From NCBI GenBank assembly GCA_016234495.1, contig JACRBI010000038.1, positions 144,242-208,241 on the forward strand: DNA of 64,000 bases, in the 5' to 3' direction. This document shows, one piece after another, positions 1-64,000 of the stretch. Numbering within the stretch: position 1 is the first letter of the stretch; every line of letters begins with the position of its first letter. The DNA is from Chloroflexota bacterium (lineage in GTDB: Bacteria > Chloroflexota > Anaerolineae > Anaerolineales > Villigracilaceae). The notes under the pieces were generated by a model. That model was not told where the DNA came from and did no database searches. It saw only the letters and a list, made by a program, of their open reading frames with translations. The translations under genes and the position numbers were made by a program.

Positions 1-1
1 A

Positions 2-88
2 GCGCTTCTTCACCCCAAGGATGCCAATCCACGGGATTATTTGCGTGTTGAAGCAGGTAAGGAGAGTTTTCCGAGACAAGATGGTTAG
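2..88 (+). CDS. possible 3' end of a gene entering from the left
   Basis: An open frame runs from base 2 to a TAG at 86-88 and would encode the last 28 residues of a protein with ordinary composition (it ends FPRQDG). It is too short to assign to a family. The open frame reaching the window edge and the protein-like composition are the only evidence, so this may be chance. Confidence 0.3.
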
Positions 89-325
89 GCATTGAATACC
101 TCTATGAGTAAATTCAAGAATAACTTGTGGAAGATTATAGCCCATGCTGATAAGTGGCAAGGGAAAATGTTGATGTAAGATTTTTATGGGCATTATTGTA
201 TACATGATATATATCACATTAGGCAAACCCGATTGCGGTTGTGATGCCATATTGCCTGTATAACATATAGAGCCATTTTAATGATTTTGATGAGCGAGTA
301 TCCCTAACATGTCGTTCGGTTGAAA
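89..325. other. intergenic, no gene seen
   Basis: AT-rich stretch between the possible partial gene and the 3' end of the minus-strand L,D-transpeptidase. I see no convincing ORF, RNA gene or strong terminator. A palindrome-like match at 242-259 (TGATGCCATATTGCCTGT) resembles the operator described elsewhere, but no -10 hexamer lies at the expected distance on either strand. Confidence 0.5.
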
Positions 326-1477
326 TTAGAATTCCTGTTTTTCAACTTTTACTTTTGTCCCGCCCGGCATCTCCACTGTGACATCACCCGGATCATACAG
401 AACTTGGGGCTGGCTCCATCGAAAGATCCATTTTGCATCCTCTGGGCTGGCATTGACACAGCCTCTTGAAGACGGCTCTCCATAGTTGTTATGCCAGTAG
501 GTGGAATGAATTGCAACTCCTGTTCCGACAAATAGGCTAACCCAACCTACTGCCGGCAGACTCCATCCTGCCGAGGCACTGCCACCGCTCAATGGAAGAG
601 ATATTGCCTTTCGCCAGATGGGAAATTCACCAACAGGTGTTTCCCACACGTTCACACGGTTGCCCCAGGCATCATATAACGCACCGCTTGAAATACGTGC
701 AAAATGGACTTCGTTCTCACCCTCAAAGCAGGATAAGGTTTGATAATCAATATTGACAACGATTCGTTTTTCTTCTGCAAGTGGGTTGACGGGGGATATT
801 TCATCCGAAGTTAAAGGTCGAAATGCTTCAGCGGGACCCCAGAACAAATCACCGGATCCATATTTTTCGTTGAGACGATACCAGGTCTGACCATTCGCTT
901 CGGCTCGGATTTGATCCACCCAGACAACCTGGCTATAAACAAAACGGGGAGGTAATCCAATGGATTCGCGATATTGAAGCCAGGGTGCGCGTGCAGGAGG
1001 GTTTTCAAGAGTTAAGTCCACATACGGGATCGTGACCTCCACCCACATCCCTTGTCCCAGACTTGTAGATGGTAATGTATCCATAGCCGCGTTTTGCTGG
1101 TTGTAAACGGGTTGCAGGTTTCCACCCCAGATGAATCCATAGGGAGTTTCGACCCAGCGTTGATTGATTCGCCCGGGCATTGACCCAACAGACTCGCGAA
1201 TCCAAGGAACCACATTATCTTCATATAAAGCACCAATGATCTGGCTGCCCTCGTCGGGTCGTATGAAGACATCTACCTTGCCAACTGTTACGCGGCCTAA
1301 TTTGTCTGCCTGGGGAAACTCAGGTAGATCCTGTTTTGCAAATGGTCGAAAGGCAATCGCACCTGCGCCAAGCGCGGCGAGTTTGAGAAAATCACGGCGC
1401 GAGACAGGGTTATAGTTTTTTCTCATTATCGGATTCAACATGGATTGGAACGGGGTTCGGTTCATTTCCGTGGTCAT
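326..1477 (-). CDS. Tat-exported L,D-transpeptidase (YkuD fold), copy 1
   Basis: Probable peptidoglycan L,D-transpeptidase, which makes 3-3 cross-links or anchors proteins to the wall. The N-terminus carries a twin-arginine motif ([12 protein letters not shown]) followed by a hydrophobic stretch, so it should be exported folded. Residues about 60-130 look like an SH3-type region. The C-terminal catalytic domain ends with [10 protein letters not shown] and SSRGCVN, matching the YkuD His...S-x-GC-x-N site with the catalytic Cys. It is last in a minus-strand operon of four genes. The track start overlaps the upstream gene by 68 bases; Met codons at 1465, 1441 or 1426 are alternatives and none has a clear ribosome-binding site. 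Paralogues lie at 30571 and 40731. Confidence 0.85.
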
Positions 1478-1640
1478 GTCCCATCTGTCCCATCATGAGC
1501 AGGTGAGATAAGGGGCAAAGCAACGCGAGCCCTACAAGTAATGCTGTGTTCAGTGGAATCTTGAAAAGAAATACAGCGGCAAAACCTGCAATTGGAAGCA
1601 GGCAGCAGATGAGCATAATTAGCGTGTGTTTTTTGTTCAT
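1410..1640 (-). CDS. small His-rich membrane protein (DUF2933-like)
   Basis: A 76-residue protein with two hydrophobic segments (about residues 6-25 and 30-50) and a C-terminal tail containing [11 protein letters not shown], rich in Met and His and so able to bind metal. The pattern of two short membrane helices ending in a CPLSHLLM stretch and a His/Gly tail recurs in the proteins at 18640 and 33581, so they form a family here, probably DUF2933. An AAAGGAGAT ribosome-binding site precedes the ATG. It sits between a lipoprotein gene and the L,D-transpeptidase gene. Role unknown; copper or zinc handling at the membrane is inferred from composition and neighbours. Confidence 0.75.
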
Positions 1641-1662
1641 GGTTATCTCCTTTTGTGAACTT

Positions 1663-2133
1663 TTATTTCAACTCCCATTCAAAGATACGAGTGGGGGCGT
1701 CAACATTAGTGATAGTGAGTGTAAGTTTCGTCGCGCCTTCGAGGATGGACTTGCCGTCCTTTGTTGCGGGAAAGATTAACTTGCCTTCGACATGATGACC
1801 GCCGCGCGGCGCGTCCCAGAGAGTTGATTCCACACTAACGCCTGTGTCAGTAGTGAGAGTAGATAGTGTTGCCAGATCCATGCTTAGGTCAATGGAGTGA
1901 GTGGTCATCACCACATCGAACTCGAATGTTTCAGTCGGCGAGTCAAGATTTAGTGGGGTGATTTCGAAGATAATTTCGCCTTGCTCATCAATACGCATAG
2001 CAGAGTCATTTGAAGGGGAAGAAGACTCTCCCGAAACGGGAGCAGGCTGAGGGTCGTTCTGAGCGACAGTCGCGGAACATGCGGAAAGCACAAGTGATAA
2101 AGTCAAAAGCGCGGGTAGAAGAATTCGTTTCAT
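1663..2133 (-). CDS. lipoprotein of unknown function
   Basis: A 156-residue secreted protein with a lipoprotein signal (lipobox LSACS, Cys at about residue 19) followed by a low-complexity Pro/Ser linker and a beta-rich domain. I do not recognise the domain with certainty; the run of short strands suggests an immunoglobulin-like extracytoplasmic domain. It starts within an ATGA overlap with the stop of the upstream membrane protein, so the two are translationally coupled. The operon lies behind the composite promoter at 2620-2688, suggesting metal-responsive expression. Confidence 0.7.
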
Positions 2134-2603
2134 ATTGTCTCCAGAATAGGTTGAAGTTTTTGTCGTTCACGATAAAGCACAAAGAGCATTACGCCAATTC
2201 CAATCAGATTCATGACAAGACCAATAAGCATGAACGGGCGTTGGTAGCGGGTGAGAAAACTCGCCGCCGCGCTGAGTCCGAGAATGGGCAAAACATCAGT
2301 GACATGATGGATACAACAGGCGACCATAGCGGTGGCGGATGTGCCACCACTTGCGCCTATCATGGAACCTGTGTGACCTGTGGATGTAATTGGAATGAAG
2401 AGACGAAATCGCAAAATGGTATAGAGGGCGGCTTGAACCCCAAAGCCGACAATGATCGGGATGACATACCAGCGGTCACGTATGAATTGCGAGGAGGCGT
2501 ACTCCCAGCCTTGCGCCCAGGTGAGAATGCCTATGTAGAATGAAGCAATGAAGGCAGAGCCGAGCAGTAAGGCTGCGAGGGGAATTAGATAACGTTTCAC
2601 CAT
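2130..2603 (-). CDS. polytopic membrane protein, first gene of minus operon
   Basis: About 157 residues with four hydrophobic segments. The track frame begins at 2678, but an AAAAGGAG ribosome-binding site lies just before the ATG at 2603, and the promoter -10 (2620-2625) lies inside the longer version, so 2603 is chosen. One loop (GASGGTSATAMVACCIHH) has adjacent Cys and His residues that could bind metal. I cannot name the family firmly. It is coupled by ATGA overlap to the lipoprotein gene that follows. Confidence 0.65.
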   Translation of the reverse strand: MVKRYLIPLAALLLGSAFIASFYIGILTWAQGWEYASSQFIRDRWYVIPIIVGFGVQAALYTILRFRLFIPITSTGHTGSMIGASGGTSATAMVACCIHHVTDVLPILGLSAAASFLTRYQRPFMLIGLVMNLIGIGVMLFVLYRERQKLQPILETI

Positions 2604-2619
2604 GAATCTCCTTTTACTC

Positions 2620-2688
2620 ATCATAGCTTTTGTGTCTGTGGGCGTCTTGCGCCAGATTGCTTCAATATAGATAAGCAATTCTGCTTAT
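2620..2688 (-). promoter_or_regulatory. composite metal-regulon promoter, site 1 (drives minus operon)
   Basis: The palindrome ATAAGCAATTCTGCTTAT occupies 2671-2688. Read on the minus strand, GGCGCA starts 35 bases from the palindrome's first base and a TATGAT -10 starts 63 bases from it (2625-2620). The start codon at 2603 follows with a short leader. The divergent YHS gene at 2766 may also be affected, but no -10 is found at 63 bases on the plus side. Confidence 0.75.
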
Positions 2689-2765
2689 AGGGACCAACAA
2701 AAGAACCTGTTAGGATGGAATGAATAAGATTTTGGAAGTTAACTATCTTATGATGGAGGAAAACC

Positions 2766-2966
2766 ATGAGTGGTTTCAATATGCAAAGATTTAATGCGAC
2801 GGGTCAGACGTTTGAGATTGACCCTGTATGTGAAATGAAGGTTGATCCACAGAATCCACCCTTCAAGATTTTGTATAAGGACAAGATGTATTATTTTTGT
2901 TCCGCAGTATGCAAACATTTGTTTGAACGTGTTCCAGAGAAATATATCAAGACAGAAGAGACTTAA
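2766..2966 (+). CDS. small YHS-domain protein
   Basis: A 66-residue protein that is essentially one YHS (TRASH-like) metal-binding domain. It shows the typical DPVCEMKVD start and the YYFCSAVCKHLF end, with Cys residues that in this family bind copper or zinc. The ATG follows a GGAGG ribosome-binding site. It has no signal peptide, so it probably acts in the cytoplasm as a metal store or chaperone. It is divergent from the minus operon. Similar free-standing domains occur at 12874, 18362 and 33902, and fused ones at 13885 and 37946. Confidence 0.85.
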   Translation: MSGFNMQRFNATGQTFEIDPVCEMKVDPQNPPFKILYKDKMYYFCSAVCKHLFERVPEKYIKTEET

Positions 2967-3048
2967 TCATTTGGCTGTCCGCATTTTCGCCTCTTTGCGA
3001 ATAGACGATGCTGTCGTCAACAAGAGGAATTGGACAAATAGCATTGTG

Positions 3049-3096
3049 TTAGGCAATAGTGCTTATATTCAACTTCATTTGAATGCTGTATAAGAT
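3049..3096 (+). promoter_or_regulatory. operator-like palindrome, site 2 (spacing differs)
   Basis: TTAGGCAATAGTGCTTAT at 3049-3066 matches the regulon palindrome and lies upstream of the beta-propeller lipoprotein gene. No good -10 sits 63 bases away; the best candidate is TAAGAT at 3091, 42 bases from the start, two helical turns closer. It is probably a genuine site but an exception in spacing. Confidence 0.45.
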
Positions 3097-3135
3097 TAAT
3101 CGTTATTCAGCAAATCTCAAAGGAGTTGAAAGAAA

Positions 3136-4248
3136 ATGAAACAACCAGTAATTGGGAAGGTAATCGTCCTACTCTTGGCAGCTACAGCCGTTTTGAGCGC
3201 ATGTAGTGGCACTGCAAGCCAGTCCACTGCGGACCAGCCTACAGCAATTCCACCAACGGCAAGTCAGCCAAAAGCAGATGTAGTGGGAACGGTGTGGGTG
3301 GCTGATGAGGAAGGCAACAGTATCACAGTGATCGATGCGGCCACGAATCAGGTGCTGACGACGCTGACTGGAATCGAAGGCGCGCATAACTTGCAAGTTG
3401 CCCCCGATGGAAAAACGGTCTGGGCGGTCAGCGGGCATGATTCGCTTGCCATCATGATCGATGCTGTAACCTACGAGGTTCATGGTGTTGTTCCCACAGG
3501 AATGATGCCTGCGCATATCGTCCTTACGCCCGATGGTAAAAAAGCGTATGTCACCAATGGTGAGGATGACACGGTTACAGTGATCGATGTGGAGACGATG
3601 ACTGCGACTGCCACGATCACCGTCGGCGACTACCCGCACGGTCTGCGCGTCAGCCCTGATGGGAAATGGGTCTATGTCGCCAATGCCAAATCCACCTCGT
3701 TGAGTTTGATTGATACGCAACAGGATGTGAAAGCCGCCGATATTGAAGTGGGCGAGCGTCCTGTGCAGGTCGGTTTTTCGCCCGATGGCATGTTCAACTA
3801 TTTTTCGTTGAATGGCGAAAACTCGCTCGGCAAAGTGGATGTATCCACACGTGAACTGGTCGGCAAAGTGGAGGTGGGTGGAGGTCCTATTCAGGTCTTT
3901 GTAACGCCAAACAACAAGTACATCCTTGTCGCCAACCAGGGAACGAAGGACAACCCAAGCACGAACGTTTCAGTGGTGGATGTCGCAACGTTCACTGTTG
4001 TAACATCCATTGAAACAGGACAGGGTGCGCATGGCGTGGTTATTGACCCATCCAGCCGTTACGCCTATATCAGCAACATCTACGGGAACACGGCTTCGGT
4101 TATTGACCTTGAAACTCTGACAGTCATCGCCACCGTCCCCACCAGCGCAGCCCCAAATGGCATCAGTTTTTCACCACTCCCTGCGCCGTCGAATGTTCCT
4201 GCTGAGATCGAATTGAATATCGCAATGGATGGGATGCAAATGCCGTAA
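3136..4248 (+). CDS. YVTN-family beta-propeller lipoprotein
   Basis: A 370-residue exported lipoprotein (lipobox LSACS). After a Thr/Pro-rich linker it is built from about seven repeats of the YVTN type, such as VWVADEEGNSITVIDAATN and AYVTNGEDDTVTVIDVET, which fold as a beta-propeller. Such proteins occur in surface layers and beside copper and nitrogen-oxide enzymes, but no catalytic residues can be assigned. The C-terminus contains a Met-rich MDGMQMP tail that could bind copper. A good AAAGGAG ribosome-binding site precedes it, and a hairpin terminator follows at 4275. Confidence 0.85.
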   Translation: MKQPVIGKVIVLLLAATAVLSACSGTASQSTADQPTAIPPTASQPKADVVGTVWVADEEGNSITVIDAATNQVLTTLTGIEGAHNLQVAPDGKTVWAVSGHDSLAIMIDAVTYEVHGVVPTGMMPAHIVLTPDGKKAYVTNGEDDTVTVIDVETMTATATITVGDYPHGLRVSPDGKWVYVANAKSTSLSLIDTQQDVKAADIEVGERPVQVGFSPDGMFNYFSLNGENSLGKVDVSTRELVGKVEVGGGPIQVFVTPNNKYILVANQGTKDNPSTNVSVVDVATFTVVTSIETGQGAHGVVIDPSSRYAYISNIYGNTASVIDLETLTVIATVPTSAAPNGISFSPLPAPSNVPAEIELNIAMDGMQMP

Positions 4249-4274
4249 CCCATTGAACCATTCTCCATTTTTCC

Positions 4275-4309
4275 AACTCCCTCGTTGCGTCCCTACGCGA
4301 GGGAGTTTT
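4275..4309 (+). terminator. rho-independent terminator
   Basis: Inverted repeat AACTCCCTCG / CGAGGGAGTT separated by 13 bases and followed by TTC, directly after the beta-propeller gene. Confidence 0.75.
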
Positions 4310-4310
4310 C

Positions 4311-4379
4311 ATAGGCAATTCTGCCTATTCACGAATACGCCACGCGGCTCTTCAAGTGACTTGGAATATTCCATACAAT
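4311..4379 (+). promoter_or_regulatory. composite metal-regulon promoter, site 3
   Basis: Palindrome ATAGGCAATTCTGCCTAT at 4311-4328, GGCTCT at 4346 (offset 35), -10 TACAAT at 4374 (offset 63). It lies upstream of the Cys-rich protein gene at 4416. Confidence 0.8.
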
Positions 4380-4415
4380 GGGACTATCAAATGAATGGGA
4401 TTTTCCGAGGCTCCT

Positions 4416-4781
4416 ATGAATACTCTTCCGTTATTATCCATCAAACATCCTTCTGACGAAGCTTTGCAATGGACAAAGCAACAATTGTTGCAGGCGGGCT
4501 TGCGTCCAATACAAACTTTTGATTTGCATACCGCACGATTGGCGATGCACGATTGTCCCTGCCCAAATCATGGGACAGAGGAATGTGACTGCCAGATGGT
4601 GGTTCTATTGGTTTATGGGAAAGTAGCAGAACCTGCAACCTTGATTCTGCATGGTAATGACGGACAAACCTGGGTTTCCATTGCGAACGATCCACAACAA
4701 CGGACAGATACAAAATTGATTAATTCAATTCGGCAGGCGCTTGAAATCAAGGAGCCTGTTTCTATTTCACAGGCTGAGTAG
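4416..4781 (+). CDS. Cys-rich small protein, CxCPxHGTxxCxCQM family, copy 1
   Basis: A 121-residue soluble protein of unknown function with a paralogue at 26127. Both share a FDLH segment, a central Cys/His cluster (CPCPNHGTEECDCQM here) and a strand-rich end (VVLLVYGKVAEPATLILHG). Four Cys and one His in fifteen residues strongly suggest a metal site, plausibly zinc or copper. The start at 4416 is chosen because MNTLPLL aligns with the paralogue's MSTIMPLL; the track start is seven codons earlier. Both copies lie just after a composite regulon promoter. I do not recognise a named family. Confidence 0.75.
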   Translation: MNTLPLLSIKHPSDEALQWTKQQLLQAGLRPIQTFDLHTARLAMHDCPCPNHGTEECDCQMVVLLVYGKVAEPATLILHGNDGQTWVSIANDPQQRTDTKLINSIRQALEIKEPVSISQAE

Positions 4782-4846
4782 GCAATTTTGCCTATCTTCA
4801 ACCGCGTCAAATTGCGCTGGTTAGGAAATGGGGAATTCCTTATAGT
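4778..4846 (+). promoter_or_regulatory. composite metal-regulon promoter, site 4
   Basis: Palindrome GTAGGCAATTTTGCCTAT at 4778-4795, overlapping the stop codon of the preceding gene; TGCGCT at 4813 (offset 35); -10 TATAGT at 4841 (offset 63). It drives the multicopper oxidase gene and perhaps the whole run to the histidine kinase. Confidence 0.8.
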
Positions 4847-4876
4847 TACGGGCTATTCCAACTCTTGAGAGGAAAT

Positions 4877-5950
4877 ATGAAAATAAAGAAGATAATGATT
4901 TTTTCGCTGATTGCTCTGGCGTTGACACTATCAGCGTGCGCGCCTGCTGGTGTGCCATCAGATACCACGATGCCGATGGGCGACGACCCAATACTGACTG
5001 CCACCCCAGGCAGTATGATGGCTGATAATCCCGAAGCCGCGCACATGATGGAGCCGATCACAGCCCCGAACGTTCAACCTGCCACTGAAACAATAGGTGG
5101 ACAGCCACTTGCATATCGCGAGGAAGATGGTATCAAAGTATTTGAGCTGACAACAAAAGCGGTGCAATGGCCGATTTTGGATGGCGTTACAGTAACGGCA
5201 TATACATACAATGGGACCGTACCTGGACCAATGATCCGGGTCACAGAAGGAGATCAAGTCAGGATCATCGTTAAGAATGAACTTCCTGATCCAACAACCA
5301 TTCACTGGCATGGAGTCGAAGTCCCCAACGCGATGGATGGCGTACCTGGAGTCACACAGGATCCAATCCAGCCCGGTGAGACGTTCACGTATGAATTCAC
5401 CGCCAAGCCCGCAGGCACGTTCATGTATCACTCACATTTTGAAGGTGATGTGCAGGTAAGCGCGGGTTTGTATGCCCCATTTATCATCGAACCAAAGGAA
5501 CCTGAAGCCAATCCGCCTGCTGTGGACAAGGTTTTGATGATCTCTGAATTACGAATGACGGATGGAGAGACCTTTGCCGCGATGCCGATGGGTGGCATGG
5601 AACCCAACTACTTCACAATCAACGGCAAGTCGTTCCCAGCCACGGAAACGATCACCGTCAAGAAAGGTGATTTGGTTCGGTTGCGCTTTATTGCAATCGG
5701 TCAATTTATCCATCCCATGCACCTGCATGGAATGCCCTTCAAAATCGTTGCGACCGATGGGCATCCTGTGCCAGAAGGCGCACAATTAACCAAGGATACA
5801 GTCAGTGTTGCACCAGGCGAACGATATGATATTGAATTCGTCGCTACAGAAACAGGGCAATGGATGCTGCACTGTCACATCCTGCACCACACCACGAACG
5901 ACAACGTTGAGCCAGGCGGCTTGATGTTGATGATCAATGTCACTGAATAA
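4877..5950 (+). CDS. two-domain multicopper oxidase lipoprotein
   Basis: A 357-residue exported copper oxidase with a lipobox (LSACA), a Met-rich linker and two cupredoxin domains. All four copper motifs are visible: HWHG and HSHFEG in the first domain, HPMHLHG and HCHILHH in the second, with type 1 Cys and type 2/3 His ligands. Enzymes of this family oxidise Cu(I), Fe(II), Mn(II) or phenols and protect against copper. The track start at 4865 is a TTG; the ATG at 4877 is chosen because GAGAGGA sits just upstream. It is followed by a YtkA-like lipoprotein and is probably cotranscribed with it. An oxidase of this kind could also feed the FTR1 permeases encoded further along. Confidence 0.93.
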   Translation: MKIKKIMIFSLIALALTLSACAPAGVPSDTTMPMGDDPILTATPGSMMADNPEAAHMMEPITAPNVQPATETIGGQPLAYREEDGIKVFELTTKAVQWPILDGVTVTAYTYNGTVPGPMIRVTEGDQVRIIVKNELPDPTTIHWHGVEVPNAMDGVPGVTQDPIQPGETFTYEFTAKPAGTFMYHSHFEGDVQVSAGLYAPFIIEPKEPEANPPAVDKVLMISELRMTDGETFAAMPMGGMEPNYFTINGKSFPATETITVKKGDLVRLRFIAIGQFIHPMHLHGMPFKIVATDGHPVPEGAQLTKDTVSVAPGERYDIEFVATETGQWMLHCHILHHTTNDNVEPGGLMLMINVTE

Positions 5951-5976
5951 TCATTTCACTAAAAGGAGAAAGAACA

Positions 5977-6369
5977 ATGCGTAAATTTACCTTTGTTAGT
6001 CTGCTCGTTGCATTATCCGTTTTACTGGCGGCTTGCGGTAGCGCGGCAACACCTGCTGACACAACTTCATCTGGGCAAGCGAACATTAAGTTGGAGACCA
6101 GTCCTGCCCCAGCCGTAAAGGGTGATATTGAATTGATCTTCACGATTACTGACGCCAGCGGTGCGGCAATCGAAGGCGCCAAAGTAGATGTGAATGCGGA
6201 ACATCCTGCGATGGCGGGGATGGGTATGAGCGGCCAGGCCACCGAACAAGGTGGTGGAAAATATTCCATCAAAGCCAATTTCAGTGATGCTGGCGACTGG
6301 GCGTTGACCATCTACGTGCGTAAAGGTGAACTGGACTACAAGGAAGAAATCGAGTTCCCAATTCAGTAG
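5977..6369 (+). CDS. YtkA/FixH-like lipoprotein
   Basis: A 130-residue lipoprotein (lipobox LAACG) with one immunoglobulin-like domain of the YtkA/FixH type: an opening IKLETSPAPAVKG strand, a central VDVNAEHPAMAGMGM segment rich in His and Met, and a GDWALTIYV strand. The His/Met loop resembles the copper-binding edge of CopC-like domains. AAAAGGAG precedes the ATG. It follows the multicopper oxidase by 26 bases, so a copper-delivery or copper-binding partner role is inferred. A longer relative with a membrane anchor is at 22198. Confidence 0.8.
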   Translation: MRKFTFVSLLVALSVLLAACGSAATPADTTSSGQANIKLETSPAPAVKGDIELIFTITDASGAAIEGAKVDVNAEHPAMAGMGMSGQATEQGGGKYSIKANFSDAGDWALTIYVRKGELDYKEEIEFPIQ

Positions 6370-6375
6370 CTCAAC

Positions 6376-6415
6376 TATAAACAGGTGTCAGGATTTTTCC
6401 TGATGCCTGTTTATA
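6376..6415. terminator. stem-loop between YtkA-like and DUF3105 genes
   Basis: TATAAACAGG...CCTGTTTATA with additional G-U pairing around an ATTTTT loop. The plus strand lacks a T-run after the stem, so it may attenuate rather than terminate. Confidence 0.5.
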
Positions 6416-6433
6416 AAAAAATTCGGAAATCTT

Positions 6434-7012
6434 ATGAATTCAAAATCCAATCGTCAGAAAATGCACGAACGCCAACGTAAACAGAAGCTCAGAACCAATC
6501 TTATTTGGAGTGGGATCGGAGTAGTCATACTCGCCATCGTCGGTCTTGTCGTCTGGCAGGGTGTTCGCCCAGCAGCGGGCGAGTCTGTCCAGATTATGGT
6601 GAGCGATCCGCATATCCCAGTTGATAGCGATCCAGGTCAATACAACTCTGATCCGCCGACATCAGGTCCGCATTATCCAGAAGAAGCCCGGGCAGGATTT
6701 TTTGATAATAACAATTATCAGTACCCTGCTGGCTATCTCGTTCACAACCTTGAACACGGGTATGTGATCTTCTGGTACAACTGCGACCTTCTCGATGAAT
6801 CTGGCTGTGCAAACTTGAAGGAGCAGATTAAAACCACAATGGATGATCTGGGTGGCACGAAGTTGATCGCCTATCCCTGGAACACTATTGATGTTCCTCT
6901 TGTCATGACATCCTGGGGGCGTTTGCAAAAATTTGAAGCATTTGATTCGGAGCAAGCCAAAGCTTTTTATCGTTCCAATCTGAACAAAGCGCCAGAACCC
7001 AATGCACCGTAG
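6434..7012 (+). CDS. DUF3105 membrane-anchored protein
   Basis: A 192-residue protein with a basic N-terminus, one membrane helix (about residues 24-45) and an extracytoplasmic DUF3105 domain. The family signature is visible as YNSDPPTSGPHYP and HNLEHGYVIFWYNC, containing conserved His and Cys residues. The family has no established function but is often found near copper and cytochrome genes. The ribosome-binding site is weak. A hairpin separates it from the upstream gene; the next gene, DUF2085, begins 8 bases later. Confidence 0.8.
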   Translation: MNSKSNRQKMHERQRKQKLRTNLIWSGIGVVILAIVGLVVWQGVRPAAGESVQIMVSDPHIPVDSDPGQYNSDPPTSGPHYPEEARAGFFDNNNYQYPAGYLVHNLEHGYVIFWYNCDLLDESGCANLKEQIKTTMDDLGGTKLIAYPWNTIDVPLVMTSWGRLQKFEAFDSEQAKAFYRSNLNKAPEPNAP

Positions 7013-7020
7013 AGGCAAGA

Positions 7021-7794
7021 ATGTCCACAGTCACAACACATGCTCTTCCAAAACCAAAACAAACCATCTTCCAATGGATTGGCAATCATTGGTTTGAGGC
7101 TTTCCTGATCGTGTATGGCTTGTGGGTACTTACCCCTTTTCTTGCGCCCTTCTTTATGTATATTGGTTGGACTGGCGCGGGAAAAGCGATTTACTTCATT
7201 TATTCATTTTTCTGTCACCAACTGCCAGAGCGTTCCTTTTTTCTCTTTGGCGAAAAGACCATGTATTCGTTGAGCGAAGTTCAAGCCGTATGGCAGGATA
7301 CGATGAATCCGCTCATCCTGCGCAAATTTATTGGCAATGAAACAATGGGTTGGAAGGTCGCCTGGTCGGATAGAATGATCTCGTTTTATACCAGCGTTTG
7401 GTTCTTTGCGTTACTCTGGTATCCTATGCGCCGCAAAATTAAACCTATTACATGGTGGGGTTTCATAGTCATCCTACTGCCTCTCGCATTGGATGGCGGC
7501 ACACATGCAGTCAGCGACTTCGCTGGCATCGGACAGGGATTCCGTGATACAAATGCATGGTTGGCTGTGTTGACGAACAATGTATTACCCGCGACATTCT
7601 ATGCTGGCGACGCGCTCGGTTCGTTCAACTCCATCATGCGCTTCATCACTGGACTATTGGCTGGGCTTGGCATTGTCTGGCTCGCCTTCCCATATATTTT
7701 CCAGACACAAGCCTATAATCAAAAACTGGATGAGATAAGTTATGCCAAAGTCATCGAACAAATCAAAAACCAAAATCCGCATTCTTCTGGCTGA
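7021..7794 (+). CDS. DUF2085 polytopic membrane protein
   Basis: A 257-residue membrane protein with about five hydrophobic segments. The signature CHQLPERSFFLFG after the second helix is typical of DUF2085. Function unknown in the family. GAGGCAAGA precedes the ATG. The 3' end overlaps the response-regulator gene by 53 bases, which is long and suggests coupled translation. Its place between DUF3105 and the two-component system is the only functional hint. Confidence 0.8.
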   Translation: MSTVTTHALPKPKQTIFQWIGNHWFEAFLIVYGLWVLTPFLAPFFMYIGWTGAGKAIYFIYSFFCHQLPERSFFLFGEKTMYSLSEVQAVWQDTMNPLILRKFIGNETMGWKVAWSDRMISFYTSVWFFALLWYPMRRKIKPITWWGFIVILLPLALDGGTHAVSDFAGIGQGFRDTNAWLAVLTNNVLPATFYAGDALGSFNSIMRFITGLLAGLGIVWLAFPYIFQTQAYNQKLDEISYAKVIEQIKNQNPHSSG

Positions 7795-8434
7795 CGATCA
7801 CCACATCGTCCGCGCGGGTGTGCGTCAACTCCTTGAGAGCGCGAAAGACCTCGAGGTCATTGCCGAAGCGGGGGATGGCGAAGAAGCCCAAGCACTCATC
7901 CAGAAACACAAACCTGATGTTGCCGTCCTGGATATCCAAATGCCCAAAGCCAGCGGAATTGAAGTGACCCGTTGGGTGCGCGCGCACCTGCCCGAAGTGG
8001 GAGTTTTGATCCTCACTGCATATGATGACGATCCGTATGTGATGGCAGTCCTGCAAGCAGGCGCGAATGGATATGTGCTCAAGACGGCACAAGCCGACGA
8101 CCTCATTCAAGCCGTGCGCGATGTAAATGAAGGCAAGTCTGCGCTCGACCCAGCCATCACGCGCAAATTAATGTCCAATATCTTCAAAGGAACAGAAAAG
8201 AAAATCGTTGAGCCGCTGACAGATCGTGAACTGGATGTTCTTCGTCTTGCCGCAAAAGGCTTCACCAATAAAGCCATCGGTGTCCAACTCTCAATCAGTG
8301 ACCGTACCGTGCAGGGACACCTCGCACATATCTTCGCCAAATTGCAAGCCAACAGCCGCACCGAAGCTGTCATGCGTGCCGTTTCATTGGGATTGATTTC
8401 TCAAAGCTCGGGCAATATCGTTGAAGAAGAATGA
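7742..8434 (+). CDS. NarL/LuxR-family response regulator
   Basis: A 230-residue response regulator: receiver domain at residues 12-130 with the DDHH acidic pocket, phosphoacceptor Asp in VAVLDIQMP and Lys in YVLKTA, then a LuxR-type helix-turn-helix (LTDRELDVLRLAAKGFTNKAIG...SDRTVQGHLAHIFAKL). It binds DNA as a dimer when phosphorylated. The cognate kinase follows with an ATGA overlap. It lies in the run of genes behind composite promoter site 4, so it may be autoregulated, and it is one of two candidates for the protein that reads the regulon palindrome. Confidence 0.93.
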   Translation: MPKSSNKSKTKIRILLADDHHIVRAGVRQLLESAKDLEVIAEAGDGEEAQALIQKHKPDVAVLDIQMPKASGIEVTRWVRAHLPEVGVLILTAYDDDPYVMAVLQAGANGYVLKTAQADDLIQAVRDVNEGKSALDPAITRKLMSNIFKGTEKKIVEPLTDRELDVLRLAAKGFTNKAIGVQLSISDRTVQGHLAHIFAKLQANSRTEAVMRAVSLGLISQSSGNIVEEE

Positions 8435-10125
8435 AACGTTTCGTCCCTGGCTGGCGCGGTCTCACCCAACTATTTGCATTCACCATTCTGCCGCTTACGC
8501 TTTTACTACTCGTGATCGCATTCGGCGGCGTCAACATGCATCAGCAGGATATGCGCGCCCTCGTCGGGGAACGCGATGAGCGTGCGGTTCAATCTTCCGC
8601 CGCTGCGCTTGAATCTGAATTACATCACCGCATTGCCACCATTACCAGCATGGCTGTGTTGTCTTCCGAGGATTTAACCTTTGATGAAATCTTTGCCACC
8701 ACAAATGACCTCGCTGAGGACTTCAATGGCGAAATGGCTTTCCTTGATTCCGATGGGGGCTTACTTGCCAATACAGGCAATGAGAGTTTTTGGACATGGG
8801 TTTCCCAAAACGCGCAAAGCCTGTCTCTCGCTTCTCCTTCGGACCGTGAGCCTGTTTTCTCCACCCCAATCCTTGACCCCAACTCAAAGCGACTTTTTGT
8901 CATCGTTTCAGCATATTCCGCCTCTCGCGATGTGATTGTAGCGGGCGCGTTTTCACCTGAAACACTTGCCGCTGAAACCCTCTCAACCACCTACCCCACA
9001 GGTAGTCATGTAACGATCTACCTGCTGGACGAATCGCGCCGACTGCTTTTCGTCAGCGGGGCACTCGCGCAGGACAGATTGGAATCAGACCATCCAGGTG
9101 TGACGGAGGCATTACAAGGGCAAAGCGGAGTTTTGTATGTCAAGAAGGATAAGACCGAACATGTTGTTGCCTATAGTCCAATCGAATCGACAGGCTGGGC
9201 GCTGATCACAGAAGAAGAATGGGAAATGGTGGTTAGTCCATCGTTGCAGTTAACCCAAATGGCTCCGCTTGTGATGGTGCCTGCTTTCATCCTCGCACTA
9301 ATCGCATTATGGTTTGGCGCGAAGCAAATTGTTCAACCTCTGCAGAGACTTGAATCCAAAGCCGCTGCGCTGGCATGGGGTGACTTTAATGCGATCAAGG
9401 AATCAGTCGGCGGAATTTCGGAAGTGCAACATCTGCAATTAGAATTGACCGAAATGTCCCGTAAGGTGCAAGCCGCTCAAAACGGACTGCACGACTACAT
9501 CGGCGCGATCACCTCTGCGCAGGAAGATGAACGCATGCGGCTGGCGCGTGAATTGCATGATGACACAATCCAAGCCGTTATCGCGCTCAAACAACGGGTG
9601 CAACTCGCGCAGAAATCCGTCAAGGACCAGCATGGACGTCAGTCACTAAATGAGCTAGAAACTCTGGCCGAACAAACTATTGAAAATCTTCGCCGACTAA
9701 CGCGAGCTTTGCGTCCCATCTACCTTGAAGATCTGGGGCTTGTTACCGCACTCGAAATGCTGACACGTGAAACCAGCCAAAATAATCATTTGGTTGTGGA
9801 TTTTCAAAAAACAGGAGAGGAGCGCCGCCTCACACGCGAAGTGGAGTTATCACTTTATCGTATCGCACAGGAGGCGCTCAATAATGTAGTCAAACATTCC
9901 AAAGCCACCCATGCAGATTTGAAAATTGTGTTTGACACATCGGAAATCAAAATGGAAGTGAGTGACAACGGCAGCGGATTCATGGTGCCAAAAAGTCCCA
10001 CCGAATTTGCTCCCAATGGGCATTTCGGTTTGATGGGAATGCATGAACGCGCCGACCTGATCGGTGCGCGGCTAGAGATAGAATCCGCTTTGGGAAAGGG
10101 AACCAGGCTGATGGTCCGATTATGA
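8431..10125 (+). CDS. NarL-type sensor histidine kinase
   Basis: A 564-residue membrane kinase. A first helix at about residues 12-32, an extracytoplasmic sensing region of about 230 residues (cache-like), a second helix near 280-300, a HAMP linker, then a HisKA_3 dimerisation domain with phospho-His in ERMRLARELHDDTIQ and a HATPase with LYRIAQEALNNVVKH and DNGSGF. The sensor region has no obvious Cys/His cluster, so its signal cannot be predicted from sequence. Pairs with the upstream NarL-type regulator and is followed by a strong terminator. Confidence 0.93.
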   Translation: MKRFVPGWRGLTQLFAFTILPLTLLLLVIAFGGVNMHQQDMRALVGERDERAVQSSAAALESELHHRIATITSMAVLSSEDLTFDEIFATTNDLAEDFNGEMAFLDSDGGLLANTGNESFWTWVSQNAQSLSLASPSDREPVFSTPILDPNSKRLFVIVSAYSASRDVIVAGAFSPETLAAETLSTTYPTGSHVTIYLLDESRRLLFVSGALAQDRLESDHPGVTEALQGQSGVLYVKKDKTEHVVAYSPIESTGWALITEEEWEMVVSPSLQLTQMAPLVMVPAFILALIALWFGAKQIVQPLQRLESKAAALAWGDFNAIKESVGGISEVQHLQLELTEMSRKVQAAQNGLHDYIGAITSAQEDERMRLARELHDDTIQAVIALKQRVQLAQKSVKDQHGRQSLNELETLAEQTIENLRRLTRALRPIYLEDLGLVTALEMLTRETSQNNHLVVDFQKTGEERRLTREVELSLYRIAQEALNNVVKHSKATHADLKIVFDTSEIKMEVSDNGSGFMVPKSPTEFAPNGHFGLMGMHERADLIGARLEIESALGKGTRLMVRL

Positions 10126-10138
10126 AGCGATAAACGTC

Positions 10139-10207
10139 ATAAGCCGTTTTGCTTATCTACATCCCCGCCATTCTGCGCTCATGCAGGGGCGGGGTTTTGC
10201 TTATGAT
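10139..10207 (+). promoter_or_regulatory. composite metal-regulon promoter, site 5
   Basis: Palindrome ATAAGCCGTTTTGCTTAT at 10139-10156, TGCGCT at 10174 (offset 35), -10 TATGAT at 10202 (offset 63). The kinase terminator lies inside the same stretch. Drives the thiol-redox cassette. Confidence 0.8.
10163..10198 (+). terminator. rho-independent terminator of the two-component operon
   Basis: CCCCGCC ... GGCGGGG stem followed by TTTTG. It overlaps the promoter of the next operon. Confidence 0.8.
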
Positions 10208-10237
10208 GTATCCATCTCAATTTAGGCAGGCAGGCTT

Positions 10238-10999
10238 ATGACATCTGAAACCACAGGCACACTCGTCCCATCCCAAACTGAAAGATTGAAAATCTTTTTG
10301 CACGCGTTTCTATTCGTCCTCGGTTTTTCTTTGGTCTTTATTGTTGGCTGGGGCGGTTCGGTCACAGCACTCGGTCAACTATTTGGCACATATAAACGAG
10401 TCATCGCGCAAATTGGCGGTGTGATAGTGATCATGTTTGGATTGGCGACTCTGGAAGTGATTCGCATTCCCTGGTTTTATGCGGATACGCGCGCCCAATA
10501 CTCGGGTCAACGCGGGACGTATGGCGGGTCTGCCCTCATGGGCATTTTCTTCGCCGCAGGCTGGAGCCCATGCATTGGAGCAACCCTGGGTGCGATCCTG
10601 ACAATGGGTCTCAGCCAGCAAACTGTTGGACAGGCGATGTGGTTATCCTCTGGTTACTCGCTCGGGTTGGGAATTCCGTTTCTCGCAATGGCGCTTGGAC
10701 TGGAACGTGCTTCTGGCTGGCTCAAACGAATGAGACCCTATCAGAAATATTTCAAGATCGCCAGTGGCGTGTTCATCATTGCGATCGGCGTCTTGTTACT
10801 GACGAACACCATGAGCCTGATTGCGATCTGGGCATTCAAAAATGGTTACTTCATCGAGTCTTTCGCCGCTTATGCCGCCGCGCCGACTTATCTAACGGCC
10901 ATACTCGCAGGCTTGTTATCCTTTCTTTCGCCATGTGTGTTACCGCTCGTGCCCGCGTATCTCGGGTATTTGAGTGGACATACCATGCAAAAGGCATAA
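10238..10999 (+). CDS. ccdA: CcdA-like thiol-electron transporter, circularly permuted
   Basis: A 253-residue membrane protein of the CcdA/DsbD-beta family, which carries reducing electrons from cytoplasmic thioredoxin to extracytoplasmic thiols. The two conserved cysteine motifs are present but in the reverse of the usual order: GWSPCIGATLGAIL lies at about residues 108-121 and SFLSPCVLPLVPAYLGYLSG, which is normally the first helix, forms the C-terminus (about residues 228-247). The protein opens with the segment that usually follows the first helix (HAFLFVLGFSLVF). Upstream lies only the promoter, so no first helix has been missed. The following genes are DsbA-like, rhodanese and TlpA, its natural partners. 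Confidence 0.85.
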   Translation: MTSETTGTLVPSQTERLKIFLHAFLFVLGFSLVFIVGWGGSVTALGQLFGTYKRVIAQIGGVIVIMFGLATLEVIRIPWFYADTRAQYSGQRGTYGGSALMGIFFAAGWSPCIGATLGAILTMGLSQQTVGQAMWLSSGYSLGLGIPFLAMALGLERASGWLKRMRPYQKYFKIASGVFIIAIGVLLLTNTMSLIAIWAFKNGYFIESFAAYAAAPTYLTAILAGLLSFLSPCVLPLVPAYLGYLSGHTMQKA

Positions 11000-11020
11000 A
11001 TTATAGGAAAAAGGAAAATT

Positions 11021-11752
11021 ATGGAATCTACATCCGACTCAGAAGATACGATTACCTTCAAACGCACCCACTTTTATTCGGTATTGGTGGTGCTGGCTTT
11101 TGCAGTTGGGATACTTACTGGATATGTCGTTTGGGGACGTACATCCGTTCAAGAGCAAACAGCGGCACAAGCGCCTATTGCTGAAGTACCTGCGGCAACC
11201 CAGCCGCCCCAATTCACTCGCTATGATATTCCTGCGGATGGTTTCCCAGGCATTGGACCAGAGGATGCGCCCATAGTGATCGTTGAATTTAGCGATTTCC
11301 AATGCCCATTCTGCAAACGCTTCCAGGACGAGACCGCAAAGCAATTGCTGGCGGCCTACCCTGGCAAGATCCGTTTTGTCTATCGCCACCTGCCATTGAC
11401 CTCCATTCACCCCGAAGCGTTCCCCTCGGCAGAAGCCTCCATGTGTGCCAATGAGCAAAATGCCTTCTGGGAATACCACGACAAGATATTCGAGAACCAA
11501 GACAAACTGGGTCGCGAACTTTATATGCAAATTGCAAGTGACCTCAACTTGGGTGTGACGGCATTTGAAAATTGTTTGAACACGGGAAAATACAAGGATT
11601 TAGTTCAACAAGATTCGGATTTTGCCATTAATCTGGGAGTGCAATCCACGCCTACTTTTTTCATCAACGGACTGGCATTGGTCGGCGCACAACCACTTGA
11701 AGCGTTCAAGCAGGTAATTGACAAGGAACTGGCGGGGGAAATCCCGAAGTAG
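11021..11752 (+). CDS. membrane-anchored DsbA-like thioredoxin-fold protein
   Basis: A 243-residue protein with one N-terminal membrane helix (about residues 20-43), a Pro/Ala linker and a DsbA/DsbG-type thioredoxin domain (Thioredoxin_4). The redox site is CPFC in EFSDFQCPFCKRFQ, and the cis-proline loop is STPTFFING. It would catalyse disulfide formation or isomerisation outside the membrane. It lies 21 bases after the CcdA-like gene, whose electrons it may receive, and upstream of a rhodanese lipoprotein. Confidence 0.9.
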   Translation: MESTSDSEDTITFKRTHFYSVLVVLAFAVGILTGYVVWGRTSVQEQTAAQAPIAEVPAATQPPQFTRYDIPADGFPGIGPEDAPIVIVEFSDFQCPFCKRFQDETAKQLLAAYPGKIRFVYRHLPLTSIHPEAFPSAEASMCANEQNAFWEYHDKIFENQDKLGRELYMQIASDLNLGVTAFENCLNTGKYKDLVQQDSDFAINLGVQSTPTFFINGLALVGAQPLEAFKQVIDKELAGEIPK

Positions 11753-11773
11753 TTTACAAAGAAGGAGTTTTCA

Positions 11774-12196
11774 ATGAAGCAAATATTATTGCTATCGGTA
11801 TTCGTTGTGGTTGTACTGGCAGCCTGTCAGAGCAAGCCTGCGGAAATCGCTGGAGAAAAGATTGCTGTAGAAGGCGGTACTTATATTAGCGTGAATGCGG
11901 ATGAATTAAACACGATGATGAAGAACAAGGACTTCGTGTTTATCAACGTTCACACACCTTTTGCAGGGAATATCACTGGCACAGATTTGTCCATTGCCTA
12001 TGATCAAATCATCGACCCCGCCAATCTCGAGCAACTGCCTGCCGATAAAAGCGCAAAGATTGTTTTGTATTGCCGTAGCGGACGAATGAGCGCCATTGCC
12101 GCAGAGGCATTGGTTAAGAAAGGGTATACGAATATTTGGGATCTTGCAGGCGGTATGGTGGATTGGGAACAGGCTGGCTTCAACTTGGAAAAATAA
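11774..12196 (+). CDS. rhodanese-domain lipoprotein, copy 1
   Basis: A 140-residue lipoprotein (lipobox LAACQ) with a single rhodanese domain. The active-site loop is YCRSGRMS, with the persulfide-forming Cys; the end GYTNIWDLAGGMVDWE is typical of the family. An extracytoplasmic persulfide carrier or thiol-transfer role in the redox cassette is inferred. The related lipoprotein at 61139 has a similar N-terminal half (FVFINVHTPFAG versus FTMINVHTPWEG). A GAAGGAG ribosome-binding site precedes the start. Confidence 0.88.
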   Translation: MKQILLLSVFVVVVLAACQSKPAEIAGEKIAVEGGTYISVNADELNTMMKNKDFVFINVHTPFAGNITGTDLSIAYDQIIDPANLEQLPADKSAKIVLYCRSGRMSAIAAEALVKKGYTNIWDLAGGMVDWEQAGFNLEK

Positions 12197-12210
12197 ATCT
12201 TGAAGAGGAA

Positions 12211-12783
12211 ATGATGACACAAGTCGTAGAAAATCCACGTCGCGGCGTTTCGTTATGGGTCCAGATCCTTGTTTGGACTCTTCTTACTGGCTTGCTGATT
12301 CTTGTCGGAACTGGCTTGGCGCGTGCGCGGCAGGGAACCATTCAGCCTGGAGATGAGGTTCCTGATTTCAGTCTTATGTTGTACAGCGGCTATGAATACA
12401 ACGATCAATCAGAGGTGAAAATTTCAAATTTACGCGGTAAGGTAGTATTCATTAACTTTTGGGCTTCTTGGTGCAAGCCTTGTGAGCAGGAGGCCGCCGC
12501 TTTGGAGCAGGCCTGGGAATATTATCAGCCCAGCGGCAAGGTGGTTTTCCTGGGGATAGATTATGTGGATACTGAAATTCCAGCACGCGCCTTCCTCAAA
12601 AAATTCAACAACACCTATCCCAACGGGCCGGACATACGCACAGAAATCTCCCAGATGTTCCGAATCAAGGGTGTGCCCGAAACATATATCATTGACACCA
12701 ACGGCATCCTCAATTATGTCAAAATTGGACCCTTTCTAAATGTGGATGAGATCAAAACAATAATTGACCCTTTACTCCAATAA
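12211..12783 (+). CDS. TlpA/ResA-type thioredoxin, membrane-anchored, copy 1
   Basis: About 190 residues: one N-terminal membrane helix, then an AhpC/TSA-like thioredoxin domain with redox motif WASWCKPCEQE and the cis-Pro loop GVPETYIID. Such proteins reduce disulfides outside the membrane, for example in cytochrome c or CuA assembly, receiving electrons from CcdA. The track start at 12136 overlaps the rhodanese gene; the ATG at 12211 is preferred because GAAGAGGAA lies upstream. A composite regulon promoter begins at its stop codon. Confidence 0.9.
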   Translation: MMTQVVENPRRGVSLWVQILVWTLLTGLLILVGTGLARARQGTIQPGDEVPDFSLMLYSGYEYNDQSEVKISNLRGKVVFINFWASWCKPCEQEAAALEQAWEYYQPSGKVVFLGIDYVDTEIPARAFLKKFNNTYPNGPDIRTEISQMFRIKGVPETYIIDTNGILNYVKIGPFLNVDEIKTIIDPLLQ

Positions 12784-12848
12784 GCAATAACGCCTATATG
12801 ACAACAAGTAATATAGCTCTCAGTAGCGCAATCTATTAATGTGATAAT
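12780..12848 (+). promoter_or_regulatory. composite metal-regulon promoter, site 6
   Basis: Palindrome ATAAGCAATAACGCCTAT at 12780-12797, overlapping the TlpA stop; AGCTCT at 12815 (offset 35); -10 GATAAT at 12843 (offset 63). Drives the 59-residue YHS gene. Confidence 0.78.
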
Positions 12849-12873
12849 TATACCTAACGAAAGGAGATAACCT

Positions 12874-13053
12874 ATGACAACTACCGTACACGATCCCGTC
12901 TGTCACATGGACATTGATCCCGCCACCGCCGCTGGCACGTCCGAATACAATGGACAGACCTATTACTTCTGCTCGCTTGGCTGTAAGAAGTCTTTTGATA
13001 AAGAGCCTGAAAAATATTTAGGTAAAACTGACGAACACGCACACCAGCACTAA
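12874..13053 (+). CDS. small YHS-domain protein (not in ORF track)
   Basis: A 59-residue protein too short for the supplied track. It is a single YHS domain: HDPVCHMDIDP at the start, TYYFCSLGCKKSF at the end, and a His-rich tail (DEHAHQH). AAAGGAGATAACCT precedes the ATG, and a strong terminator follows within 20 bases, so it is a monocistronic unit behind composite promoter site 6. Likely a small cytoplasmic copper or zinc binding protein. Confidence 0.88.
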   Translation: MTTTVHDPVCHMDIDPATAAGTSEYNGQTYYFCSLGCKKSFDKEPEKYLGKTDEHAHQH

Positions 13054-13072
13054 ATCGCTTCTCTTCACCTCG

Positions 13073-13104
13073 AATGACCTGTCTTATAGACAGGTCATTC
13101 TTCT
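13073..13104 (+). terminator. rho-independent terminator
   Basis: Perfect 11-bp stem AATGACCTGTC / GACAGGTCATT with a TTATA loop, followed by CTTCTT. Confidence 0.85.
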
Positions 13105-13214
13105 TGTGTGGTCATTTATGTGCCCAATATGAAATCTTCATGAACACTTTGTTCTGCCTTTACACATTCTTTACTAACGCCTGCTATTCTTGGATCATCA
13201 AAAAGGAGTAAATT

Positions 13215-13388
13215 ATGTTTCTCATGTGGATCGTTCCCCTGTTACTGATTGGATTTGCAGTCTATGCCATCTCAGGCAATAAACTTGTCACTGTATTGAA
13301 ACCTGTTGCCGACCGTACCTGCCCGCAATGCAATCAAGCGGCGCAAAATAACTGGAAGAACTGCCCGCACTGCGGACAGGCTTTATAA
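13215..13388 (+). CDS. 57-residue membrane zinc-ribbon protein (not in ORF track)
   Basis: One membrane helix (about residues 3-20) followed by a compact zinc ribbon with two CxxC pairs (TCPQCNQ and NCPHCGQ). AAAAGGAGTAAATT lies before the ATG. The next gene, 12 bases downstream, has a similar C-terminal ribbon, suggesting duplication. A cytoplasmic metal-binding tail tethered to the membrane is the simplest reading; no function is established. Confidence 0.8.
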   Translation: MFLMWIVPLLLIGFAVYAISGNKLVTVLKPVADRTCPQCNQAAQNNWKNCPHCGQAL

Positions 13389-13400
13389 AAGGAAAAGGCA

Positions 13401-13748
13401 ATGAAAAAAATCAATTGGCTTGTTGTAAGTGTCATTAGTGTCATTGTTCTGCTCTTCCTCTTTGGAGGAGGCATGATGAGTGGCTGGGGCAATCGCGGCT
13501 GGGGTATGATGGGCGGACCTGGCATGATGGGTGGTTGGGGTTACTCTCCCTTCGGGTGGATTGGCATGGCTTTCATGTGGTTGATCCCCATTGGCATTCT
13601 TGCGCTCATTGCATTCGGGGTTGCTGCATTGGTAAAAAATGCGGGAAATCCCACACCAACAGTTTCTCAAACTCCCTGCCCCAACTGTGGGAAAACCACG
13701 CAAGCCGACTGGCAGAATTGTCCGTACTGCGGCTCTGCTTTGAAGTAA
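13401..13748 (+). CDS. Met/Gly/Trp-rich membrane protein with zinc ribbon
   Basis: A 115-residue protein: helix at residues 5-24, a Met/Gly/Trp-rich loop (GWGMMGGPGMMGGWG), a second helix (about 53-77), and a zinc ribbon with PCPNCGK and NCPYCGS. The Met-rich extracytoplasmic loop resembles copper- or silver-binding segments. Residues 43-75 are clearly homologous to the protein at 52568, which lacks the ribbon. It follows the 57-residue ribbon protein in what looks like a two-gene operon. Confidence 0.8.
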   Translation: MKKINWLVVSVISVIVLLFLFGGGMMSGWGNRGWGMMGGPGMMGGWGYSPFGWIGMAFMWLIPIGILALIAFGVAALVKNAGNPTPTVSQTPCPNCGKTTQADWQNCPYCGSALK

Positions 13749-13768
13749 AAATCCAATCACACCTTAGC

Positions 13769-13799
13769 AAATAGCCTGTCCAAAAGATAGGCTATTTTG
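13769..13799 (+). terminator. stem-loop terminator overlapping the next operator
   Basis: AAATAGCCT / AGGCTATTT stem. The 3' arm is also the left part of the palindrome at 13787-13804, so termination and regulation share bases. Confidence 0.65.
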
Positions 13800-13855
13800 C
13801 TTATATCGAAATAGGCTGAAAATCGCTCGCACGCCTCGTCAAATGGACATACACT
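13787..13855 (+). promoter_or_regulatory. composite metal-regulon promoter, site 7
   Basis: Palindrome ATAGGCTATTTTGCTTAT at 13787-13804, a weaker middle element (TCGCTC near offset 36) and -10 TACACT at 13850 (offset 63). Drives the Cu-ATPase operon. Confidence 0.75.
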
Positions 13856-13884
13856 AATGGTATCTCTTTACAAGGTAGGTAACT

Positions 13885-16521
13885 ATGACTCAACGCGACC
13901 CAGTTTGTGGAATGGAAATCGATCTCCAGAGCGCTCTTGCCAAACGCGAGCACATGGGGCAGACATTTTATTTTTGCTCGCAATCCTGTGTGGATCAATT
14001 CGACAAAGACCCACACCGTTATGTGATGACGTCTGCGACAACAGGTTTCAACCCTGAGCAGACTCTTTCCCGCATCGAACTGCCCGTTGCAGACCTGCCT
14101 ATGGTCAGACCTGCGACAAAGCTTGAAGCAGGTTTGCTATCCCTGAACGGAGTGGATCGGGTGACCGTGAATGCAGGGGCAGGTTTGGTGCAGCTCGATT
14201 ATGATCCGCAAAAAATCAATCTCGTCGGGCTGGCTGGCGCCATCCGATCCGCTGGCTATACCGTTGATGGTGCACAGACACGCATTGGCATTGAGAATCT
14301 CCGTTGCGCCTCATGCGTCAACTTTATTGAAGACGAATTGAAATCCACGCCAGGCGTTTTGAACGCAACTGTCAACATTGCCACGCAGGAAGCGTCGGTG
14401 GATTATCTTCCACAAAACACAACGCTTGCAGATTTGAACAAAGCCATTGAGACCTGGGGCTACAAACCGCGCCCCGCGTTGAGCGATGCACCCATAGACA
14501 AACAGGAAGAGGCTCATGCTCGCGAATACAGCCGCTTGATGAAAATGTTCTGGTTTGCGGCGATTATTTCAGTGCCTGTATTGTTGTTTGCGTACCCGCA
14601 ATACGTGCCATTGATCCGTGATCTATCAATGGAGACAATCCGATGGTCATGGGTGCTTTCTGCGATTGTGACTCTTCCCGTACTGTTCTATTCAGGCTAT
14701 GACTTTTTCACGGGCGCATGGGCGGCGTTCAAACATCGCTCGGCAAACATGAACACGCTGATTGCATTAGGGACAGGCGCGGCATGGTTGTATTCAACAT
14801 TTGCAGTTGCATTCCCTGCCGTTTTTCCCGAAGGCACATCGGAACCCTTTTATGATGTCGTTGCTGTGGTGATTGCATTGGTTGTGCTGGGACAAGCGCT
14901 TGAACTGCGCGCCAAGGGACAATCCAGTTCGGCAATTAAAAAGTTGTTGGGTTTGCAAGCCAAGACCGCACGCGTGATTCGCGATAGCAAAGAAATGGAC
15001 ATTCCCGTTGAAGAAGTGTTGGTCGGTGATGTGATCCAGGTGCGCCCTGGCGAGAAAATACCCGTGGACGGAATCATCGTCGAAGGCAGTTCCGCAGTGG
15101 ACGAGTCCATGCTGACAGGCGAGTCATTGCCCGCATCCAAAAAGATGGGCGATGAAGTTATCGGCGCGACGATCAATAAGACGGGCGCGTTCAAATTCCG
15201 TACAACGAAAGTTGGTAAAGATACCGCGCTGGCGCAAATCGTCAAGATGGTGCAGGACGCACAGAACTCAAAAGCGCCAATTGCACGTCTTGCCGATACC
15301 GTATCTGGTTACTTCGTTCCCATCGTGATGATCCTGGCTGTGTGGACTTTCGTCATATGGTTCGTGATTGGACCGCAACCTCAACTCGTTTATGCGCTGG
15401 TCACAAGCGTGACCGTGCTGATCATCGCATGCCCATGTGCGCTGGGACTTGCCACGCCAATGAGTTTGATGGTTGGCATCGGCAAAGGCGCGGAAAATGG
15501 AATTCTCATCCGCTCTGGTGAAGCGCTTCAAACGGCACGTGCGATTCAAACCGTGGTGTTGGATAAGACAGGCACAATCACAAAAGGCAAGCCTGAATTA
15601 ACAGACGTCCTAATCAGCGACCAGCCAATCGTGAAAGATGATGAACTATTGAGATTAGCTTCGTCCGTTGAAAAAGTCAGCGAACATCCGTTGGCACAGG
15701 CAATTGTTGAAGGTGCGCAGGCGCGCAAATTGGAACTGGCGGAAGTACAAGACTTTGATGCCATTCCTGGTCACGGTGTTTCAGCCAAAGTCGAAGGACG
15801 TAGCATATTGATTGGCAACCTCAAGTTGATGAACCGCGAAAATATTGCTCTCGGCTCGCTGGAAGAAAAATCAAAATCCCTTGCAGATGATGGCAAGACA
15901 CCGATGTTTATCGCGCTGGATGGCAAAGCCGCAGGCATCATTGCAGTGGCAGATACAGTCAAGGAAGATTCTGCCGAAGCGATCAAAGCTTTGCAAAGTA
16001 TGGGCATCGAAGTGGTCATGATCACGGGTGATAACCGCCGCACTGCCGAAGCGATTGCGCGCAGGGTTGGCGTAACACGTGTGCTGGCGGAAGTGTTGCC
16101 AGAAGATAAAGCAAATAATATTCAATTGTTACAGGCAGAAGGCAAGAAGGTCGCGATGGTTGGCGATGGCATCAATGACGCGCCCGCACTTGCGCAAGCG
16201 GATGTCGGTCTCGCCATTGGCACAGGCACGGACGTTGCAATTGAAGCCTCCGATATCACGCTTATCAAAGGTAGCCTCAAAGGTGTAGTCACTGCCATCG
16301 AAGTCAGCCGCGCCACGATGACCAACATTTACCAAAACCTGGTCGGTGCATTTTTCTATAACGTATTGGGTGTGCCAGTCGCAATGGGATTGCTTTTCCC
16401 CTTCTTCGGCCTGTTACTCAGTCCGCTAATCGCGGGCGCAGCGATGGCGTTTTCATCTGTGACAGTGGTTGGAAATGCCAATCGTCTGCGAGGCTTTAAG
16501 CCAAAATTCAGTGTGAAATAG
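13885..16521 (+). CDS. copA: Cu(I)-exporting P1B-type ATPase with N-terminal YHS domain
   Basis: An 878-residue metal pump. Order: YHS domain (residues 4-45, DPVCGMEID...FYFCSQSC), a degenerate HMA-like domain lacking CxxC (about 60-128), an HMA domain with CASC (about 132-195), then eight helices with the Cu(I)-specific CPC motif ([13 protein letters not shown]), phosphorylation site DKTGT, EHPLAQA nucleotide-binding motif, TGDN and [14 protein letters not shown]. It exports Cu(I) from the cytoplasm. The fused YHS domain is an extra metal-binding module. The start follows AAGGTAGGT. A cupredoxin gene follows by 9 bases, so exported copper may be handed on. Confidence 0.95.
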
Positions 16522-16530
16522 GAGTAAAAA

Positions 16531-16908
16531 ATGAATACACCACAAATCTTTGTGATTCTTTCTGGCATTGTGTTGACAATTCTCATCGCCTGGTATTTCT
16601 GGTTTGCACCCAAAGCACAGACGCGCGTTGCCATGTCCGCGTCTGGCGCGCAGGAAGTAGCGATCACCGTGAAGGGCGGTTATACACCCGATGTCATTGT
16701 CGTGCAAAAAGGGCGACCCGTGCGATTGACATTCACGCGCCAGGAAAGTTCGGCGTGTTCGGAGACGGTACTCTTCCCCGATTTCAATCAGAGCGCCAAG
16801 TTACCAGAAGGAGAACAAGTCAATGTGGAGTTTACGCCTGACAAGCCTGGTGAATATGGCTTTCAATGCCAGATGGGCATGCTGCGCGGCAAGTTAATTG
16901 TTGAGTAA
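16531..16908 (+). CDS. membrane-anchored cupredoxin
   Basis: A 125-residue protein with an N-terminal helix (ILSGIVLTILIAWYFWF) and a cupredoxin domain. SACSETVLFPDF and YGFQCQMGMLRGKLIVE supply Cys and Met residues resembling a copper site, though the classical C-x-H-x-M arrangement is altered. It follows the Cu-ATPase directly and probably receives copper outside the membrane. A truncated duplicate lies at 21776. Confidence 0.85.
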   Translation: MNTPQIFVILSGIVLTILIAWYFWFAPKAQTRVAMSASGAQEVAITVKGGYTPDVIVVQKGRPVRLTFTRQESSACSETVLFPDFNQSAKLPEGEQVNVEFTPDKPGEYGFQCQMGMLRGKLIVE

Positions 16909-16926
16909 GAAAGGAGATTTTACAAT

Positions 16927-17679
16927 ATGGAACAGTTTATAGATAAGGTTGCATTGGTTACAGGCGCAGCCTCCGGCATTGGGCGAACAAGTGCCCAATT
17001 CTATGCCAAGCAAGGCGCTAAAGTCGTTGTCTCAGATATTGATGAGGTTGGTGGGCAAGAGACAGTAAAGTTGATCAAACAAGCAAGTGGCGATGCGTTA
17101 TTCATCAAAACCGACGTGTCAAATCCTGCTGATTGCGAAAAACTGATCAGCCAAACCATCGAAAAATATGGACGCCTTGACTATGCATGTAACAATGCCG
17201 GCATTGGTGGTGAGCAGAATCTCACGGCTGATTACAGTCCAGAAGGTTGGCAGAAGGTAATCGGGATAAACCTATCCGGAGTCTTTTATTGCATGAAGTA
17301 TGAGATTCCAGCCATCCTCAAAACCAGGGGAGCAATCGTCAATATGGCCTCAATCTTGGGGCAAGTGGGCTTCGCCGCCGCTCCCGCGTACGTCGCGGCA
17401 AAACATGGAGTGGTTGGTCTGACAAAGAACGCGGCCATTGAGTATGCGTCATCTGGAATCCGTGTCAACGCAATTGGGCCGGCTTTCATCAAGACACCGA
17501 TGATCGCCAAACTCGAAGAAGACGCCCAAACTTTGAACACCCTCATCTCTCTGCATCCCATGGGCCGTTTGGGCACTCCAGAAGAAGTAGCTGAGTTGGT
17601 GATCTGGCTAAGCTCCGAGCGAGCCTCTTTCGTTACCGGTGCCTATTTCGCCGTAGATGGCGGTTATCTGGCGCGATAA
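16927..17679 (+). CDS. short-chain dehydrogenase/reductase
   Basis: A 250-residue classical SDR oxidoreductase: cofactor motif TGAASGIGR at residues 13-21, NNAG at about 90, catalytic Ser near 143 and YVAAK (Tyr-x-x-x-Lys) near 156, and the C-terminal FVTGAYFAVDGG. Substrate unknown; NAD(P) use is inferred from the fold. A strong AAAGGAG site precedes it. Its presence between copper genes is odd, since nothing in the sequence ties it to metals. Confidence 0.92.
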   Translation: MEQFIDKVALVTGAASGIGRTSAQFYAKQGAKVVVSDIDEVGGQETVKLIKQASGDALFIKTDVSNPADCEKLISQTIEKYGRLDYACNNAGIGGEQNLTADYSPEGWQKVIGINLSGVFYCMKYEIPAILKTRGAIVNMASILGQVGFAAAPAYVAAKHGVVGLTKNAAIEYASSGIRVNAIGPAFIKTPMIAKLEEDAQTLNTLISLHPMGRLGTPEEVAELVIWLSSERASFVTGAYFAVDGGYLAR

Positions 17680-17747
17680 GTGGAACACGGCGGAATGACA
17701 CCGATCAAGAGATTAAACCTTTAACAAAAGCTATGGAGATTTTCGCC

Positions 17748-18349
17748 ATGAAACTCAATAGCCTGAAATTTGCAATAATGAATAACTCGCTACGCACGGC
17801 TTTACAGCGGCAGTTTGAAACTCCGCCCGCGCGGAACGCTGAGAGGGAAGCACGTGTTAGAGATTGGCTGTGGGCGCGGCGTGGGAGTTTAAATTTTGCT
17901 CTCGCTCGGCGCGGAGTATGTCACGGGTTTCGATCTCGATCCCAAGATTGATCGCCCTCGCGCAAAAACGCCTGGAAAAATATGGCGAACGCGCTCGCGT
18001 CTTCGTTGGCAATGCCGAGGCTATTGATGCGCTTGATGACAGCTTCGACGTTGTGGTGGATTATGGCGTTATCCATCACATTCCTCACTGGCAGCAGGCG
18101 CTAAAAGAAATCAAGCGCGTGCTTAAACCGGGAGGCACGTTCTATTTTGAAGATTTACTCAAGGAACTCATCTCAACGTGGCCCGCGCCGGTCTTTTTTA
18201 ACCATCCACAGGCAACCCAATTCTATGGGGGTGAATTCCGCTCGGAATTGGAAACCGCCGGACTGCACGTGCAAAAATTGCGTCAATTGGGCGAGTTCGC
18301 AATAGCTGGACGGGCAGTAAGTTTCAACATTCAAATAGTTCAACCCTAA
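17748..18349 (+). pseudogene. class I SAM methyltransferase, broken by nonsense and frameshift
   Basis: The 3' part encodes a good methyltransferase C-terminus (DVVVDYGVIHHIPHW, VLKPGGTFYFEDLL). The SAM motif LEIGCGRGVGV is read in a different frame, followed by an in-frame TAA at 17890-17892 where the frame then continues ILLSLGAEYVTGFDLDPK, and one extra base near 17947-17950 is needed to join the rest. The 5' part (LRTALQRQFETP) is in a third frame. Three separate lesions argue for a decayed gene rather than a sequencing slip. Its N-terminus and motif resemble UbiE-like methyltransferases such as those at 21124 and 40048. Confidence 0.85.
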
Positions 18350-18361
18350 AAGGAGACAACC

Positions 18362-18550
18362 ATGAAAGTCAAAGATCCAGTTTGTGGAATGGAGATCGAT
18401 GCAGAGAAAGCATTCGCGAAGCGCGAACATGAAGGCCGCACATTTTATTTTTGCTCGCAGAATTGCGTGAATAAATTCGAAGCCGACCCGCATAAATACG
18501 GTCACCCGCAGGAACATGAGCATGACAAAGGACACGACGCGCACAGCTGA
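18362..18550 (+). CDS. small YHS-domain protein with His-rich tail
   Basis: A 62-residue YHS domain protein: [40 protein letters not shown], then a HEHDKGHDAHS tail. Nearly identical in its core to the YHS domain of the Cu-ATPase at 13885 (both DPVCGMEID and FYFCSQ), suggesting one arose from the other. AAAAGGAGACAACC precedes the ATG. Probably a copper/zinc binder feeding or buffering the pump. Confidence 0.88.
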   Translation: MKVKDPVCGMEIDAEKAFAKREHEGRTFYFCSQNCVNKFEADPHKYGHPQEHEHDKGHDAHS

Positions 18551-18639
18551 ATGTTGTGCCAGCGAGATGAGACCGCTTGCTACAAACTACTGTCTATCAA
18601 CTACGGTTGTGTGCTAGCAAAACAAAGAGTAAATACATT

Positions 18640-18879
18640 ATGAACACCCCACAAAAATTTACATTTAGCAAATGGTTATGGTCGAGAACAGGGATGGTCT
18701 TTATCGCTTTCCTCGCTATCGCTGCATTCTTTTTGATCACCGAACATACCGCACATTTCTTCGGGTTCCTGCCGTACGCCTTGTTACTGCTGTGCCCGCT
18801 CCTGCACCTGTTCATGCACAGTGGACATGGCGATCATGCCAACCACGCCAATCATGTAACCGATGGAGAGAAAAAATGA
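18640..18879 (+). CDS. small His-rich membrane protein (DUF2933-like)
   Basis: 79 residues with two hydrophobic segments and a C-terminal HSGHGDHANHANH tail. Matches the proteins at 1410 and 33581 in the CPLLHLFMHSGHG region. The ATG at 18640 is preferred to the track start at 18577, since the N-terminal extension is non-hydrophobic and AAAGAG precedes 18640. It overlaps the next gene by ATGA. Likely a metal-binding membrane peptide of unknown role. Confidence 0.75.
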   Translation: MNTPQKFTFSKWLWSRTGMVFIAFLAIAAFFLITEHTAHFFGFLPYALLLLCPLLHLFMHSGHGDHANHANHVTDGEKK

Positions 18880-19529
18880 ACGAAGACACACCCGCCTATG
18901 GACTATGGCCGCTGGTCATTATTAACGCGGCCATATTTATCATGTTTGCTTTCAGCTTCTTCAAACCACGCACTGCGCGTGACTGGCGCTCGTTTGGAGC
19001 ATTCTCAGCCTTTCTGGTGGCGCTATTCACAGAGATGTATGGCTTCCCGTTAACGATCTATTTACTCTCAGGCTGGCTTGCCAGCCGCTACCCGGGTATT
19101 GACCTGCTCACGCATAACAACGGGCATCTGTTGCAAACACTTCTGGGCTGGAAGGGCGATCCGCACTTTAGCCCATTACATTTGTTGAGCAATGGATTGA
19201 TCGCGGCTGGATTCATTCTGATCAGCGCTGCCTGGAACGTGCTCTTTCAAGCCCAGCGCACCCATCAAGTTGCCGCCAGCGGCCCCTATGCTTATCTTCG
19301 CCATCCTCAATATGCTGGTTTCATTATCATCATGTTGGGATTCCTGATCCAATGGCCAACGCTTATCACACTGATCATGTTCCCCATCCTGGTGACGATG
19401 TATATCAGGCTGGCGCGGCGCGAGGAACGGGAGTCACTGAAAGAGTTTGGTGAAAAGTACGCTGCTTATGAAGCGAAAACGCCTGCCTTTCTTCCGCGCT
19501 GGCATTTCGTTAGCTCCAGTGTGAGTTAA
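18876..19529 (+). CDS. isoprenylcysteine/phospholipid methyltransferase-family membrane protein, copy 1
   Basis: 217 residues with several membrane helices and the C-terminal signature of the ICMT/PEMT family: GPYAYLRHPQYAGFIIIMLG ... REERESLKEFGEKYAAYEAKTPAFLPRW. Such enzymes use S-adenosylmethionine to methylate lipids or prenyl groups; the substrate cannot be told. The start overlaps the DUF2933-like gene (ATGA). A second family member is at 55172, also in a metal operon. Confidence 0.82.
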   Translation: MNEDTPAYGLWPLVIINAAIFIMFAFSFFKPRTARDWRSFGAFSAFLVALFTEMYGFPLTIYLLSGWLASRYPGIDLLTHNNGHLLQTLLGWKGDPHFSPLHLLSNGLIAAGFILISAAWNVLFQAQRTHQVAASGPYAYLRHPQYAGFIIIMLGFLIQWPTLITLIMFPILVTMYIRLARREERESLKEFGEKYAAYEAKTPAFLPRWHFVSSSVS

Positions 19530-19531
19530 AT

Positions 19532-19849
19532 ATGAAAATTGAATTGCTCTACTTCGATGGCTGTCCCTCCTGGCAAGCAGGTTTGCAAAACTTGAAGTCT
19601 GCCTTGCAACTGGAAGGGATTAAAGCAGAAGTGAATTTGGTCAATGTTCAGGATGATGCAGACGCAATCCGCCTGGAGTTTCTAGGCTCCCCGTCCTTCC
19701 GCGTCAACAATGTAGAGTTGTGGACTGAAACACGTGAGACTTTTGCGCTCAGTTGCCGTGTGTATCCCACATCCGAAGGAATGAAAGGCTGGCCGACCGT
19801 GGAAATGTTACGGGAAAAGTTGCATACCCTGGATAAATTAGTTGCATGA
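19532..19849 (+). CDS. thioredoxin-fold protein with single-Cys DGCPSW motif
   Basis: A 105-residue thioredoxin-like protein. It opens with ELLYFDGCPSWQAG, in which the second Cys of the usual CxxC is absent, then LGSPSFRVNNVELW and a FALSCRVY stretch. Similar small proteins occur beside mercury and copper genes. Probably a thiol carrier. It starts 2 bases after the methyltransferase gene and ends in an ATGA overlap with the TlpA gene. Confidence 0.75.
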   Translation: MKIELLYFDGCPSWQAGLQNLKSALQLEGIKAEVNLVNVQDDADAIRLEFLGSPSFRVNNVELWTETRETFALSCRVYPTSEGMKGWPTVEMLREKLHTLDKLVA

Positions 19850-20397
19850 GTAATTCTCGTTTTGCCGCATGGATGACCTGGGCTTTGGTCTTTGGAATGT
19901 TTTGGACTGTAGTTTCGCGCGTCTCTCCCGATCAGTCGCAGGCTCAGACAGGCTCTGTCCCAAAGGAGGGATTCACTGCGCCTGACTTTACGCTAAGTTT
20001 GTTGGATGGTGGTGAGATCACTTTATCCGAATTGCGCGGCAAGGTGGTGCTGGTTAACTTCTGGACATCATGGTGTCCACCATGCAGGAAGGAAATGCCT
20101 GCCATTGAATCAGTCTATCGCAGTTACAAGGAAATTGGATTGGTGGTAATCGGGCTGAACCTGACCGCCCAAGATTCCAAACAGGACGCGGCTTCATTCG
20201 CGCAGGAGGTCGGCCTCACGTTTCCCATCGCACTTGACCTGGACAATTCCGTTGGCACTTTGTATCGAGTAACCGCCCTGCCTACTTCATTTTTTATTGA
20301 CCGCAAAGGCGTGATCCGCTCAGTGATCGTCGGCGGACCGATGAACGAAGCGGTAATCCAATCCAAAGTTGAAGAATTATTGCAGGAGGATCAATAA
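19846..20397 (+). CDS. TlpA/ResA-type thioredoxin, copy 2
   Basis: 183 residues: an N-terminal membrane segment, then a thioredoxin domain with the redox site WTSWCPPCRKEMP and cis-Pro loop ALPTSFFID. It probably reduces protein disulfides outside the membrane in cytochrome or copper-protein assembly. Translation is coupled at both ends (ATGA with the upstream gene, TAATG with the Lgt-like gene). Confidence 0.92.
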   Translation: MSNSRFAAWMTWALVFGMFWTVVSRVSPDQSQAQTGSVPKEGFTAPDFTLSLLDGGEITLSELRGKVVLVNFWTSWCPPCRKEMPAIESVYRSYKEIGLVVIGLNLTAQDSKQDAASFAQEVGLTFPIALDLDNSVGTLYRVTALPTSFFIDRKGVIRSVIVGGPMNEAVIQSKVEELLQEDQ

Positions 20398-21143
20398 TGT
20401 TCCCGTATCTGCGCCTGGGACCCTTCCTCCTACAAATGCCCTTGCTCGCTTTGGTGGTTGGCGTATGGATGGGGCTGACGTTTGTCGAAAGAGAAGCCGT
20501 TCGGCTCAAATTGAACAAGGAAAAAATCAGTAGTCTGGTTTTCTATGGGTTGGTTGGAGGGATCGTTTCGGCAAGGCTTGCCTATGCCGCGCAATATGCT
20601 TCGGTATATTTACCCAACCCATTCAGCCTGTTTTCGTTGAACACCAATACGCTTCTGCCTGAAGCGGGCTTGGTGTTCGGAATATTAATTGCAGGCATAT
20701 ATGCTTATCGCCAGAAACTCCCACTCCGCAAAGTGCTGGACGCGCTCACACCTGGCCTGGCATTTTTCATGATCATGACTGGCGTCTCGCATCTCTTAAG
20801 TGGAAATGCCTATGGCACACCCACACGAGTTCCCTGGGCAGTCTACTTATGGTCTGATTATCGCCAGCCGACGCAGCTCTATGAAATCTTTTTCGCGTTG
20901 GTGGTTTTCATGATCGTTCTCTCGCGTATGATCCCCACGAATGCGCCTGGCTTGCGGTTCGTGCAGTTCCTCTCGCTCTCCGCCATTGCCCGCGTTTTTA
21001 TCGAAGCCTTTCGCGGCGACAGCGCCATCCTGTTTGATGGATATCGTACCGCGCAGGTGGTCGGTCTTGGTATTCTGGTGGTTTGCCTTGCCCTGCTTAG
21101 AAACTGGGAAGGAAAGGATGAACATGAATCAAAAATCGGATGA
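20397..21143 (+). CDS. Lgt-family membrane protein (divergent paralogue)
   Basis: 248 residues, about seven membrane helices. It shows the Lgt-family features RQPTQLYEIFF and RVFIEAFRGD, but the segment corresponding to the usual EGGL-x-x-x-G in the N-terminal half reads PEAGLVFGILIAG and the His of the catalytic region is missing. The true Lgt is probably the gene at 24832. This one may transfer a different lipid or may be an inactive partner. It follows TlpA with a TAATG overlap. Confidence 0.8.
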   Translation: MFPYLRLGPFLLQMPLLALVVGVWMGLTFVEREAVRLKLNKEKISSLVFYGLVGGIVSARLAYAAQYASVYLPNPFSLFSLNTNTLLPEAGLVFGILIAGIYAYRQKLPLRKVLDALTPGLAFFMIMTGVSHLLSGNAYGTPTRVPWAVYLWSDYRQPTQLYEIFFALVVFMIVLSRMIPTNAPGLRFVQFLSLSAIARVFIEAFRGDSAILFDGYRTAQVVGLGILVVCLALLRNWEGKDEHESKIG

Positions 21144-21774
21144 AAAACGTTACATTCCTGCGCTCAGTTTTCGCTGGCTCACGCCGCTTTACGATCCACT
21201 TCTCAAATGGATCATGCGTGAGGAAACCTTCAAGCGCAAATTAGTTCAGCAGGCAAATATCCAGCCAAATATGAAAGTCCTCGATCTCGGTTGCGGCACA
21301 GGCACGTTGACTCTCATGCTCAAGCGGGCGCAGCCCGAAACTGAAGTCACAGGTTTGGATGGCGACCCACAAGTGCTGGATATTGCGCGCGAGAAATCCA
21401 TTGGCACAAACATTCAATGGGACGAAGGACTCGCCTCTTCCCTCCCCTATCCTGATTCTGTTTTCGACAGAGTGGTCACCAGCCTTGTCATTCACCACCT
21501 CGTCACCGACGACAAGCGCCGCGCGTTCAAAGAGATTTTCCGTGTGTTGAAACCACATGGTGAATTGCATGTGCTTGATTTTGGCGCGCCACATTCTTCA
21601 CTCACGCGCTTCATGACCAGCTACATGCGCCGCCTCGAAGAGACCGCCGACAATTTCAACGGATTGATTCCGCGCTTCGTAACAGAGGCAGGTTTCGGCG
21701 AAGTTAAAGAAGCGCAGCACTTCGTCACATTATTCGGTCCGCTCTCTTTATGGCGGGCCGTCAAAGGAGTTTAA
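21124..21774 (+). CDS. class I SAM-dependent methyltransferase
   Basis: About 216 residues with SAM-binding motif VLDLGCGTGTLTLML, acidic GLDGDP, and the motif-III region VLKPHGELHVLDFG, as in UbiE/COQ5-type methyltransferases. The frame in the track extends upstream to 20941, inside the Lgt-like gene; an ATG at 21124 (or 21118) preceded by GGAAAGG is more likely. Substrate unknown. It overlaps the 3' end of the Lgt-like gene and is followed by a truncated cupredoxin. Confidence 0.88.
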   Translation: MNQKSDEKRYIPALSFRWLTPLYDPLLKWIMREETFKRKLVQQANIQPNMKVLDLGCGTGTLTLMLKRAQPETEVTGLDGDPQVLDIAREKSIGTNIQWDEGLASSLPYPDSVFDRVVTSLVIHHLVTDDKRRAFKEIFRVLKPHGELHVLDFGAPHSSLTRFMTSYMRRLEETADNFNGLIPRFVTEAGFGEVKEAQHFVTLFGPLSLWRAVKGV

Positions 21775-21775
21775 T

Positions 21776-21982
21776 ATGTCCAATCTACAGATCTTTATGA
21801 TTCTTTCAGGGTCCGTGATAACCATTCTCATCGCCTGGTATTTCTGGTTCGCGCCCAAAGCGCAGACTCGTGTTGCTGTATCTGAGTCTGGAGCATAGGA
21901 GGCGGCGATTACCGTGGCAGTATCTGTGCTTTTGATTGGCGCATGGAATATTTTGAAACATTCAGAAAAGCACGACCGCTGA
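21776..21982 (+). pseudogene. truncated duplicate of the cupredoxin gene
   Basis: The first 40 codons (MSNLQIFMILSG ... LIAWYFWFAPKAQTRVAVS) closely match the cupredoxin at 16531, then a TAG stop appears at 21896. Six further codons (EAAITV) still match and the sequence then switches to unrelated coding-like sequence ending at a TGA at 21982. A ribosome-binding site (AAAGGAG) is kept. It is the remnant of a duplicated ATPase-associated cupredoxin gene, broken by recombination, and at most makes a 40-residue membrane peptide. Confidence 0.85.
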
Positions 21983-22000
21983 CGATGGCATTTGAAGGCG

Positions 22001-22046
22001 AACAGGTCGTTGATCCAGATAGGACTGGATCAACGACCTGTTTTAA
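22001..22046 (+). terminator. strong rho-independent terminator
   Basis: Perfect 18-bp stem AACAGGTCGTTGATCCAG with its complement, six-base loop, followed by TTTTAATTT. Confidence 0.9.
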
Positions 22047-22095
22047 TTTATTGAAATGGGAAAACGATTGTCACATATATTGCGTGATATTTGAC

Positions 22096-22164
22096 ATCAG
22101 TCATATAGCCTACGAAAATTCACGCCATATCGCGCTCTGGAGATTCAACCTGACAAGCTAAGAT
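22096..22164 (+). promoter_or_regulatory. composite metal-regulon promoter, site 8 (degenerate left arm)
   Basis: ATCAGTCATATAGCCTAC at 22096-22113 keeps the right arm and part of the left; CGCGCT at 22131 (offset 35) and TAAGAT at 22159 (offset 63) match the signature exactly. I found it by looking for the spacing, not the palindrome. Confidence 0.6.
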
Positions 22165-22197
22165 TTGGCATCTTTGATTACAGGAGGCAAGTTGCTC

Positions 22198-22872
22198 ATG
22201 AACAGAATGATGCGCAGAAATATGGCGGTGTTATTGGTCACCGCTATTTTGTTGGTAACGCCCACGATGGCCCTGGCTGATGGTGGTGCTGAAGATGGAT
22301 ATGTTGCAACAGCAAACGGTTATCAGGTTGAACTTGTCTTTAAAGAGCCTGTAATGGCTGGTGAAAATGAATTCCATATCCAGATCACGGATTCGATGGG
22401 TATGCCCGTTCCAAACGCGGAAGTGGAAGTCTCTGCCATGCCCTCTGAAGGAATGACAGAACATGGTGAAGATGAAGAAATGGCGACGGAAGCTCCATCC
22501 GTTGGCGTGATGACCAGCAATAACACTATGGATGGCATGGACATGGCGACGGAAGCCCCATCCACTGGTGTGATGAAACCCAATGAACCTGCGGCAGATG
22601 AACATGGTGAAGAAGCTCTGACGGTTATGCTTGAACCCACAGCAGAATCAGGTGAGTATGCAGGCGAACTGCACTTTGAGACATCAGGCGAGTGGATGTT
22701 CAATGTGCATTTCACGGTCAACGGTGAAACTACAGAAGTTGACTTCCAGATTGAGATTGCCCGCACGCTTGGCTTGAATTACGCAGTCCTGGCTGGCTTC
22801 TTCGGTATTAATGGCACTGTGATTGCGGCGGCGGCTTTCCTGAAACGCAAACCTGTTGTAGTTCGCAAGTAA
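22198..22872 (+). CDS. membrane-anchored YtkA-like protein with Met/His-rich insert
   Basis: About 224 residues: signal peptide ending near MALADG, a YtkA/FixH-like beta domain, and a C-terminal membrane helix (about 190-212). A Met/acidic/His-rich insert breaks the domain and contains a tandem repeat (DMATEAPSTGVM and EMATEAPSVGVM) and HGEDEEM, suggesting metal binding. The ATG at 22198 with AGGAGG upstream is preferred over the track start. The next gene is a 4Fe-4S polyferredoxin. Confidence 0.78.
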   Translation: MNRMMRRNMAVLLVTAILLVTPTMALADGGAEDGYVATANGYQVELVFKEPVMAGENEFHIQITDSMGMPVPNAEVEVSAMPSEGMTEHGEDEEMATEAPSVGVMTSNNTMDGMDMATEAPSTGVMKPNEPAADEHGEEALTVMLEPTAESGEYAGELHFETSGEWMFNVHFTVNGETTEVDFQIEIARTLGLNYAVLAGFFGINGTVIAAAAFLKRKPVVVRK

Positions 22873-22897
22873 CTTTAATCTTTAGAGGAAAATTCCC

Positions 22898-24277
22898 ATG
22901 ACAACTCCGATCAACACTCCAAACACATCCTGGCTGAATGGCAGAAATCTGCTCGATAACAAGTTGATTAATAATTTCCTGCGCAGCCGCTGGTATCCTG
23001 GCATCATTCAATGGCCGACCCTGATCATTTTCATGGTCATCATGTTCGAGCTGATTTTGGGACCAGAATCCGCGCATGACAACTTCGGCACCGCACTGAC
23101 CTGGGTGTTGTGGTGGCCTCTCATTCCGATCATCTTCCTGTTCCTTGGACGGTTCTGGTGCGCCATTTGTCCGTTTGCGAAGATCAATGACCTGGTTCAA
23201 AACTTCGTCGGTAACAAACGACCCGTGCCAAAGTTCCTGAAAAAATATGGCATCTGGATTATTGACGCACTCTTTATCTTTATCACCTGGAGTGACCATG
23301 TCTGGGGTGTGGTGGAAAATCCGCTTGGCTCTGGCATTTTGATGTTGACCCTCACAACGGGCGTGGTTGTCTCGGGCGCATTTTACGAGCGCCGCACCTT
23401 CTGTCGTTACGTTTGTTTTCTCGGTGGGCTATCTGGCAACTATGCGCGAAACGGTATGTTGAGCTTGCGCGGAACTCCTGATATTTGTGCAACCTGCACA
23501 GTGGCCGCCTGTTATAAAGGCACAGATAATTCCATGCCCTGTCCCTTGTACGAATTTCCCAAGACCATGACCTCCAGCGCCAACTGTGTGCTCTGCGCGG
23601 AATGTATCAAAGGCTGCCCCAATGACTCCATTCAATTGACCTTGCGCCCGCCTACAAAGGAATTATGGTTCATCCGCAAACCCAAAATCGAAGAGGCTTT
23701 TCTTTCAGCAGTCATCATGGGCATAGTCTTTGTACAAAATGTGACCATGCTTGAAGTGTGGGGCTCGATGTTGAAGTGGCTGGAAAGTGCAGTTGGCACA
23801 ACCAATTACGCAGTCACCTTCAGTATCACTTTTGCGATTGCACTCGCCATCCCTGTAGCTTTGCTCGGCCTCACATCCTGGGTTGCAGGCAAGTTCAATA
23901 AAGTTTCACTCGTAGAAAACTTCGCCCGCTTTGGGTATGCCATCATCGCGCTGGACATGGCAGGACATATCGCTCACAATCTATTCCACCTGTTGGCGGA
24001 AGGCAAGTCCATTTACTATACAGCGATGGGATTATTCGGAGTAGCATTTCACGGCGCATCCCCCGCTATTCTCGATATGGCTACCATTCAACTTCTGCAA
24101 TTTGGATTGCTAGGGCTTGGCTTCATCGGGTCGCTATACGTGGCGTATCGCATCGCAAAAATGCATAACACCAACGGAAATGTTTGGGGAACCTTTGTCC
24201 CTTATGCAGTCTTGATGGTCGTCCTCACTGTAATGAATGTGATCCTCTTCACTCTTCCGATGGCGATGAGAATGTAA
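22898..24277 (+). CDS. NapH/NosR-like membrane polyferredoxin, copy 1
   Basis: 459 residues with about six membrane helices. Cys motifs FWCAICPF and FCRYVCFLGG in membrane loops match the NapH/NosR/RdxA group, and two 4Fe-4S clusters are indicated by CATCTVAACYKG...CPLYEFP and CVLCAECIKGCPNDSI. It would move electrons from the cytoplasm or quinone pool to extracytoplasmic acceptors. It pairs with the YtkA-like gene upstream. A second homologue at 42825 sits beside CuA proteins. Confidence 0.88.
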   Translation: MTTPINTPNTSWLNGRNLLDNKLINNFLRSRWYPGIIQWPTLIIFMVIMFELILGPESAHDNFGTALTWVLWWPLIPIIFLFLGRFWCAICPFAKINDLVQNFVGNKRPVPKFLKKYGIWIIDALFIFITWSDHVWGVVENPLGSGILMLTLTTGVVVSGAFYERRTFCRYVCFLGGLSGNYARNGMLSLRGTPDICATCTVAACYKGTDNSMPCPLYEFPKTMTSSANCVLCAECIKGCPNDSIQLTLRPPTKELWFIRKPKIEEAFLSAVIMGIVFVQNVTMLEVWGSMLKWLESAVGTTNYAVTFSITFAIALAIPVALLGLTSWVAGKFNKVSLVENFARFGYAIIALDMAGHIAHNLFHLLAEGKSIYYTAMGLFGVAFHGASPAILDMATIQLLQFGLLGLGFIGSLYVAYRIAKMHNTNGNVWGTFVPYAVLMVVLTVMNVILFTLPMAMRM

Positions 24278-24300
24278 TCTCACATTTTTTCACTCGTTTA

Positions 24301-24340
24301 CGATATGACGCAGGCTATAATCCTGCGTCATATCGCTTTG
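24301..24340 (+). terminator. strong stem-loop terminator
   Basis: Perfect 14-bp stem CGATATGACGCAGG with its complement, loop CTATAAT, followed by CTTTG. It contains the ATG used by the track for the next ORF. Confidence 0.85.
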
Positions 24341-24367
24341 CATGATTTCAAAAAGGATTTCAAAGAT

Positions 24368-24574
24368 TTGACACAAACCACCCCGACTCCATTGCCTGAA
24401 TATAAAACCGCCTGTGGAGGGGTCCTCAAAGACCCGAAAAATTATCCCAGTGCCATGTATCGCGGCGAACAAATCTATTTCTGCACACGCGCGTGTTTGC
24501 GAGTCTTTAACCAGGATCCTGATTTATTCATGGCAGGTGAAGTGGAACATCCGCTTGAAGAAGATGACACCTAA
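24368..24574 (+). CDS. YHS-like small Cys protein, probable TTG start
   Basis: About 68 residues: TACGGVLKDPKNYP and IYFCTRACLRVFNQDPDLF give the Cys pattern of a YHS/TRASH-type metal-binding domain. The track start (24305) is an ATG inside the terminator hairpin, so it is unlikely. A TTG at 24368 with AAGGA about ten bases upstream removes the hairpin from the coding region. It lies between a polyferredoxin and the Lgt gene and is followed by a terminator hairpin. Confidence 0.65.
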   Translation: MTQTTPTPLPEYKTACGGVLKDPKNYPSAMYRGEQIYFCTRACLRVFNQDPDLFMAGEVEHPLEEDDT

Positions 24575-24608
24575 TGGTTATGTGAAAATTTTGTGCCCAC
24601 CCTTATGT

Positions 24609-24640
24609 CAGGCTCTGGAAATCCAGAGCCTGATGTCTTA
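24609..24640 (+). terminator. stem-loop terminator
   Basis: CAGGCTCTGG / CCAGAGCCTG with an AAAT loop, after the YHS-like gene. Confidence 0.7.
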
Positions 24641-24662
24641 TCCACAGGACTGCTACGCTCGT

Positions 24663-24731
24663 ATAAGCAAAAAAGCCTACACTGGAATGCGATAAACGGC
24701 GCTTAGGTATTTCAATTCAAGGTCATACAAT
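24663..24731 (+). promoter_or_regulatory. composite metal-regulon promoter, site 9
   Basis: Palindrome ATAAGCAAAAAAGCCTAC at 24663-24680, GGCGCT at 24698 (offset 35), -10 TACAAT at 24726 (offset 63). The Lgt start codon lies 100 bases further on, giving a long leader. Confidence 0.8.
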
Positions 24732-24831
24732 ACAGGGAGTTTGAGTTTCAGGAATGGTTGATGTAAAGAAAGTTTGCAAGTTGCTTTGATGATATGACAA
24801 CAAATACTTAAGTCATGAGGTTTAGATAATT

Positions 24832-25617
24832 ATGTTCACAATTTCCATTGACCCAATCATTTTCAATATCGGCCACTTTGCCGTGCGCTGGTACGGCATC
24901 ATTCTCATGATCGCCATGGGAATAGGTATCTGGCTGACCGCTCGCGAAGCAGAACGCAAAGGCTTCAAAAAGGATGATGTCTACGATGCCGCCGTCTGGA
25001 TCATCATCGGCGGATTGATCGGAGCGCGTTTATTCCACGTGCTCGATCACTGGTCGGACGAATATGCGGCCAATCCGATCCGCGCGCTGTACATCTGGGA
25101 AGGCGGCCTGGCGATCTGGGGCGCGCTCATCGGTGGATTGATCGCGGGTGCATTAATCGCTTGGCGGCGCGGCTGGCGTTTCACCAAATTTCTCGACGCC
25201 GCCGCTCCAGGATTGGTTCTGGCGCAAGCCATTGGACGTATCGCCTGTGTCATCACTGGCGACGCGATGGGTAAGGCAACAAACGGTCCATTCGGTTTTG
25301 CATACACCAACCCGAACGTGATGGTGCCGCAACTTGGGGTCTATTACACGCCGATGCCCATTTATGAACTCGTGGTCAATCTGGGAATTTTTGCCATACT
25401 CTGGGGATTACGAAAACGCAACTGGCCTGACGGGAGGCTGTTTCTCGTCTATTTGACTCTCTACAGCCTTGAGCGTTTCTTCCTGGGCTTCACCAGTTCG
25501 TATCGCATCATCGCCTTTGGGCTGGCGCAATCGCAGATTATTGCCGTGATTGGATTTGCCATCGGCGTGGCTTTGCTGGCATGGTTGCCGCGCAGGTTAA
25601 GTAAACAGACAATTTAA
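24832..25617 (+). CDS. lgt: prolipoprotein diacylglyceryl transferase
   Basis: 261 residues, seven membrane helices. It transfers a diacylglyceryl group from phosphatidylglycerol to the lipobox Cys of prolipoproteins. Family motifs are present: EGGLAIWGALIGG, GRIACVITGDAMGKATNG, MPIYELVVNLG and LERFFLGFTSSYR. Placed in the copper regulon behind site 9, which makes sense because many proteins here are lipoproteins. A HMA-domain protein follows 11 bases later, probably in the same operon. Confidence 0.93.
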   Translation: MFTISIDPIIFNIGHFAVRWYGIILMIAMGIGIWLTAREAERKGFKKDDVYDAAVWIIIGGLIGARLFHVLDHWSDEYAANPIRALYIWEGGLAIWGALIGGLIAGALIAWRRGWRFTKFLDAAAPGLVLAQAIGRIACVITGDAMGKATNGPFGFAYTNPNVMVPQLGVYYTPMPIYELVVNLGIFAILWGLRKRNWPDGRLFLVYLTLYSLERFFLGFTSSYRIIAFGLAQSQIIAVIGFAIGVALLAWLPRRLSKQTI

Positions 25618-25628
25618 GGAGAAAAACA

Positions 25629-25931
25629 ATGGACGAAAATTGCTACGTTGAACCGATCTACAAAGATATTTCATTGGACAAGTTTAGAAATGCCGAAGTT
25701 GCAACCCTGGCTGTTCGGGGCATGGGCTGTGAGAACTGTGCTACACGTGTCCGCAACAGTCTGCTCGAACTGGAAGGCGTACATGGTGTGGATGTATTCT
25801 TGAACATGGCGCTGGCCGAAGTCCGCTACGAAAGTAAGAAGCTTTCACCCGATGCGCTCTTGAACGCAGTATCCAGCGCGGGGAACGATGGCCGCCACCA
25901 GTACCTTGCAGAACTCATAACGGCGGAGTAA
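25629..25931 (+). CDS. HMA-domain copper chaperone-like protein
   Basis: 100 residues with one heavy-metal-associated domain containing GMGCENCATRV, the Cu(I)-binding CxxC, and a matching C-terminal strand. A 30-residue N-terminal extension carries an extra Cys. It probably shuttles Cu(I) to the P-type ATPases, which have HMA domains of their own. It follows lgt with an AAGGAGAAA ribosome-binding site. Confidence 0.88.
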   Translation: MDENCYVEPIYKDISLDKFRNAEVATLAVRGMGCENCATRVRNSLLELEGVHGVDVFLNMALAEVRYESKKLSPDALLNAVSSAGNDGRHQYLAELITAE

Positions 25932-25969
25932 TTCAGCGACCAAAAATCACACTTTTTACCTTCTCTTCA

Positions 25970-26004
25970 AGCAGGGTTGTCTCAAAAAGACAGCCCTGTT
26001 GTTT
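25970..26004 (+). terminator. rho-independent terminator
   Basis: GCAGGGTTGTCT paired with AGACAGCCCTGT (one G-U pair), followed by TGTTTT. Confidence 0.75.
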
Positions 26005-26036
26005 TAAGACAAGAAGTCATACCTGCTCAATATGGG

Positions 26037-26105
26037 GTAAGCGAAAATGCCTATTCCTGAACAAGGGATTTGGCGCTTTGGCTTTGACTCCCGTCCGTCT
26101 ATACT
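26037..26105 (+). promoter_or_regulatory. composite metal-regulon promoter, site 10
   Basis: Palindrome GTAAGCGAAAATGCCTAT at 26037-26054, GGCGCT at 26072 (offset 35), -10 TATACT at 26100 (offset 63). Drives the Cys-rich protein, CsoR-like regulator and Cu-ATPase. Confidence 0.8.
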
Positions 26106-26126
26106 GGAAACAACAGGAAGTACAAA

Positions 26127-26522
26127 ATGAGCACCATAATGCCTTTGTTAGTTCTCGATCAAACCTGCGAGCAGGTTCTGGCATGGATCAATGGAAAGTT
26201 AACCGATGCCAATTTTCGTCTCGTGAAAACTTTCGACCTGCACGTCGCCCGTCAGGCACACCCAAATTGCCTCTGCCCGCAGCACGGAACCGATGATTGC
26301 AATTGCCAAATGATCGTGGTGCTTGTTTATGGTCATCAAGGCGATCCTGCCACATTGGTTATTCATGGACAGGAAGGAAGAGCCTGGCTCTCGTTGGCAA
26401 TCCCGGTCAATGGACATAGCAATCAGCACCTGGAGGTGGCCATCCGACGGATCCTTATGCCCCACCGCACTGACGTACCAGCACCCATCGAGGTAACCCA
26501 TGAAACCCACGCAACAGTCTGA
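26127..26522 (+). CDS. Cys-rich small protein, CxCPxHGTxxCxCQM family, copy 2
   Basis: 131 residues, paralogous to 4416. Core FDLHVARQAHPNCLCPQHG then TDDCNCQM with the same Cys spacing, followed by IVVLVYGHQGDPATLVIHG. An added His-rich C-terminus (VTHETHATV) is unique to this copy. It overlaps the CsoR-like gene by 23 bases. With the paralogue it defines an apparent small metal-binding family of the regulon; function unknown. Confidence 0.75.
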   Translation: MSTIMPLLVLDQTCEQVLAWINGKLTDANFRLVKTFDLHVARQAHPNCLCPQHGTDDCNCQMIVVLVYGHQGDPATLVIHGQEGRAWLSLAIPVNGHSNQHLEVAIRRILMPHRTDVPAPIEVTHETHATV

Positions 26523-26808
26523 AACCATCCGCCGTTTACGTTGCGCAGCAGGACATTTAAACGCTGTCATTGAAATGGTGGAAGAAGGCAAGCCATATGA
26601 GCAGGTGCTTCACCAACTCGGCGCGGTGGAAGCGGCCATCCGCGCAGCCGGATCAAAGCTGATTATTTGTGAAGCTCAATCCATCCAAAACATCATTCTG
26701 GACAGTTCGTCGCCCAAACAACGGCTTGTCGAATTACAACATCTCCAATCCTTATATACGATTTTCCTACACTATCCGAACCATCAAATTGAGGTTTCTC
26801 ATGACTAA
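26500..26808 (+). CDS. CsoR/RcnR-family regulator lacking the standard metal ligands
   Basis: 102 residues with the all-helical DUF156/CsoR pattern ([21 protein letters not shown] ... [16 protein letters not shown]). In the known copper sensors the ligands are a Cys in the second helix and His/Cys in the third; here the aligned positions are Tyr, Glu and Ile. Other Cys residues (Cys15 and a CEAQ Cys) could form a different site. It may sense another metal or a thiol/persulfide. It overlaps its neighbours at both ends and sits before a Cu-ATPase. Confidence 0.8.
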
Positions 26809-29392
26809 AAACATTTCTGAAATAACATTGCCCATCAACGGCATGACCTGCGCCTCCTGCGTCGCGCACGTGGAAGACGCGCTCAAGGAACTGCCAGGCA
26901 CATCCAACGTCCTCGTCAACCTGGCGACCAACAAAGCGAATCTCTCATACGATCCCCAACGTGTCAAACTGAATGATATGCGGCGTGCCGTTGAAGATGT
27001 AGGCTACGCTATAGCCATTGCCGAACAGACCCTTGATGTACGCGGTATGACTTGCGCCTCCTGCGTCGATCATGTGCAAGGTGCGCTCAAGGAATTGCAC
27101 GGCGTACAAGATGCAGTCGTCAACCTTGGACTCAATACAGCACGTGTGACTTATATCCCAGGCGTGGTTTCCACTGCCAGTATGAAACGTGCCGTGCGTG
27201 AAGTCGGTTATGAAGCACAGGAGCGCAGTGAAGGCACGGATGCCCTCGACCGAGAACGTCAGGCGCGCGAGGATGAAATAAAAATTCAGGGACGCAATCT
27301 GATCATTGCCGGAACGATTGGTCTGATCGTCATGATCGGCACATTCTATGACATGGCTGGCCCGTTCAAAGCCTTCATCCCAGTCTGGCTTTCTTATAAG
27401 TGGGTCATCGGCTTATTGACCACACCGATTGTCTTTGGCCCCGGAAGACAATTCTTCTCGAACTCGTGGCGCGGACTCAAGCATGGCGTCACGGATATGA
27501 ACCTGCTCTACGCAACCGGAATCGGTGCGGCGTATGGTATCGCGGTAATCAACACAGTATTTCCCAAAGCCGGATTCGGCGGTGAGGGCGCGACTTTCTT
27601 TGAGAGCGCGGCACTCCTCACTGCTTTCATCATCCTTGGCCGCTGGCTTGAGGCGTTGACGCGCGGAAGAACGTCAGAGGCGATTCGCAAATTGATGAAG
27701 CTCCAGCCCAAAGTCGCGCGTGTGATGCGCAATGGTCGGGAAGAGGAAATACCTGCAGACGAAGTCGAACTTGGCGATGTAATCCTAGTCCGCCCCGGTG
27801 AATCCATCGCGGTGGATGGTCAGGTGTTTGAAGGATATTCAGCCGTGGACGAGTCGATGCTGACCGGTGAAAGCCTGCCCGTTGAAAAGAAAGCCGGCGA
27901 TCCAGTGATTGGCGGAACGTTCAACAAAACTGGCGCCTTCAAGTTCAAAGCTACACGTGTTGGTAAAGATACTTCGCTGGCTCAGATCATCAAACTCGTA
28001 GAAGATGCACAAGCGAGCAAAGCTCCGATTCAAAAATTGGCCGACTGGGTGGCAGGGCATTTTATTTTAGGTGTGCATTTGCTGGCGGTGGTCGTATTCA
28101 TCTTCTGGTTCTTTTTTGGCTACCAGATGTTCTTCGATCCGAATTCAAGTTTCATTATGTCGCCTTACAAGTTGGGTGAGATTGGTGTATTCGGGTTCTC
28201 GTTACTGCTAAGCGTCACAGTGCTGGTCATTTCATGCCCGTGTGCGGTGGGACTCGCAACCCCATCTGCCATGATGGCCGGGACGGGCAAGGCTGCTGAA
28301 TTTGGTGTGCTCTTCAAAGGCGCAGAAGCCATCGAGAACACCAGCAAATTGCAGACCATCGTGTTTGACAAGACCGGCACGCTGACCAAAGGTGAGCCTT
28401 CGGTAACGGATGTAGTTGTCAGTGGCCTGTCATTAGTAAACGACAATCAGTTGTTGAGATTTGCAGCCATCGCTGAGAAAAACTCTGAACATCCGTTGGG
28501 CGAAGCAATTGTGCATGGCGCGGAAAGTCGCGGGCTGCAAGTTACCGGACCCGATTCATTCAACTCCATTCCGGGTCACGGTGTTGAAGCGAATGTGAAT
28601 GGTTCTGAAATCCTATTAGGCAATCGCAAGTTGATGAAGGAACGCGGTGTGGATTTCGCTGCAATGATGTCGCAAGCAGAAGCATTGGAAGTTGATGGCA
28701 AGACCGTCATGTTTGTGGCAGTCGATGCCAAACCAGGCGGTCTAATCGCTGTTGCCGATACACTTAAGGAATATTCTGCCGAAGCGATTAAACATTTACA
28801 CAAACTCGGACTTGAAGTGGTCATGATCACCGGTGACAACCGACGCACCGCAGATGCCATTGCACGAAAAGTTGGTATTGACCGTGTGCTCGCCGAAGTC
28901 CTGCCGCAGGATAAAGCCGAAGAAGTTAAGAAGCTTCAGGCGCAGGGTAAGAAGGTCGCGATGGTTGGCGATGGTGTGAATGATGCCCCAGCATTGGCGC
29001 AGGCAGAGGTCGGCATGGCGATTGGCTCTGGTACCGATGTAGCCAAAGAAACAGGTGATATTATCCTTATCAAGGATGACATCCGAGATGTGGTGGTAGC
29101 ACTGGAAGTGGCCAAGGCTACCATGCGCAAAGTCAAGCAGAATCTGTTCTGGGCGTTCTTCTATAACACGCTGGGAATTCCTCTGGGCGCAGGCTTGTTC
29201 TATGCCTTTGCCTCGGTTGTCATCAGCCCCGAACTGGCTGGTTTGATGATGGCTGTTAGTTCCATCTCGGTGACACTCAATACACTGTTGTTGAAACGCT
29301 TCAAGCCGTCGGTCGGACGTGGACACAAGCCTAAACAGGGTAGTGGTAATGCACAATTGCGCCCTGCCACTGCTTCGGTTGGAGACGATTAA
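26801..29392 (+). CDS. copA: Cu(I)-exporting P1B-type ATPase with two HMA domains
   Basis: 863 residues. Two N-terminal HMA domains each carry GMTCASC or RGMTCASC; then come eight membrane helices with CPC ([13 protein letters not shown]), phosphorylation site [18 protein letters not shown] and [14 protein letters not shown]. This is the standard architecture of a bacterial CopA. The track start at 26669 lies inside the CsoR-like gene; the ATG at 26801 follows GAGG and overlaps that gene by 8 bases. It is the second Cu-ATPase in the window and has no YHS domain, unlike the one at 13885. Confidence 0.96.
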
Positions 29393-29499
29393 TTTACTGC
29401 ATTCATCGTCTCGCAGGTTCATGGTGCAAGCTGATCTTTGGAATAGACCTGCGGGACATTCTTCTTTGCGCCATCAGATATTAAAAAAGGAAATCAAAC

Positions 29500-29730
29500 A
29501 TGGAACATGAACAAGTTGAAAAGGAAGTGGCACAGAAAAGCGCGCTGATTTATCTGCCGATTTCAATTGGCTCTGCGTTGCTCTTTCTTCTGGCAACTGC
29601 ATTTAGCGGCGACTATCCAATCATGACGCGCGTCGGGGGGATGGTCTGGATAGGATTGCTCAGCCTGATTGTCTCGATGCCGGTTGTTATATCACGAGTG
29701 AAGAAGCAACTCCAGGGAAAGCCATTGTGA
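29500..29730 (+). CDS. two-helix small membrane protein preceding FTR1
   Basis: 76 residues with two hydrophobic helices (about 17-36 and 44-64) and charged ends. No metal-binding motif. AAAAGGAAATC precedes the ATG. It overlaps the FTR1 gene by GTGA, so the two are coupled and it may be an accessory subunit of the permease. Family not recognised. Confidence 0.7.
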   Translation: MEHEQVEKEVAQKSALIYLPISIGSALLFLLATAFSGDYPIMTRVGGMVWIGLLSLIVSMPVVISRVKKQLQGKPL

Positions 29731-30563
29731 TCGCCGGCACACTTATCACAATTCGCGAAGGTCTGGAAGCCTTCCTGATCATCGGCATCCTGCTTGGCTA
29801 CCTGACCAAGACCAAGCGTATGCAGTTCAATATCCATATTTGGATTGGCGCAGCTGCTGCGTTGATCGTTAGCGCTTTGTTGGCGATTATTTTTCAGTAT
29901 ATGGCTTTTCAATTTGAGGGGACATCTGCTGAAATTTTTGAAGTGGTCGTGGCCATGCTGGCCGTCGGCGTATTGACATGGATGGTTTTGTGGATGCAGC
30001 GTCAAAGCCGTGGCGTCAAGGGTGAGCTCGAACAAAAAGCCGATGAGGCAATCTCCAGTGGGCAGGCGTTTGCACTGGGCAGTCTGGCATTTGTTTCGGT
30101 TTTGCGTGAAGGCGTGGAGACGGCGTTGTTCCTGAGCGCAATGCTTGTTACCTCGCGGGATATGCTGTTGTTTCCCGGCGCCATTCTCGGGTTGGTAATA
30201 GCCGCTGCCATTACATACCTGCTCTTCCGTTCTGCCGTCCGCCTCAACCTGAGAAATTTCTTTGTCGTCACAGGTATATTTCTGATCCTGATCGCGGCCG
30301 GACTGATTGGACATAGCGTGATGGCTTTGCAAGATATTGGATGGCTGCCCATTGGTACAACCATTGCCTGGAATTTACAGGCAATCATTTCAAACGACGG
30401 CCTGGCAGGACGGTTATTGCATGCCTTTTTTGGATACGAAGCCGCTCCAACCTTTCTTATGGTCGTTGCTTACGGACTCTATGTGGTTTTCTTCGGTGGA
30501 CAATTCTATAACGCCACACGACAAGATGTCTCGCAGCCTGTGGCGCGATTTGTAAAGCAGTGA
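29727..30563 (+). CDS. FTR1-family iron permease, copy 1
   Basis: 278 residues, seven membrane helices. The two REGxE iron motifs appear as REGLEAF near residue 9 and REGVETA near 130. FTR1 proteins move ferric iron supplied by an oxidase or binding protein. The start is a GTG overlapping the previous stop. The multicopper oxidase at 4877 could act with it, as in Fet3/Ftr1 systems; that pairing is inferred. A homologue is at 45622. Confidence 0.88.
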   Translation: MIAGTLITIREGLEAFLIIGILLGYLTKTKRMQFNIHIWIGAAAALIVSALLAIIFQYMAFQFEGTSAEIFEVVVAMLAVGVLTWMVLWMQRQSRGVKGELEQKADEAISSGQAFALGSLAFVSVLREGVETALFLSAMLVTSRDMLLFPGAILGLVIAAAITYLLFRSAVRLNLRNFFVVTGIFLILIAAGLIGHSVMALQDIGWLPIGTTIAWNLQAIISNDGLAGRLLHAFFGYEAAPTFLMVVAYGLYVVFFGGQFYNATRQDVSQPVARFVKQ

Positions 30564-30570
30564 ACTTGAG

Positions 30571-31596
30571 ATGACCTTGAGTTTTTTCCGCCGTGACTTT
30601 CTGAAAGCGTCAGGTGCAGGTCTGCTGGGATTGTTTCTCGCAGACCTGCACCTTGAGCGTGTCTTTGCTGAGGCATCTCCCAAACAGGGTCGCGTCACGC
30701 TGAGTGGGGTTGAGGTTCTTAATGAGCCATCCTTCAATGCCAAAAGGGTGCGTCTCCTTGGCATGGACGAGATCGTGGACATCAGTGGGGAAGTCGGAGG
30801 CGATCAAGGCTACGGCAACCCATTCAACTCTTCATGGTATCAAATCAACGGAGAGGGTTACGCCTACTCAGGAGCGATCCAGCCGGTCGAGACTCTGTAT
30901 CAAAAGCCAGTTTTTGATGTTCCCGAGGCCGGTGTGTTAGGAGAGATTACAGTTCCGTTTTCCGATGCGCGGCTTGACATGAGTATTTTGGCCAAGCGTG
31001 GCTACCGTGTGTATTATTCATCCACTCACTGGATCACTGGCGTATTTGTGAATCAGAAAGAGAAGAGTATCTGGTACAGGATTTATGACCGCCAGTTACA
31101 GCAGTCGTTTTATGTCTCGGCATACGAGATGCGCTTGATCTCACCAAACGAACTTACACTGTTTTCGCCCGGAGTTCCAGAAAAGGACAAACGCATTTAT
31201 GTGGATTTAGCTACCCAGTTCGTGACAGCCTTCGAAGGTGACAAGCCTGTGCTGGCGGCGCGTTGTTCCAGCGGTAGTAAAGGAACAAGAACTCCTATGG
31301 GTGAGTTCCGCACCTTTCATAAGGGTCCGAGCATTCATATGACGAATCAGGGTGATGGGACGGAGAATACCTATCATCTACCCGGCGTGCCTTGGGTGAC
31401 CTTCTTCACTGGAATCGGGGTCGCCTTTCATGGTACGTACTGGCACAATAATTACGGGCGGCCAAGCAGCCGCGGTTGTGTGAACTTAACTTCGAGCGAT
31501 GCAAAATTCATTTATCGCTGGACCCGTCCCGAGGTCCCGCTTGAAACGCCATATCTATATCAGCCAGGCGAGGGGACTCTCGTCGAGGTTGTCTAA
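30571..31596 (+). CDS. Tat-type L,D-transpeptidase, copy 2
   Basis: 341 residues. N-terminal FFRRDFLKASGAG is a twin-arginine type signal; the catalytic end [14 protein letters not shown] ... SSRGCVN matches the YkuD active site with catalytic Cys. A central region of SH3-like repeats precedes it. It follows the FTR1 gene by 7 bases, so wall cross-linking is placed in a metal-transport operon. Paralogues at 326 and 40731. Confidence 0.88.
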   Translation: MTLSFFRRDFLKASGAGLLGLFLADLHLERVFAEASPKQGRVTLSGVEVLNEPSFNAKRVRLLGMDEIVDISGEVGGDQGYGNPFNSSWYQINGEGYAYSGAIQPVETLYQKPVFDVPEAGVLGEITVPFSDARLDMSILAKRGYRVYYSSTHWITGVFVNQKEKSIWYRIYDRQLQQSFYVSAYEMRLISPNELTLFSPGVPEKDKRIYVDLATQFVTAFEGDKPVLAARCSSGSKGTRTPMGEFRTFHKGPSIHMTNQGDGTENTYHLPGVPWVTFFTGIGVAFHGTYWHNNYGRPSSRGCVNLTSSDAKFIYRWTRPEVPLETPYLYQPGEGTLVEVV

Positions 31597-31632
31597 AATA
31601 CTTTTTACATCGATTCTTGTCAGGATAAAAAC

Positions 31633-31869
31633 ATGAGCAAAATCAAAGTCTCGAAAACTGCTTCGACAAATGAAACAAAGAAAAGTAAGGAATGGCCGGC
31701 GGTGGTTTATCTTTGGACATTGGGACTGGCTCTCCTTAGCTACATCATTGCCAGATTTGTTCTTGATGGTTATCCCCATCCCTATCACTGGAGCATTGGT
31801 ATAGCAGGTGGTGTTCTTGGAGTCGGCGTTGGCTGGGTCTGGTATCGCTGGCGCGGGGATGTGTTCTAG
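31633..31869 (+). CDS. two-helix small membrane protein
   Basis: 78 residues, two hydrophobic helices (about 24-42 and 52-70) and a basic N-terminus. Contains a HPYHW segment between the helices. Family not recognised. It follows the L,D-transpeptidase by 36 bases and ends the operon. Confidence 0.65.
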   Translation: MSKIKVSKTASTNETKKSKEWPAVVYLWTLGLALLSYIIARFVLDGYPHPYHWSIGIAGGVLGVGVGWVWYRWRGDVF

Positions 31870-32077
31870 GTTGTTGATAGATAAATTTTTTTTCGTTTGA
31901 CTCAATGGTAACTTGCCAACAGGGCATTCACTTTTACAGAGTCCAAACTCCCTGACTTCTGTGCGAGATCAAGAGATTTTGTACTGCAAGTGAATGCTCT
32001 TTTTATGCCATAGGGATCAATCCATTTCTGCTCATGATGTGATGTTGCAGGATTCAGGATGGATTTTTTTAAAGTAT
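31870..32077. other. intergenic region with long imperfect hairpin
   Basis: GCATTCACTT near 31922 pairs with AAGTGAATGC near 31988, followed by TCTTTTTATG. The loop is about 50 bases, so this may be a weak terminator for the plus-strand operon; no gene is seen. Confidence 0.4.
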
Positions 32078-33349
32078 TTACGGCGTAATACCTAATTGCT
32101 TAAGTCGTGTTAATGCCGGCTCAAAACCCGGATGAAACTTAAGTGCCGAACGAAGATCTTTGACGGCTCCCTGGGTATCACCAAGAGCCTCGCGTGATAA
32201 GGCGCGCCAATAGTAACTTTCCTCAAGTACCGGCTCACTCATCGCGTCCAAGGTTGTGCCGGCTAATTCGATTACATCCTGATATCGGCCGCTATAGTAA
32301 TATGCCCAATATGGTCCGGTCTGATACCACATCATTCGCCACGGTCTTTCCTTTTCAGGGATGTCAGGGTAGATTGCAAAAGCCTCATCATAGGCCGAGG
32401 CAGCGCCTGCAAAATCCTGCAAGCTTACCAGGTTGGCGCCGCGATTGAACCACGCGAAGAACTGATCCCGTCCAGTCAGTGCGTAAATTTCATCCGATGC
32501 TTTTTGTGCGGCATAGCGGTAGTTGAACTTTTCATCCGCTTGTGGCCCAAGGATCGTTGCAACTTCTTCTTTGCGTTCAGCCGGATACACTACGAGATAA
32601 GTGAAATTAAATGCCCGCCAGTATGACTCAAAATCTTTGTACCCCATGACCTGATCGGGACCGTAGTAGGAATCCTGGAATTTGAGTTGCTGGTCGGAAT
32701 CGCTGTAACCGGTCACCAATACATAGTGACCCATCCAGCCGTCGAAATCGCGGCCTTCAAAACCTTTTTCGATGATGACGGGAAATCCTGCCGCCAGAAA
32801 ATGCTTGAGCAATGCAATCTCTCCGCCCACTCTAAGAACTACCTGCAACTGGGTCTTCTCTTCAACGTAGGCAGTCAGTTCGTATGGCATCACATTCTTG
32901 TCGCGCGGGTTTGGCTTGGTAAAGTCTGCGATGATGCGCTGGTCGCCATCCCACTTCCAATACGAAAGGGCCATTGCCAACGTGGCAGGACCGCAGTTGT
33001 TCCAAGTCTGGTATTCGTGCTGAACACCCGTTAGCGATATGCTTTTTGGAATCGGTGTTAATGGTTGAGTTGAAGTGGGCTGTGGAAGATTTGATGGGGC
33101 GTCTGGTGTTGAATTGGTGGGAATAGAAGTGGACTGAATGACAGCCCCGGTTGGCGAAACTGTATTTTCCTCAGGAACAAAGATCACTTCTTCCGGAGGT
33201 GAAAGAGCATACTTGATACGTGCCGTCAACTCAGCTACCCGCCACCCAACTCGTTCCTGAACCATAGGCAGGTTGTAGATTGCAGGGATTCCCAGGATGA
33301 GTGCGATAAGGAAGATCAGAATTAATCTGGAATATTTTGGTCTTTTCAT
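32078..33349 (-). CDS. C39-like cysteine peptidase with TPR repeats
   Basis: 423 residues: membrane anchor (residues 8-28), Ser/Thr/Pro linker, a peptidase_C39_2 papain-fold domain with NNCGPATLAM (catalytic Cys), GHYVLVTGY (His) and FQDSYYG (Asp), and a TPR region to the C-terminus. It may cleave peptides or lipoproteins outside the membrane. It is the only minus gene between 2.6 and 46 kb and lies behind composite site 11. The -10 is only about 9 bases before the ATG, so the mRNA is nearly leaderless. Confidence 0.88.
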   Translation of the reverse strand: MKRPKYSRLILIFLIALILGIPAIYNLPMVQERVGWRVAELTARIKYALSPPEEVIFVPEENTVSPTGAVIQSTSIPTNSTPDAPSNLPQPTSTQPLTPIPKSISLTGVQHEYQTWNNCGPATLAMALSYWKWDGDQRIIADFTKPNPRDKNVMPYELTAYVEEKTQLQVVLRVGGEIALLKHFLAAGFPVIIEKGFEGRDFDGWMGHYVLVTGYSDSDQQLKFQDSYYGPDQVMGYKDFESYWRAFNFTYLVVYPAERKEEVATILGPQADEKFNYRYAAQKASDEIYALTGRDQFFAWFNRGANLVSLQDFAGAASAYDEAFAIYPDIPEKERPWRMMWYQTGPYWAYYYSGRYQDVIELAGTTLDAMSEPVLEESYYWRALSREALGDTQGAVKDLRSALKFHPGFEPALTRLKQLGITP

Positions 33350-33357
33350 TTCAATTC

Positions 33358-33426
33358 ATTATGAAATTTTTCATGTCCCAGGGCAAGCGCCAAATGGCAT
33401 CCGGTCCGATAGGCAATTTTGCGTAT
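33358..33426 (-). promoter_or_regulatory. composite metal-regulon promoter, site 11
   Basis: Palindrome ATAGGCAATTTTGCGTAT at 33409-33426. Read on the minus strand, GGCGCT is at offset 35 (33391-33386) and CATAAT at offset 63 (33363-33358), directly upstream of the C39 gene. Confidence 0.8.
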
Positions 33427-33473
33427 TCATAAATAGAGAATCGATCCAATGTATTCGTAAGGACATAAATGCC

Positions 33474-33543
33474 ATCCGCAAAACGGCGTATATCTACAAT
33501 AGGCTAAACGCCTCTCACTCCCAACCCTCAAGTCATGTAGACT
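33474..33543 (+). promoter_or_regulatory. composite metal-regulon promoter, site 12 (two palindromes)
   Basis: ATCCGCAAAACGGCGTAT at 33474-33491 with -10 TAGACT at 33538 (offset 64). A second copy, ATAGGCTAAACGCCTCTC, lies at 33499-33516, 25 bases downstream, and may occupy the place of the middle element. Drives the DUF2933-like gene at 33581. Confidence 0.6.
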
Positions 33544-33580
33544 CATTTTTGGAAGCAGATTGCTTCAAAAGGAGTAATAG

Positions 33581-33850
33581 ATGGAATCCCATCCCTCAGT
33601 AACAGATCGTCCCGTTCGCATTCCACCCATCGCCTGGTTTCTAGGCGTTGGTTTGATTGTTGCGCTGGTGGCAATTTTCTTTTTCAATGTGGCAATCAAT
33701 ACCGTTGCATATTACGGCTTCCTTGCGTTGATGATCGGCAGCCATTTCTTTATGCACGGTGGACATGGCGGACACCAGCCAGGCGTGGCTTCGAACACTG
33801 ACAAAGCGAATAAAGATGAACATGCCGGTCATTCCGGTAGTTGCCACTAG
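33581..33850 (+). CDS. small His-rich membrane protein (DUF2933-like)
   Basis: 89 residues: two hydrophobic segments (about 18-38 and 43-62) followed by FFMHGGHGGHQPG and a His-rich tail ending HAGHSGSCH. Matches the proteins at 1410 and 18640. AAAAGGAGTAATAG precedes the ATG. The tail should bind metal. A YHS-like gene follows. Confidence 0.78.
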   Translation: MESHPSVTDRPVRIPPIAWFLGVGLIVALVAIFFFNVAINTVAYYGFLALMIGSHFFMHGGHGGHQPGVASNTDKANKDEHAGHSGSCH

Positions 33851-33901
33851 GGGCAGCACTCGCGTACCCTCATCAGTATATTTTCACAAGGAGTTGTTCC
33901 C

Positions 33902-34108
33902 ATGTTATTCAAAGATCCTGTTTGTGGCAAGCGTCTTCAACGCGGTAAGGCTCATATCATTATCGAGGTCGAAGGCGTGAATTATTTTCTGTGTTGCCCA
34001 CGATGTCAGACGGAATTCGAACACAATCTGAAGTTATATGCCAGGCCGGAATTAGGTGAGAAGGCAAAAAAATCACTGCAGGTGCCTCATCGCCCTCACA
34101 CTCAATAG
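33902..34108 (+). CDS. YHS/TRASH-like small protein
   Basis: 68 residues with FKDPVCGKRL at the start and YFLCCPRCQTEFE near the middle. The second Cys pair is CCPRC, a variation on the usual FCSxxC. Basic His-containing tail. Probable cytoplasmic metal binder paired with the DUF2933-like gene. AAGGAGTTGTTCCC precedes the start. Confidence 0.8.
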   Translation: MLFKDPVCGKRLQRGKAHIIIEVEGVNYFLCCPRCQTEFEHNLKLYARPELGEKAKKSLQVPHRPHTQ

Positions 34109-34220
34109 AGTCAATGTCTGTAAGGAAACCTCTGGTGAATTCGGTTCCACGGGTGCTTGACACAATTAGTTTGTAGTATATCGAAGACGACAAATCATAA
34201 ATACCTTAATAAGGAACGAC

Positions 34221-34832
34221 ATGCAATACGAAACAGTACAGATACATACCTTCTGGAGAAACAGAGCAAAGGCGGCCAATAAGCACAGGTTCTACGTGCC
34301 AGAGGTTGCAGATTGCTTTCCCAGGAATGCGGATGAGTTCAGGCAAATAGTAGGCGAATTATGCGGGCATGCACAAAAGGTTGCCATAGGTCAACTACAT
34401 CCCCTTCTTCAACGAGTTGATTTGGAGAAGTTAGGTCACCGTTATGAATTTCTGGAGGTTTTTAAGCAAACATTGGAAAGCGAGATCGCTCAAAAAATCG
34501 TACAGTGGCTTCCAAGTGTTAAAACGGTTTACAGGTTTGATGCCTCACGAAAAAACAGATTGGAAGAGTGGGATAACACGATCCATCTTCTGGTATTGAT
34601 ACCCCAACTCGTGCCTTCGATAAAGGAACTTGGGGCAATACTTGATGACACATTTCTGACAGCCCTTAAGCACCTTGCGTGGTCGCGTTTTCAGGATTCC
34701 AAATCCGTAATCGAAATTCAGCAAGTCACTCCAGAGGAGATACGTCATGGCGTTTGCTATGGCGCAATGTTCTTCTCGTATTATGCGGCACCTTCGCAGG
34801 TTTGGCCGGAAGGTCGATCAGCCATACTCTGA
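34221..34832 (+). CDS. soluble protein of unknown function
   Basis: 203 residues, mostly helical, with no signal peptide or membrane segment and no motif I recognise. AATAAGGAACGAC precedes the ATG, and codon use looks ordinary, so it is a real gene. It sits between YHS/DUF2933 genes and a DUF1461 membrane protein. Confidence 0.6.
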   Translation: MQYETVQIHTFWRNRAKAANKHRFYVPEVADCFPRNADEFRQIVGELCGHAQKVAIGQLHPLLQRVDLEKLGHRYEFLEVFKQTLESEIAQKIVQWLPSVKTVYRFDASRKNRLEEWDNTIHLLVLIPQLVPSIKELGAILDDTFLTALKHLAWSRFQDSKSVIEIQQVTPEEIRHGVCYGAMFFSYYAAPSQVWPEGRSAIL

Positions 34833-34864
34833 CAGGTGATTCACCCGCTTTGAAAAGAGACGCC

Positions 34865-35545
34865 ATGCCAAGCCTGCTAACCCAAACCCTGAAATTAATC
34901 ACAGTTGTACTTGTTACGATTTTTATTGTCGGCGGCGCAGTACAGTTACTGGCAACCGACTCATATCTGGCTTCCGAATACAGAAAGGCAGATTTTCCAC
35001 CTGACCCATTTGGTTACACTCAACAACAGCGTTTCATCCTTGCTTCAACGAATATTCATTACGTACGTGCTCATCTTCCCAGTGATGAGCTCTCAAAACA
35101 ATTCCTGAACGGTGTGCCTGTTTACAATCCACGTGAGGTATCGCACATGGCAGACGTCCAAGCAGTCTTTCAATCTGTTTTGCGTGTCTGGCAGGCTGCA
35201 TTGATTCTGCTCATATTACTGAGCTTCATTTTTTGGAAAAAAGGAGAGCGGAAGGCGCTCACCTCAGCAATTCAATCGGGCGGACTGTTGACGTCCGGGA
35301 TCATTCTGTCAATTGCTTTGCTGGCAATCTTCGGTTGGCAATTTTGGTTTGAAACGTTCCACCTGTTTTTCTTTAAACCAGGCTCATGGCTGTTTTCCTA
35401 CTCTGATACGCTTATTCGCCTTTTTCCGGTGGAGTTTTGGTTCGACGGAACACTGACAATTTCTGTTCTAAGCCTGGTCGGAGGACTATTGTTTGCTTTG
35501 GTCGGTTGGCGTGGAAAGCGCGTACTCGCAGAAATGCGAACTTAA
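34865..35545 (+). CDS. DUF1461 (TIGR01906) integral membrane protein
   Basis: About 226 residues with four or five membrane helices and the family signature FHLFFFKPGSWLFSYSDTLIRLFPVEFW. Function unknown. The track frame begins at 34679 inside the previous gene; the ATG at 34865, preceded by AAAAGAGA, is better. A perfect terminator follows. Confidence 0.8.
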   Translation: MPSLLTQTLKLITVVLVTIFIVGGAVQLLATDSYLASEYRKADFPPDPFGYTQQQRFILASTNIHYVRAHLPSDELSKQFLNGVPVYNPREVSHMADVQAVFQSVLRVWQAALILLILLSFIFWKKGERKALTSAIQSGGLLTSGIILSIALLAIFGWQFWFETFHLFFFKPGSWLFSYSDTLIRLFPVEFWFDGTLTISVLSLVGGLLFALVGWRGKRVLAEMRT

Positions 35546-35585
35546 GGATCGATTTGCAGTCAAATTGAACATTGAAAAAATTCGC

Positions 35586-35623
35586 AAACATAAGCCCGAC
35601 GAGAGATTGTCGGGCTTATGTTT
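35586..35623 (+). terminator. strong stem-loop terminator
   Basis: Perfect 15-bp stem AAACATAAGCCCGAC with its complement and an eight-base loop. Symmetrical, so it may act on both strands. Confidence 0.8.
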
Positions 35624-35625
35624 GA

Positions 35626-35693
35626 CTAGGCGGTTTTGCCTGTATGAGTTGCGCTGATTTGCGCTTATGCCCTGAGGGCGGCGGTGCTATATT
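35626..35693 (+). promoter_or_regulatory. composite metal-regulon promoter, site 13
   Basis: Palindrome CTAGGCGGTTTTGCCTGT at 35626-35643, TGCGCT one base short of offset 35, -10 TATATT at 35688 (offset 62). Everything is shifted by one base relative to the other sites, consistent with a one-base deletion in the spacer. Confidence 0.75.
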
Positions 35694-35734
35694 GGAAACG
35701 TGGATACATTCGTTACACTAATAAGAAACTGACT

Positions 35735-36834
35735 ATGTCTCTTGCGCGCCGTAATCTCTTTCAAGACAAGACCCGTTTAGCTCTGAGCATTTTCGGGGTG
35801 GCATTGGCTGTTATGCTGATCCTGGTGCTCAAGGGCTTTCTAACCGGGATGAATCGCCAAATCACTTCGTACATAGACAATTCACCCGGCTCAATCATTC
35901 TGGCTCAGGAGGATGTTGTTAATCTGCTCGGATCAACATCCCTGCTGCCGGAGGGAATCGCTCAGAAAGCAGAAACAATTCGAGGCGTGGTTGAAGCGAT
36001 TCCAATCCTTTCACAGTTCGTCATTCTTGACCTGCATGACAAAAAACAACCCGCATACATGATCGGATATGACCCCAAGCAGGGCGGCGGACCTTGGGAG
36101 TTGATCGCGGGACGCGAGCCGCGCTCGAAGCGGGAAATAGTCTTTGATCGTATTTTCGCTGACCGCCATGATTTAAAACCTGGCGAGCAAGTTGAGGTAA
36201 TGGACAAAGATTTCACCATTGTCGGCTTATCAGATGGGGCCACCTCTTGGATGACCAGCTATTTCTTTGTGCGAAAAAAGATGCAGAGGAACTACTGCTG
36301 GCGCCAGAAGCAACCAGCTTTTTGCTTATCACTATTTCGAATCGCGGGGATCAAGATGGCATCCTCCAAAAACTAAATGATATATCCGATGTCAATGCTC
36401 TTACCAAGAAGAAAATGGCCGCCAATGATCTCAAACTCTTTGCCAAAGTCTTCTCGGCGCCGCTCAAGCTGATGGTTGGCATATCCTTCCTAATGGGGAC
36501 AATGATCGTCGGGTTGATCATTTACACCGCCACGGTTGAGCGTCAACGCGAGTACGGCGTCATAAAAGCCATCGGTGCGAAGAATCGCTTCCTCTATCAG
36601 GTCGTGCTGACGCAAGCACTGTTCGCATCCATAGCCGGATCAACGCTTGGCATCTTGCTGGCGAATGGCACAGCCCAATTGATCATGTCCGCCCGCCCTC
36701 AGTTTCTGATCGTCTTTGATCCTATCGATAGCGGGCAGGCACTGCTTGCCGGCCTCGGTATGGCGCTGATCGCGTCTATCTTTCCAACCCGCGTAATGGC
36801 CGGCCTTGCGCCGGCGGAGGTCTTCCGCAAATGA
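35735..36834 (+). CDS. FtsX-like ABC permease, split by a -1 shift at A_AAA_AAG
   Basis: Two track ORFs (ending 36376 and beginning 36247) are one FtsX/MacB-type permease: N-terminal LARRNLFQDKTRLALSIFGVALAV, a periplasmic domain, then three C-terminal helices and FPTRVMAGLAPAEVFRK. The frames join at 36274-36280, an A AAA AAG heptamer in the zero frame, where a -1 shift restores the expected VRKKDAEE. One missing A in a six-A run explains it equally. It could be a frameshift mutation, a sequencing error or programmed slippage. The ATPase and second permease follow and are intact. Confidence 0.8.
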
Positions 36835-37943
36835 TCAGGCTGGCCTTCCGCAATCTTTTTCAGAATAAAGCCCGCCTGGTCATCTCTGTTGGCGGAGTAG
36901 CCCTTGCATTGCTGCTTATTCTTTCACTGGATGCCATCTTTAGCGGTGTCGAGCGGCAGGTTACTGCCTATGTTGAACACAGCGGGGCGGACATATGGGT
37001 TTCACAGGCTGACGTGCGTAATATGCATATGGCGTCATCGTCGTTACCATATTCCGTTGCAAGAAAAGTTAAGTACGTTCCCGGTGTCGCCTCGGTCACG
37101 CCGATCCTATATCTTACGAACAACGTGGTTTCGGGTGATGAGAGAAGTCTGGCATACATTATTGGCTTGCCGGAAAATGCTGAATTCGGTGTCCCGTGGA
37201 GTATCTCGTCCGGGAGTAGTCTGCCCGGTAAAGGGGAAGTAATTTTGAACCGCAATATTGCAGCGAATTCTGGTGTCGCATTGGGAGATGAAGTCGAAAT
37301 CCTCGGTGATGAATTCAAAGTAACGGGTTTTTCTGAGGGAACTGCAAGCCTGGTCAATTCGGTGGCTTTCATAACAATGGATGATTTTGAAGAGATGCGC
37401 GGGAGTTACAACACTGTCAGTTTTTTGCTGGTGAAAGTCAGCGCTGGAGAATCTCCAGAAATAGTAACTGACCGTATCGAGGCTCAAGTCAGGGATGTCA
37501 CCGCCCAGACGAAAAGCGATTTTGCCGCGCAGGAGCGCCAGGTCATCAAGGATATGAGCACGGACGTGATCACCATCATGAACCTAATTGGCTTTCTGAT
37601 TGGGCTGGCGGTGATGGCGCTGACCGTATACACCTCCACGCTCTCGCGCCGACGGGAATATGGCATGTTGAAAGCGCTCGGCGCACGCAATAGTGATCTC
37701 TATGTAACGGTGCTGGCACAGGCGATATTAAGCGTGATCCTGGGCTTTCTCTTCGGTCTGATCCTCACACTGCTGCTCACTGTTGTGATTCCCCTTTTCG
37801 GGTCAAACCTGGCGTTGGAAGTCAGCCGCGCTTCACTGTTCAAGGTTGGTAGTGTTTCCCTGGTGATTGCCACGGTTTCAGCAATGCTTCCCATCCGTCA
37901 GATTGCCGGGTTGGACCCAGCCATGGTATTTCGAGGCAGGTAA
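36831..37943 (+). CDS. FtsX-like ABC permease
   Basis: 370 residues: one N-terminal helix, a MacB-type extracytoplasmic domain (about 45-230) and three C-terminal helices, ending QIAGLDPAMVFRGR. Clearly a duplicate of the split gene upstream (LAFRNLFQNKARLVISVGGVALA). It overlaps it by ATGA and is followed after 2 bases by the ATPase gene. Together they form an ABC exporter or lipoprotein-release system. Confidence 0.88.
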   Translation: MIRLAFRNLFQNKARLVISVGGVALALLLILSLDAIFSGVERQVTAYVEHSGADIWVSQADVRNMHMASSSLPYSVARKVKYVPGVASVTPILYLTNNVVSGDERSLAYIIGLPENAEFGVPWSISSGSSLPGKGEVILNRNIAANSGVALGDEVEILGDEFKVTGFSEGTASLVNSVAFITMDDFEEMRGSYNTVSFLLVKVSAGESPEIVTDRIEAQVRDVTAQTKSDFAAQERQVIKDMSTDVITIMNLIGFLIGLAVMALTVYTSTLSRRREYGMLKALGARNSDLYVTVLAQAILSVILGFLFGLILTLLLTVVIPLFGSNLALEVSRASLFKVGSVSLVIATVSAMLPIRQIAGLDPAMVFRGR

Positions 37944-37945
37944 AA

Positions 37946-38818
37946 ATGATAAAAGTTTCTCACGTTCAAGGCGAGACTTTGCAGATCGATCATGTCACCA
38001 AAAGTTACGGTTCTGGCGCAACCGAAGTGACCGCCGTTCGCAATGTATCCCTAACCGTTAATCCTGGTGAAATTGTACTTATCATGGGACCCTCAGGCTC
38101 TGGCAAGACAACGCTGCTTTCCATGCTCGGCGCTTTACTTAAACCGACCGAAGGCACGATCCAGTTGAACGGCACGATGATCAGCACGCTGGCGGAAAAT
38201 CGTCTGCCCGATATTCGCCTCAAACAATTTGGTTTTATCTTCCAGGATTTCAACCTGCTTTCCGCATTGACCGCATTGGAAAACGTTGCCATTGTGGCGG
38301 AACTCGCGGGGACCAAGTCCGGCGTAGCGCGACGAAAAGCCGCCTCAATCCTGAATGAACTGGGCCTCAGCGAAAGGTTGAATTTTCCACCTGAAAAATT
38401 ATCAGGCGGCGAAAAACAGCGCGTGGCCATCGCCCGCGCACTGGTCAATGACCCGGGCCTGATTCTGGCTGACGAACCCACCGCCAACCTCGACTCGAAG
38501 ATCGGTCATGAGATCATGCGCCTGCTGCGAAACATCGCCAAAGAGCAAGGCCGCAGTGTCATCATTGTCTCTCACGATCAGCGCATCAAAGACATCGCCG
38601 ACCGCATTTTGTGGCTCGAAGATGGCGAATTCAAGGAAACAGTCACGATGGCAATTGACCCCGTTTGCGGCATGGCTGTCGAACGCGAAAAGGCGGTCAG
38701 TGCAGAATGGGAAGGACAGGTTTTTTACTTTTGCGCGCGCGGTTGTCGGGATGAATTTTTGAAAGAACCAAAGAAATTTCTTCTCACGGCCTCGGAGGAG
38801 TCTTCCAAAAAGACATAG
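37946..38818 (+). CDS. ABC transporter ATPase fused to a C-terminal YHS domain
   Basis: 290 residues: a LolD/MacB-type ATPase with Walker A GPSGSGKTT, signature LSGGEKQRVAIARAL, Walker B LILADEPT and the H-loop VSHDQR, then from about residue 236 a YHS domain (AIDPVCGMAVEREKAV ... VFYFCARGCRDEF). It energises the two FtsX-like permeases. The YHS tail would let cytoplasmic metal bind the ATPase itself, making this a probable metal-responsive or metal-moving exporter. Confidence 0.9.
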   Translation: MIKVSHVQGETLQIDHVTKSYGSGATEVTAVRNVSLTVNPGEIVLIMGPSGSGKTTLLSMLGALLKPTEGTIQLNGTMISTLAENRLPDIRLKQFGFIFQDFNLLSALTALENVAIVAELAGTKSGVARRKAASILNELGLSERLNFPPEKLSGGEKQRVAIARALVNDPGLILADEPTANLDSKIGHEIMRLLRNIAKEQGRSVIIVSHDQRIKDIADRILWLEDGEFKETVTMAIDPVCGMAVEREKAVSAEWEGQVFYFCARGCRDEFLKEPKKFLLTASEESSKKT

Positions 38819-38848
38819 GTTTCAACCCTGCGCACTACTGATGATCCC

Positions 38849-38918
38849 ATGCGCCATTTTGCTTATTTGTCAGACTAGCAAAATGGCGCTGGTGATTTAA
38901 TTCTCGAGGCAATATCAT
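38849..38918 (+). promoter_or_regulatory. composite metal-regulon promoter, site 14
   Basis: Palindrome ATGCGCCATTTTGCTTAT at 38849-38866, GGCGCT at 38885 (offset 36), -10 TATCAT at 38913 (offset 64). Drives the LysM/M23 gene at 39000. Confidence 0.7.
38851..38889 (+). terminator. stem-loop embedded in promoter site 14
   Basis: GCGCCATTTTGCT / AGCAAAATGGCGC, a perfect 13-bp stem, with no T-run after it. Its arms contain both the operator and the middle GGCGCT element. Confidence 0.5.
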
Positions 38919-38999
38919 TCGGTGGTGAAATGTTCAGCTCTTGATATCCATTCGCACGTAATATCAATTCTATACTGACATCGATATTCACGGAGCAAA

Positions 39000-40016
39000 A
39001 TGACCCGTATATGGAACATTCTTTTGGTTGCTGGCTGTGTCTTGTCCATCGCGGCAACTTTTATAATTTCAGTAAAGCCCGCAGGGACATCCCTTGCGCG
39101 TACTGTACCAGTGGTCCCAGCTGAGTTAGCTGTGGCGTCGTCCCTGCCACCACTTAATACAAATTCCTTGCCCTCTCTGCTGGATGACGGAATTACTCGT
39201 CGATTACAACTGAAAACAGTCATCCCAAAACGAGCCAGCAATAAGGTAACTAAATACGTTGTGCAGATGGGAGATTCACCCTGGTCTATTGCAGAGAAGT
39301 TCGGTCTTAAACCGGAAACCATTTTATGGAGCAACGATGAGTTGAATGCCTCTGCCGGCAGCCTGAAAACCGGTGATCCGTTGATGATCCTTCCAGTGGA
39401 TGGCGTTTTGCACATCGTTAAAGAAGGAGACACCCTTGAAACACTTGAGGGTATACACGGGACGCCCACGCAGGAAATCTTTGAATTTATTGGCAACAAC
39501 TTTGACTTGACGCAGCCTCCACAACTAACGATCGGTCAGCAGATCATCATTCCTAATGGATACAGCACTATCCTCTGGTCAGAAGCGCAGGTGCCCGTCG
39601 TGTCTATGACAGGATCAGGGGGAGGATATTCGAGCGATATTCCAAACCTTGGATCAGGCTATTTTATCTGGCCCGTCAACGTGTATGGTCTGTCTCAGGA
39701 ATATTGGAGTGGTCATCCCGGCATTGATCTGACAACTGACTTTAGACAGCCTGTTTTTGCCTCCGACAGTGGAACGGTAGTATTCTCCGGGTGGGATGAT
39801 ACTGGCTACGGAAACTTTATTGTGATAGATCATGGCAATGGTTTCCAGACCACATACGGCCATAATGAAGCAAACCTCGTTGCTACAGGGCACACTGTTG
39901 TAAAAGGACAACAAATCGCTGAATCGGGTAATACCGGCAATTCGACTGGCAATCATCTCGACTTCCGCATCCTTCTAAACGGCGCATTCCTCAATCCGTT
40001 GGGCTATCTGCCATAA
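39000..40016 (+). CDS. LysM-domain M23 metallopeptidase
   Basis: 338 residues: N-terminal membrane helix, two LysM-type repeats (about 80-130 and 140-185), and an M23 (LytM-like) peptidase domain with HPGIDLTT, HGNGFQTTYGHN and NHLDFRI, the Zn-binding His/Asp/His set, with Asp where the usual motif has a second His. It would hydrolyse or bind peptidoglycan. Its neighbour 40731 is an L,D-transpeptidase, so wall remodelling is inferred. Confidence 0.9.
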   Translation: MTRIWNILLVAGCVLSIAATFIISVKPAGTSLARTVPVVPAELAVASSLPPLNTNSLPSLLDDGITRRLQLKTVIPKRASNKVTKYVVQMGDSPWSIAEKFGLKPETILWSNDELNASAGSLKTGDPLMILPVDGVLHIVKEGDTLETLEGIHGTPTQEIFEFIGNNFDLTQPPQLTIGQQIIIPNGYSTILWSEAQVPVVSMTGSGGGYSSDIPNLGSGYFIWPVNVYGLSQEYWSGHPGIDLTTDFRQPVFASDSGTVVFSGWDDTGYGNFIVIDHGNGFQTTYGHNEANLVATGHTVVKGQQIAESGNTGNSTGNHLDFRILLNGAFLNPLGYLP

Positions 40017-40047
40017 ACAAGTTTAAGTGGAATGGTTGGCTACCAAT

Positions 40048-40707
40048 ATGCTTAATACTGCTTCTTCCAAACCTGATCCCTCTGCCACTGAGACAACGCG
40101 CCGCCGTTATCAGCGCCTCTCTCCATTTTACGATGCGATGGAAAGAATGTCTGAGAGACGTTACCATCCCTGGCGCACAAAACTATGGTCGCAGGTATCG
40201 GGTTTACGTATCCTGGAGGTCGGTGTTGGGACTGGCAAGAATATGCCTTTTTATCCTGCTGACATTTCGATCATCGGCATCGACCTGACGCCCGGTATGT
40301 TACAGCGCGCCCAAAAACAAGCCGGCGAATTTCGATTAAGTTCAAGGGTTGAGCTTCAACCAGGCGACGTTCAACAATTGGATTTCCCGGAGAACAATTT
40401 TGATTCCGCTGTTGCCACTTTTGTTTTTTGTTCAGTGCCTGATCCAGTGCTTGGGTTGCGTGAACTTAAACGCGTGGTGAAGCCAGGTGGATACGTATTG
40501 CTCCTTGAACATATGCGTTCCCCAAATCCGTTTTTAGGAGTTGTGATGGATTTTCTCAACCCGTTAATCGTGCGATTGATGGGCGCAAACATTAATCGCA
40601 GGACTGTGGAAAATGTGCGTAATTCTGGGCTGGAGATCGTGCAGATTGAGGATTTAAGAGCTGGCGGAATCTTCAAGTTGATCACAGCTCGGGTTCCCTC
40701 TAAATAA
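40048..40707 (+). CDS. UbiE-like SAM-dependent methyltransferase
   Basis: 219 residues with ILEVGVGTGKNMPFYP (SAM motif), GIDLTPGML and RVVKPGGYVLLLEHM. The track uses a GTG at 40027; the ATG at 40048 is an equal possibility. The substrate is unknown; phospholipid or quinone methylation is typical of the group. It sits between an M23 peptidase and an L,D-transpeptidase. Confidence 0.88.
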   Translation: MLNTASSKPDPSATETTRRRYQRLSPFYDAMERMSERRYHPWRTKLWSQVSGLRILEVGVGTGKNMPFYPADISIIGIDLTPGMLQRAQKQAGEFRLSSRVELQPGDVQQLDFPENNFDSAVATFVFCSVPDPVLGLRELKRVVKPGGYVLLLEHMRSPNPFLGVVMDFLNPLIVRLMGANINRRTVENVRNSGLEIVQIEDLRAGGIFKLITARVPSK

Positions 40708-40730
40708 AGTTGATTTGAGCAAGAAAAAAA

Positions 40731-41768
40731 ATGAATCCTATCTCCCGACGCGATTTTCTCAAACTAAGTACATCCACTTTTGCAAGCTTGGCTTTTTCTC
40801 CATTCCTGCCAGGTTTTGGAACTTTCGAGGATACAGAACAGGTGCGCGTGACATCCAATTCTGTTAGTGTATTCAGCACCCCGAATGATCAAAGTTTGAT
40901 CGTTGGTCAATGGTTCAGAGACGAACTAGTCAATATCTACGAAGAGGTAAACTCTGGCACACCGGTTTACAATCCAATCTGGTATCGTGTTTGGGGTGGG
41001 TTTATGCACCGCGCACGTCTGCAAAAGGTCAAGGTTATTCTCAACGAACCACTTGCCACGATTCCCGAAGGAACGCGCCAGCTTTCCGAACTCACCGTGC
41101 CTTACACACAAGCGATGCGTTATACAAAAACTTATGGATGGCAACCCAACTTGCGGCTTTATTATGGATCCGTACATTGGATTGATGGGATTGACGAAGG
41201 TCCAGATGGTCAGCCCTGGTATCGTATCTTCGATGAACTGATCGGTTTTCCATATCATGTTTTGGCGATCCACCTGCGCCCGATTCCATTTGAAGAATGG
41301 GCTCCCATTACTCCCGATGTGCCGCTCGATAACAAGCGTATTGAAGTTAATCTACCCACTCAGATTTTGACCGCTTACGAGTATGATCAAATTGTGTTTC
41401 AGACGAATATCTCCTCAGGTATCCCGGCTGGTAGGCCAAGCCCCAATGTAATTTCAACAAAGACGCCCAGCGGCGAATTTCGCATCATGTCGAAATATCC
41501 ATCCAAACATATGGGGAATGGCAGCCTATTTGCTGATCTGGATGATTATGAATTGCCTGGCGTTCCCTGGACTAGCTTCTTTACCGAATCGGGAGTCGCT
41601 TTCCACGGCACGTATTGGCACGATAACTTTGGCACGCCAATGAGTCATGGTTGTATTAACATGCGTATTGATGAAGCCAAGTGGGTGTTTCGTTGGGTTC
41701 AACCTCTGTACAAACCTGATCGTATCTTTACTCCTGGTTACGGAACGCGGGTATTGATCACTCCATAA
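40731..41768 (+). CDS. Tat-type L,D-transpeptidase, copy 3
   Basis: 345 residues: [15 protein letters not shown] (twin-arginine signal), two SH3-like segments, and the YkuD catalytic end GVAFHGTYWHDNFG ... SHGCINM. Compared with the other two copies the catalytic motif reads SHGC instead of SRGC. It ends the cell-wall sub-cluster and is followed by composite site 15. Confidence 0.9.
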   Translation: MNPISRRDFLKLSTSTFASLAFSPFLPGFGTFEDTEQVRVTSNSVSVFSTPNDQSLIVGQWFRDELVNIYEEVNSGTPVYNPIWYRVWGGFMHRARLQKVKVILNEPLATIPEGTRQLSELTVPYTQAMRYTKTYGWQPNLRLYYGSVHWIDGIDEGPDGQPWYRIFDELIGFPYHVLAIHLRPIPFEEWAPITPDVPLDNKRIEVNLPTQILTAYEYDQIVFQTNISSGIPAGRPSPNVISTKTPSGEFRIMSKYPSKHMGNGSLFADLDDYELPGVPWTSFFTESGVAFHGTYWHDNFGTPMSHGCINMRIDEAKWVFRWVQPLYKPDRIFTPGYGTRVLITP

Positions 41769-41826
41769 CAAGTAAATCCTTATTATCTTCAAAACCGAAA
41801 CTGAATTTATATCCATGACATTTGTC

Positions 41827-41895
41827 ATAAGCCATTTGGCGTATAAGTCGTTACGCTATCCTGCGCTGGAGACAATCGACTTGTCAGACTATTAT
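41827..41895 (+). promoter_or_regulatory. composite metal-regulon promoter, site 15
   Basis: Palindrome ATAAGCCATTTGGCGTAT at 41827-41844, TGCGCT at 41862 (offset 35), -10 TATTAT at 41890 (offset 63). Drives the CuA/polyferredoxin/selenoprotein/FTR1 operon. Confidence 0.8.
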
Positions 41896-41922
41896 TGGGC
41901 TATCCGATACTGGAGGCCCAAT

Positions 41923-42369
41923 ATGTTTTCAAAAACACGCAAACTCTTATTTCTTTCACTTATCGTGGTTTTGTTGTCCACAATAATTTCCGCCTGTTCA
42001 ACTTCAAAATCAAGTGATGTCCATCTCTACATGATGCCGATGGATCAAATGCCTGCGGACGTGCAAGCCGCGCCTGTGGCAGTGCAGGAGGCATATCAAT
42101 TTGCCTCCATCAATCCCGATGTTATGAAGGACATTCCCTGCTATTGCGGTTGCAGCGATATCGGACATGCATCGAATTATGACTGCTATGTTTCAGAGGT
42201 GGATGCCCAAGGTGCCATCAAGTTCGATAACCATGCGCTTGGATGTTCGATCTGCGTGGACATCACCAAAGATGTCATGCGGATGTTGCAAGAGGGGCAG
42301 ACGCCTGCAGAAGCCAGAGCATATGTAGATGCAACCTATGCCAAGTACGGACCTTCCAACATCCCCTAA
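41923..42369 (+). CDS. PCYCGC-motif lipoprotein
   Basis: 148 residues, lipobox ISACS, then a domain with the motif PCYCGCSDIGHASNYDCYV and a second CSICVD. This is the PCYCGC protein family, whose Cys cluster binds metal; function unsettled. The ATG at 41923, preceded by GGAGGCCC, replaces the track start 36 codons earlier. First gene of the CuA operon. Confidence 0.85.
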   Translation: MFSKTRKLLFLSLIVVLLSTIISACSTSKSSDVHLYMMPMDQMPADVQAAPVAVQEAYQFASINPDVMKDIPCYCGCSDIGHASNYDCYVSEVDAQGAIKFDNHALGCSICVDITKDVMRMLQEGQTPAEARAYVDATYAKYGPSNIP

Positions 42370-42373
42370 CCTG

Positions 42374-42817
42374 ATGCGCTTTTATTTCCATCTTCTCCTC
42401 TTTGTGATGGCTGGACTGGTAGTGGCGTTCGCGCCTTTGCCAGTTCCTCCCATTGCGCCTCAGGAGCGGACCTTTCGGATTGATGCGCGACAATTTGCCT
42501 ATTCTCCCTCCGAGCTGAAAGTCAATCCCGGCGATACCGTGACCCTCCAACTCGTCAGCACCGATGTCGTACATGGACTTTACGTGGATGGCTACGACAT
42601 CTCCATTGAAGCCGACCCAGGTCAATCCGCAACCCTTACCTTCGTTGCCGACAAACAAGGTTCCTTCCGCTTTCGCTGCAATCTCACCTGTGGAGCCATG
42701 CACCCCTTCATGATCGGCAAGTTGACTGTCGGCACAAACAATTGGCTCTTTCGTTCCTTGGGATTAGCAACATTGGCTGTTTTTGGCGCACTCATCTCAA
42801 CAAAGCAAAAAGCATAG
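42374..42817 (+). CDS. CuA-type cupredoxin with terminal membrane helix
   Basis: 147 residues: N-terminal signal helix, a cupredoxin domain, and a C-terminal helix. VVHGLYVDGY gives the first His and CNLTCGAMHPFM has the Cys-x3-Cys-x3-His-x2-Met pattern of a binuclear CuA centre, as in cytochrome oxidase subunit II and nitrous-oxide reductase. No oxidase subunit I or NosZ is present, so it is probably an electron carrier. It starts 5 bases after the PCYCGC gene. Confidence 0.9.
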   Translation: MRFYFHLLLFVMAGLVVAFAPLPVPPIAPQERTFRIDARQFAYSPSELKVNPGDTVTLQLVSTDVVHGLYVDGYDISIEADPGQSATLTFVADKQGSFRFRCNLTCGAMHPFMIGKLTVGTNNWLFRSLGLATLAVFGALISTKQKA

Positions 42818-42824
42818 TCTCATC

Positions 42825-44156
42825 ATGACAAAGATCGAACTTACCCGTAACCCCTTCATAAAGAACGCGCTCAAAAGCCGTTACCCCCAACTGGCAGTTT
42901 TTATCGTGATGTTGGTTGGGTACATCTTTGCCATCCTTGCAGGACTCATCGGTACTCCAGTGGGGAGTCACAACTTTAGCATTGTCTTCGTCTGGATCGC
43001 ATGGTGGGCGATCCTCATCCTTGTCGCTGTCCCATTCTTTGGGCGCGGATGGTGTGCGGTCTGCCCAATCCCGCTTCCTGGTGAATGGCTACAGCGTGGC
43101 GCAGTATTAACTCCGCCAGAGAAAAGACCTAAGTGGCTGAACCTGCGCGTGCCAAAAATGTTTCGCAACATCTGGTTGCAGAATATTTCATTTCTTCTTC
43201 TTGCTCTCTTTAGCAGTGTCCTGCTTACCACTCCAAATATCACGGGTATTGTGCTTGCCGCCATGCTTTTCGCCGCAATTGGATTGAGCGCCATCTTCGA
43301 GCGACGCGCTTTCTGCCGCTATCTCTGTCCCGTAGGTGGCTTTATCGGTTTATATTCTCAAACGGCGCCGATTGAATTGCGAATCAAAGATAAACAAATA
43401 TGCGTAAGCTGTGAAGGCAAGCCTTGCTACAACGGTTCGCAAGCAGGTTACGGTTGTCCGTGGGATGTTTTCCCTGGCGGATTAACAAAGAACACCTATT
43501 GTGGTCTGTGCATGGAATGTATCCGCACCTGCCCTCACGATAATATTGCGGTCAATCTACGTCCCTTCTCTGCCGACCTTGCCAAACCATCTACAAGAAT
43601 GGATGAAGCCTTCAAAGCCTTCATCATGCTCGGTTCAGCCATGATTTATGCGGGTGTATTACTTGGTCCGTGGGGTGCATTCAAAGATGCGGCTTATAAC
43701 GTCGGCACGAGTGCTTGGTTTATTTATGCCGTTATTTTTCTTTCAATTATCTTCGTCATTCTCCCTGGATTTTTCACACTCGGAATTCTAAAAGCGAAGA
43801 GCGCTCTCCCACTGAAGCAACGATTTGCTTCTCTCGCAACCGCTCTCATTCCATTAGGCTTGATGTTTTGGGTGGCATTCAGTTTATCTTTTGTCCTGAC
43901 CAACGCATCTTACATTATCGCCGCACTTTCCGATCCGCTTGGTCTCGGCTGGAATTTGTTTGGCACAGCCAACGCCGTGTGGCAGCCCATGCTCTTCTCC
44001 ATTCTTGCGCCTGCTCAAACACTGGCATTGGTCGGTGGCTTGATCTGGTCCGCCCGCACGGCGCAGAAAGCCGCAAACGAAGTAAAAGTTTCATCCATCC
44101 CAGTGATTATTTATTCATTTATTGTCACATCCATCATGCTCTGGTTACTACTATGA
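42825..44156 (+). CDS. NapH/NosR-like membrane polyferredoxin, copy 2
   Basis: 443 residues, about six to eight helices. WCAVCPIPLPGEW and FCRYLCPVGGF are the membrane Cys motifs, and CVSCEGKPCYNG...CPWDVFP and CGLCMECIRTCPHDN give two 4Fe-4S clusters. Homologous to 22898. It lies between two CuA proteins, which suggests an electron-transfer chain from quinone or ferredoxin to extracytoplasmic copper. The track start is 14 codons too early; ATG at 42825 is used. Confidence 0.88.
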   Translation: MTKIELTRNPFIKNALKSRYPQLAVFIVMLVGYIFAILAGLIGTPVGSHNFSIVFVWIAWWAILILVAVPFFGRGWCAVCPIPLPGEWLQRGAVLTPPEKRPKWLNLRVPKMFRNIWLQNISFLLLALFSSVLLTTPNITGIVLAAMLFAAIGLSAIFERRAFCRYLCPVGGFIGLYSQTAPIELRIKDKQICVSCEGKPCYNGSQAGYGCPWDVFPGGLTKNTYCGLCMECIRTCPHDNIAVNLRPFSADLAKPSTRMDEAFKAFIMLGSAMIYAGVLLGPWGAFKDAAYNVGTSAWFIYAVIFLSIIFVILPGFFTLGILKAKSALPLKQRFASLATALIPLGLMFWVAFSLSFVLTNASYIIAALSDPLGLGWNLFGTANAVWQPMLFSILAPAQTLALVGGLIWSARTAQKAANEVKVSSIPVIIYSFIVTSIMLWLLL

Positions 44157-45130
44157 ATCGTTCCGAACTCCTCTCACGCATTTTTGTCATAACAGGAATC
44201 ATCCTCGCAATTGGAGCGCCATTGGTTTTTTGGACTCGCACGCCGCTCATCCACGCGCGCATGGCGGAGAATGGCGGTTGGAATCCAGATATTATTCAAG
44301 CAGAAGTTGGCAAGCCCCTCCAACTAAAGATTACTTCGGATGATGTTGTACATGGTTTCGCCGTGGGGCAGATGGACATGCAAAGTGTGGACATCCTCCC
44401 AGGGAAAGTCTCCGAAATCACTTTGAACTTCGATAAGCCTGGAATTTACACCTTCTTCTGCACGCGCTGGTGCGGACTCAATCACTGGCGGATGCGCGGC
44501 ACAATTGAAGTCAGCGGTTCATCTTCGGACCCTGAACCTGTTTCTGTTCCGTTGTATGTGACTCTCAACCTCGACATTGACGCTCCGCACGACGCGCCTG
44601 TTATTCCCAGTGGTCAGCCGTCTGCAATCAACGGACAGCAACTAGTAACCAATTTGCCAATTAACCAATCCACCGACTATTATCGCGCAAATTCACCCTA
44701 TCAAGTATTCGATGAACTGAGTAGCGCAGTTCTCACCGAATCAGAACGCTGGGATTTGGTTGCTTCCATCTGGAAATCCAACACGACACCTGAATCGCTC
44801 GCAAATGGACAACAACTCTATGCCCAAAACTGCGCGGCTTGTCATGGCGAGAATGGCGCGGGCGATGGAGTCTTTGCCGATGACCTCGCCGCATCGGGTG
44901 AAGCATCCATGCAGACCATGACTGGTGCAGAAAATATGATGATGCAATCCCCTGTTGATTTCACCAATCCGACGCGGATGCTGGGTGCAAGCCCAGCGCT
45001 ATTGCAGGGAAAAATCCTGCGCGGCGGCATGGGTACGGGTATGCCCATGTGGGGCTCAATCTTTACCGAAGAACAAATCTGGGATTTGATCGCATATCTA
45101 TATTCGTTCCAGTTTGAATATCAAAATTAA
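44153..45130 (+). CDS. CuA cupredoxin-cytochrome c fusion, membrane-anchored
   Basis: 325 residues: N-terminal helix, a CuA domain (VVHGFAVGQMD and CTRWCGLNHWRM, again Cys-x3-Cys-x3-His-x2-Met), a linker, and a cytochrome c domain with CAACHG and a C-terminal Met-rich GMGTGMPMWG axial-ligand segment. The layout matches caa3-type COX subunit II but without an oxidase partner in the window. The ATG overlaps the polyferredoxin stop (ATGA); the track start is far upstream in another gene. Confidence 0.92.
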   Translation: MNRSELLSRIFVITGIILAIGAPLVFWTRTPLIHARMAENGGWNPDIIQAEVGKPLQLKITSDDVVHGFAVGQMDMQSVDILPGKVSEITLNFDKPGIYTFFCTRWCGLNHWRMRGTIEVSGSSSDPEPVSVPLYVTLNLDIDAPHDAPVIPSGQPSAINGQQLVTNLPINQSTDYYRANSPYQVFDELSSAVLTESERWDLVASIWKSNTTPESLANGQQLYAQNCAACHGENGAGDGVFADDLAASGEASMQTMTGAENMMMQSPVDFTNPTRMLGASPALLQGKILRGGMGTGMPMWGSIFTEEQIWDLIAYLYSFQFEYQN

Positions 45131-45139
45131 GGAGACTCT

Positions 45140-45601
45140 ATGAGCAAAAAACATAAGAGACAAAAACAAAGGAGAAGTTTTCCCTGGTCGATTGTAGCGA
45201 TTGGCGGTGTCTTGCTACTCATCGCGGCTTTCTTCCTTGCCAATCGGGGCGGCGATGGCGGTGGTACTCCATCCATTACAGTCGATCAACAAAAGATTGA
45301 TTACGGCGATGTGAAATTTGGTGTCAATAAAACCTTTGCCATCAAAGTCACCAATACGGGTGACGGTACATTGCGCTTCAAAGAAGAGCCGTATATCGAA
45401 ATACTGGAGGGGTGCTGACCTCCTCAACTTACCATCGGTTCGATGGTACTCAAACCTGGCGAAAGCACGATCATTGAATCCAGTGTCTTCATGATGCACG
45501 AAGGCATGGATGGTCCGCATAATTTCGGGGTTCATCTCAAAACGAACGACCCTGCAAATCCTGATCTGATTGTGAATGTATTATCCAATTGGATCCCATA
45601 A
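45140..45601 (+). CDS. DUF1573-like membrane-anchored selenoprotein (in-frame UGA at 45416)
   Basis: 153 residues if the in-frame TGA at 45416-45418 is read as selenocysteine (residue 93). Upstream: membrane helix (residues 14-34) and an Ig-like domain; the TGA follows a Cys in EGC-TGA-PP, where related proteins have CCPP. The frame continues for 60 codons (QLTIGSMVLKPGEST, MMHEGMDGPHNF, SNWIP) to a TAA at 45601. A stem TACCATCG-GTT-CGATGGTA has its loop 20 bases after the TGA with G first in the loop, as expected of a bacterial SECIS. The track truncates it at 45418. Confidence 0.85.
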
Positions 45602-45621
45602 AATCTGGAGGTCTATATTCA

Positions 45622-46449
45622 ATGTTAGCAAGTTTTCTGTTATCACTACGCGAGGGATTGGAAGCCGCCCTCATCATCGGTATCGTGTTGGGCGTTCTGG
45701 TGAAGTTAAAACGTACCGACTTGAATGCTGTTGTCTGGCGCGGGGTAGGGCTGGCAGCCTTATTGAGTCTTCTCGCGGCTATCGCCCTTAACCTGCTTGG
45801 AATGGAATTCGAAGGCAAAGGCGAAGAAATTTTTGAAGGCATTGCCATGCTTCTTGCCGCAGGTGTCCTGACCTGGATGATCTTATGGATGCAAAATCAC
45901 GGAGGCACGCTTAAGAATGAAATTGAGGAGCAAACCAATCAGGCGACACTGGGGAAGGGACAAAAAGCCTTATTCGCGCTGGCATTTCTAGCTGTGTTCC
46001 GCGAAGGTATCGAGCTGGCGTTATTCCTGCTCGCCGCAAGGTTGACATCCAGTCCGTTGCAGACGATAACGGGCGCATTACTTGGGTTGATTAGCGCAGG
46101 AATTTTGGGATGGATATTGTTTACATCCACCATGAAACTCAGCCTGCGTAATTTCTTTGGCGCAACCAATATTCTGTTGGTTATTTTTGCGGCTGGGCTG
46201 GTTGGGTTGGGTGTTCACGAGTTTAATGAAGCAGGTGTAATCCCCTCAGTGATCGAGCATATTTGGGATGTCAATGGAGTTCTGAGTGACAAGAGCGAGA
46301 TGGGGTTAATTCTGAAAGCCCTCGTCGGGTATAACGGCAATCCTTCCCTGACGGAAGTGGGCGCTTACATTAGTTACCTGGCGGTTCTGATTGCCATCCT
46401 CCTAACCCAGAGAAGGAAACAAAGCCCTGTGAAAGTGACAACGAGATAA
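45622..46449 (+). CDS. FTR1-family iron permease, copy 2
   Basis: 275 residues, seven helices, with REGLEAALIIG at residue 9 and REGIELALFLL near 135. Homologous to 29727. The ATG at 45622 follows CTGGAGGTC. It closes the CuA/selenoprotein operon, so electron transfer and iron uptake may be coupled. A bidirectional terminator follows. Confidence 0.88.
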   Translation: MLASFLLSLREGLEAALIIGIVLGVLVKLKRTDLNAVVWRGVGLAALLSLLAAIALNLLGMEFEGKGEEIFEGIAMLLAAGVLTWMILWMQNHGGTLKNEIEEQTNQATLGKGQKALFALAFLAVFREGIELALFLLAARLTSSPLQTITGALLGLISAGILGWILFTSTMKLSLRNFFGATNILLVIFAAGLVGLGVHEFNEAGVIPSVIEHIWDVNGVLSDKSEMGLILKALVGYNGNPSLTEVGAYISYLAVLIAILLTQRRKQSPVKVTTR

Positions 46450-46451
46450 TC

Positions 46452-46482
46452 AAACGCCTTCGGAACTTTCCGAAGGCGTTTA
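46452..46482. terminator. bidirectional terminator between convergent operons
   Basis: AAACGCCTTCGGAA / TTCCGAAGGCGTTT, a near-perfect hairpin with T-runs suitable for both strands. Confidence 0.85.
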
Positions 46483-46485
46483 TCT

Positions 46486-48573
46486 TTATTTCTGCTTCAA
46501 CAATCTCGCCGAATTCCCCATGATGCCAATATCAGGCAGAGACTGCGCTGCGGCAGCGAGGACAGGTGGAAGGACGCCAATCGCTGCGAGGGATAATCCC
46601 ACAATGTTATAAACCGTGGTGAATGCCAGGTTCGCCTTAACGATCCGCATGGTGCGCTGGGCGATCTTCAATACATCTGGCACCAAATTCCAATCCTCGC
46701 GCATGAGGGCAATATGCGCGGCTTCAATGGCAACATCTGTGCCCGCCGCACCCATTGCGATACCGACATTTGCCTGGGCAAGCGCGGGCGCGTCATTCAC
46801 ACCATCGCCGATCATGACCACAACATGTCCCTTTGCTTGATATTCCTTGACCACATCGATCTTGTGTTCTGGAAGAAGGTTGGCGCGGTAGGAGACGCCC
46901 AGTTTTTCTGCGAGTGCGGATGCGGTTCTTTCATTATCTCCTGTGAGCAGTTCGATATGCCGAATACCCAGTGAACGCACCTCAGCAAGTGCGTTTGGCA
47001 CTTCGGAACGTAATGTGTCAGCCGCCGCAAACACGCCCACCAATTCCTGGTTCCTTTCCATAAACAAAAGAGTTTTACCCTGTGCTTCGAGCTCAGTGGC
47101 AACCGAAAGGGATGCGGCAGATGGGATCATGCGTCGATTACCCACTCTTATGATTTGAGCATTGATGGTTGCCTGCACACCATGCCCAGGGATGGCTTCA
47201 AATTTTTCAGGCTCAACCAGCGCGGAATTTTCCTCACGGGCAAGCACACGCACTGCTTCTGCCAGAGGATGTTCAGAGTAGCGTTCGGCAGAGGCGGCAA
47301 GACCAAGCAGATCTGCACGTGAAAGCCCATTCAATGAAACCACATCTGTCACCTGCGGTTGACCGAGGGTAAGCGTACCCGTCTTATCCACCAGTAAAAC
47401 ATCAGCACGAGCCAGAAGTTCAAGATACTTGCCGCCCTTAATGAGCAGTCCGCGTTTGGCGCTGGCACCGACCGAAGCAAGCATGGCAACGGGTGTTGCG
47501 AGCGCGAAGGAACAGGAACATGCGACCAGCAGGACAGCGGCGGTGGATAATGGATTGCGGGTGAATAGGAAGGTTAACCCTGCGATCACAGCTACCACGG
47601 GCAGATACCAGGCGCTGAATTTATCGGCAATTTGTTGGACGTCGGCACGATGCGCTTCCGCCTCCTCCACCATTTTGACCACACGCCCAAAGGTGCTATC
47701 TGTGCCAATTCTTTCAGTGCGGATTCGCAGACTGCCGAGTTTCGCGATGGTGGCGGCAAATACATGAGTTCCGTTTGCCGCTTCAATGGGCATGGATTCT
47801 CCTGTGATGGCAGATTGATCGATGGTTGCCTGTCCGCTGATGACTTCACCATCCACGGCGATCTTTTCGCCAGGACGCACGATGATAGTCTCACCAAGTT
47901 TCACTTCACTGACGGGGATTTCCAATTCTGCACCTTCGCGTTCCACGCGGGCGGTCTGTGGCGCAAGGGATGTCAATTCCTTTACGGCGCGGCGTGCGGA
48001 TTCGGTGGTGAAGTTCTCAACGTAGTCTCCAACTCGCATGAATACAACCACAAGCGCCGCCGTAACCCATTGACCCACCACCAGCGCGGCAATTACACCG
48101 ACGGTCATCAAGGTGTGAGAAATGATCTGCCGTTTCAGCGTGGCGCGGATAACGTTCGTAAAGACGGGGTAGCCGCCTGCGATGACGAACACGACACCAA
48201 GCGGGAAGGGGATCAGGTCATTGAGAAAATCGAACAAGCCCAAGCCTTCGCCAAAGATCACCACACTCAAAATGATGGCGAACACGCTGACCAGCAGGAT
48301 CGTCAATCGGCGGTTGAAATCGCCCATTGAAATAGGATCAGCTTTCGGGGAGTCGGAAGCGGGCACGTCATATCCCGCACCCTGAACAGCAGAGCGAATC
48401 GTGGGAATATCCACTTGGGCAGGGTCGAGTTTGACAACTGCCTTTTCTGTGCCCAGAAAAACATTCACGGATTGCACGCCGGGCAGTTTTTCGATGGCAT
48501 GTTGGACGTGCTGGGTGCATTCGGCGCAGTCCATGCCCGAGATGGGCACCTCTAAAGTTTGTAAGTTAGACAT
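46486..48573 (-). CDS. P1B-type metal ATPase with CSC in TM6
   Basis: 695 residues: HMA domain with GMDCAEC, eight helices, DKTGT, YSEHPLAEA, TGDN and [14 protein letters not shown]. The metal-selecting TM6 motif reads VACSCSFALATP where copper pumps have CPC, so Ser replaces Pro. The exported metal cannot be predicted from this change. Last gene of the arsR-lspA operon, 24 bases after the next ATPase. Confidence 0.92.
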   Translation of the reverse strand: MSNLQTLEVPISGMDCAECTQHVQHAIEKLPGVQSVNVFLGTEKAVVKLDPAQVDIPTIRSAVQGAGYDVPASDSPKADPISMGDFNRRLTILLVSVFAIILSVVIFGEGLGLFDFLNDLIPFPLGVVFVIAGGYPVFTNVIRATLKRQIISHTLMTVGVIAALVVGQWVTAALVVVFMRVGDYVENFTTESARRAVKELTSLAPQTARVEREGAELEIPVSEVKLGETIIVRPGEKIAVDGEVISGQATIDQSAITGESMPIEAANGTHVFAATIAKLGSLRIRTERIGTDSTFGRVVKMVEEAEAHRADVQQIADKFSAWYLPVVAVIAGLTFLFTRNPLSTAAVLLVACSCSFALATPVAMLASVGASAKRGLLIKGGKYLELLARADVLLVDKTGTLTLGQPQVTDVVSLNGLSRADLLGLAASAERYSEHPLAEAVRVLAREENSALVEPEKFEAIPGHGVQATINAQIIRVGNRRMIPSAASLSVATELEAQGKTLLFMERNQELVGVFAAADTLRSEVPNALAEVRSLGIRHIELLTGDNERTASALAEKLGVSYRANLLPEHKIDVVKEYQAKGHVVVMIGDGVNDAPALAQANVGIAMGAAGTDVAIEAAHIALMREDWNLVPDVLKIAQRTMRIVKANLAFTTVYNIVGLSLAAIGVLPPVLAAAAQSLPDIGIMGNSARLLKQK

Positions 48574-48597
48574 GTGAGTCCTCTGTTTTTGAAATTT

Positions 48598-50724
48598 TTA
48601 TGATTTTAGCATACGGAGACCACTGCCGATGACTACGAACTCGCTGATCTCGTGAGCCAGTACTGCAATAGGCAAGGTGAACCAACCGCCTACTGCACCG
48701 ATGACAAGCACACCGATCACTAGGGCCGAAAGGGCCAGGTTTTGATTGACGACGGACTGATTGCGCTTTGCCAGTTTGAGCGCGTATGCAAGTTTTTCCA
48801 AATCGTCTGCCATCAGCGCGACATCGGCGGTTTCCAAAGCCACGTCCGTTCCCGCCGCTCCCATCGCAACCCCTACGGTCGCTTCCGCCAGCGCAGGGGC
48901 ATCGTTGACTCCATCCCCAACCATCGCCACATGTCCATAGCGGGAGGTGAGTTCGCGCACTTTGACAGCCTTATCTTCCGGCTTTAAGTCAGCATACACT
49001 TCGTCGATCCCAAGTTCGCGGGCGATAGCCTGGGCGGTGCGCTCATTGTCACCGGTCAGCATGACCACTTTGTCGACTCCGGCAGCATGTATTGCATCAA
49101 TGGCTTTCTGAGCGTTGGGGCGGATGTTGTCGCGGATGGCAATCAATCCCCAGGGATCCTGTTCATCGCCCACGATAACGACGGTCTTGCCCTCGCTCTG
49201 CAGTTGGTTGATGTCCCCCCAAGAGTGCTCCAGCGAGACGCTCAGTTTCGAGTGGAATAAATCGGGGCTGCCAATATAAATGGTGCGTCCATCCAAACGA
49301 GCGGAAGCGCCAGCCCCTGTGAGAGAGTGGAAGTCTGCCAGCTCAACCGGTTGAACACCCTGCGCTTCTGCATATCGAACAATAGCTTGTGCCAGGGGAT
49401 GACCACTGCGCCGCTCAATGCCAGACGCCGCGGCTAATAACTCCTGCTTGGAATTTGTTAAGCGGTCCAGGTCCTGACGGAAGAGGATCACATCTGTCAC
49501 TTCCGGCTCGCCGCGTGTTAGGGTGCCAGTCTTATCCATCGCCACAACCTTCACTTTGGCGAGCTCTTCCACATACACTCCGCCTTTGATCAGCACACCA
49601 TTACGCGCACCAGTGCCAAGTGAAGCTACTAATGTGATTGGGATGGAAATAACCAGAGCGCATGGTGCGGCGGCGACGATGAAGACTGTCGCCCGGGTGA
49701 TCCACATCACCCAGCCCGCGCTGAAGAACAGAGGCGGCACAATGGCAATCAGAATGCCGATGAGCAAAACGATGGGACTGTAACGTTTGCCGAAGCGCTC
49801 GATGAAGCGCTGGCTCTTGCCTTTCTTTTCCTGTGCTTCCTCGACCATGTGGATGATGCGACTGATCGTATTATCGGCAAATGTTTTCGTTGCACGCACT
49901 TCAAGCGCGCCTTCACCATTGATACTCCCCGCGAACACCGCGTCACCAACTTGTTTTTCAACGGGGACACTTTCGCCCGTGACGGGTGCCTGATTGACGC
50001 TCGACGATCCGACCAAGACCGCGCCGTCGGTTGCCATCGATTGACCAGGCTTGACGATGAACACGTCACCGACTTCGAGTTCCTCAACCGGGATTTCACG
50101 CTCGATATTATCGCGCCGTACCAACGCCACTTTTGGCGCGAGGTTCATCAAGGCTTTGATCGCGGCGCGGGTTTTTTCCTCCGTATAACCCTCCGCGGCT
50201 TCGCTGATGGAATAAAGGAAGACCAGCATGGCTCCCTCCAACGGCTCACCCATCGCCGCGGCAACGACCGCGGCGATGGTCATCAGGAGTTCGATGCCAA
50301 TTTCACGCTCGAAGATCAATTCTTCAAGGGCTTCGCGTCCAAAGTAATATCCGCCAATCAGGATTGCGGCAACAAAAATCACGGTGGAAAAGATTGCCGG
50401 TGCGCCAGCCAGACCGATCAGCCAGCCGATCAGCAGCAATATGCCGGATGCCACTGAGGTCAGCACCTTGGGGTTTTGCCAAGGTTTGGGCTGTTCAGCC
50501 ATCTCCATACCTTTTTGTGGCGGAAAGCCGAGCGCTTCCAGTTTCTCTTTCAGCGTTTCAGGTTTGGTCGCGGCGGGGTCGTATGTGATTGCAACCTTGG
50601 CAGATTTAAAGTACACCTTCAAATTCACCAATCCATTAAATCCTTCCAAGCCACGCTCAATGGCATTGGCGTCATGTTCGCAATCCAGGTTGCCGACGCG
50701 CAGTTCGAGTTGTTTGGTATTCAT
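48598..50724 (-). CDS. P1B-type metal ATPase with APC in TM6
   Basis: 708 residues: an HMA-like domain in which the CxxC is replaced by GNLDCEHDA, eight helices, TM6 motif VAAAPCALVISIP, DKTGT, SGHPLAQA, TGDN and [14 protein letters not shown]. The final helix ends AHEISEFVVIGSGLRML. The non-copper TM6 motif suggests Zn, Cd, Pb, Co or Fe. Follows lspA by 49 bases. Confidence 0.92.
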   Translation of the reverse strand: MNTKQLELRVGNLDCEHDANAIERGLEGFNGLVNLKVYFKSAKVAITYDPAATKPETLKEKLEALGFPPQKGMEMAEQPKPWQNPKVLTSVASGILLLIGWLIGLAGAPAIFSTVIFVAAILIGGYYFGREALEELIFEREIGIELLMTIAAVVAAAMGEPLEGAMLVFLYSISEAAEGYTEEKTRAAIKALMNLAPKVALVRRDNIEREIPVEELEVGDVFIVKPGQSMATDGAVLVGSSSVNQAPVTGESVPVEKQVGDAVFAGSINGEGALEVRATKTFADNTISRIIHMVEEAQEKKGKSQRFIERFGKRYSPIVLLIGILIAIVPPLFFSAGWVMWITRATVFIVAAAPCALVISIPITLVASLGTGARNGVLIKGGVYVEELAKVKVVAMDKTGTLTRGEPEVTDVILFRQDLDRLTNSKQELLAAASGIERRSGHPLAQAIVRYAEAQGVQPVELADFHSLTGAGASARLDGRTIYIGSPDLFHSKLSVSLEHSWGDINQLQSEGKTVVIVGDEQDPWGLIAIRDNIRPNAQKAIDAIHAAGVDKVVMLTGDNERTAQAIARELGIDEVYADLKPEDKAVKVRELTSRYGHVAMVGDGVNDAPALAEATVGVAMGAAGTDVALETADVALMADDLEKLAYALKLAKRNQSVVNQNLALSALVIGVLVIGAVGGWFTLPIAVLAHEISEFVVIGSGLRMLKS

Positions 50725-50773
50725 AGTAATTTCTCCATAAGTAATTGAAAATGATATCCGAAACTAAGGACCT

Positions 50774-51259
50774 TCATCCGCCACTTCCCACAGGCCGTTT
50801 ATCCGTCAAGCTAAACAACAATAAGAGGGCAACGCCCAGCACGATGAACGTATCTGCCACGTTGAATGTCGGAAAACGAGTTGTACCGAAGCCAGCATCG
50901 AGGAAATCGGTAACGCGGCCATCCGGTAAGCGATCGGCAAAATTGGCAATTGCCCCGCCAAGGATCAGTCCGATGGGCGCGGCCGCTGTAGGCGGCAATT
51001 CGCCACTGCGAAGCGTACTTACCAGCCAGATCACCATGCCCACAATAATGATCCCGGTGAGAACCAGCGGTCCAACTCCGCCGTTGGCGAACAGCCCAAA
51101 TGCAACGCCTGTGTTATAGCCAAGTGTCAGGCGGAAGAATTGTCCGGCAAGCGGCATCGGCTGAAAGGGGATCAAAACTTGTTCAACCCATGTTTTGGTC
51201 ATCCAATCCAACGACAAGACAATCAGCAGGGAGACGAGCGCGCGATAAATCGGTTTCAT
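50774..51259 (-). CDS. lspA: lipoprotein signal peptidase (signal peptidase II)
   Basis: 161 residues, four helices. Catalytic aspartates are seen in GGAIANFADRLPDG and FNVADTFI; NTGVAFGLF is the usual third motif. It cleaves the signal peptide of diacylglyceryl prolipoproteins. LspA between an ArsR and two metal ATPases is a known theme in Pb/Cd operons (pbr-type). The many lipoproteins here give it substrates. Confidence 0.95.
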   Translation of the reverse strand: MKPIYRALVSLLIVLSLDWMTKTWVEQVLIPFQPMPLAGQFFRLTLGYNTGVAFGLFANGGVGPLVLTGIIIVGMVIWLVSTLRSGELPPTAAAPIGLILGGAIANFADRLPDGRVTDFLDAGFGTTRFPTFNVADTFIVLGVALLLLFSLTDKRPVGSGG

Positions 51260-51272
51260 TCAAAGCCTTCTT

Positions 51273-51620
51273 CTATTTCTCTGTGCGAGGGATGTTATAG
51301 CGCGTGCATTCATAGACGCCGAGCGCGACATCGGCGAGCAATGACTCGGTAAGAGCCAGCAGTTCACCCACCCGGTCGTCGCTCAAATGGTAGGTGACAT
51401 ACCGTCCTTGTTGTTCAGCCACCACCAAACCACAATCACGCAAACAACTTAAGTGATTTGAGACATTAGGTTGGGAAAGACTGGTAGCCTCGACGATTTC
51501 GCTTACGGTTAACGGTCCATTACGCAACGCATCAAGAATGCCCAAGCGCGAGGGATCGCCGAAGCCGCGAAAGAGTTTGGCTTGTAAGTTGGTTTTAGAA
51601 GGGGCAGAGACGGTAATCAT
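51273..51620 (-). CDS. CmtR-like ArsR-family metal sensor
   Basis: 115 residues, winged-helix ArsR repressor. LSCLRDCGLV places two Cys in the recognition helix and VYECTRY a third near the C-terminus, the arrangement of the Cd/Pb sensor CmtR of mycobacteria. It should repress the lspA-ATPase operon and release it on Cd or Pb. An inverted repeat at 51631-51653 beside the -10 is its probable operator. Confidence 0.9.
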   Translation of the reverse strand: MITVSAPSKTNLQAKLFRGFGDPSRLGILDALRNGPLTVSEIVEATSLSQPNVSNHLSCLRDCGLVVAEQQGRYVTYHLSDDRVGELLALTESLLADVALGVYECTRYNIPRTEK

Positions 51621-51630
51621 ACATTCCTCA

Positions 51631-51683
51631 TATCATCGTATCAGTATATGATAATATTTTACCCATTTAAGATGAATTGTCAA
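51631..51683 (-). promoter_or_regulatory. arsR-lspA-ATPase promoter with ArsR operator
   Basis: On the minus strand: -35 TTGACA (51683-51678), 16-base spacer, -10 TAAAAT (51661-51656), then the inverted repeat TATCAT-N11-ATGATA (51631-51653) over the start site. GAGGA precedes the ATG. Confidence 0.8.
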
Positions 51684-51771
51684 GGCATATATCGGACTTT
51701 TACTTTTTCTACACAACTTCTACATGTCTGGCAGGTATCCTGTGTGTAACTTCACAAACAGGAGATGGCTC

Positions 51772-52536
51772 ATGAAAGTTTTAAAGATCATTCTCGGATT
51801 GGTCGCGGCTGGTGTTTTGCTAGCAGGCGGCTTTGCGGCAGGGACATTCATCACCCAGAAACGAACTGCCAACATCCCCGCTCAGCAATTTGTCCAGCCG
51901 ACATTTGTTTGGCAACAACAAATCCAACCCACTGCAGTTCCTCAACAGCAATTTCAACCCACGATAGTTCCACAACAACCCCAGGCAACACCCGCCCCGC
52001 AGTCCACGCCACTTGCCATTCCACCGCAGGGACAGTGGGGACGAGGTGGATGGATGATGGATCCTCAGGGAGAATGGGAACACGGCTGGATGATGCAGCC
52101 CAACTATGCACCTCAAGGTCAACAAGGCTGGAGCATGCATGATGAGGATTATGAAAATGGGAATGGTATGCACGATGGGATGATGAACGGCTGGCAGACC
52201 AATCCCAACTTGTATCCTACGCAGACTGTCCCCAACACTTCGCCAAACTATCCCACCCCTTCCGCCTCTGTCTCATTCAGAAATAACGTTCAGCCCATCT
52301 TTGCAGCGCGTTGCATTGCCTGTCACGGCGGGACAAATGGCTTATCCCTCGATACATACGATAACGTTCTGAAGGGCAGCATAAACGGCGTAGTCGTCAT
52401 CCCTGGCGATGTGTACAACAGCCGCCTTGCCTATTATGTATATAGTGGTTACATGCCTTTTCGTAACGCACCGCTTACTTCAACCGAAATTCAAACCATT
52501 CTGGATTGGATTGCTTTGGGCGCTCCCAATAATTAA
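51772..52536 (+). CDS. Met/Gln-rich exported protein with cytochrome c-like heme site
   Basis: About 254 residues: signal anchor (residues 4-24), Gln/Pro/Thr repeats, a Met/Trp/Gly-rich stretch (GWMMDPQGEWEHGWMM, GMHDGMMNGW) and a C-terminal domain with CIACHGG, one heme c site of the kind seen in cytochromes fused to other domains. The Met-rich part could hold copper or silver. The ATG at 51772, after CAGGAGATGG, replaces the track start. It heads the operon ending in the histidine kinase. Confidence 0.82.
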   Translation: MKVLKIILGLVAAGVLLAGGFAAGTFITQKRTANIPAQQFVQPTFVWQQQIQPTAVPQQQFQPTIVPQQPQATPAPQSTPLAIPPQGQWGRGGWMMDPQGEWEHGWMMQPNYAPQGQQGWSMHDEDYENGNGMHDGMMNGWQTNPNLYPTQTVPNTSPNYPTPSASVSFRNNVQPIFAARCIACHGGTNGLSLDTYDNVLKGSINGVVVIPGDVYNSRLAYYVYSGYMPFRNAPLTSTEIQTILDWIALGAPNN

Positions 52537-52567
52537 TGAAAAATCTATTACGAAAGGAAATGATAAA

Positions 52568-52870
52568 ATGAAAAACGTTACACTCTGGATCGTGATCGGC
52601 GCAATTGCTCTTTTCGCCCTCGGCTTGTTTGGCGGTATGTTCATGCCCTTTGGATGGAACAACTCAGCAATCGGTTACGGCTGTGATGGTTGGAACGGCT
52701 ACGGTATGATAGGTAATCACGGTTTTATGCCCATGATGGGTGGATGGGGCATGATGCCTTTTGGTTTTCTCGGCATGGCGTTCATGTGGCTCGTACCACT
52801 CGGCGTTCTCGCTCTCATCGTCGGTGGAATTTTCTGGCTCGTTCGCACCCTGACGCAAAAACAGGCATGA
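52568..52870 (+). CDS. Met/Gly/Trp-rich membrane protein
   Basis: 100 residues, two helices with a loop containing GYGCDGWNGYGM and MPMMGGWGMM. Homologous to the middle of 13401 (GMAFMWL-PLGVLALI) but without a zinc ribbon. Met-rich loop suggests Cu(I)/Ag(I) binding outside the membrane. The ATG at 52568 follows AAAGGAAATG. The track start is 53 codons earlier. Confidence 0.8.
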   Translation: MKNVTLWIVIGAIALFALGLFGGMFMPFGWNNSAIGYGCDGWNGYGMIGNHGFMPMMGGWGMMPFGFLGMAFMWLVPLGVLALIVGGIFWLVRTLTQKQA

Positions 52871-52906
52871 CCATCTTGGTCGGGTGCGAGTAGCAGGAGA
52901 TTAATC

Positions 52907-53605
52907 TTGGCAGACAAAATTTTAATCGTAGAGGATGAAGCGCATATCACGCGCACCCTGCGTCTATACCTCGAACAGGCTGGCTACCAGGTTGTCATCA
53001 TTGCAGATGGCGCACAGGCAATGCCAGCCTTTCGGCATGAAAAACCCGATCTTGTCATTCTTGATCTTCACCTGCCGCATGTGGATGGCTGGGAGATTTG
53101 TCGCCAGATCCGCCGCGAGGGCGATACGCCCATCATTATGCTGACCGCCCGCAGTGAAGAGAGCGACAAATTAATCGGATTGGAACTGGGCGCGGATGAC
53201 TACGTCACCAAGCCGTTCAGTCCGCGTGAAGTGACGGCGCGGGTGCGCGTGGTCCTGCGCCGCAGTCATGGACAGGTGCAGCCGCCGCCCATCCTGCGCG
53301 CCGATACGCTTATTCTGGACCTCGAGGCGCATACTGCGGCAAAAGCCGATCAGTCACTTGACCTGACTCCCACCGAGTTCGATATCCTCGTTGCATTCAT
53401 GCGTCACCCTGGGCAGGCATTCACTCGACTGCAATTGGTGGAAGCCTCACAGGGTGTAGCCTATGAAGGGTACGAGCGCGTCATTGACCAGCACATCAAA
53501 AACCTGCGCGCCAAATTGGGTGACGATGCCCGTGCGCCGCGTTTTATCCAAACTGTATTCGGCGTGGGATATCGTTTCTCTGCAGAGTTCCGACATGATT
53601 CGTAG
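52907..53605 (+). CDS. OmpR/PhoB-family response regulator, TTG start
   Basis: 232 residues: receiver domain (IVEDE, LVILDLHLPHVDG with phosphoacceptor Asp, TARSEES, TKPFSPRE) and a winged-helix output domain (LTPTEFDILVAFMRHPGQAFTR ... VIDQHIKNLRAKLGDD...RFIQTVFGVGYRF). Start is a TTG preceded by CAGGAGA. Its kinase follows with an 11-base overlap. Likely responds to metal or envelope stress. Confidence 0.94.
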   Translation: MADKILIVEDEAHITRTLRLYLEQAGYQVVIIADGAQAMPAFRHEKPDLVILDLHLPHVDGWEICRQIRREGDTPIIMLTARSEESDKLIGLELGADDYVTKPFSPREVTARVRVVLRRSHGQVQPPPILRADTLILDLEAHTAAKADQSLDLTPTEFDILVAFMRHPGQAFTRLQLVEASQGVAYEGYERVIDQHIKNLRAKLGDDARAPRFIQTVFGVGYRFSAEFRHDS

Positions 53606-55055
53606 CCTGTGGCTTAAGTTGATGGGAGCTTTTCTGGTGATCGTATTGATCGGCGGCGGCATTGATACCTACCTGGTCAGCCGTTCAACGCGGACTCAAT
53701 TCAGTCAGTACATTGATCAAAACGGAAGAGTGTTCGCGCAACAACTTGCCCCAACCCTTGCCCAGTATTACAGCCGACAAGGAAACTGGCAGGGTGTGGA
53801 AAATCTGCTCAATAATCCCTGGGGTGGTTCCATGATGGGGGATGGCATGGGGATGATGGACGAAGGGGATTGGGGCATGTGGCAGGGCTGGGATGGTATG
53901 GAGACAAACGGCGGGATGGGTATGGGAGACTCCAATCCGTGGAACATGATGGGAATACGCCTCCTGCTTGCCGATACGCAGGGAACCATCATCGCGGATA
54001 GTGCCGCGCTGGATACGGGGAAGACCATTTCGTCGGCAGACCTCACGACGGGTGTACCCATCCTGGTTGGGAATCAACAGGTGGGAACGCTCCTGCCAGT
54101 CAGTGCAGGAACGAACGTATCGGGGGCGGCGGGAGAATTTGTCTCATCCGTCAATCAATCCACCTGGTTGGCGGGAGGAATTGCAGCCCTCGTCGCGTTC
54201 GTGCTCGGCTCGATCTTATTCTTCCAAATTGTATCCCCTGTTCAGAAGTTGACTTCCGCCGCACAAAAAATCGCCGCTGGTGACCTGAAACAACGGATTC
54301 CAAATCAGTCACAGGACGAGATCGGAATGCTGGCAACCGCGTTCAACCAAATGGCAGACTCGCTTTCGCAACATGAGGAACTGCGCCGCAATCTGATCGC
54401 CGATGTCGCGCACGAACTACGGACTCCGCTTACTGTAATTCAAGGCAATCTTGAAGCCATGCTGGATGGAGTCCTGCCGACCAGCCCGCAGGAGATCGCC
54501 ACCCTTCGTGATGAGACCGCATTGTTGACGCGTCTCGTTTCGGACTTGCGATTGCTCTCTTTGGCTGAGTCGGGTCAATTGAAACTGGAACACGTCAAGG
54601 CTAATCCAGCTGAACTGGTTGCGCGCGCCGTAGAACCTTTCCGTTTGCAGGCACAGTCCAGCAATGTGAAATTAAACCTCGAACTTGCTTCCAATTTCCC
54701 TCCGATTGAATTGGATGTTGATCGGATAACACAAGTTATACGGAACTTGTTGAGTAACGCCCTGCGTCACACGCCCGAAGGCGGGCAGGTAATAGTAACC
54801 TGCAAGAATGATACATCGCATCAATTGCTTATCACCGTATCCGATACGGGTGAGGGAATTTCGCATGCCGCTCTCCCTTATGTTTTTGATCGATTCTATC
54901 GCGCCGACAAATCCCGTTCGCGCGCCAGCGGCGGTTCGGGAATTGGACTGGCTATCGTCAAGCAATTGGTGGAGGCGCACGGAGGAACGGTGTGGGTGGA
55001 AAGCCAGCCAGGTCGGGGAGCGATATTTGGATTTACATTGCCCACAAAAGATTGA
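53595..55055 (+). CDS. histidine kinase with Met/Gly/Trp-rich sensor loop
   Basis: 486 residues: two helices (about 8-28 and 195-215) enclosing an extracytoplasmic domain with a Met/Gly/Trp-rich stretch (GGSMMGDGMGMMDEGDWGMW), HAMP, HisKA (phospho-His in LIADVAHELRTPL), HATPase (NLLSNALRHT, DTGEGI, GGSGIGLAIVKQL). The Met-rich sensor resembles the neighbouring Met-rich proteins, so sensing Cu(I) or Ag(I) is inferred. Start at ATG 53595 inside the RR end. Confidence 0.92.
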   Translation: MIRSLWLKLMGAFLVIVLIGGGIDTYLVSRSTRTQFSQYIDQNGRVFAQQLAPTLAQYYSRQGNWQGVENLLNNPWGGSMMGDGMGMMDEGDWGMWQGWDGMETNGGMGMGDSNPWNMMGIRLLLADTQGTIIADSAALDTGKTISSADLTTGVPILVGNQQVGTLLPVSAGTNVSGAAGEFVSSVNQSTWLAGGIAALVAFVLGSILFFQIVSPVQKLTSAAQKIAAGDLKQRIPNQSQDEIGMLATAFNQMADSLSQHEELRRNLIADVAHELRTPLTVIQGNLEAMLDGVLPTSPQEIATLRDETALLTRLVSDLRLLSLAESGQLKLEHVKANPAELVARAVEPFRLQAQSSNVKLNLELASNFPPIELDVDRITQVIRNLLSNALRHTPEGGQVIVTCKNDTSHQLLITVSDTGEGISHAALPYVFDRFYRADKSRSRASGGSGIGLAIVKQLVEAHGGTVWVESQPGRGAIFGFTLPTKD

Positions 55056-55085
55056 TGCACATATTTTCATTTATTGACCTTTGCC

Positions 55086-55140
55086 TTGACATTCGTTACT
55101 GATATTAGTATCATTCAATAGTTGAGCAATCATTCAACTA
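55086..55140 (+). promoter_or_regulatory. sigma70-like promoter with ArsR-type operator
   Basis: -35 TTGACA (55086), 17-base spacer, -10 TATCAT (55109), then inverted repeat TAGTTGA-N8-TCAACTA (55119-55140) over the expected start. It resembles SmtB/CadC-type TCAA...TTGA operators and probably binds the ArsR encoded downstream. Confidence 0.8.
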
Positions 55141-55171
55141 ATTTCGAGGCACAAGTAAAGGAAATAAAAAC

Positions 55172-55780
55172 ATGTTGGAATCAATCTTTGTTGTAGCACT
55201 ATTCCTACTTTATATGCTTCTTTGGAAAGTCAAGAAAATACAGCAGAAAAGAGTAACTGGCATAGATCCAGAGGTAATGGGAGAATCCACATCCAACGTT
55301 CAGCAATTCATGAGCCATTTTACGAATTTTCTGACCGTGTATGCAGGAATCGTGATCCTGATCCATGCAACCAATTTCCAATGGGAATCACTGTTCAGCC
55401 GTTATCCATTATTGTCTTCCGCAAAAGTAGATGTGATGGGTTTCTTTGTTGGCTTATTTGGTTTGTCAATTTGTCTGTATGCGCAGATCAAAATGGGATC
55501 ATCGTGGAGGGTGGGAATAGACGAAAAAGTAAAGACGCAACTCATCACGACCGGATTGTATAAATTCGTCAGAAATCCAACTTACCTCGGACTTTTTCTG
55601 CTCAATATCGGTGTCTGGTTGATCTGGCCCACGTGGACAGTCTTCCTGCTGAATATCCTGTTTATCCTTTTCCTGGAAATTCAGGTACGTTGTGAAGAGG
55701 ATTATTTATCATCAGTCCACGGAGTAGATTATGGCGAGTATAAAAAACGAACGAAGCGCTATGTGCCATTTATCTATTGA
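55172..55780 (+). CDS. isoprenylcysteine carboxyl methyltransferase-family protein, copy 2
   Basis: 202 residues, about five helices; GLYKFVRNPTYLGLFLLNIG ... VRCEEDYL ... VDYGEYKKRTKRYVPFIY is the ICMT-family end. S-adenosylmethionine-dependent methylation of a lipid or membrane component is inferred. It heads the SmtB-type metal operon. Relative of 18876. Confidence 0.82.
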   Translation: MLESIFVVALFLLYMLLWKVKKIQQKRVTGIDPEVMGESTSNVQQFMSHFTNFLTVYAGIVILIHATNFQWESLFSRYPLLSSAKVDVMGFFVGLFGLSICLYAQIKMGSSWRVGIDEKVKTQLITTGLYKFVRNPTYLGLFLLNIGVWLIWPTWTVFLLNILFILFLEIQVRCEEDYLSSVHGVDYGEYKKRTKRYVPFIY

Positions 55781-56100
55781 TCGTTCCAGTGGATACAACC
55801 ATGCATAAGACCACTGTCACACCAGAAATTGCATCCGACCTTGCTACTCTGTTCGATTCTTTAAGCGACCCGACACGCATTCTCATCATCAGCGCCTTGC
55901 TCAATGGGGAGGTTGGTGTCGGCGACTTGGTGGAGCGTCTGGGGTTGACCAAGTCCGCCGTCTCGCACCAATTGCGCGGACTGCGCGACAAGCGGCTTAT
56001 CCGCACCCGTAAACAGGGGCGCAACGTTTTTGTTTGCCTCGATGATGATCATGTGATCGAATTGTTCAAACGTGGTCTCGACCACGTCCTGCATGGCTGA
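55777..56100 (+). CDS. SmtB/ZiaR-like ArsR-family repressor
   Basis: 107 residues, very similar in layout to SmtB: VGDLVERLGLTKSAVSHQLRGLRDKRLI then an alpha-5 Zn site, DDDHVIELFKRGLDHVLH (Asp, His, and His 11 residues later, plus His). The alpha-3 Cys of CadC-type sensors is absent. So Zn/Co/Ni-type sensing is inferred. TTG at 55777 or ATG at 55801 may be the start. It precedes a P1B-4 ATPase. Confidence 0.9.
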   Translation: MIVPVDTTMHKTTVTPEIASDLATLFDSLSDPTRILIISALLNGEVGVGDLVERLGLTKSAVSHQLRGLRDKRLIRTRKQGRNVFVCLDDDHVIELFKRGLDHVLHG

Positions 56101-56101
56101 T

Positions 56102-56362
56102 ATGAAGAACACTGTTCAACGAGTTCTGCTAACACTCCTACTCCTCCTCATCCTGTTCGGGATGGTGGGGCATTGGGTGAGCTCAGCAAAAATCACGGCT
56201 CACGCTTCCAGTGAGTCGGTCTGTGTCATTCATGCGGGGATTCTGCTGCCAGAACAACCCAAACCCTCACAAAACAAACCCAATGTTTCCCTTCTGCCGC
56301 AGCCAGATCAGACGATCCCCTGGTGTTTGCGCGAAAATATTTCCCACCCGCCAACAATGTAG
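56102..56362 (+). CDS. small membrane-anchored hypothetical protein
   Basis: 86 residues starting at the ATG 56102, one helix (about 8-26), then a His/Cys-containing tail (SVCVIHAG and IPWCLREN). Family not recognised. It lies between the SmtB-like gene and the ATPase gene, so it is probably part of the same operon. Confidence 0.6.
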   Translation: MKNTVQRVLLTLLLLLILFGMVGHWVSSAKITAHASSESVCVIHAGILLPEQPKPSQNKPNVSLLPQPDQTIPWCLRENISHPPTM

Positions 56363-56450
56363 TTTCGACTTTTCTGCCTGTTGCCCTACCTGTTCAAGGC
56401 GAGGGCTATTAACCATTTCCCGTACCAGATAATAAACAAGGATATATCTT

Positions 56451-58793
56451 ATGGAAAAAACCATTGATCTCGAAATCCCGCTCTTAATGCCAGGCGTTGA
56501 AAATGATAAAGATGAATGCTTAAATCGTCTGGAAGAATCATTTAAAAATTACAAAGGAATCATCCGCGCGCATGTCGAGCGAGATAAATCCCCTGTGGAT
56601 TTGTGCATACACTATGATCCCAATTTGTTGACCCTCTCCGATGTCAAACGCCTCGCCGAACGCGCAGGCGCGCAGATCATCAACCGCTTCCATCACGAAT
56701 CAATCGCCGTCGAAGGCATGGACTGTTCAGATTGCGTGACCGTAATCGAGCATAGCGTGGGACGAATGGATGGCGTGCTGTCTGTCAACGTCAACTACCC
56801 CGCTGAAAAAATGTGGATCGAATACGATAGTCAAAAAGTAAATCGCGCCTCCATCGAGAAACGCGTCCGCTCACTGGGATATGAAATTCCCGTGGAAGGT
56901 TTTCGCAGTTGGTACAAGGAAAACCGTGAAATCGTATTCAGCCTGACGGCAGGTTTGCTCCTGCTCATTGGCTGGCTAGGTGAGACCTTTTTCGGTTTAC
57001 CAGTATTGATTGCCACAACTCTCTATATCACCGCCTATATCTTCGGCGGTTGGGATATTTCACAACACGCCTGGCACGCCATCAAAGAGAAACATTTCGA
57101 TACTGACCTGCTGATGGTTATGGCGGCGCTCGGCGCGGCATTCCTCGGTGAATTCGCCGAGGGTGCATTGTTGCTATTCCTCTTTAGTCTTGGTCACGCG
57201 CTGGAAGAACGCGCCCTAGACCGCGCCCGCGCCGCAGTCCGTGCGTTGGCGGACCTTGCGCCAAAAACCGCCCTCGTAAAACGTGACGGCAAGGAACAGG
57301 AACTCCCTGTTGAGTCATTGCAACTCGAAGATATTGTCATCGTCCGCCCTGGTGTGCGCATCCCTGTGGATGGAGTCATTCTGGATGGAAATTCTGGAGT
57401 TGACCAAGCCTCCGTCACGGGCGAGTCGCTTCCCGTTGATAAAGTCCCTGGTGATCAGGTTTTTGCAAGCACGGTCAATGGCGAAGGAGCGCTGGAAGTG
57501 AAGGTCTCGCGTCTTGCCAAAGACTCTACGCTCTCGCGCGTGATGAAAATGGTGGAAGAGGCGCAGGCGCAGAAATCGCCCACCCAACAAACGGTTGAAA
57601 GATTCGAGCGTGTCTTTGTTCCAGCAGTATTGGTTCTCACCGCGCTGGTTATCATTGTGCCACCCTTGTTCGGTTTCCCCTTCCGTGAATCATTCCTGCG
57701 TGCAATGACTCTCCTCGTTGCCGCCTCGCCTTGCGCGCTCGCGCTGGGCACACCTGCGACCATTCTCGCGGGTGTGGCGCAAGCCGCGCGTAATGGTGTG
57801 CTAGTGAAGGGTGGAGCGCATCTTGAAAACCTGGGACGCCTCAAAGCCATCGCCTTCGACAAGACGGGCACGGTGACTCATGGTAAGCCTGAGGTAACGG
57901 ATATCGTGGCGATTCAGGAATCGGGGAAGAAAGAGGCGGATGTATTATCCATCGCGGCTGGCGCGGAATCTCGGTCCGCCCATCCGCTTGCGCAAGCAAT
58001 TGTCCGCTCGGCTCGAACTCAGGGTGTGCCTGCTTCCGTTATGGACGAAGTCGAGTCGCTGACGGGACGCGGTTTGCGCGCTATCTCGAACGGCAAAACG
58101 ATCTGGATCGGCAATCGCAAATTGATGGATGAAGCGATGGTGACACTCTCTGCCGAAGCGCTTGAAAAGGCGGACTCGTTCCAACAGGCAGGCAAGACCC
58201 TGATGTGGATCGCCGAAGATAAAACCGTCATTGGAATCATTGCCCTCGCCGATACCTTGCGCCACGAAGCCGCGCCGACCATGAAAGCCCTCAAGCAAGC
58301 GGGTGTGGCTCATACCATCATGCTGACGGGTGACAATACGCGTTCTGCTTCTGCAATTGCCAAAGAAATTGGACTGACCGAGTTTCGCGCCGAACTCATG
58401 CCCGAAGATAAGTTAACCATCATTCGCGAGTTGGTAAAGGAATATGGTCAGGTCGCAATGATCGGCGACGGCGTGAACGACGCGCCCGCGCTGGCTAATG
58501 CAACGGTAGGAATCGCAATGGGCGGCGCGGGAACAGACGTTGCACTGGAAACCGCAGACGTCGCCTTAATGGGCGATGACCTTTCCAAGTTGCCTTTTGC
58601 GGTTGGTCTCGGTCGCGCTACACGCGCGATCATCATGCAGAACCTGTTCATCTCGCTCGGCGTGATCGCCTTTCTTGTTATCACCTCGTTGACAGGCATT
58701 GTCAGTATCGGCATTGCCATCATCTTCCACGAAGGTAGTACGCTGGTCGTTGTGGCGAACGCATTGAGATTGCTGGGTTATAAATCTGCATGA
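56451..58793 (+). CDS. P1B-4-type metal ATPase (SPC motif)
   Basis: 780 residues: a degenerate HMA-like region, a HMA domain with GMDCSDC, then helices with TM6 motif [44 protein letters not shown] and the last-helix motif FHEGSTLVVVANALRLL, typical of the P1B-4 group (Co, Zn, Fe, Cd). Preceded by an SmtB-like regulator with matching Zn/Co-type ligands, which supports a divalent rather than copper substrate. Confidence 0.94.
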   Translation: MEKTIDLEIPLLMPGVENDKDECLNRLEESFKNYKGIIRAHVERDKSPVDLCIHYDPNLLTLSDVKRLAERAGAQIINRFHHESIAVEGMDCSDCVTVIEHSVGRMDGVLSVNVNYPAEKMWIEYDSQKVNRASIEKRVRSLGYEIPVEGFRSWYKENREIVFSLTAGLLLLIGWLGETFFGLPVLIATTLYITAYIFGGWDISQHAWHAIKEKHFDTDLLMVMAALGAAFLGEFAEGALLLFLFSLGHALEERALDRARAAVRALADLAPKTALVKRDGKEQELPVESLQLEDIVIVRPGVRIPVDGVILDGNSGVDQASVTGESLPVDKVPGDQVFASTVNGEGALEVKVSRLAKDSTLSRVMKMVEEAQAQKSPTQQTVERFERVFVPAVLVLTALVIIVPPLFGFPFRESFLRAMTLLVAASPCALALGTPATILAGVAQAARNGVLVKGGAHLENLGRLKAIAFDKTGTVTHGKPEVTDIVAIQESGKKEADVLSIAAGAESRSAHPLAQAIVRSARTQGVPASVMDEVESLTGRGLRAISNGKTIWIGNRKLMDEAMVTLSAEALEKADSFQQAGKTLMWIAEDKTVIGIIALADTLRHEAAPTMKALKQAGVAHTIMLTGDNTRSASAIAKEIGLTEFRAELMPEDKLTIIRELVKEYGQVAMIGDGVNDAPALANATVGIAMGGAGTDVALETADVALMGDDLSKLPFAVGLGRATRAIIMQNLFISLGVIAFLVITSLTGIVSIGIAIIFHEGSTLVVVANALRLLGYKSA

Positions 58794-59122
58794 AATGGCA
58801 CTGGAGTCTGCTATTTGCGGGATTAGTTTTGTACCTCCTTGTTCTAATTCCAGGAATTCTGCCGCACTCCGTGGATGTTGCGGTAATGATTGCGTCAGGT
58901 ATCAGTCTGCTTTCCGTCGCCGTATTTGGGTTTGACACGGTCCATGTGGATAGAAACCTGGCTGTCCTGATGCTCATCTTGAATTTGATCATGCTCAGTG
59001 TGGGAATTTCACTGGCGCGACAGGGTCATGTTTATCTATTACTCCTGTTGTCTATGCCAGCCATCGGGCTTGGGATATTTGGCGCGCGAAATTTAACTGA
59101 TAAAAGAGAGAAACATGATTAA
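58790..59122 (+). CDS. polytopic small membrane protein
   Basis: 110 residues, about four hydrophobic segments, few charges. No motif recognised. Its start overlaps the ATPase stop by ATGA, and it ends overlapping the SCO1 gene by 8 bases. It may be a helper of the pump or of SCO1. Confidence 0.65.
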   Translation: MKWHWSLLFAGLVLYLLVLIPGILPHSVDVAVMIASGISLLSVAVFGFDTVHVDRNLAVLMLILNLIMLSVGISLARQGHVYLLLLLSMPAIGLGIFGARNLTDKREKHD

Positions 59123-59729
59123 AAAGAATCAGTATTTCCTGTTGTTTATCATGACAGCAGTTATTGCTTTGGGAGTTCTGGTTGAAGTCGTATTCAGGAG
59201 ACCCTATTCCTTTCATGGCACGGTAATCAACCCTCCGCTGCCTGTGACCGACTTTACCCTTCAAACCGCCAATAATGAGGCGTTTCGCCTAAGTGACCAA
59301 AAGGGCAAAATCGTTTTGCTCTTTTTTGGGTACACCAGTTGTCCCGATGTTTGTCCCGTCACTCTGGCAACCTTCAAACAGGTCTATGACAACCTGGGAG
59401 AGGATTCGCAAAAGGTCCGCTTCGTCATGATTACCGCCGACCCTGACCGCGATACACCTGATAAGGTTTCGGAGTATGTAGCGCGGTTCAGCCCTGAATT
59501 CATCGGGTTGAGCGGAAACCGTTCTGCTCTCGAACCTATTTGGAAACAGCTTGGGGTATTTGTTGAAAAACAGGATTCAGGCAGTGCGGCGGGGTATCTT
59601 GTAAGTCACACTTCGAGCGTATATGTGCTTGATCCGAATGGAAGTCTGCTTATGACATTTCCCTATGGTACAACCGAAATTGATATGGCGAATGATCTGG
59701 CTCAACTTTTGAAACAATCGAAACAGTAA
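59115..59729 (+). CDS. SCO1/SenC copper chaperone, membrane-anchored
   Basis: 204 residues: one helix at the N-terminus, then a thioredoxin-fold SCO domain with GYTSCPDVCPVTL (Cu-binding CxxxC), ITADPDRDTP, and the His in VSHTSSVYVL. SCO proteins load Cu into CuA sites. The two CuA proteins at 42374 and 44153 are possible clients. Probably cotranscribed with the PCuAC gene that follows 17 bases later. Confidence 0.94.
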   Translation: MIKKNQYFLLFIMTAVIALGVLVEVVFRRPYSFHGTVINPPLPVTDFTLQTANNEAFRLSDQKGKIVLLFFGYTSCPDVCPVTLATFKQVYDNLGEDSQKVRFVMITADPDRDTPDKVSEYVARFSPEFIGLSGNRSALEPIWKQLGVFVEKQDSGSAAGYLVSHTSSVYVLDPNGSLLMTFPYGTTEIDMANDLAQLLKQSKQ

Positions 59730-59746
59730 AATCCATAGGAGATAAA

Positions 59747-60181
59747 ATGAAAATAATCAAGTTGCTTTCTATTCTGGTGGCAGCAGTCTTGGCGACTAGC
59801 GCTTGTGGCGGTTCTTCAGGCGAATTAACCATTCAAGACGCCTGGGTGCGCCCCGCACGTGCAGGAGAAAACGGCGCGGCATACTTTGTCATTACAAACG
59901 GTACAACCGCGGACGACACACTGTTGAGCATCACATCCGAGATTGCCTCAGCCACCGAAGTTCACATGAGCATGGGAGATGCCAATGGCGTTATGTCCAT
60001 GCAAATGCAGGAGTCCGTCACATTGACTGCCAGGGACAAGGTGGAATTCAAACCAGGCGGACTGCATGTGATGTTCGTCAACTTGACGCGTGATTTGAAG
60101 GTGGGTGACACAATCCCACTCGTGTTGAATTTTGAAAATGCGGGAAGCCTAACGATTGATGTACCTGTGAAAGCTCCTTAA
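59747..60181 (+). CDS. PCuAC-type periplasmic copper chaperone
   Basis: 144 residues, lipoprotein signal (TSACG), one cupredoxin-like PCuAC domain with the His/Met copper motif (VHMSMGDANGVM and PGGLHVMFVNL). It passes Cu(I) to SCO1 or directly to CuA. Follows SCO1 with AGGAGATAAA upstream. Confidence 0.94.
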   Translation: MKIIKLLSILVAAVLATSACGGSSGELTIQDAWVRPARAGENGAAYFVITNGTTADDTLLSITSEIASATEVHMSMGDANGVMSMQMQESVTLTARDKVEFKPGGLHVMFVNLTRDLKVGDTIPLVLNFENAGSLTIDVPVKAP

Positions 60182-60251
60182 TCAGACTATTATGTATGGA
60201 ATTGCCATCAGCAGATATAATTTAAGCCAGATGACAAGTCAGCTCAATGAC

Positions 60252-60542
60252 ATGAAATTACACCAACGAATTCTCCTGGCAGCGACCTTGATCCTGTTTT
60301 TGTTTGGGTTGGCGGTACATTCCCTGCCTGCTTCCCCATGTGGATGCACATTCGTTGCGCAGGATGAAACCAGTGCTTCAAACTTGGACCTTTGTCTGGT
60401 CTGCCAGTTGCAAATTGGAATTTATACAACCTCTTGCCCGGTTTGTCCGATTCATGATGGCGCATTTCATATAAGCAACCTACTTGCCCTATATCCTCTG
60501 GAACGCGCCATTTCAATTTTGCATCCCCCCATCGCATCCTAA
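60252..60542 (+). CDS. small Cys-rich membrane-anchored hypothetical protein
   Basis: 96 residues: an N-terminal helix (about 8-24), then CGC, LCLVCQ and SCPVCP cysteine motifs. Family not recognised; the Cys pairs suggest metal or disulfide chemistry. Clear ribosome-binding site lacking, start uncertain (60231 or 60192 also possible). Confidence 0.5.
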   Translation: MKLHQRILLAATLILFLFGLAVHSLPASPCGCTFVAQDETSASNLDLCLVCQLQIGIYTTSCPVCPIHDGAFHISNLLALYPLERAISILHPPIAS

Positions 60543-60641
60543 CGCAAATGAATATCCCGCCAGAATCTCTGGCGTTTTCCGATGTCGAGTCTTTGAGTAC
60601 ATCGGATGGTTTTGCTTCGCAATTTAATACCTGGAGATAGT

Positions 60642-61115
60642 ATGAAGAAACGAAAGACAAAAAAATCCCTGGTTCCACTCTACCTGACGATCGGTGGTGG
60701 ACTCTTGTTGATCGTTACAGCAATTCTGCTGGCGACTCAAAACGCTCCTGCCGCACCGACACCTGCCTCTGCCTCTCATGAAGAAGAGACCTACCCTGAG
60801 ATTCCGCGTGCGTCTCTTGAAGAAGCCAAAGCCGCACTGGATGCAGATAATGCTGTGATAGTGGATGTCCGTTCCGCGGAAGCTTATGCGGGCGGTCATA
60901 TTGCAGGCGCGCTCAATATCCCGCTCGCCGAACTCGAATCCCGTCTTGGTGAATTGGATAAGGCACAATGGATCATCACCTACTGTACCTGACCCAGCGA
61001 AGAATCGAGCGCCCGTGCGGCGTCCATCCTGCTTGACAATGGATTTACCAACGTTACCCCGATTCTCGGCGGCTATGAAGCCTGGATGAATGCGGGTTAT
61101 CCCGTCGAACCCTGA
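60642..61115 (+). CDS. rhodanese-domain selenoprotein (in-frame UGA at 60990)
   Basis: 157 residues if the TGA at 60990-60992 is selenocysteine (residue 117). The protein has a membrane helix (about 9-29), a linker, and a rhodanese domain; the TGA falls in the active-site loop, where the frame reads ITYCT-TGA-PSEESSARAA and relatives have CxCPSE. The frame continues for 40 more codons (FTNVTPILGGYEAW) to a TGA at 61113. A stem GCGCC-CGTGC-GGCGT begins 17 bases after the TGA, as expected of a SECIS. The ATG follows CTGGAGATAG. The track ends at 60992. Confidence 0.85.
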
Positions 61116-61138
61116 GATAAAACACAAAAGGAGCCTCA

Positions 61139-61561
61139 ATGTTTACCAAAACAAGAATGTGGCTGGCGCTACTCGGTGTCAGTCTGTTTTTGCTTGCCGC
61201 CTGCCAGGCGGAGGAACAGATCGGTATTCAAGCTGAAATGAACGGAACACCCTATCGCGTAGTGTCTGTGCAGGAATTGCAGAGTATGCTCGAAACCAAG
61301 GATTTCACAATGATCAATGTTCATACTCCGTGGGAGGGCGATATTCCGCAAACGGACTTGCGCCTGGCGTATGATCAAATTGATGGGAATCTGGGTCAAC
61401 TACCGGCTAAGAAAGACGCGAAGATCGTTGTCTACTGCCTAACTTCCGGTATGGCGAAAAAGGCCGTGGCAAGTTTACTGAGTCAAGGGTACACCAATAT
61501 CTGGATGCTCGAGGGTGGGACAACCGCTTGGGAGGAGTCCGGATTGATCATTAACAAATAA
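61139..61561 (+). CDS. rhodanese-domain lipoprotein, copy 2
   Basis: 140 residues, lipobox LAACQ, one rhodanese domain with active-site loop VYCLTSGMAKKA and GYTNIWMLEGGTTAWE. Related to 11774. The loop has one Cys, so it is a standard, non-Sec version next to the selenoprotein form. AAAAGGAGCCTCA precedes it. Terminator follows. Confidence 0.9.
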   Translation: MFTKTRMWLALLGVSLFLLAACQAEEQIGIQAEMNGTPYRVVSVQELQSMLETKDFTMINVHTPWEGDIPQTDLRLAYDQIDGNLGQLPAKKDAKIVVYCLTSGMAKKAVASLLSQGYTNIWMLEGGTTAWEESGLIINK

Positions 61562-61572
61562 GAATATAAGGA

Positions 61573-61616
61573 TAACAAAGGAAGCGGGAGATCGGATCTC
61601 CCGCTTCCTTTGTTAA
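61573..61616 (+). terminator. strong terminator ending the metal operon
   Basis: Perfect palindrome around GGAAGCGGGAGATC (21-bp stem, one-base loop), after the rhodanese lipoprotein gene. Confidence 0.85.
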
Positions 61617-61639
61617 GGTATGTAAAAAATAATGAAGAT

Positions 61640-61770
61640 TTATTTGACCACTTCCAATTTTCCAATCATGCCAGCCTGCAGATACCACGCATGACGTACA
61701 CAATCTGATATGTACCAGACTGAGCAGGCCACTGAATGCCTCCGATTGGCCACCAGGTTGAACATTCAAC
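61640..61770 (-). pseudogene. possible degraded cupredoxin end
   Basis: On the minus strand one frame reads ...CVRHAWYLQAGMIGKLEVVK-stop, like the Cys/His/Met end of a cupredoxin, and another frame just upstream gives WPAQSGTYQIV. The two frames do not join without a shift. Weak, but such a pattern by chance is uncommon. Confidence 0.35.
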
Positions 61771-61831
61771 TTCCTAAAGAACGTTAGCGGAATTTGACTG
61801 AAGATAAAGCTTAAAGCGCCAAAAGTTGATA

Positions 61832-62380
61832 TCAAGGGATTAGATACATCCACAACCTTTCCCTTTTTTCAACGCTCCACCCAGTCAACTTGATCCAAGC
61901 AAGCGGAAATTCAAGATCGAATAAAAAACCGCAACTTAGGATGGAAAATTCATGAATCACAACTCTTTTGGGCAGGGATAACAATGGGTTTCCTGTTGCA
62001 AAGTTGGAAAGCTTTGCCTGCCGTCCAAATGCCAGTTTTTTTATCTCAATTGGCGAAAGGGTAGTGAAGATGATCTTATGATCTCCCGTTGTATCCGCGC
62101 AAACGATGGACTGGGTTTCCTGAAATGCTTCCAGGATTTGCAAACTGACCTCCTGACCCAGCATCCGTCCAGACACTTGACTAAGCCAATGCAGAGGATC
62201 ATGAACCTGCACAGTCTGCGCCAGGTGCTCGTGCTTGATCTTTAGATCCTGCACAGCCCAAAGAACCAACTGCTCTCGCAGACCATCAATCGCTTTCCTT
62301 TGTCTTTCATTTCCCATGCTGATCAACGCCCCAAAGAAGATCACGGCGGAGGCCACTACAATGGCAAGTATTATTTCCAT
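61832..62380 (-). CDS. membrane-anchored protein of unknown function
   Basis: 182 residues: N-terminal helix (residues 3-22), a helical region (KAIDGLREQLVLWAVQDLK) and a C-terminal hydrophobic-strand region. AAGGATAT precedes the ATG. No domain recognised. It is downstream of, and probably cotranscribed with, the large surface protein gene. Confidence 0.65.
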   Translation of the reverse strand: MEIILAIVVASAVIFFGALISMGNERQRKAIDGLREQLVLWAVQDLKIKHEHLAQTVQVHDPLHWLSQVSGRMLGQEVSLQILEAFQETQSIVCADTTGDHKIIFTTLSPIEIKKLAFGRQAKLSNFATGNPLLSLPKRVVIHEFSILSCGFLFDLEFPLAWIKLTGWSVEKRERLWMYLIP

Positions 62381-62405
62381 TTTTTATATATCCTTTTCTG
62401 TCTTC

Positions 62406-64000
62406 CTAATTTTGTTTGTTATCGAACGAATCATCTTTTGCCTCAGCAGACATTACCCTGAACGTCTCACCTAAACGGCCCAATGCCTTGGGACGGGGAT
62501 CCACCACACTGGCAGATGCAACCACCAGGAACAAGCCCAGCAATCCAAGGACTTGCCAGAGTGGAAAAGAGGAACGAGAAGGCTCTGGAGTTTTTTCAGG
62601 AATCGGCGTTACAAATACCGGTGTTGCCGACGGCAATATTTGTGTTGGGATTGGTGTTGCTGAAGGTGTCAGGGTGCTGGTTGCGGTTGGGGATGGAGTT
62701 AGGGTAACGGTCGAGGTCGCCATCGCTGGGATTATGATCCTGCCACTATCCCGTCCACACAACCCGTTGACATCACATGCCTCTGCCAGAACCGGGTATT
62801 CCCCAACTGGCGCCAACGTTCCATCGCCAAAGCGTCGATCCCATTTCACGATATAGGAATTCTTGCCGGGATCAAAGTCCAACACCAACTCCTTCCAACG
62901 CTTTTGCGGATCACGGATGGTTACCTGGATGCTGGCAATCGGAAAATGATTGGGGGACACCTTCAATATTCCGGTCTCCCATATCCACCACCGTTCCGTA
63001 ATAGACACAGCAGGCGGGGCATTGTCCACGGTCAACTTAACTGAAACAACATTGCCAACATTGCCGGCGCGATCCATGCCGCGCATTTGGATGGTGTATT
63101 CTCCATTCGGCACTTCACCGGAAGGCCAATTGTAAGACCAGCCATCTCCTGTGTTCATCGAGACTGCCTGCCAGGTATTCCCTCCATCAACCGAGATGTC
63201 ACCACCCTCTGGACCGGATGTGTCGTCCAGTAAATTTCCGTCGAAGCGTACATCACCCTGCACAACCTCACCATTAGAATGGGATGTGATTTGAGCGACC
63301 GGAGGAACCGTGTCTATGCGGATTACCTTGGATACCGTCACTTCATTTCCAGCCACATCCCTGGCATATATCAGGACAGCATGTGACCCATCTGTGAAGT
63401 GCATGGGTGGAGTGACCCAACTTGCTCCACCATCAGCGCTTGCCAGCAGGGATGAAAGTCCAGAGATCACGTCTGTTGCCGTAGCAGACAGGTCCACTTC
63501 CGAGATGTGCCAGCCATTCCTGCCATCAACAGGCGGAAGGCTGACTTCAAGATCAGGTGGCGTCCCATCCCGCTGCCATGTGGATAAACCACTGGCGGTC
63601 CGCCCACTGGTGGATGTCACAGTGTAGTTGGCTGTACCAGTTCCCTCCGGTAAAGGCAAGTCACAGGAATCTCCACATGTAAACGGTACTCCGTTCAAAT
63701 CACCGGCGATGGTCACATCAAACCCCTGCGGATCACTGGCAGAGAGTTCCAGAGTCTCATTCCCTCGGCACCAACCGGCATCGCCCCACAGATCGCAAAC
63801 CACAACTCCTGTAATTTGCGGTGGCAGCGGGGTCGGTGTGGGCGACGGGGTATTGGTATAGGTCGCCGTGGGCGTATACGTCATGGTCGGCGTGAAGGTC
63901 AACGTCGGCGTCAGACTGGGTGTAAAGGTTGCTGTCGGCGTGCGAGTTATGGTCGGTGTGAACGTGGGTGTCCGCGACGGGGTGGGTGTGGCAGTGGACG
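62406..64000 (-). CDS. surface protein with Ig-like repeats and Ser/Thr-Pro linkers, partial
   Basis: The open frame continues to the window edge, so the 5' end is missing; the track's TTG start at 63902 is arbitrary. Seen parts: T/P-rich TPTPTPLPP linkers, three or four Ig/Big-like repeats (DVAGNEVTVSKVIRIDTVPPVAQI, GMDRAGNVGNVVSVKLTVDNAPPAVSI), a second T/P linker and a C-terminal membrane helix (LWQVLGLLGLFLVVASASVV). A cell-surface or wall-anchored protein. No relation to metal is visible. Confidence 0.8.
   Translation of the reverse strand, partial: STATPTPSRTPTFTPTITRTPTATFTPSLTPTLTFTPTMTYTPTATYTNTPSPTPTPLPPQITGVVVCDLWGDAGWCRGNETLELSASDPQGFDVTIAGDLNGVPFTCGDSCDLPLPEGTGTANYTVTSTSGRTASGLSTWQRDGTPPDLEVSLPPVDGRNGWHISEVDLSATATDVISGLSSLLASADGGASWVTPPMHFTDGSHAVLIYARDVAGNEVTVSKVIRIDTVPPVAQITSHSNGEVVQGDVRFDGNLLDDTSGPEGGDISVDGGNTWQAVSMNTGDGWSYNWPSGEVPNGEYTIQMRGMDRAGNVGNVVSVKLTVDNAPPAVSITERWWIWETGILKVSPNHFPIASIQVTIRDPQKRWKELVLDFDPGKNSYIVKWDRRFGDGTLAPVGEYPVLAEACDVNGLCGRDSGRIIIPAMATSTVTLTPSPTATSTLTPSATPIPTQILPSATPVFVTPIPEKTPEPSRSSFPLWQVLGLLGLFLVVASASVVDPRPKALGRLGETFRVMSAEAKDDSFDNKQN

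Follow-up and report, generated by a model that had tools for sequence, protein, structure and literature searches.

What is one to make of a CcdA-like gene whose product carries every expected helix, but not in the expected order? The question arises in the window (the whole 64,000-nucleotide stretch of Chloroflexota DNA analysed here), where the 253-residue product of an open reading frame presents its helices as TM2-TM3-TM4(GWSPCIG)-TM5-TM6-TM1(LSPCVLPLVPAY). Its cysteine motifs occupy residues 108-114 (GWSPCIG, with Cys112) and 228-247 (SFLSPCVLPLVPAYLGYLSG, with Cys233), and only short tails lie outside the six helices, with no extra periplasmic domains of the kind found in ScsB or DsbD. 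CcdA (PF02683; PDB 5VKV), a proposed elevator-type electron transporter, shares all six helices and both cysteine motifs with this protein; the difference lies in TM1, which is C-terminal here and, in the predicted topology, tethered on the periplasmic rather than the cytoplasmic side, with both termini cytoplasmic. A sequence-only reading of the locus had placed the usual first helix at the C-terminus and proposed a circular permutation.

Table 1. The permuted ccdA gene, its helices and its neighbours, in window coordinates
Feature	Position	Strand	Residues	Remarks
LuxR-type response regulator	7742..8434	+		
NarX/UhpB-type sensor histidine kinase	8431..10125	+		
Conserved leader	10134..10205	+		palindrome ATAAGC-N6-GCTTAT, then CCCCGCC...GGCGGGG hairpin and T run
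In-frame TAG stop ahead of permuted ccdA start	10223..10225	+		bars N-terminal extension in this frame
Permuted ccdA gene	10238..10999	+	253 aa	ATG start
Canonical TM2 equivalent	10295..10384	+	20-49	first helix of the permuted protein
Canonical TM3	10397..10459	+	54-74	
Canonical TM4	10526..10609	+		GWSPCIG; Cys112 codon 10571-10573
Canonical TM5	10628..10696	+	131-153	
Canonical TM6	10745..10831	+	170-198	
New TM6-TM1 linker	10832..10882	+	199-215	predicted periplasmic; charge count, rotation scan
Canonical TM1, relocated to C-terminus	10883..10975	+	216-246	LSPCVLPLVPAY; Cys233 codon 10934-10936
DsbA-like thioredoxin-fold protein	11021..11752	+		N-terminal hydrophobic segment; candidate partner
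Rhodanese-domain protein	11774..12196	+		lipoprotein-like N-terminus
TlpA/ResA-like thioredoxin-fold protein	12211..12783	+		candidate partner
YHS-domain protein	12874..13053	+		
CopA-like copper P-type ATPase	13885..16521	+		YHS and heavy-metal-associated domains

Alignments place the first helix where that reading had put it. The Pfam DsbD_TM match scores 47.5 bits (cut-off 27.1) and pairs residues 13-189 with profile positions 38-216 of 219, and the first 37 positions, the TM1 part, are absent at the N-terminus. BLASTP with the canonical paralog in this genome yields two blocks that have traded places: query 14-196 pairs with subject 46-228 (44% identity over 184 aa, E 3e-35) and query 221-242 with subject 9-30 (77% over 22 aa, E 2e-7). 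The blocks are likewise exchanged relative to 5VKV, whose residues 6-35 correspond to profile positions 219-248 and residues 41-208 to positions 21-197. Both Cys-Pro motifs of CcdA/DsbD_TM are present, and the helices do not run from TM1 to TM6. With a test HMM built from 32 canonical CcdAs of Chloroflexota, native permuted proteins are hit as separate, swapped domains (for example, HMM 42-233 at residues 7-198 and HMM 7-43 at residues 216-252), and once they are rotated at the junction of TM6 and TM1 the score goes up in 73 of 94, with a median gain of 9 bits. Of nine members inspected, four show one joined domain after rotation; in the remaining five, all distant, the rotated match is still split, in two of them across a TM3-TM4 insertion. 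Rotating a single native protein in steps of five residues gave the highest score for cuts at residues 200-220, the TM6/TM1 linker. The proposed circular permutation is upheld in that a rotated sequence regains a single full-length CcdA match.

A helix lost from the 5' end was considered as a candidate and rejected. The in-frame TAG lies five codons ahead of the ATG and rules out a missing N-terminal segment, several permuted homologs also have a stop one to five codons 5' of the start, and a tblastn search of the genome found no TM1-like piece 5' of the locus. The earlier reading had reached the same view on the ground that the upstream DNA is promoter. Its conclusion holds, but the ground needs correction: a pattern search detected no sigma-70-type promoter 5' of the permuted ccdA, and the sequence following the histidine kinase gene instead carries a conserved palindrome and a terminator-like hairpin. 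This leader, kept in 14 of 15 aligned sequences and found elsewhere in the genome only 5' of the second permuted paralog, is possibly an operator combined with a terminator or attenuator.

Conservation extends over the whole protein. Neither the two catalytic cysteines nor the prolines beside them vary in 39 aligned permuted members, and the motifs SPC..PLVPAY and GW.PC.G are likewise invariant. Comparison with close homologs gives, wherever synonymous sites are unsaturated, a dN/dS of about 0.03-0.045 for TM2-6 and 0.00-0.04 for the relocated TM1; constraint is looser in the N-terminal tail (0.1-0.3), and in some pairs the linker is more variable. Strong purifying selection over TM2-6 and TM1 alike implies that the entire protein is a single selected unit, and the helix order is beyond chance because it is kept in 94 distinct homologs and because the moved helix itself is so constrained. 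As a separate observation, TM1 of Anaerolineae canonical CcdAs (L001, L023-L034, L135-L143) reads SPCVFSLVP or SPCVLALVP, with the proline after Cys-x-x replaced, whereas the permuted form retains SPCVLPLVP.

How far does this arrangement extend? The 94 distinct permuted proteins come from at least eight Chloroflexota families, usually from genomes that also encode a canonical paralog; the window's own genome encodes the permuted form twice (C21, that of the window, and C2) and the canonical form once (C29). What looked like a further piece of CcdA after the second paralog (L004) proved spurious, consisting of TM1 and the signal peptide of a rhodanese lipoprotein read through a stop. A search of related genomes for the same order, which the sequence-only reading had recommended, found it in many. 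In a tblastn survey of 60 relatives, full-length permuted homologs turned up in many members of the genus, though not in every one, and, at 62-63% identity, in three further families within the order; a canonical CcdA with its TM1 piece upstream is present in nearly all genomes. Scanning 85,462 species genomes with a pair of peptide patterns from proteins of the Anaerolineales type recovered 79 loci, 52-94% identical, permuted and full-length save for a few that are broken or cut off; with such patterns, distant permuted proteins elsewhere would lie beyond the reach of the scan. All 79 are from Chloroflexota except two loci (L104, L109) of a record titled Bacteroidetes, JAPUDW010000327.1. These were dismissed as evidence for another phylum: taxonomy groups the genome with Chloroflexota, the record is probably misnamed, and it belongs to the window's phylum since the genome sample from its phylum repeats genomes of the window's phylum. 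A 400-genome sample of the phylum added members in class-level families f16, f21, f23 and f25 and phylum-level families f47 and f86. Two of these (L130, L132) are longer between TM3 and TM4, by some 80 residues or more that are in part hydrophobic. As a caveat on the whole set, its sequences come in part from metagenome-assembled genomes. Other phyla were covered only by the genome scan for close relatives and by plasmids; among the best 40 of 368 plasmid matches, those from other phyla have canonical order only, and the matches stop at query residue 198-209 with no in-line C-terminal TM1. No permuted copy was found in viral contigs, where the sole relative is canonical.

The protein is therefore no lone oddity. 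The earlier reading had named a larger family with this order as grounds for refutation; such a family exists in Chloroflexota, and the permutation itself stands. Because canonical order is found in the same genomes, in plasmids of other phyla and in the solved structure, the family-wide order means that the permutation became fixed in a lineage, not that there was none.

CcdA consists of two inverted three-helix repeats and has an even number of helices, so that moving TM1 keeps the orientations and leaves the new termini in the cytoplasm. Mean counts of lysine plus arginine are 2.5 at the N-terminus, 3.5 in TM3-4 and 4.1 in TM5-6, against 0.03 in TM4-5 and 0.9 in TM6-1, a positive-inside pattern that fits canonical helix orientations, cytoplasmic termini and an external TM6-TM1 linker. 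An AlphaFold2 model from 39 sequences is of moderate quality (pLDDT 65.6, pTM 0.61); its best PDB match in Foldseek is again CcdA 5VKV (probability 1.00, E 7.6e-3, TM-score 0.39), and a BFVD fold search with it gave no match. Sequential comparison of structures cannot credit a permuted helix. The comparison with CcdA structures that had been suggested led to CcdA, but with a moderate model and this TM-score it does not establish that the fold is retained.

We propose that the cut would lie in the cytoplasmic TM1-TM2 loop and that the old ends would be rejoined via the periplasmic TM6-TM1 linker, shifting the repeat frame from (1-2-3)(4-5-6) to (2-3-4)(5-6-1), with each repeat closing on its cysteine helix, and transferring the TM1 tether from the cytoplasmic to the periplasmic side. 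Cys112 in TM4 and Cys233 in TM1 would probably still form a dithiol pair that accepts electrons from cytoplasmic thioredoxin and may hand them to periplasmic thioredoxin-fold neighbours, the DsbA-like and TlpA-like proteins and perhaps the rhodanese protein. That the elevator motion still works after permutation is an inference, as is electron transfer to the adjacent DsbA/TlpA; no biochemical data support the fold, topology, electron transfer, partner identity or copper-stress role of the permuted protein, all of which are inferred.

The surroundings of the gene bear on what it may be for. A copper ATPase lies in the flanks (up to 8 kb) of 35 of 59 permuted loci but of only 1 of 18 canonical loci drawn from the same and related genomes (Fisher p 4e-5, uncorrected for relatedness), and the permuted loci also have TlpA (26/59), rhodanese (18/59) and DsbA (15/59) genes as neighbours. 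While this cluster association is observed, the copper link is not universal, as no copper ATPase was seen in 24 of the 59 loci, some of them on short contigs. The association suggests that permuted CcdA may serve as a dedicated source of reductant under metal or thiol stress, much as in the ScsB-TlpA case, with the canonical copy in another role. Several neighbours deserve mention in their own right. A DUF2085 membrane protein gene occurs near canonical ccdA in 18 of 18 loci, mostly adjacent (L155-L174), in 18 of 59 permuted loci, and in the window at 7021-7794; its product is a candidate for an unrecognised CcdA partner. For the DsbA-like neighbour the nearest family is NF041057 (Rcas_1661 thioredoxin-like (seleno)lipoprotein), with a score of 146 bits that falls short of the 190-bit cut-off; the rhodanese neighbour is weakly similar to the rhodanese/DsbD fusion TsoB.

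Could the unusual order nevertheless be an accident, produced by misassembly or a frameshift, or by truncation of a canonical gene that was left without TM1 and picked up a C-terminal helix by chance? The window comes from a single MAG, and its Pfam match does lack the N-terminal part of the profile. Yet the same order recurs in 94 distinct proteins from many assemblies, a stop precedes the start in frame, and the C-terminal helix combines 77% identity to canonical TM1 over 22 aa with purifying selection; conservation of the order across independent genomes already refutes an accident, to which we give virtually no credence. Judged from sequence, the circular permutation of CcdA by one helix is genuine, stable and widespread. 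A change of function is harder to dismiss, though we think it unlikely: a permuted protein turned metal- or sulfur-related transporter or sensor, and no longer an electron shuttle, would suit the copper ATPase, YHS and rhodanese surroundings and the coexistence of a canonical CcdA in most genomes, and the best NCBIfam match, weak and far below its cut-off, is the ArsG transporter (NF040495, 34.4 of 200 bits; DsbD NF001419 reaches 21.6 of 330). Such a change sits poorly with redox cysteines and flanking prolines that are invariant in the aligned members and with thioredoxin-fold genes close by in many loci. We are thus largely confident that the protein is a natural CcdA permutant, probably acting as an electron shuttle to neighbouring thioredoxin-fold proteins in a copper/thiol-stress cluster, with the inferences about fold, topology, transfer, partners and copper-stress role set out above.

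A further rival concerns only the history of the permutation. In a tree of 62 permuted (rotated) and canonical proteins over about 260 columns, the permuted order needs at least four changes, a single change suffices in 0% of bootstrap trees, and an AU test rejects a single permuted clade (p = 0.0066). Members of the Anaerolineales type fall into one group with good support (99/98), and support is lower once f23 is included (94/53). These results suggest that the permuted order may have arisen more than once, but long branches and the small number of columns leave the number of origins uncertain. The alternative, a single origin in Chloroflexota with the scatter in the tree as long-branch noise, is quite possible, if not our preference: the cut point is identical in all permuted groups and the distant groups sit on long branches, and it is the tree, short as its alignment is, that speaks against it. 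No intermediate with TM1 at both ends emerged when 118 loci carrying permuted open reading frames were scanned for motifs. For VKOR and DsbB, membrane thiol-redox proteins that are related by circular permutation of helix order and were described as the first alpha-helical membrane case, the proposed route is a tandem duplication whose outer parts were then lost (PMC4555120). The same route for CcdA is an inference.

We found no earlier report of a permuted CcdA or DsbD in the literature searched. The Scs system has been linked to copper, and its ScsB protein keeps the canonical order of helices and bears a large periplasmic domain at the N-terminus; permuted CcdA, in contrast, is a membrane domain only. 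Like ScsB with ScsC/ScsD or TlpA, the permuted CcdA locus joins a DsbD-type hub to candidate DsbA-like and TlpA-like partners; electron flow from ScsB to TlpA has been summarised (PMC5403849). VKOR and DsbB are four-helix, quinone-linked oxidases with very distant sequences, whereas in the present case it is the reductase CcdA that has undergone permutation, and the result is close in sequence to the unpermuted form of the same genome.

Natural circular permutation is rarely documented in multi-helix membrane proteins, VKOR/DsbB being the precedent found, and profile-based annotation misreads the permuted proteins as N-terminally truncated CcdA. One genome that encodes both the permuted and the canonical form, at 44% identity over TM2-6, amounts to a natural experiment that bears on the folding of inverted-repeat membrane proteins, on the side from which a cysteine helix must be tethered in a proposed elevator and on how permutation happens. 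That the same one-helix permutation arose repeatedly in Chloroflexota and that permuted CcdA is a separate copper/thiol-stress shuttle beside a housekeeping canonical CcdA is, taken together, a conjecture we would sooner doubt than defend; if both parts were true, pseudo-symmetric membrane proteins would be able to shift their repeat frame repeatedly in nature.
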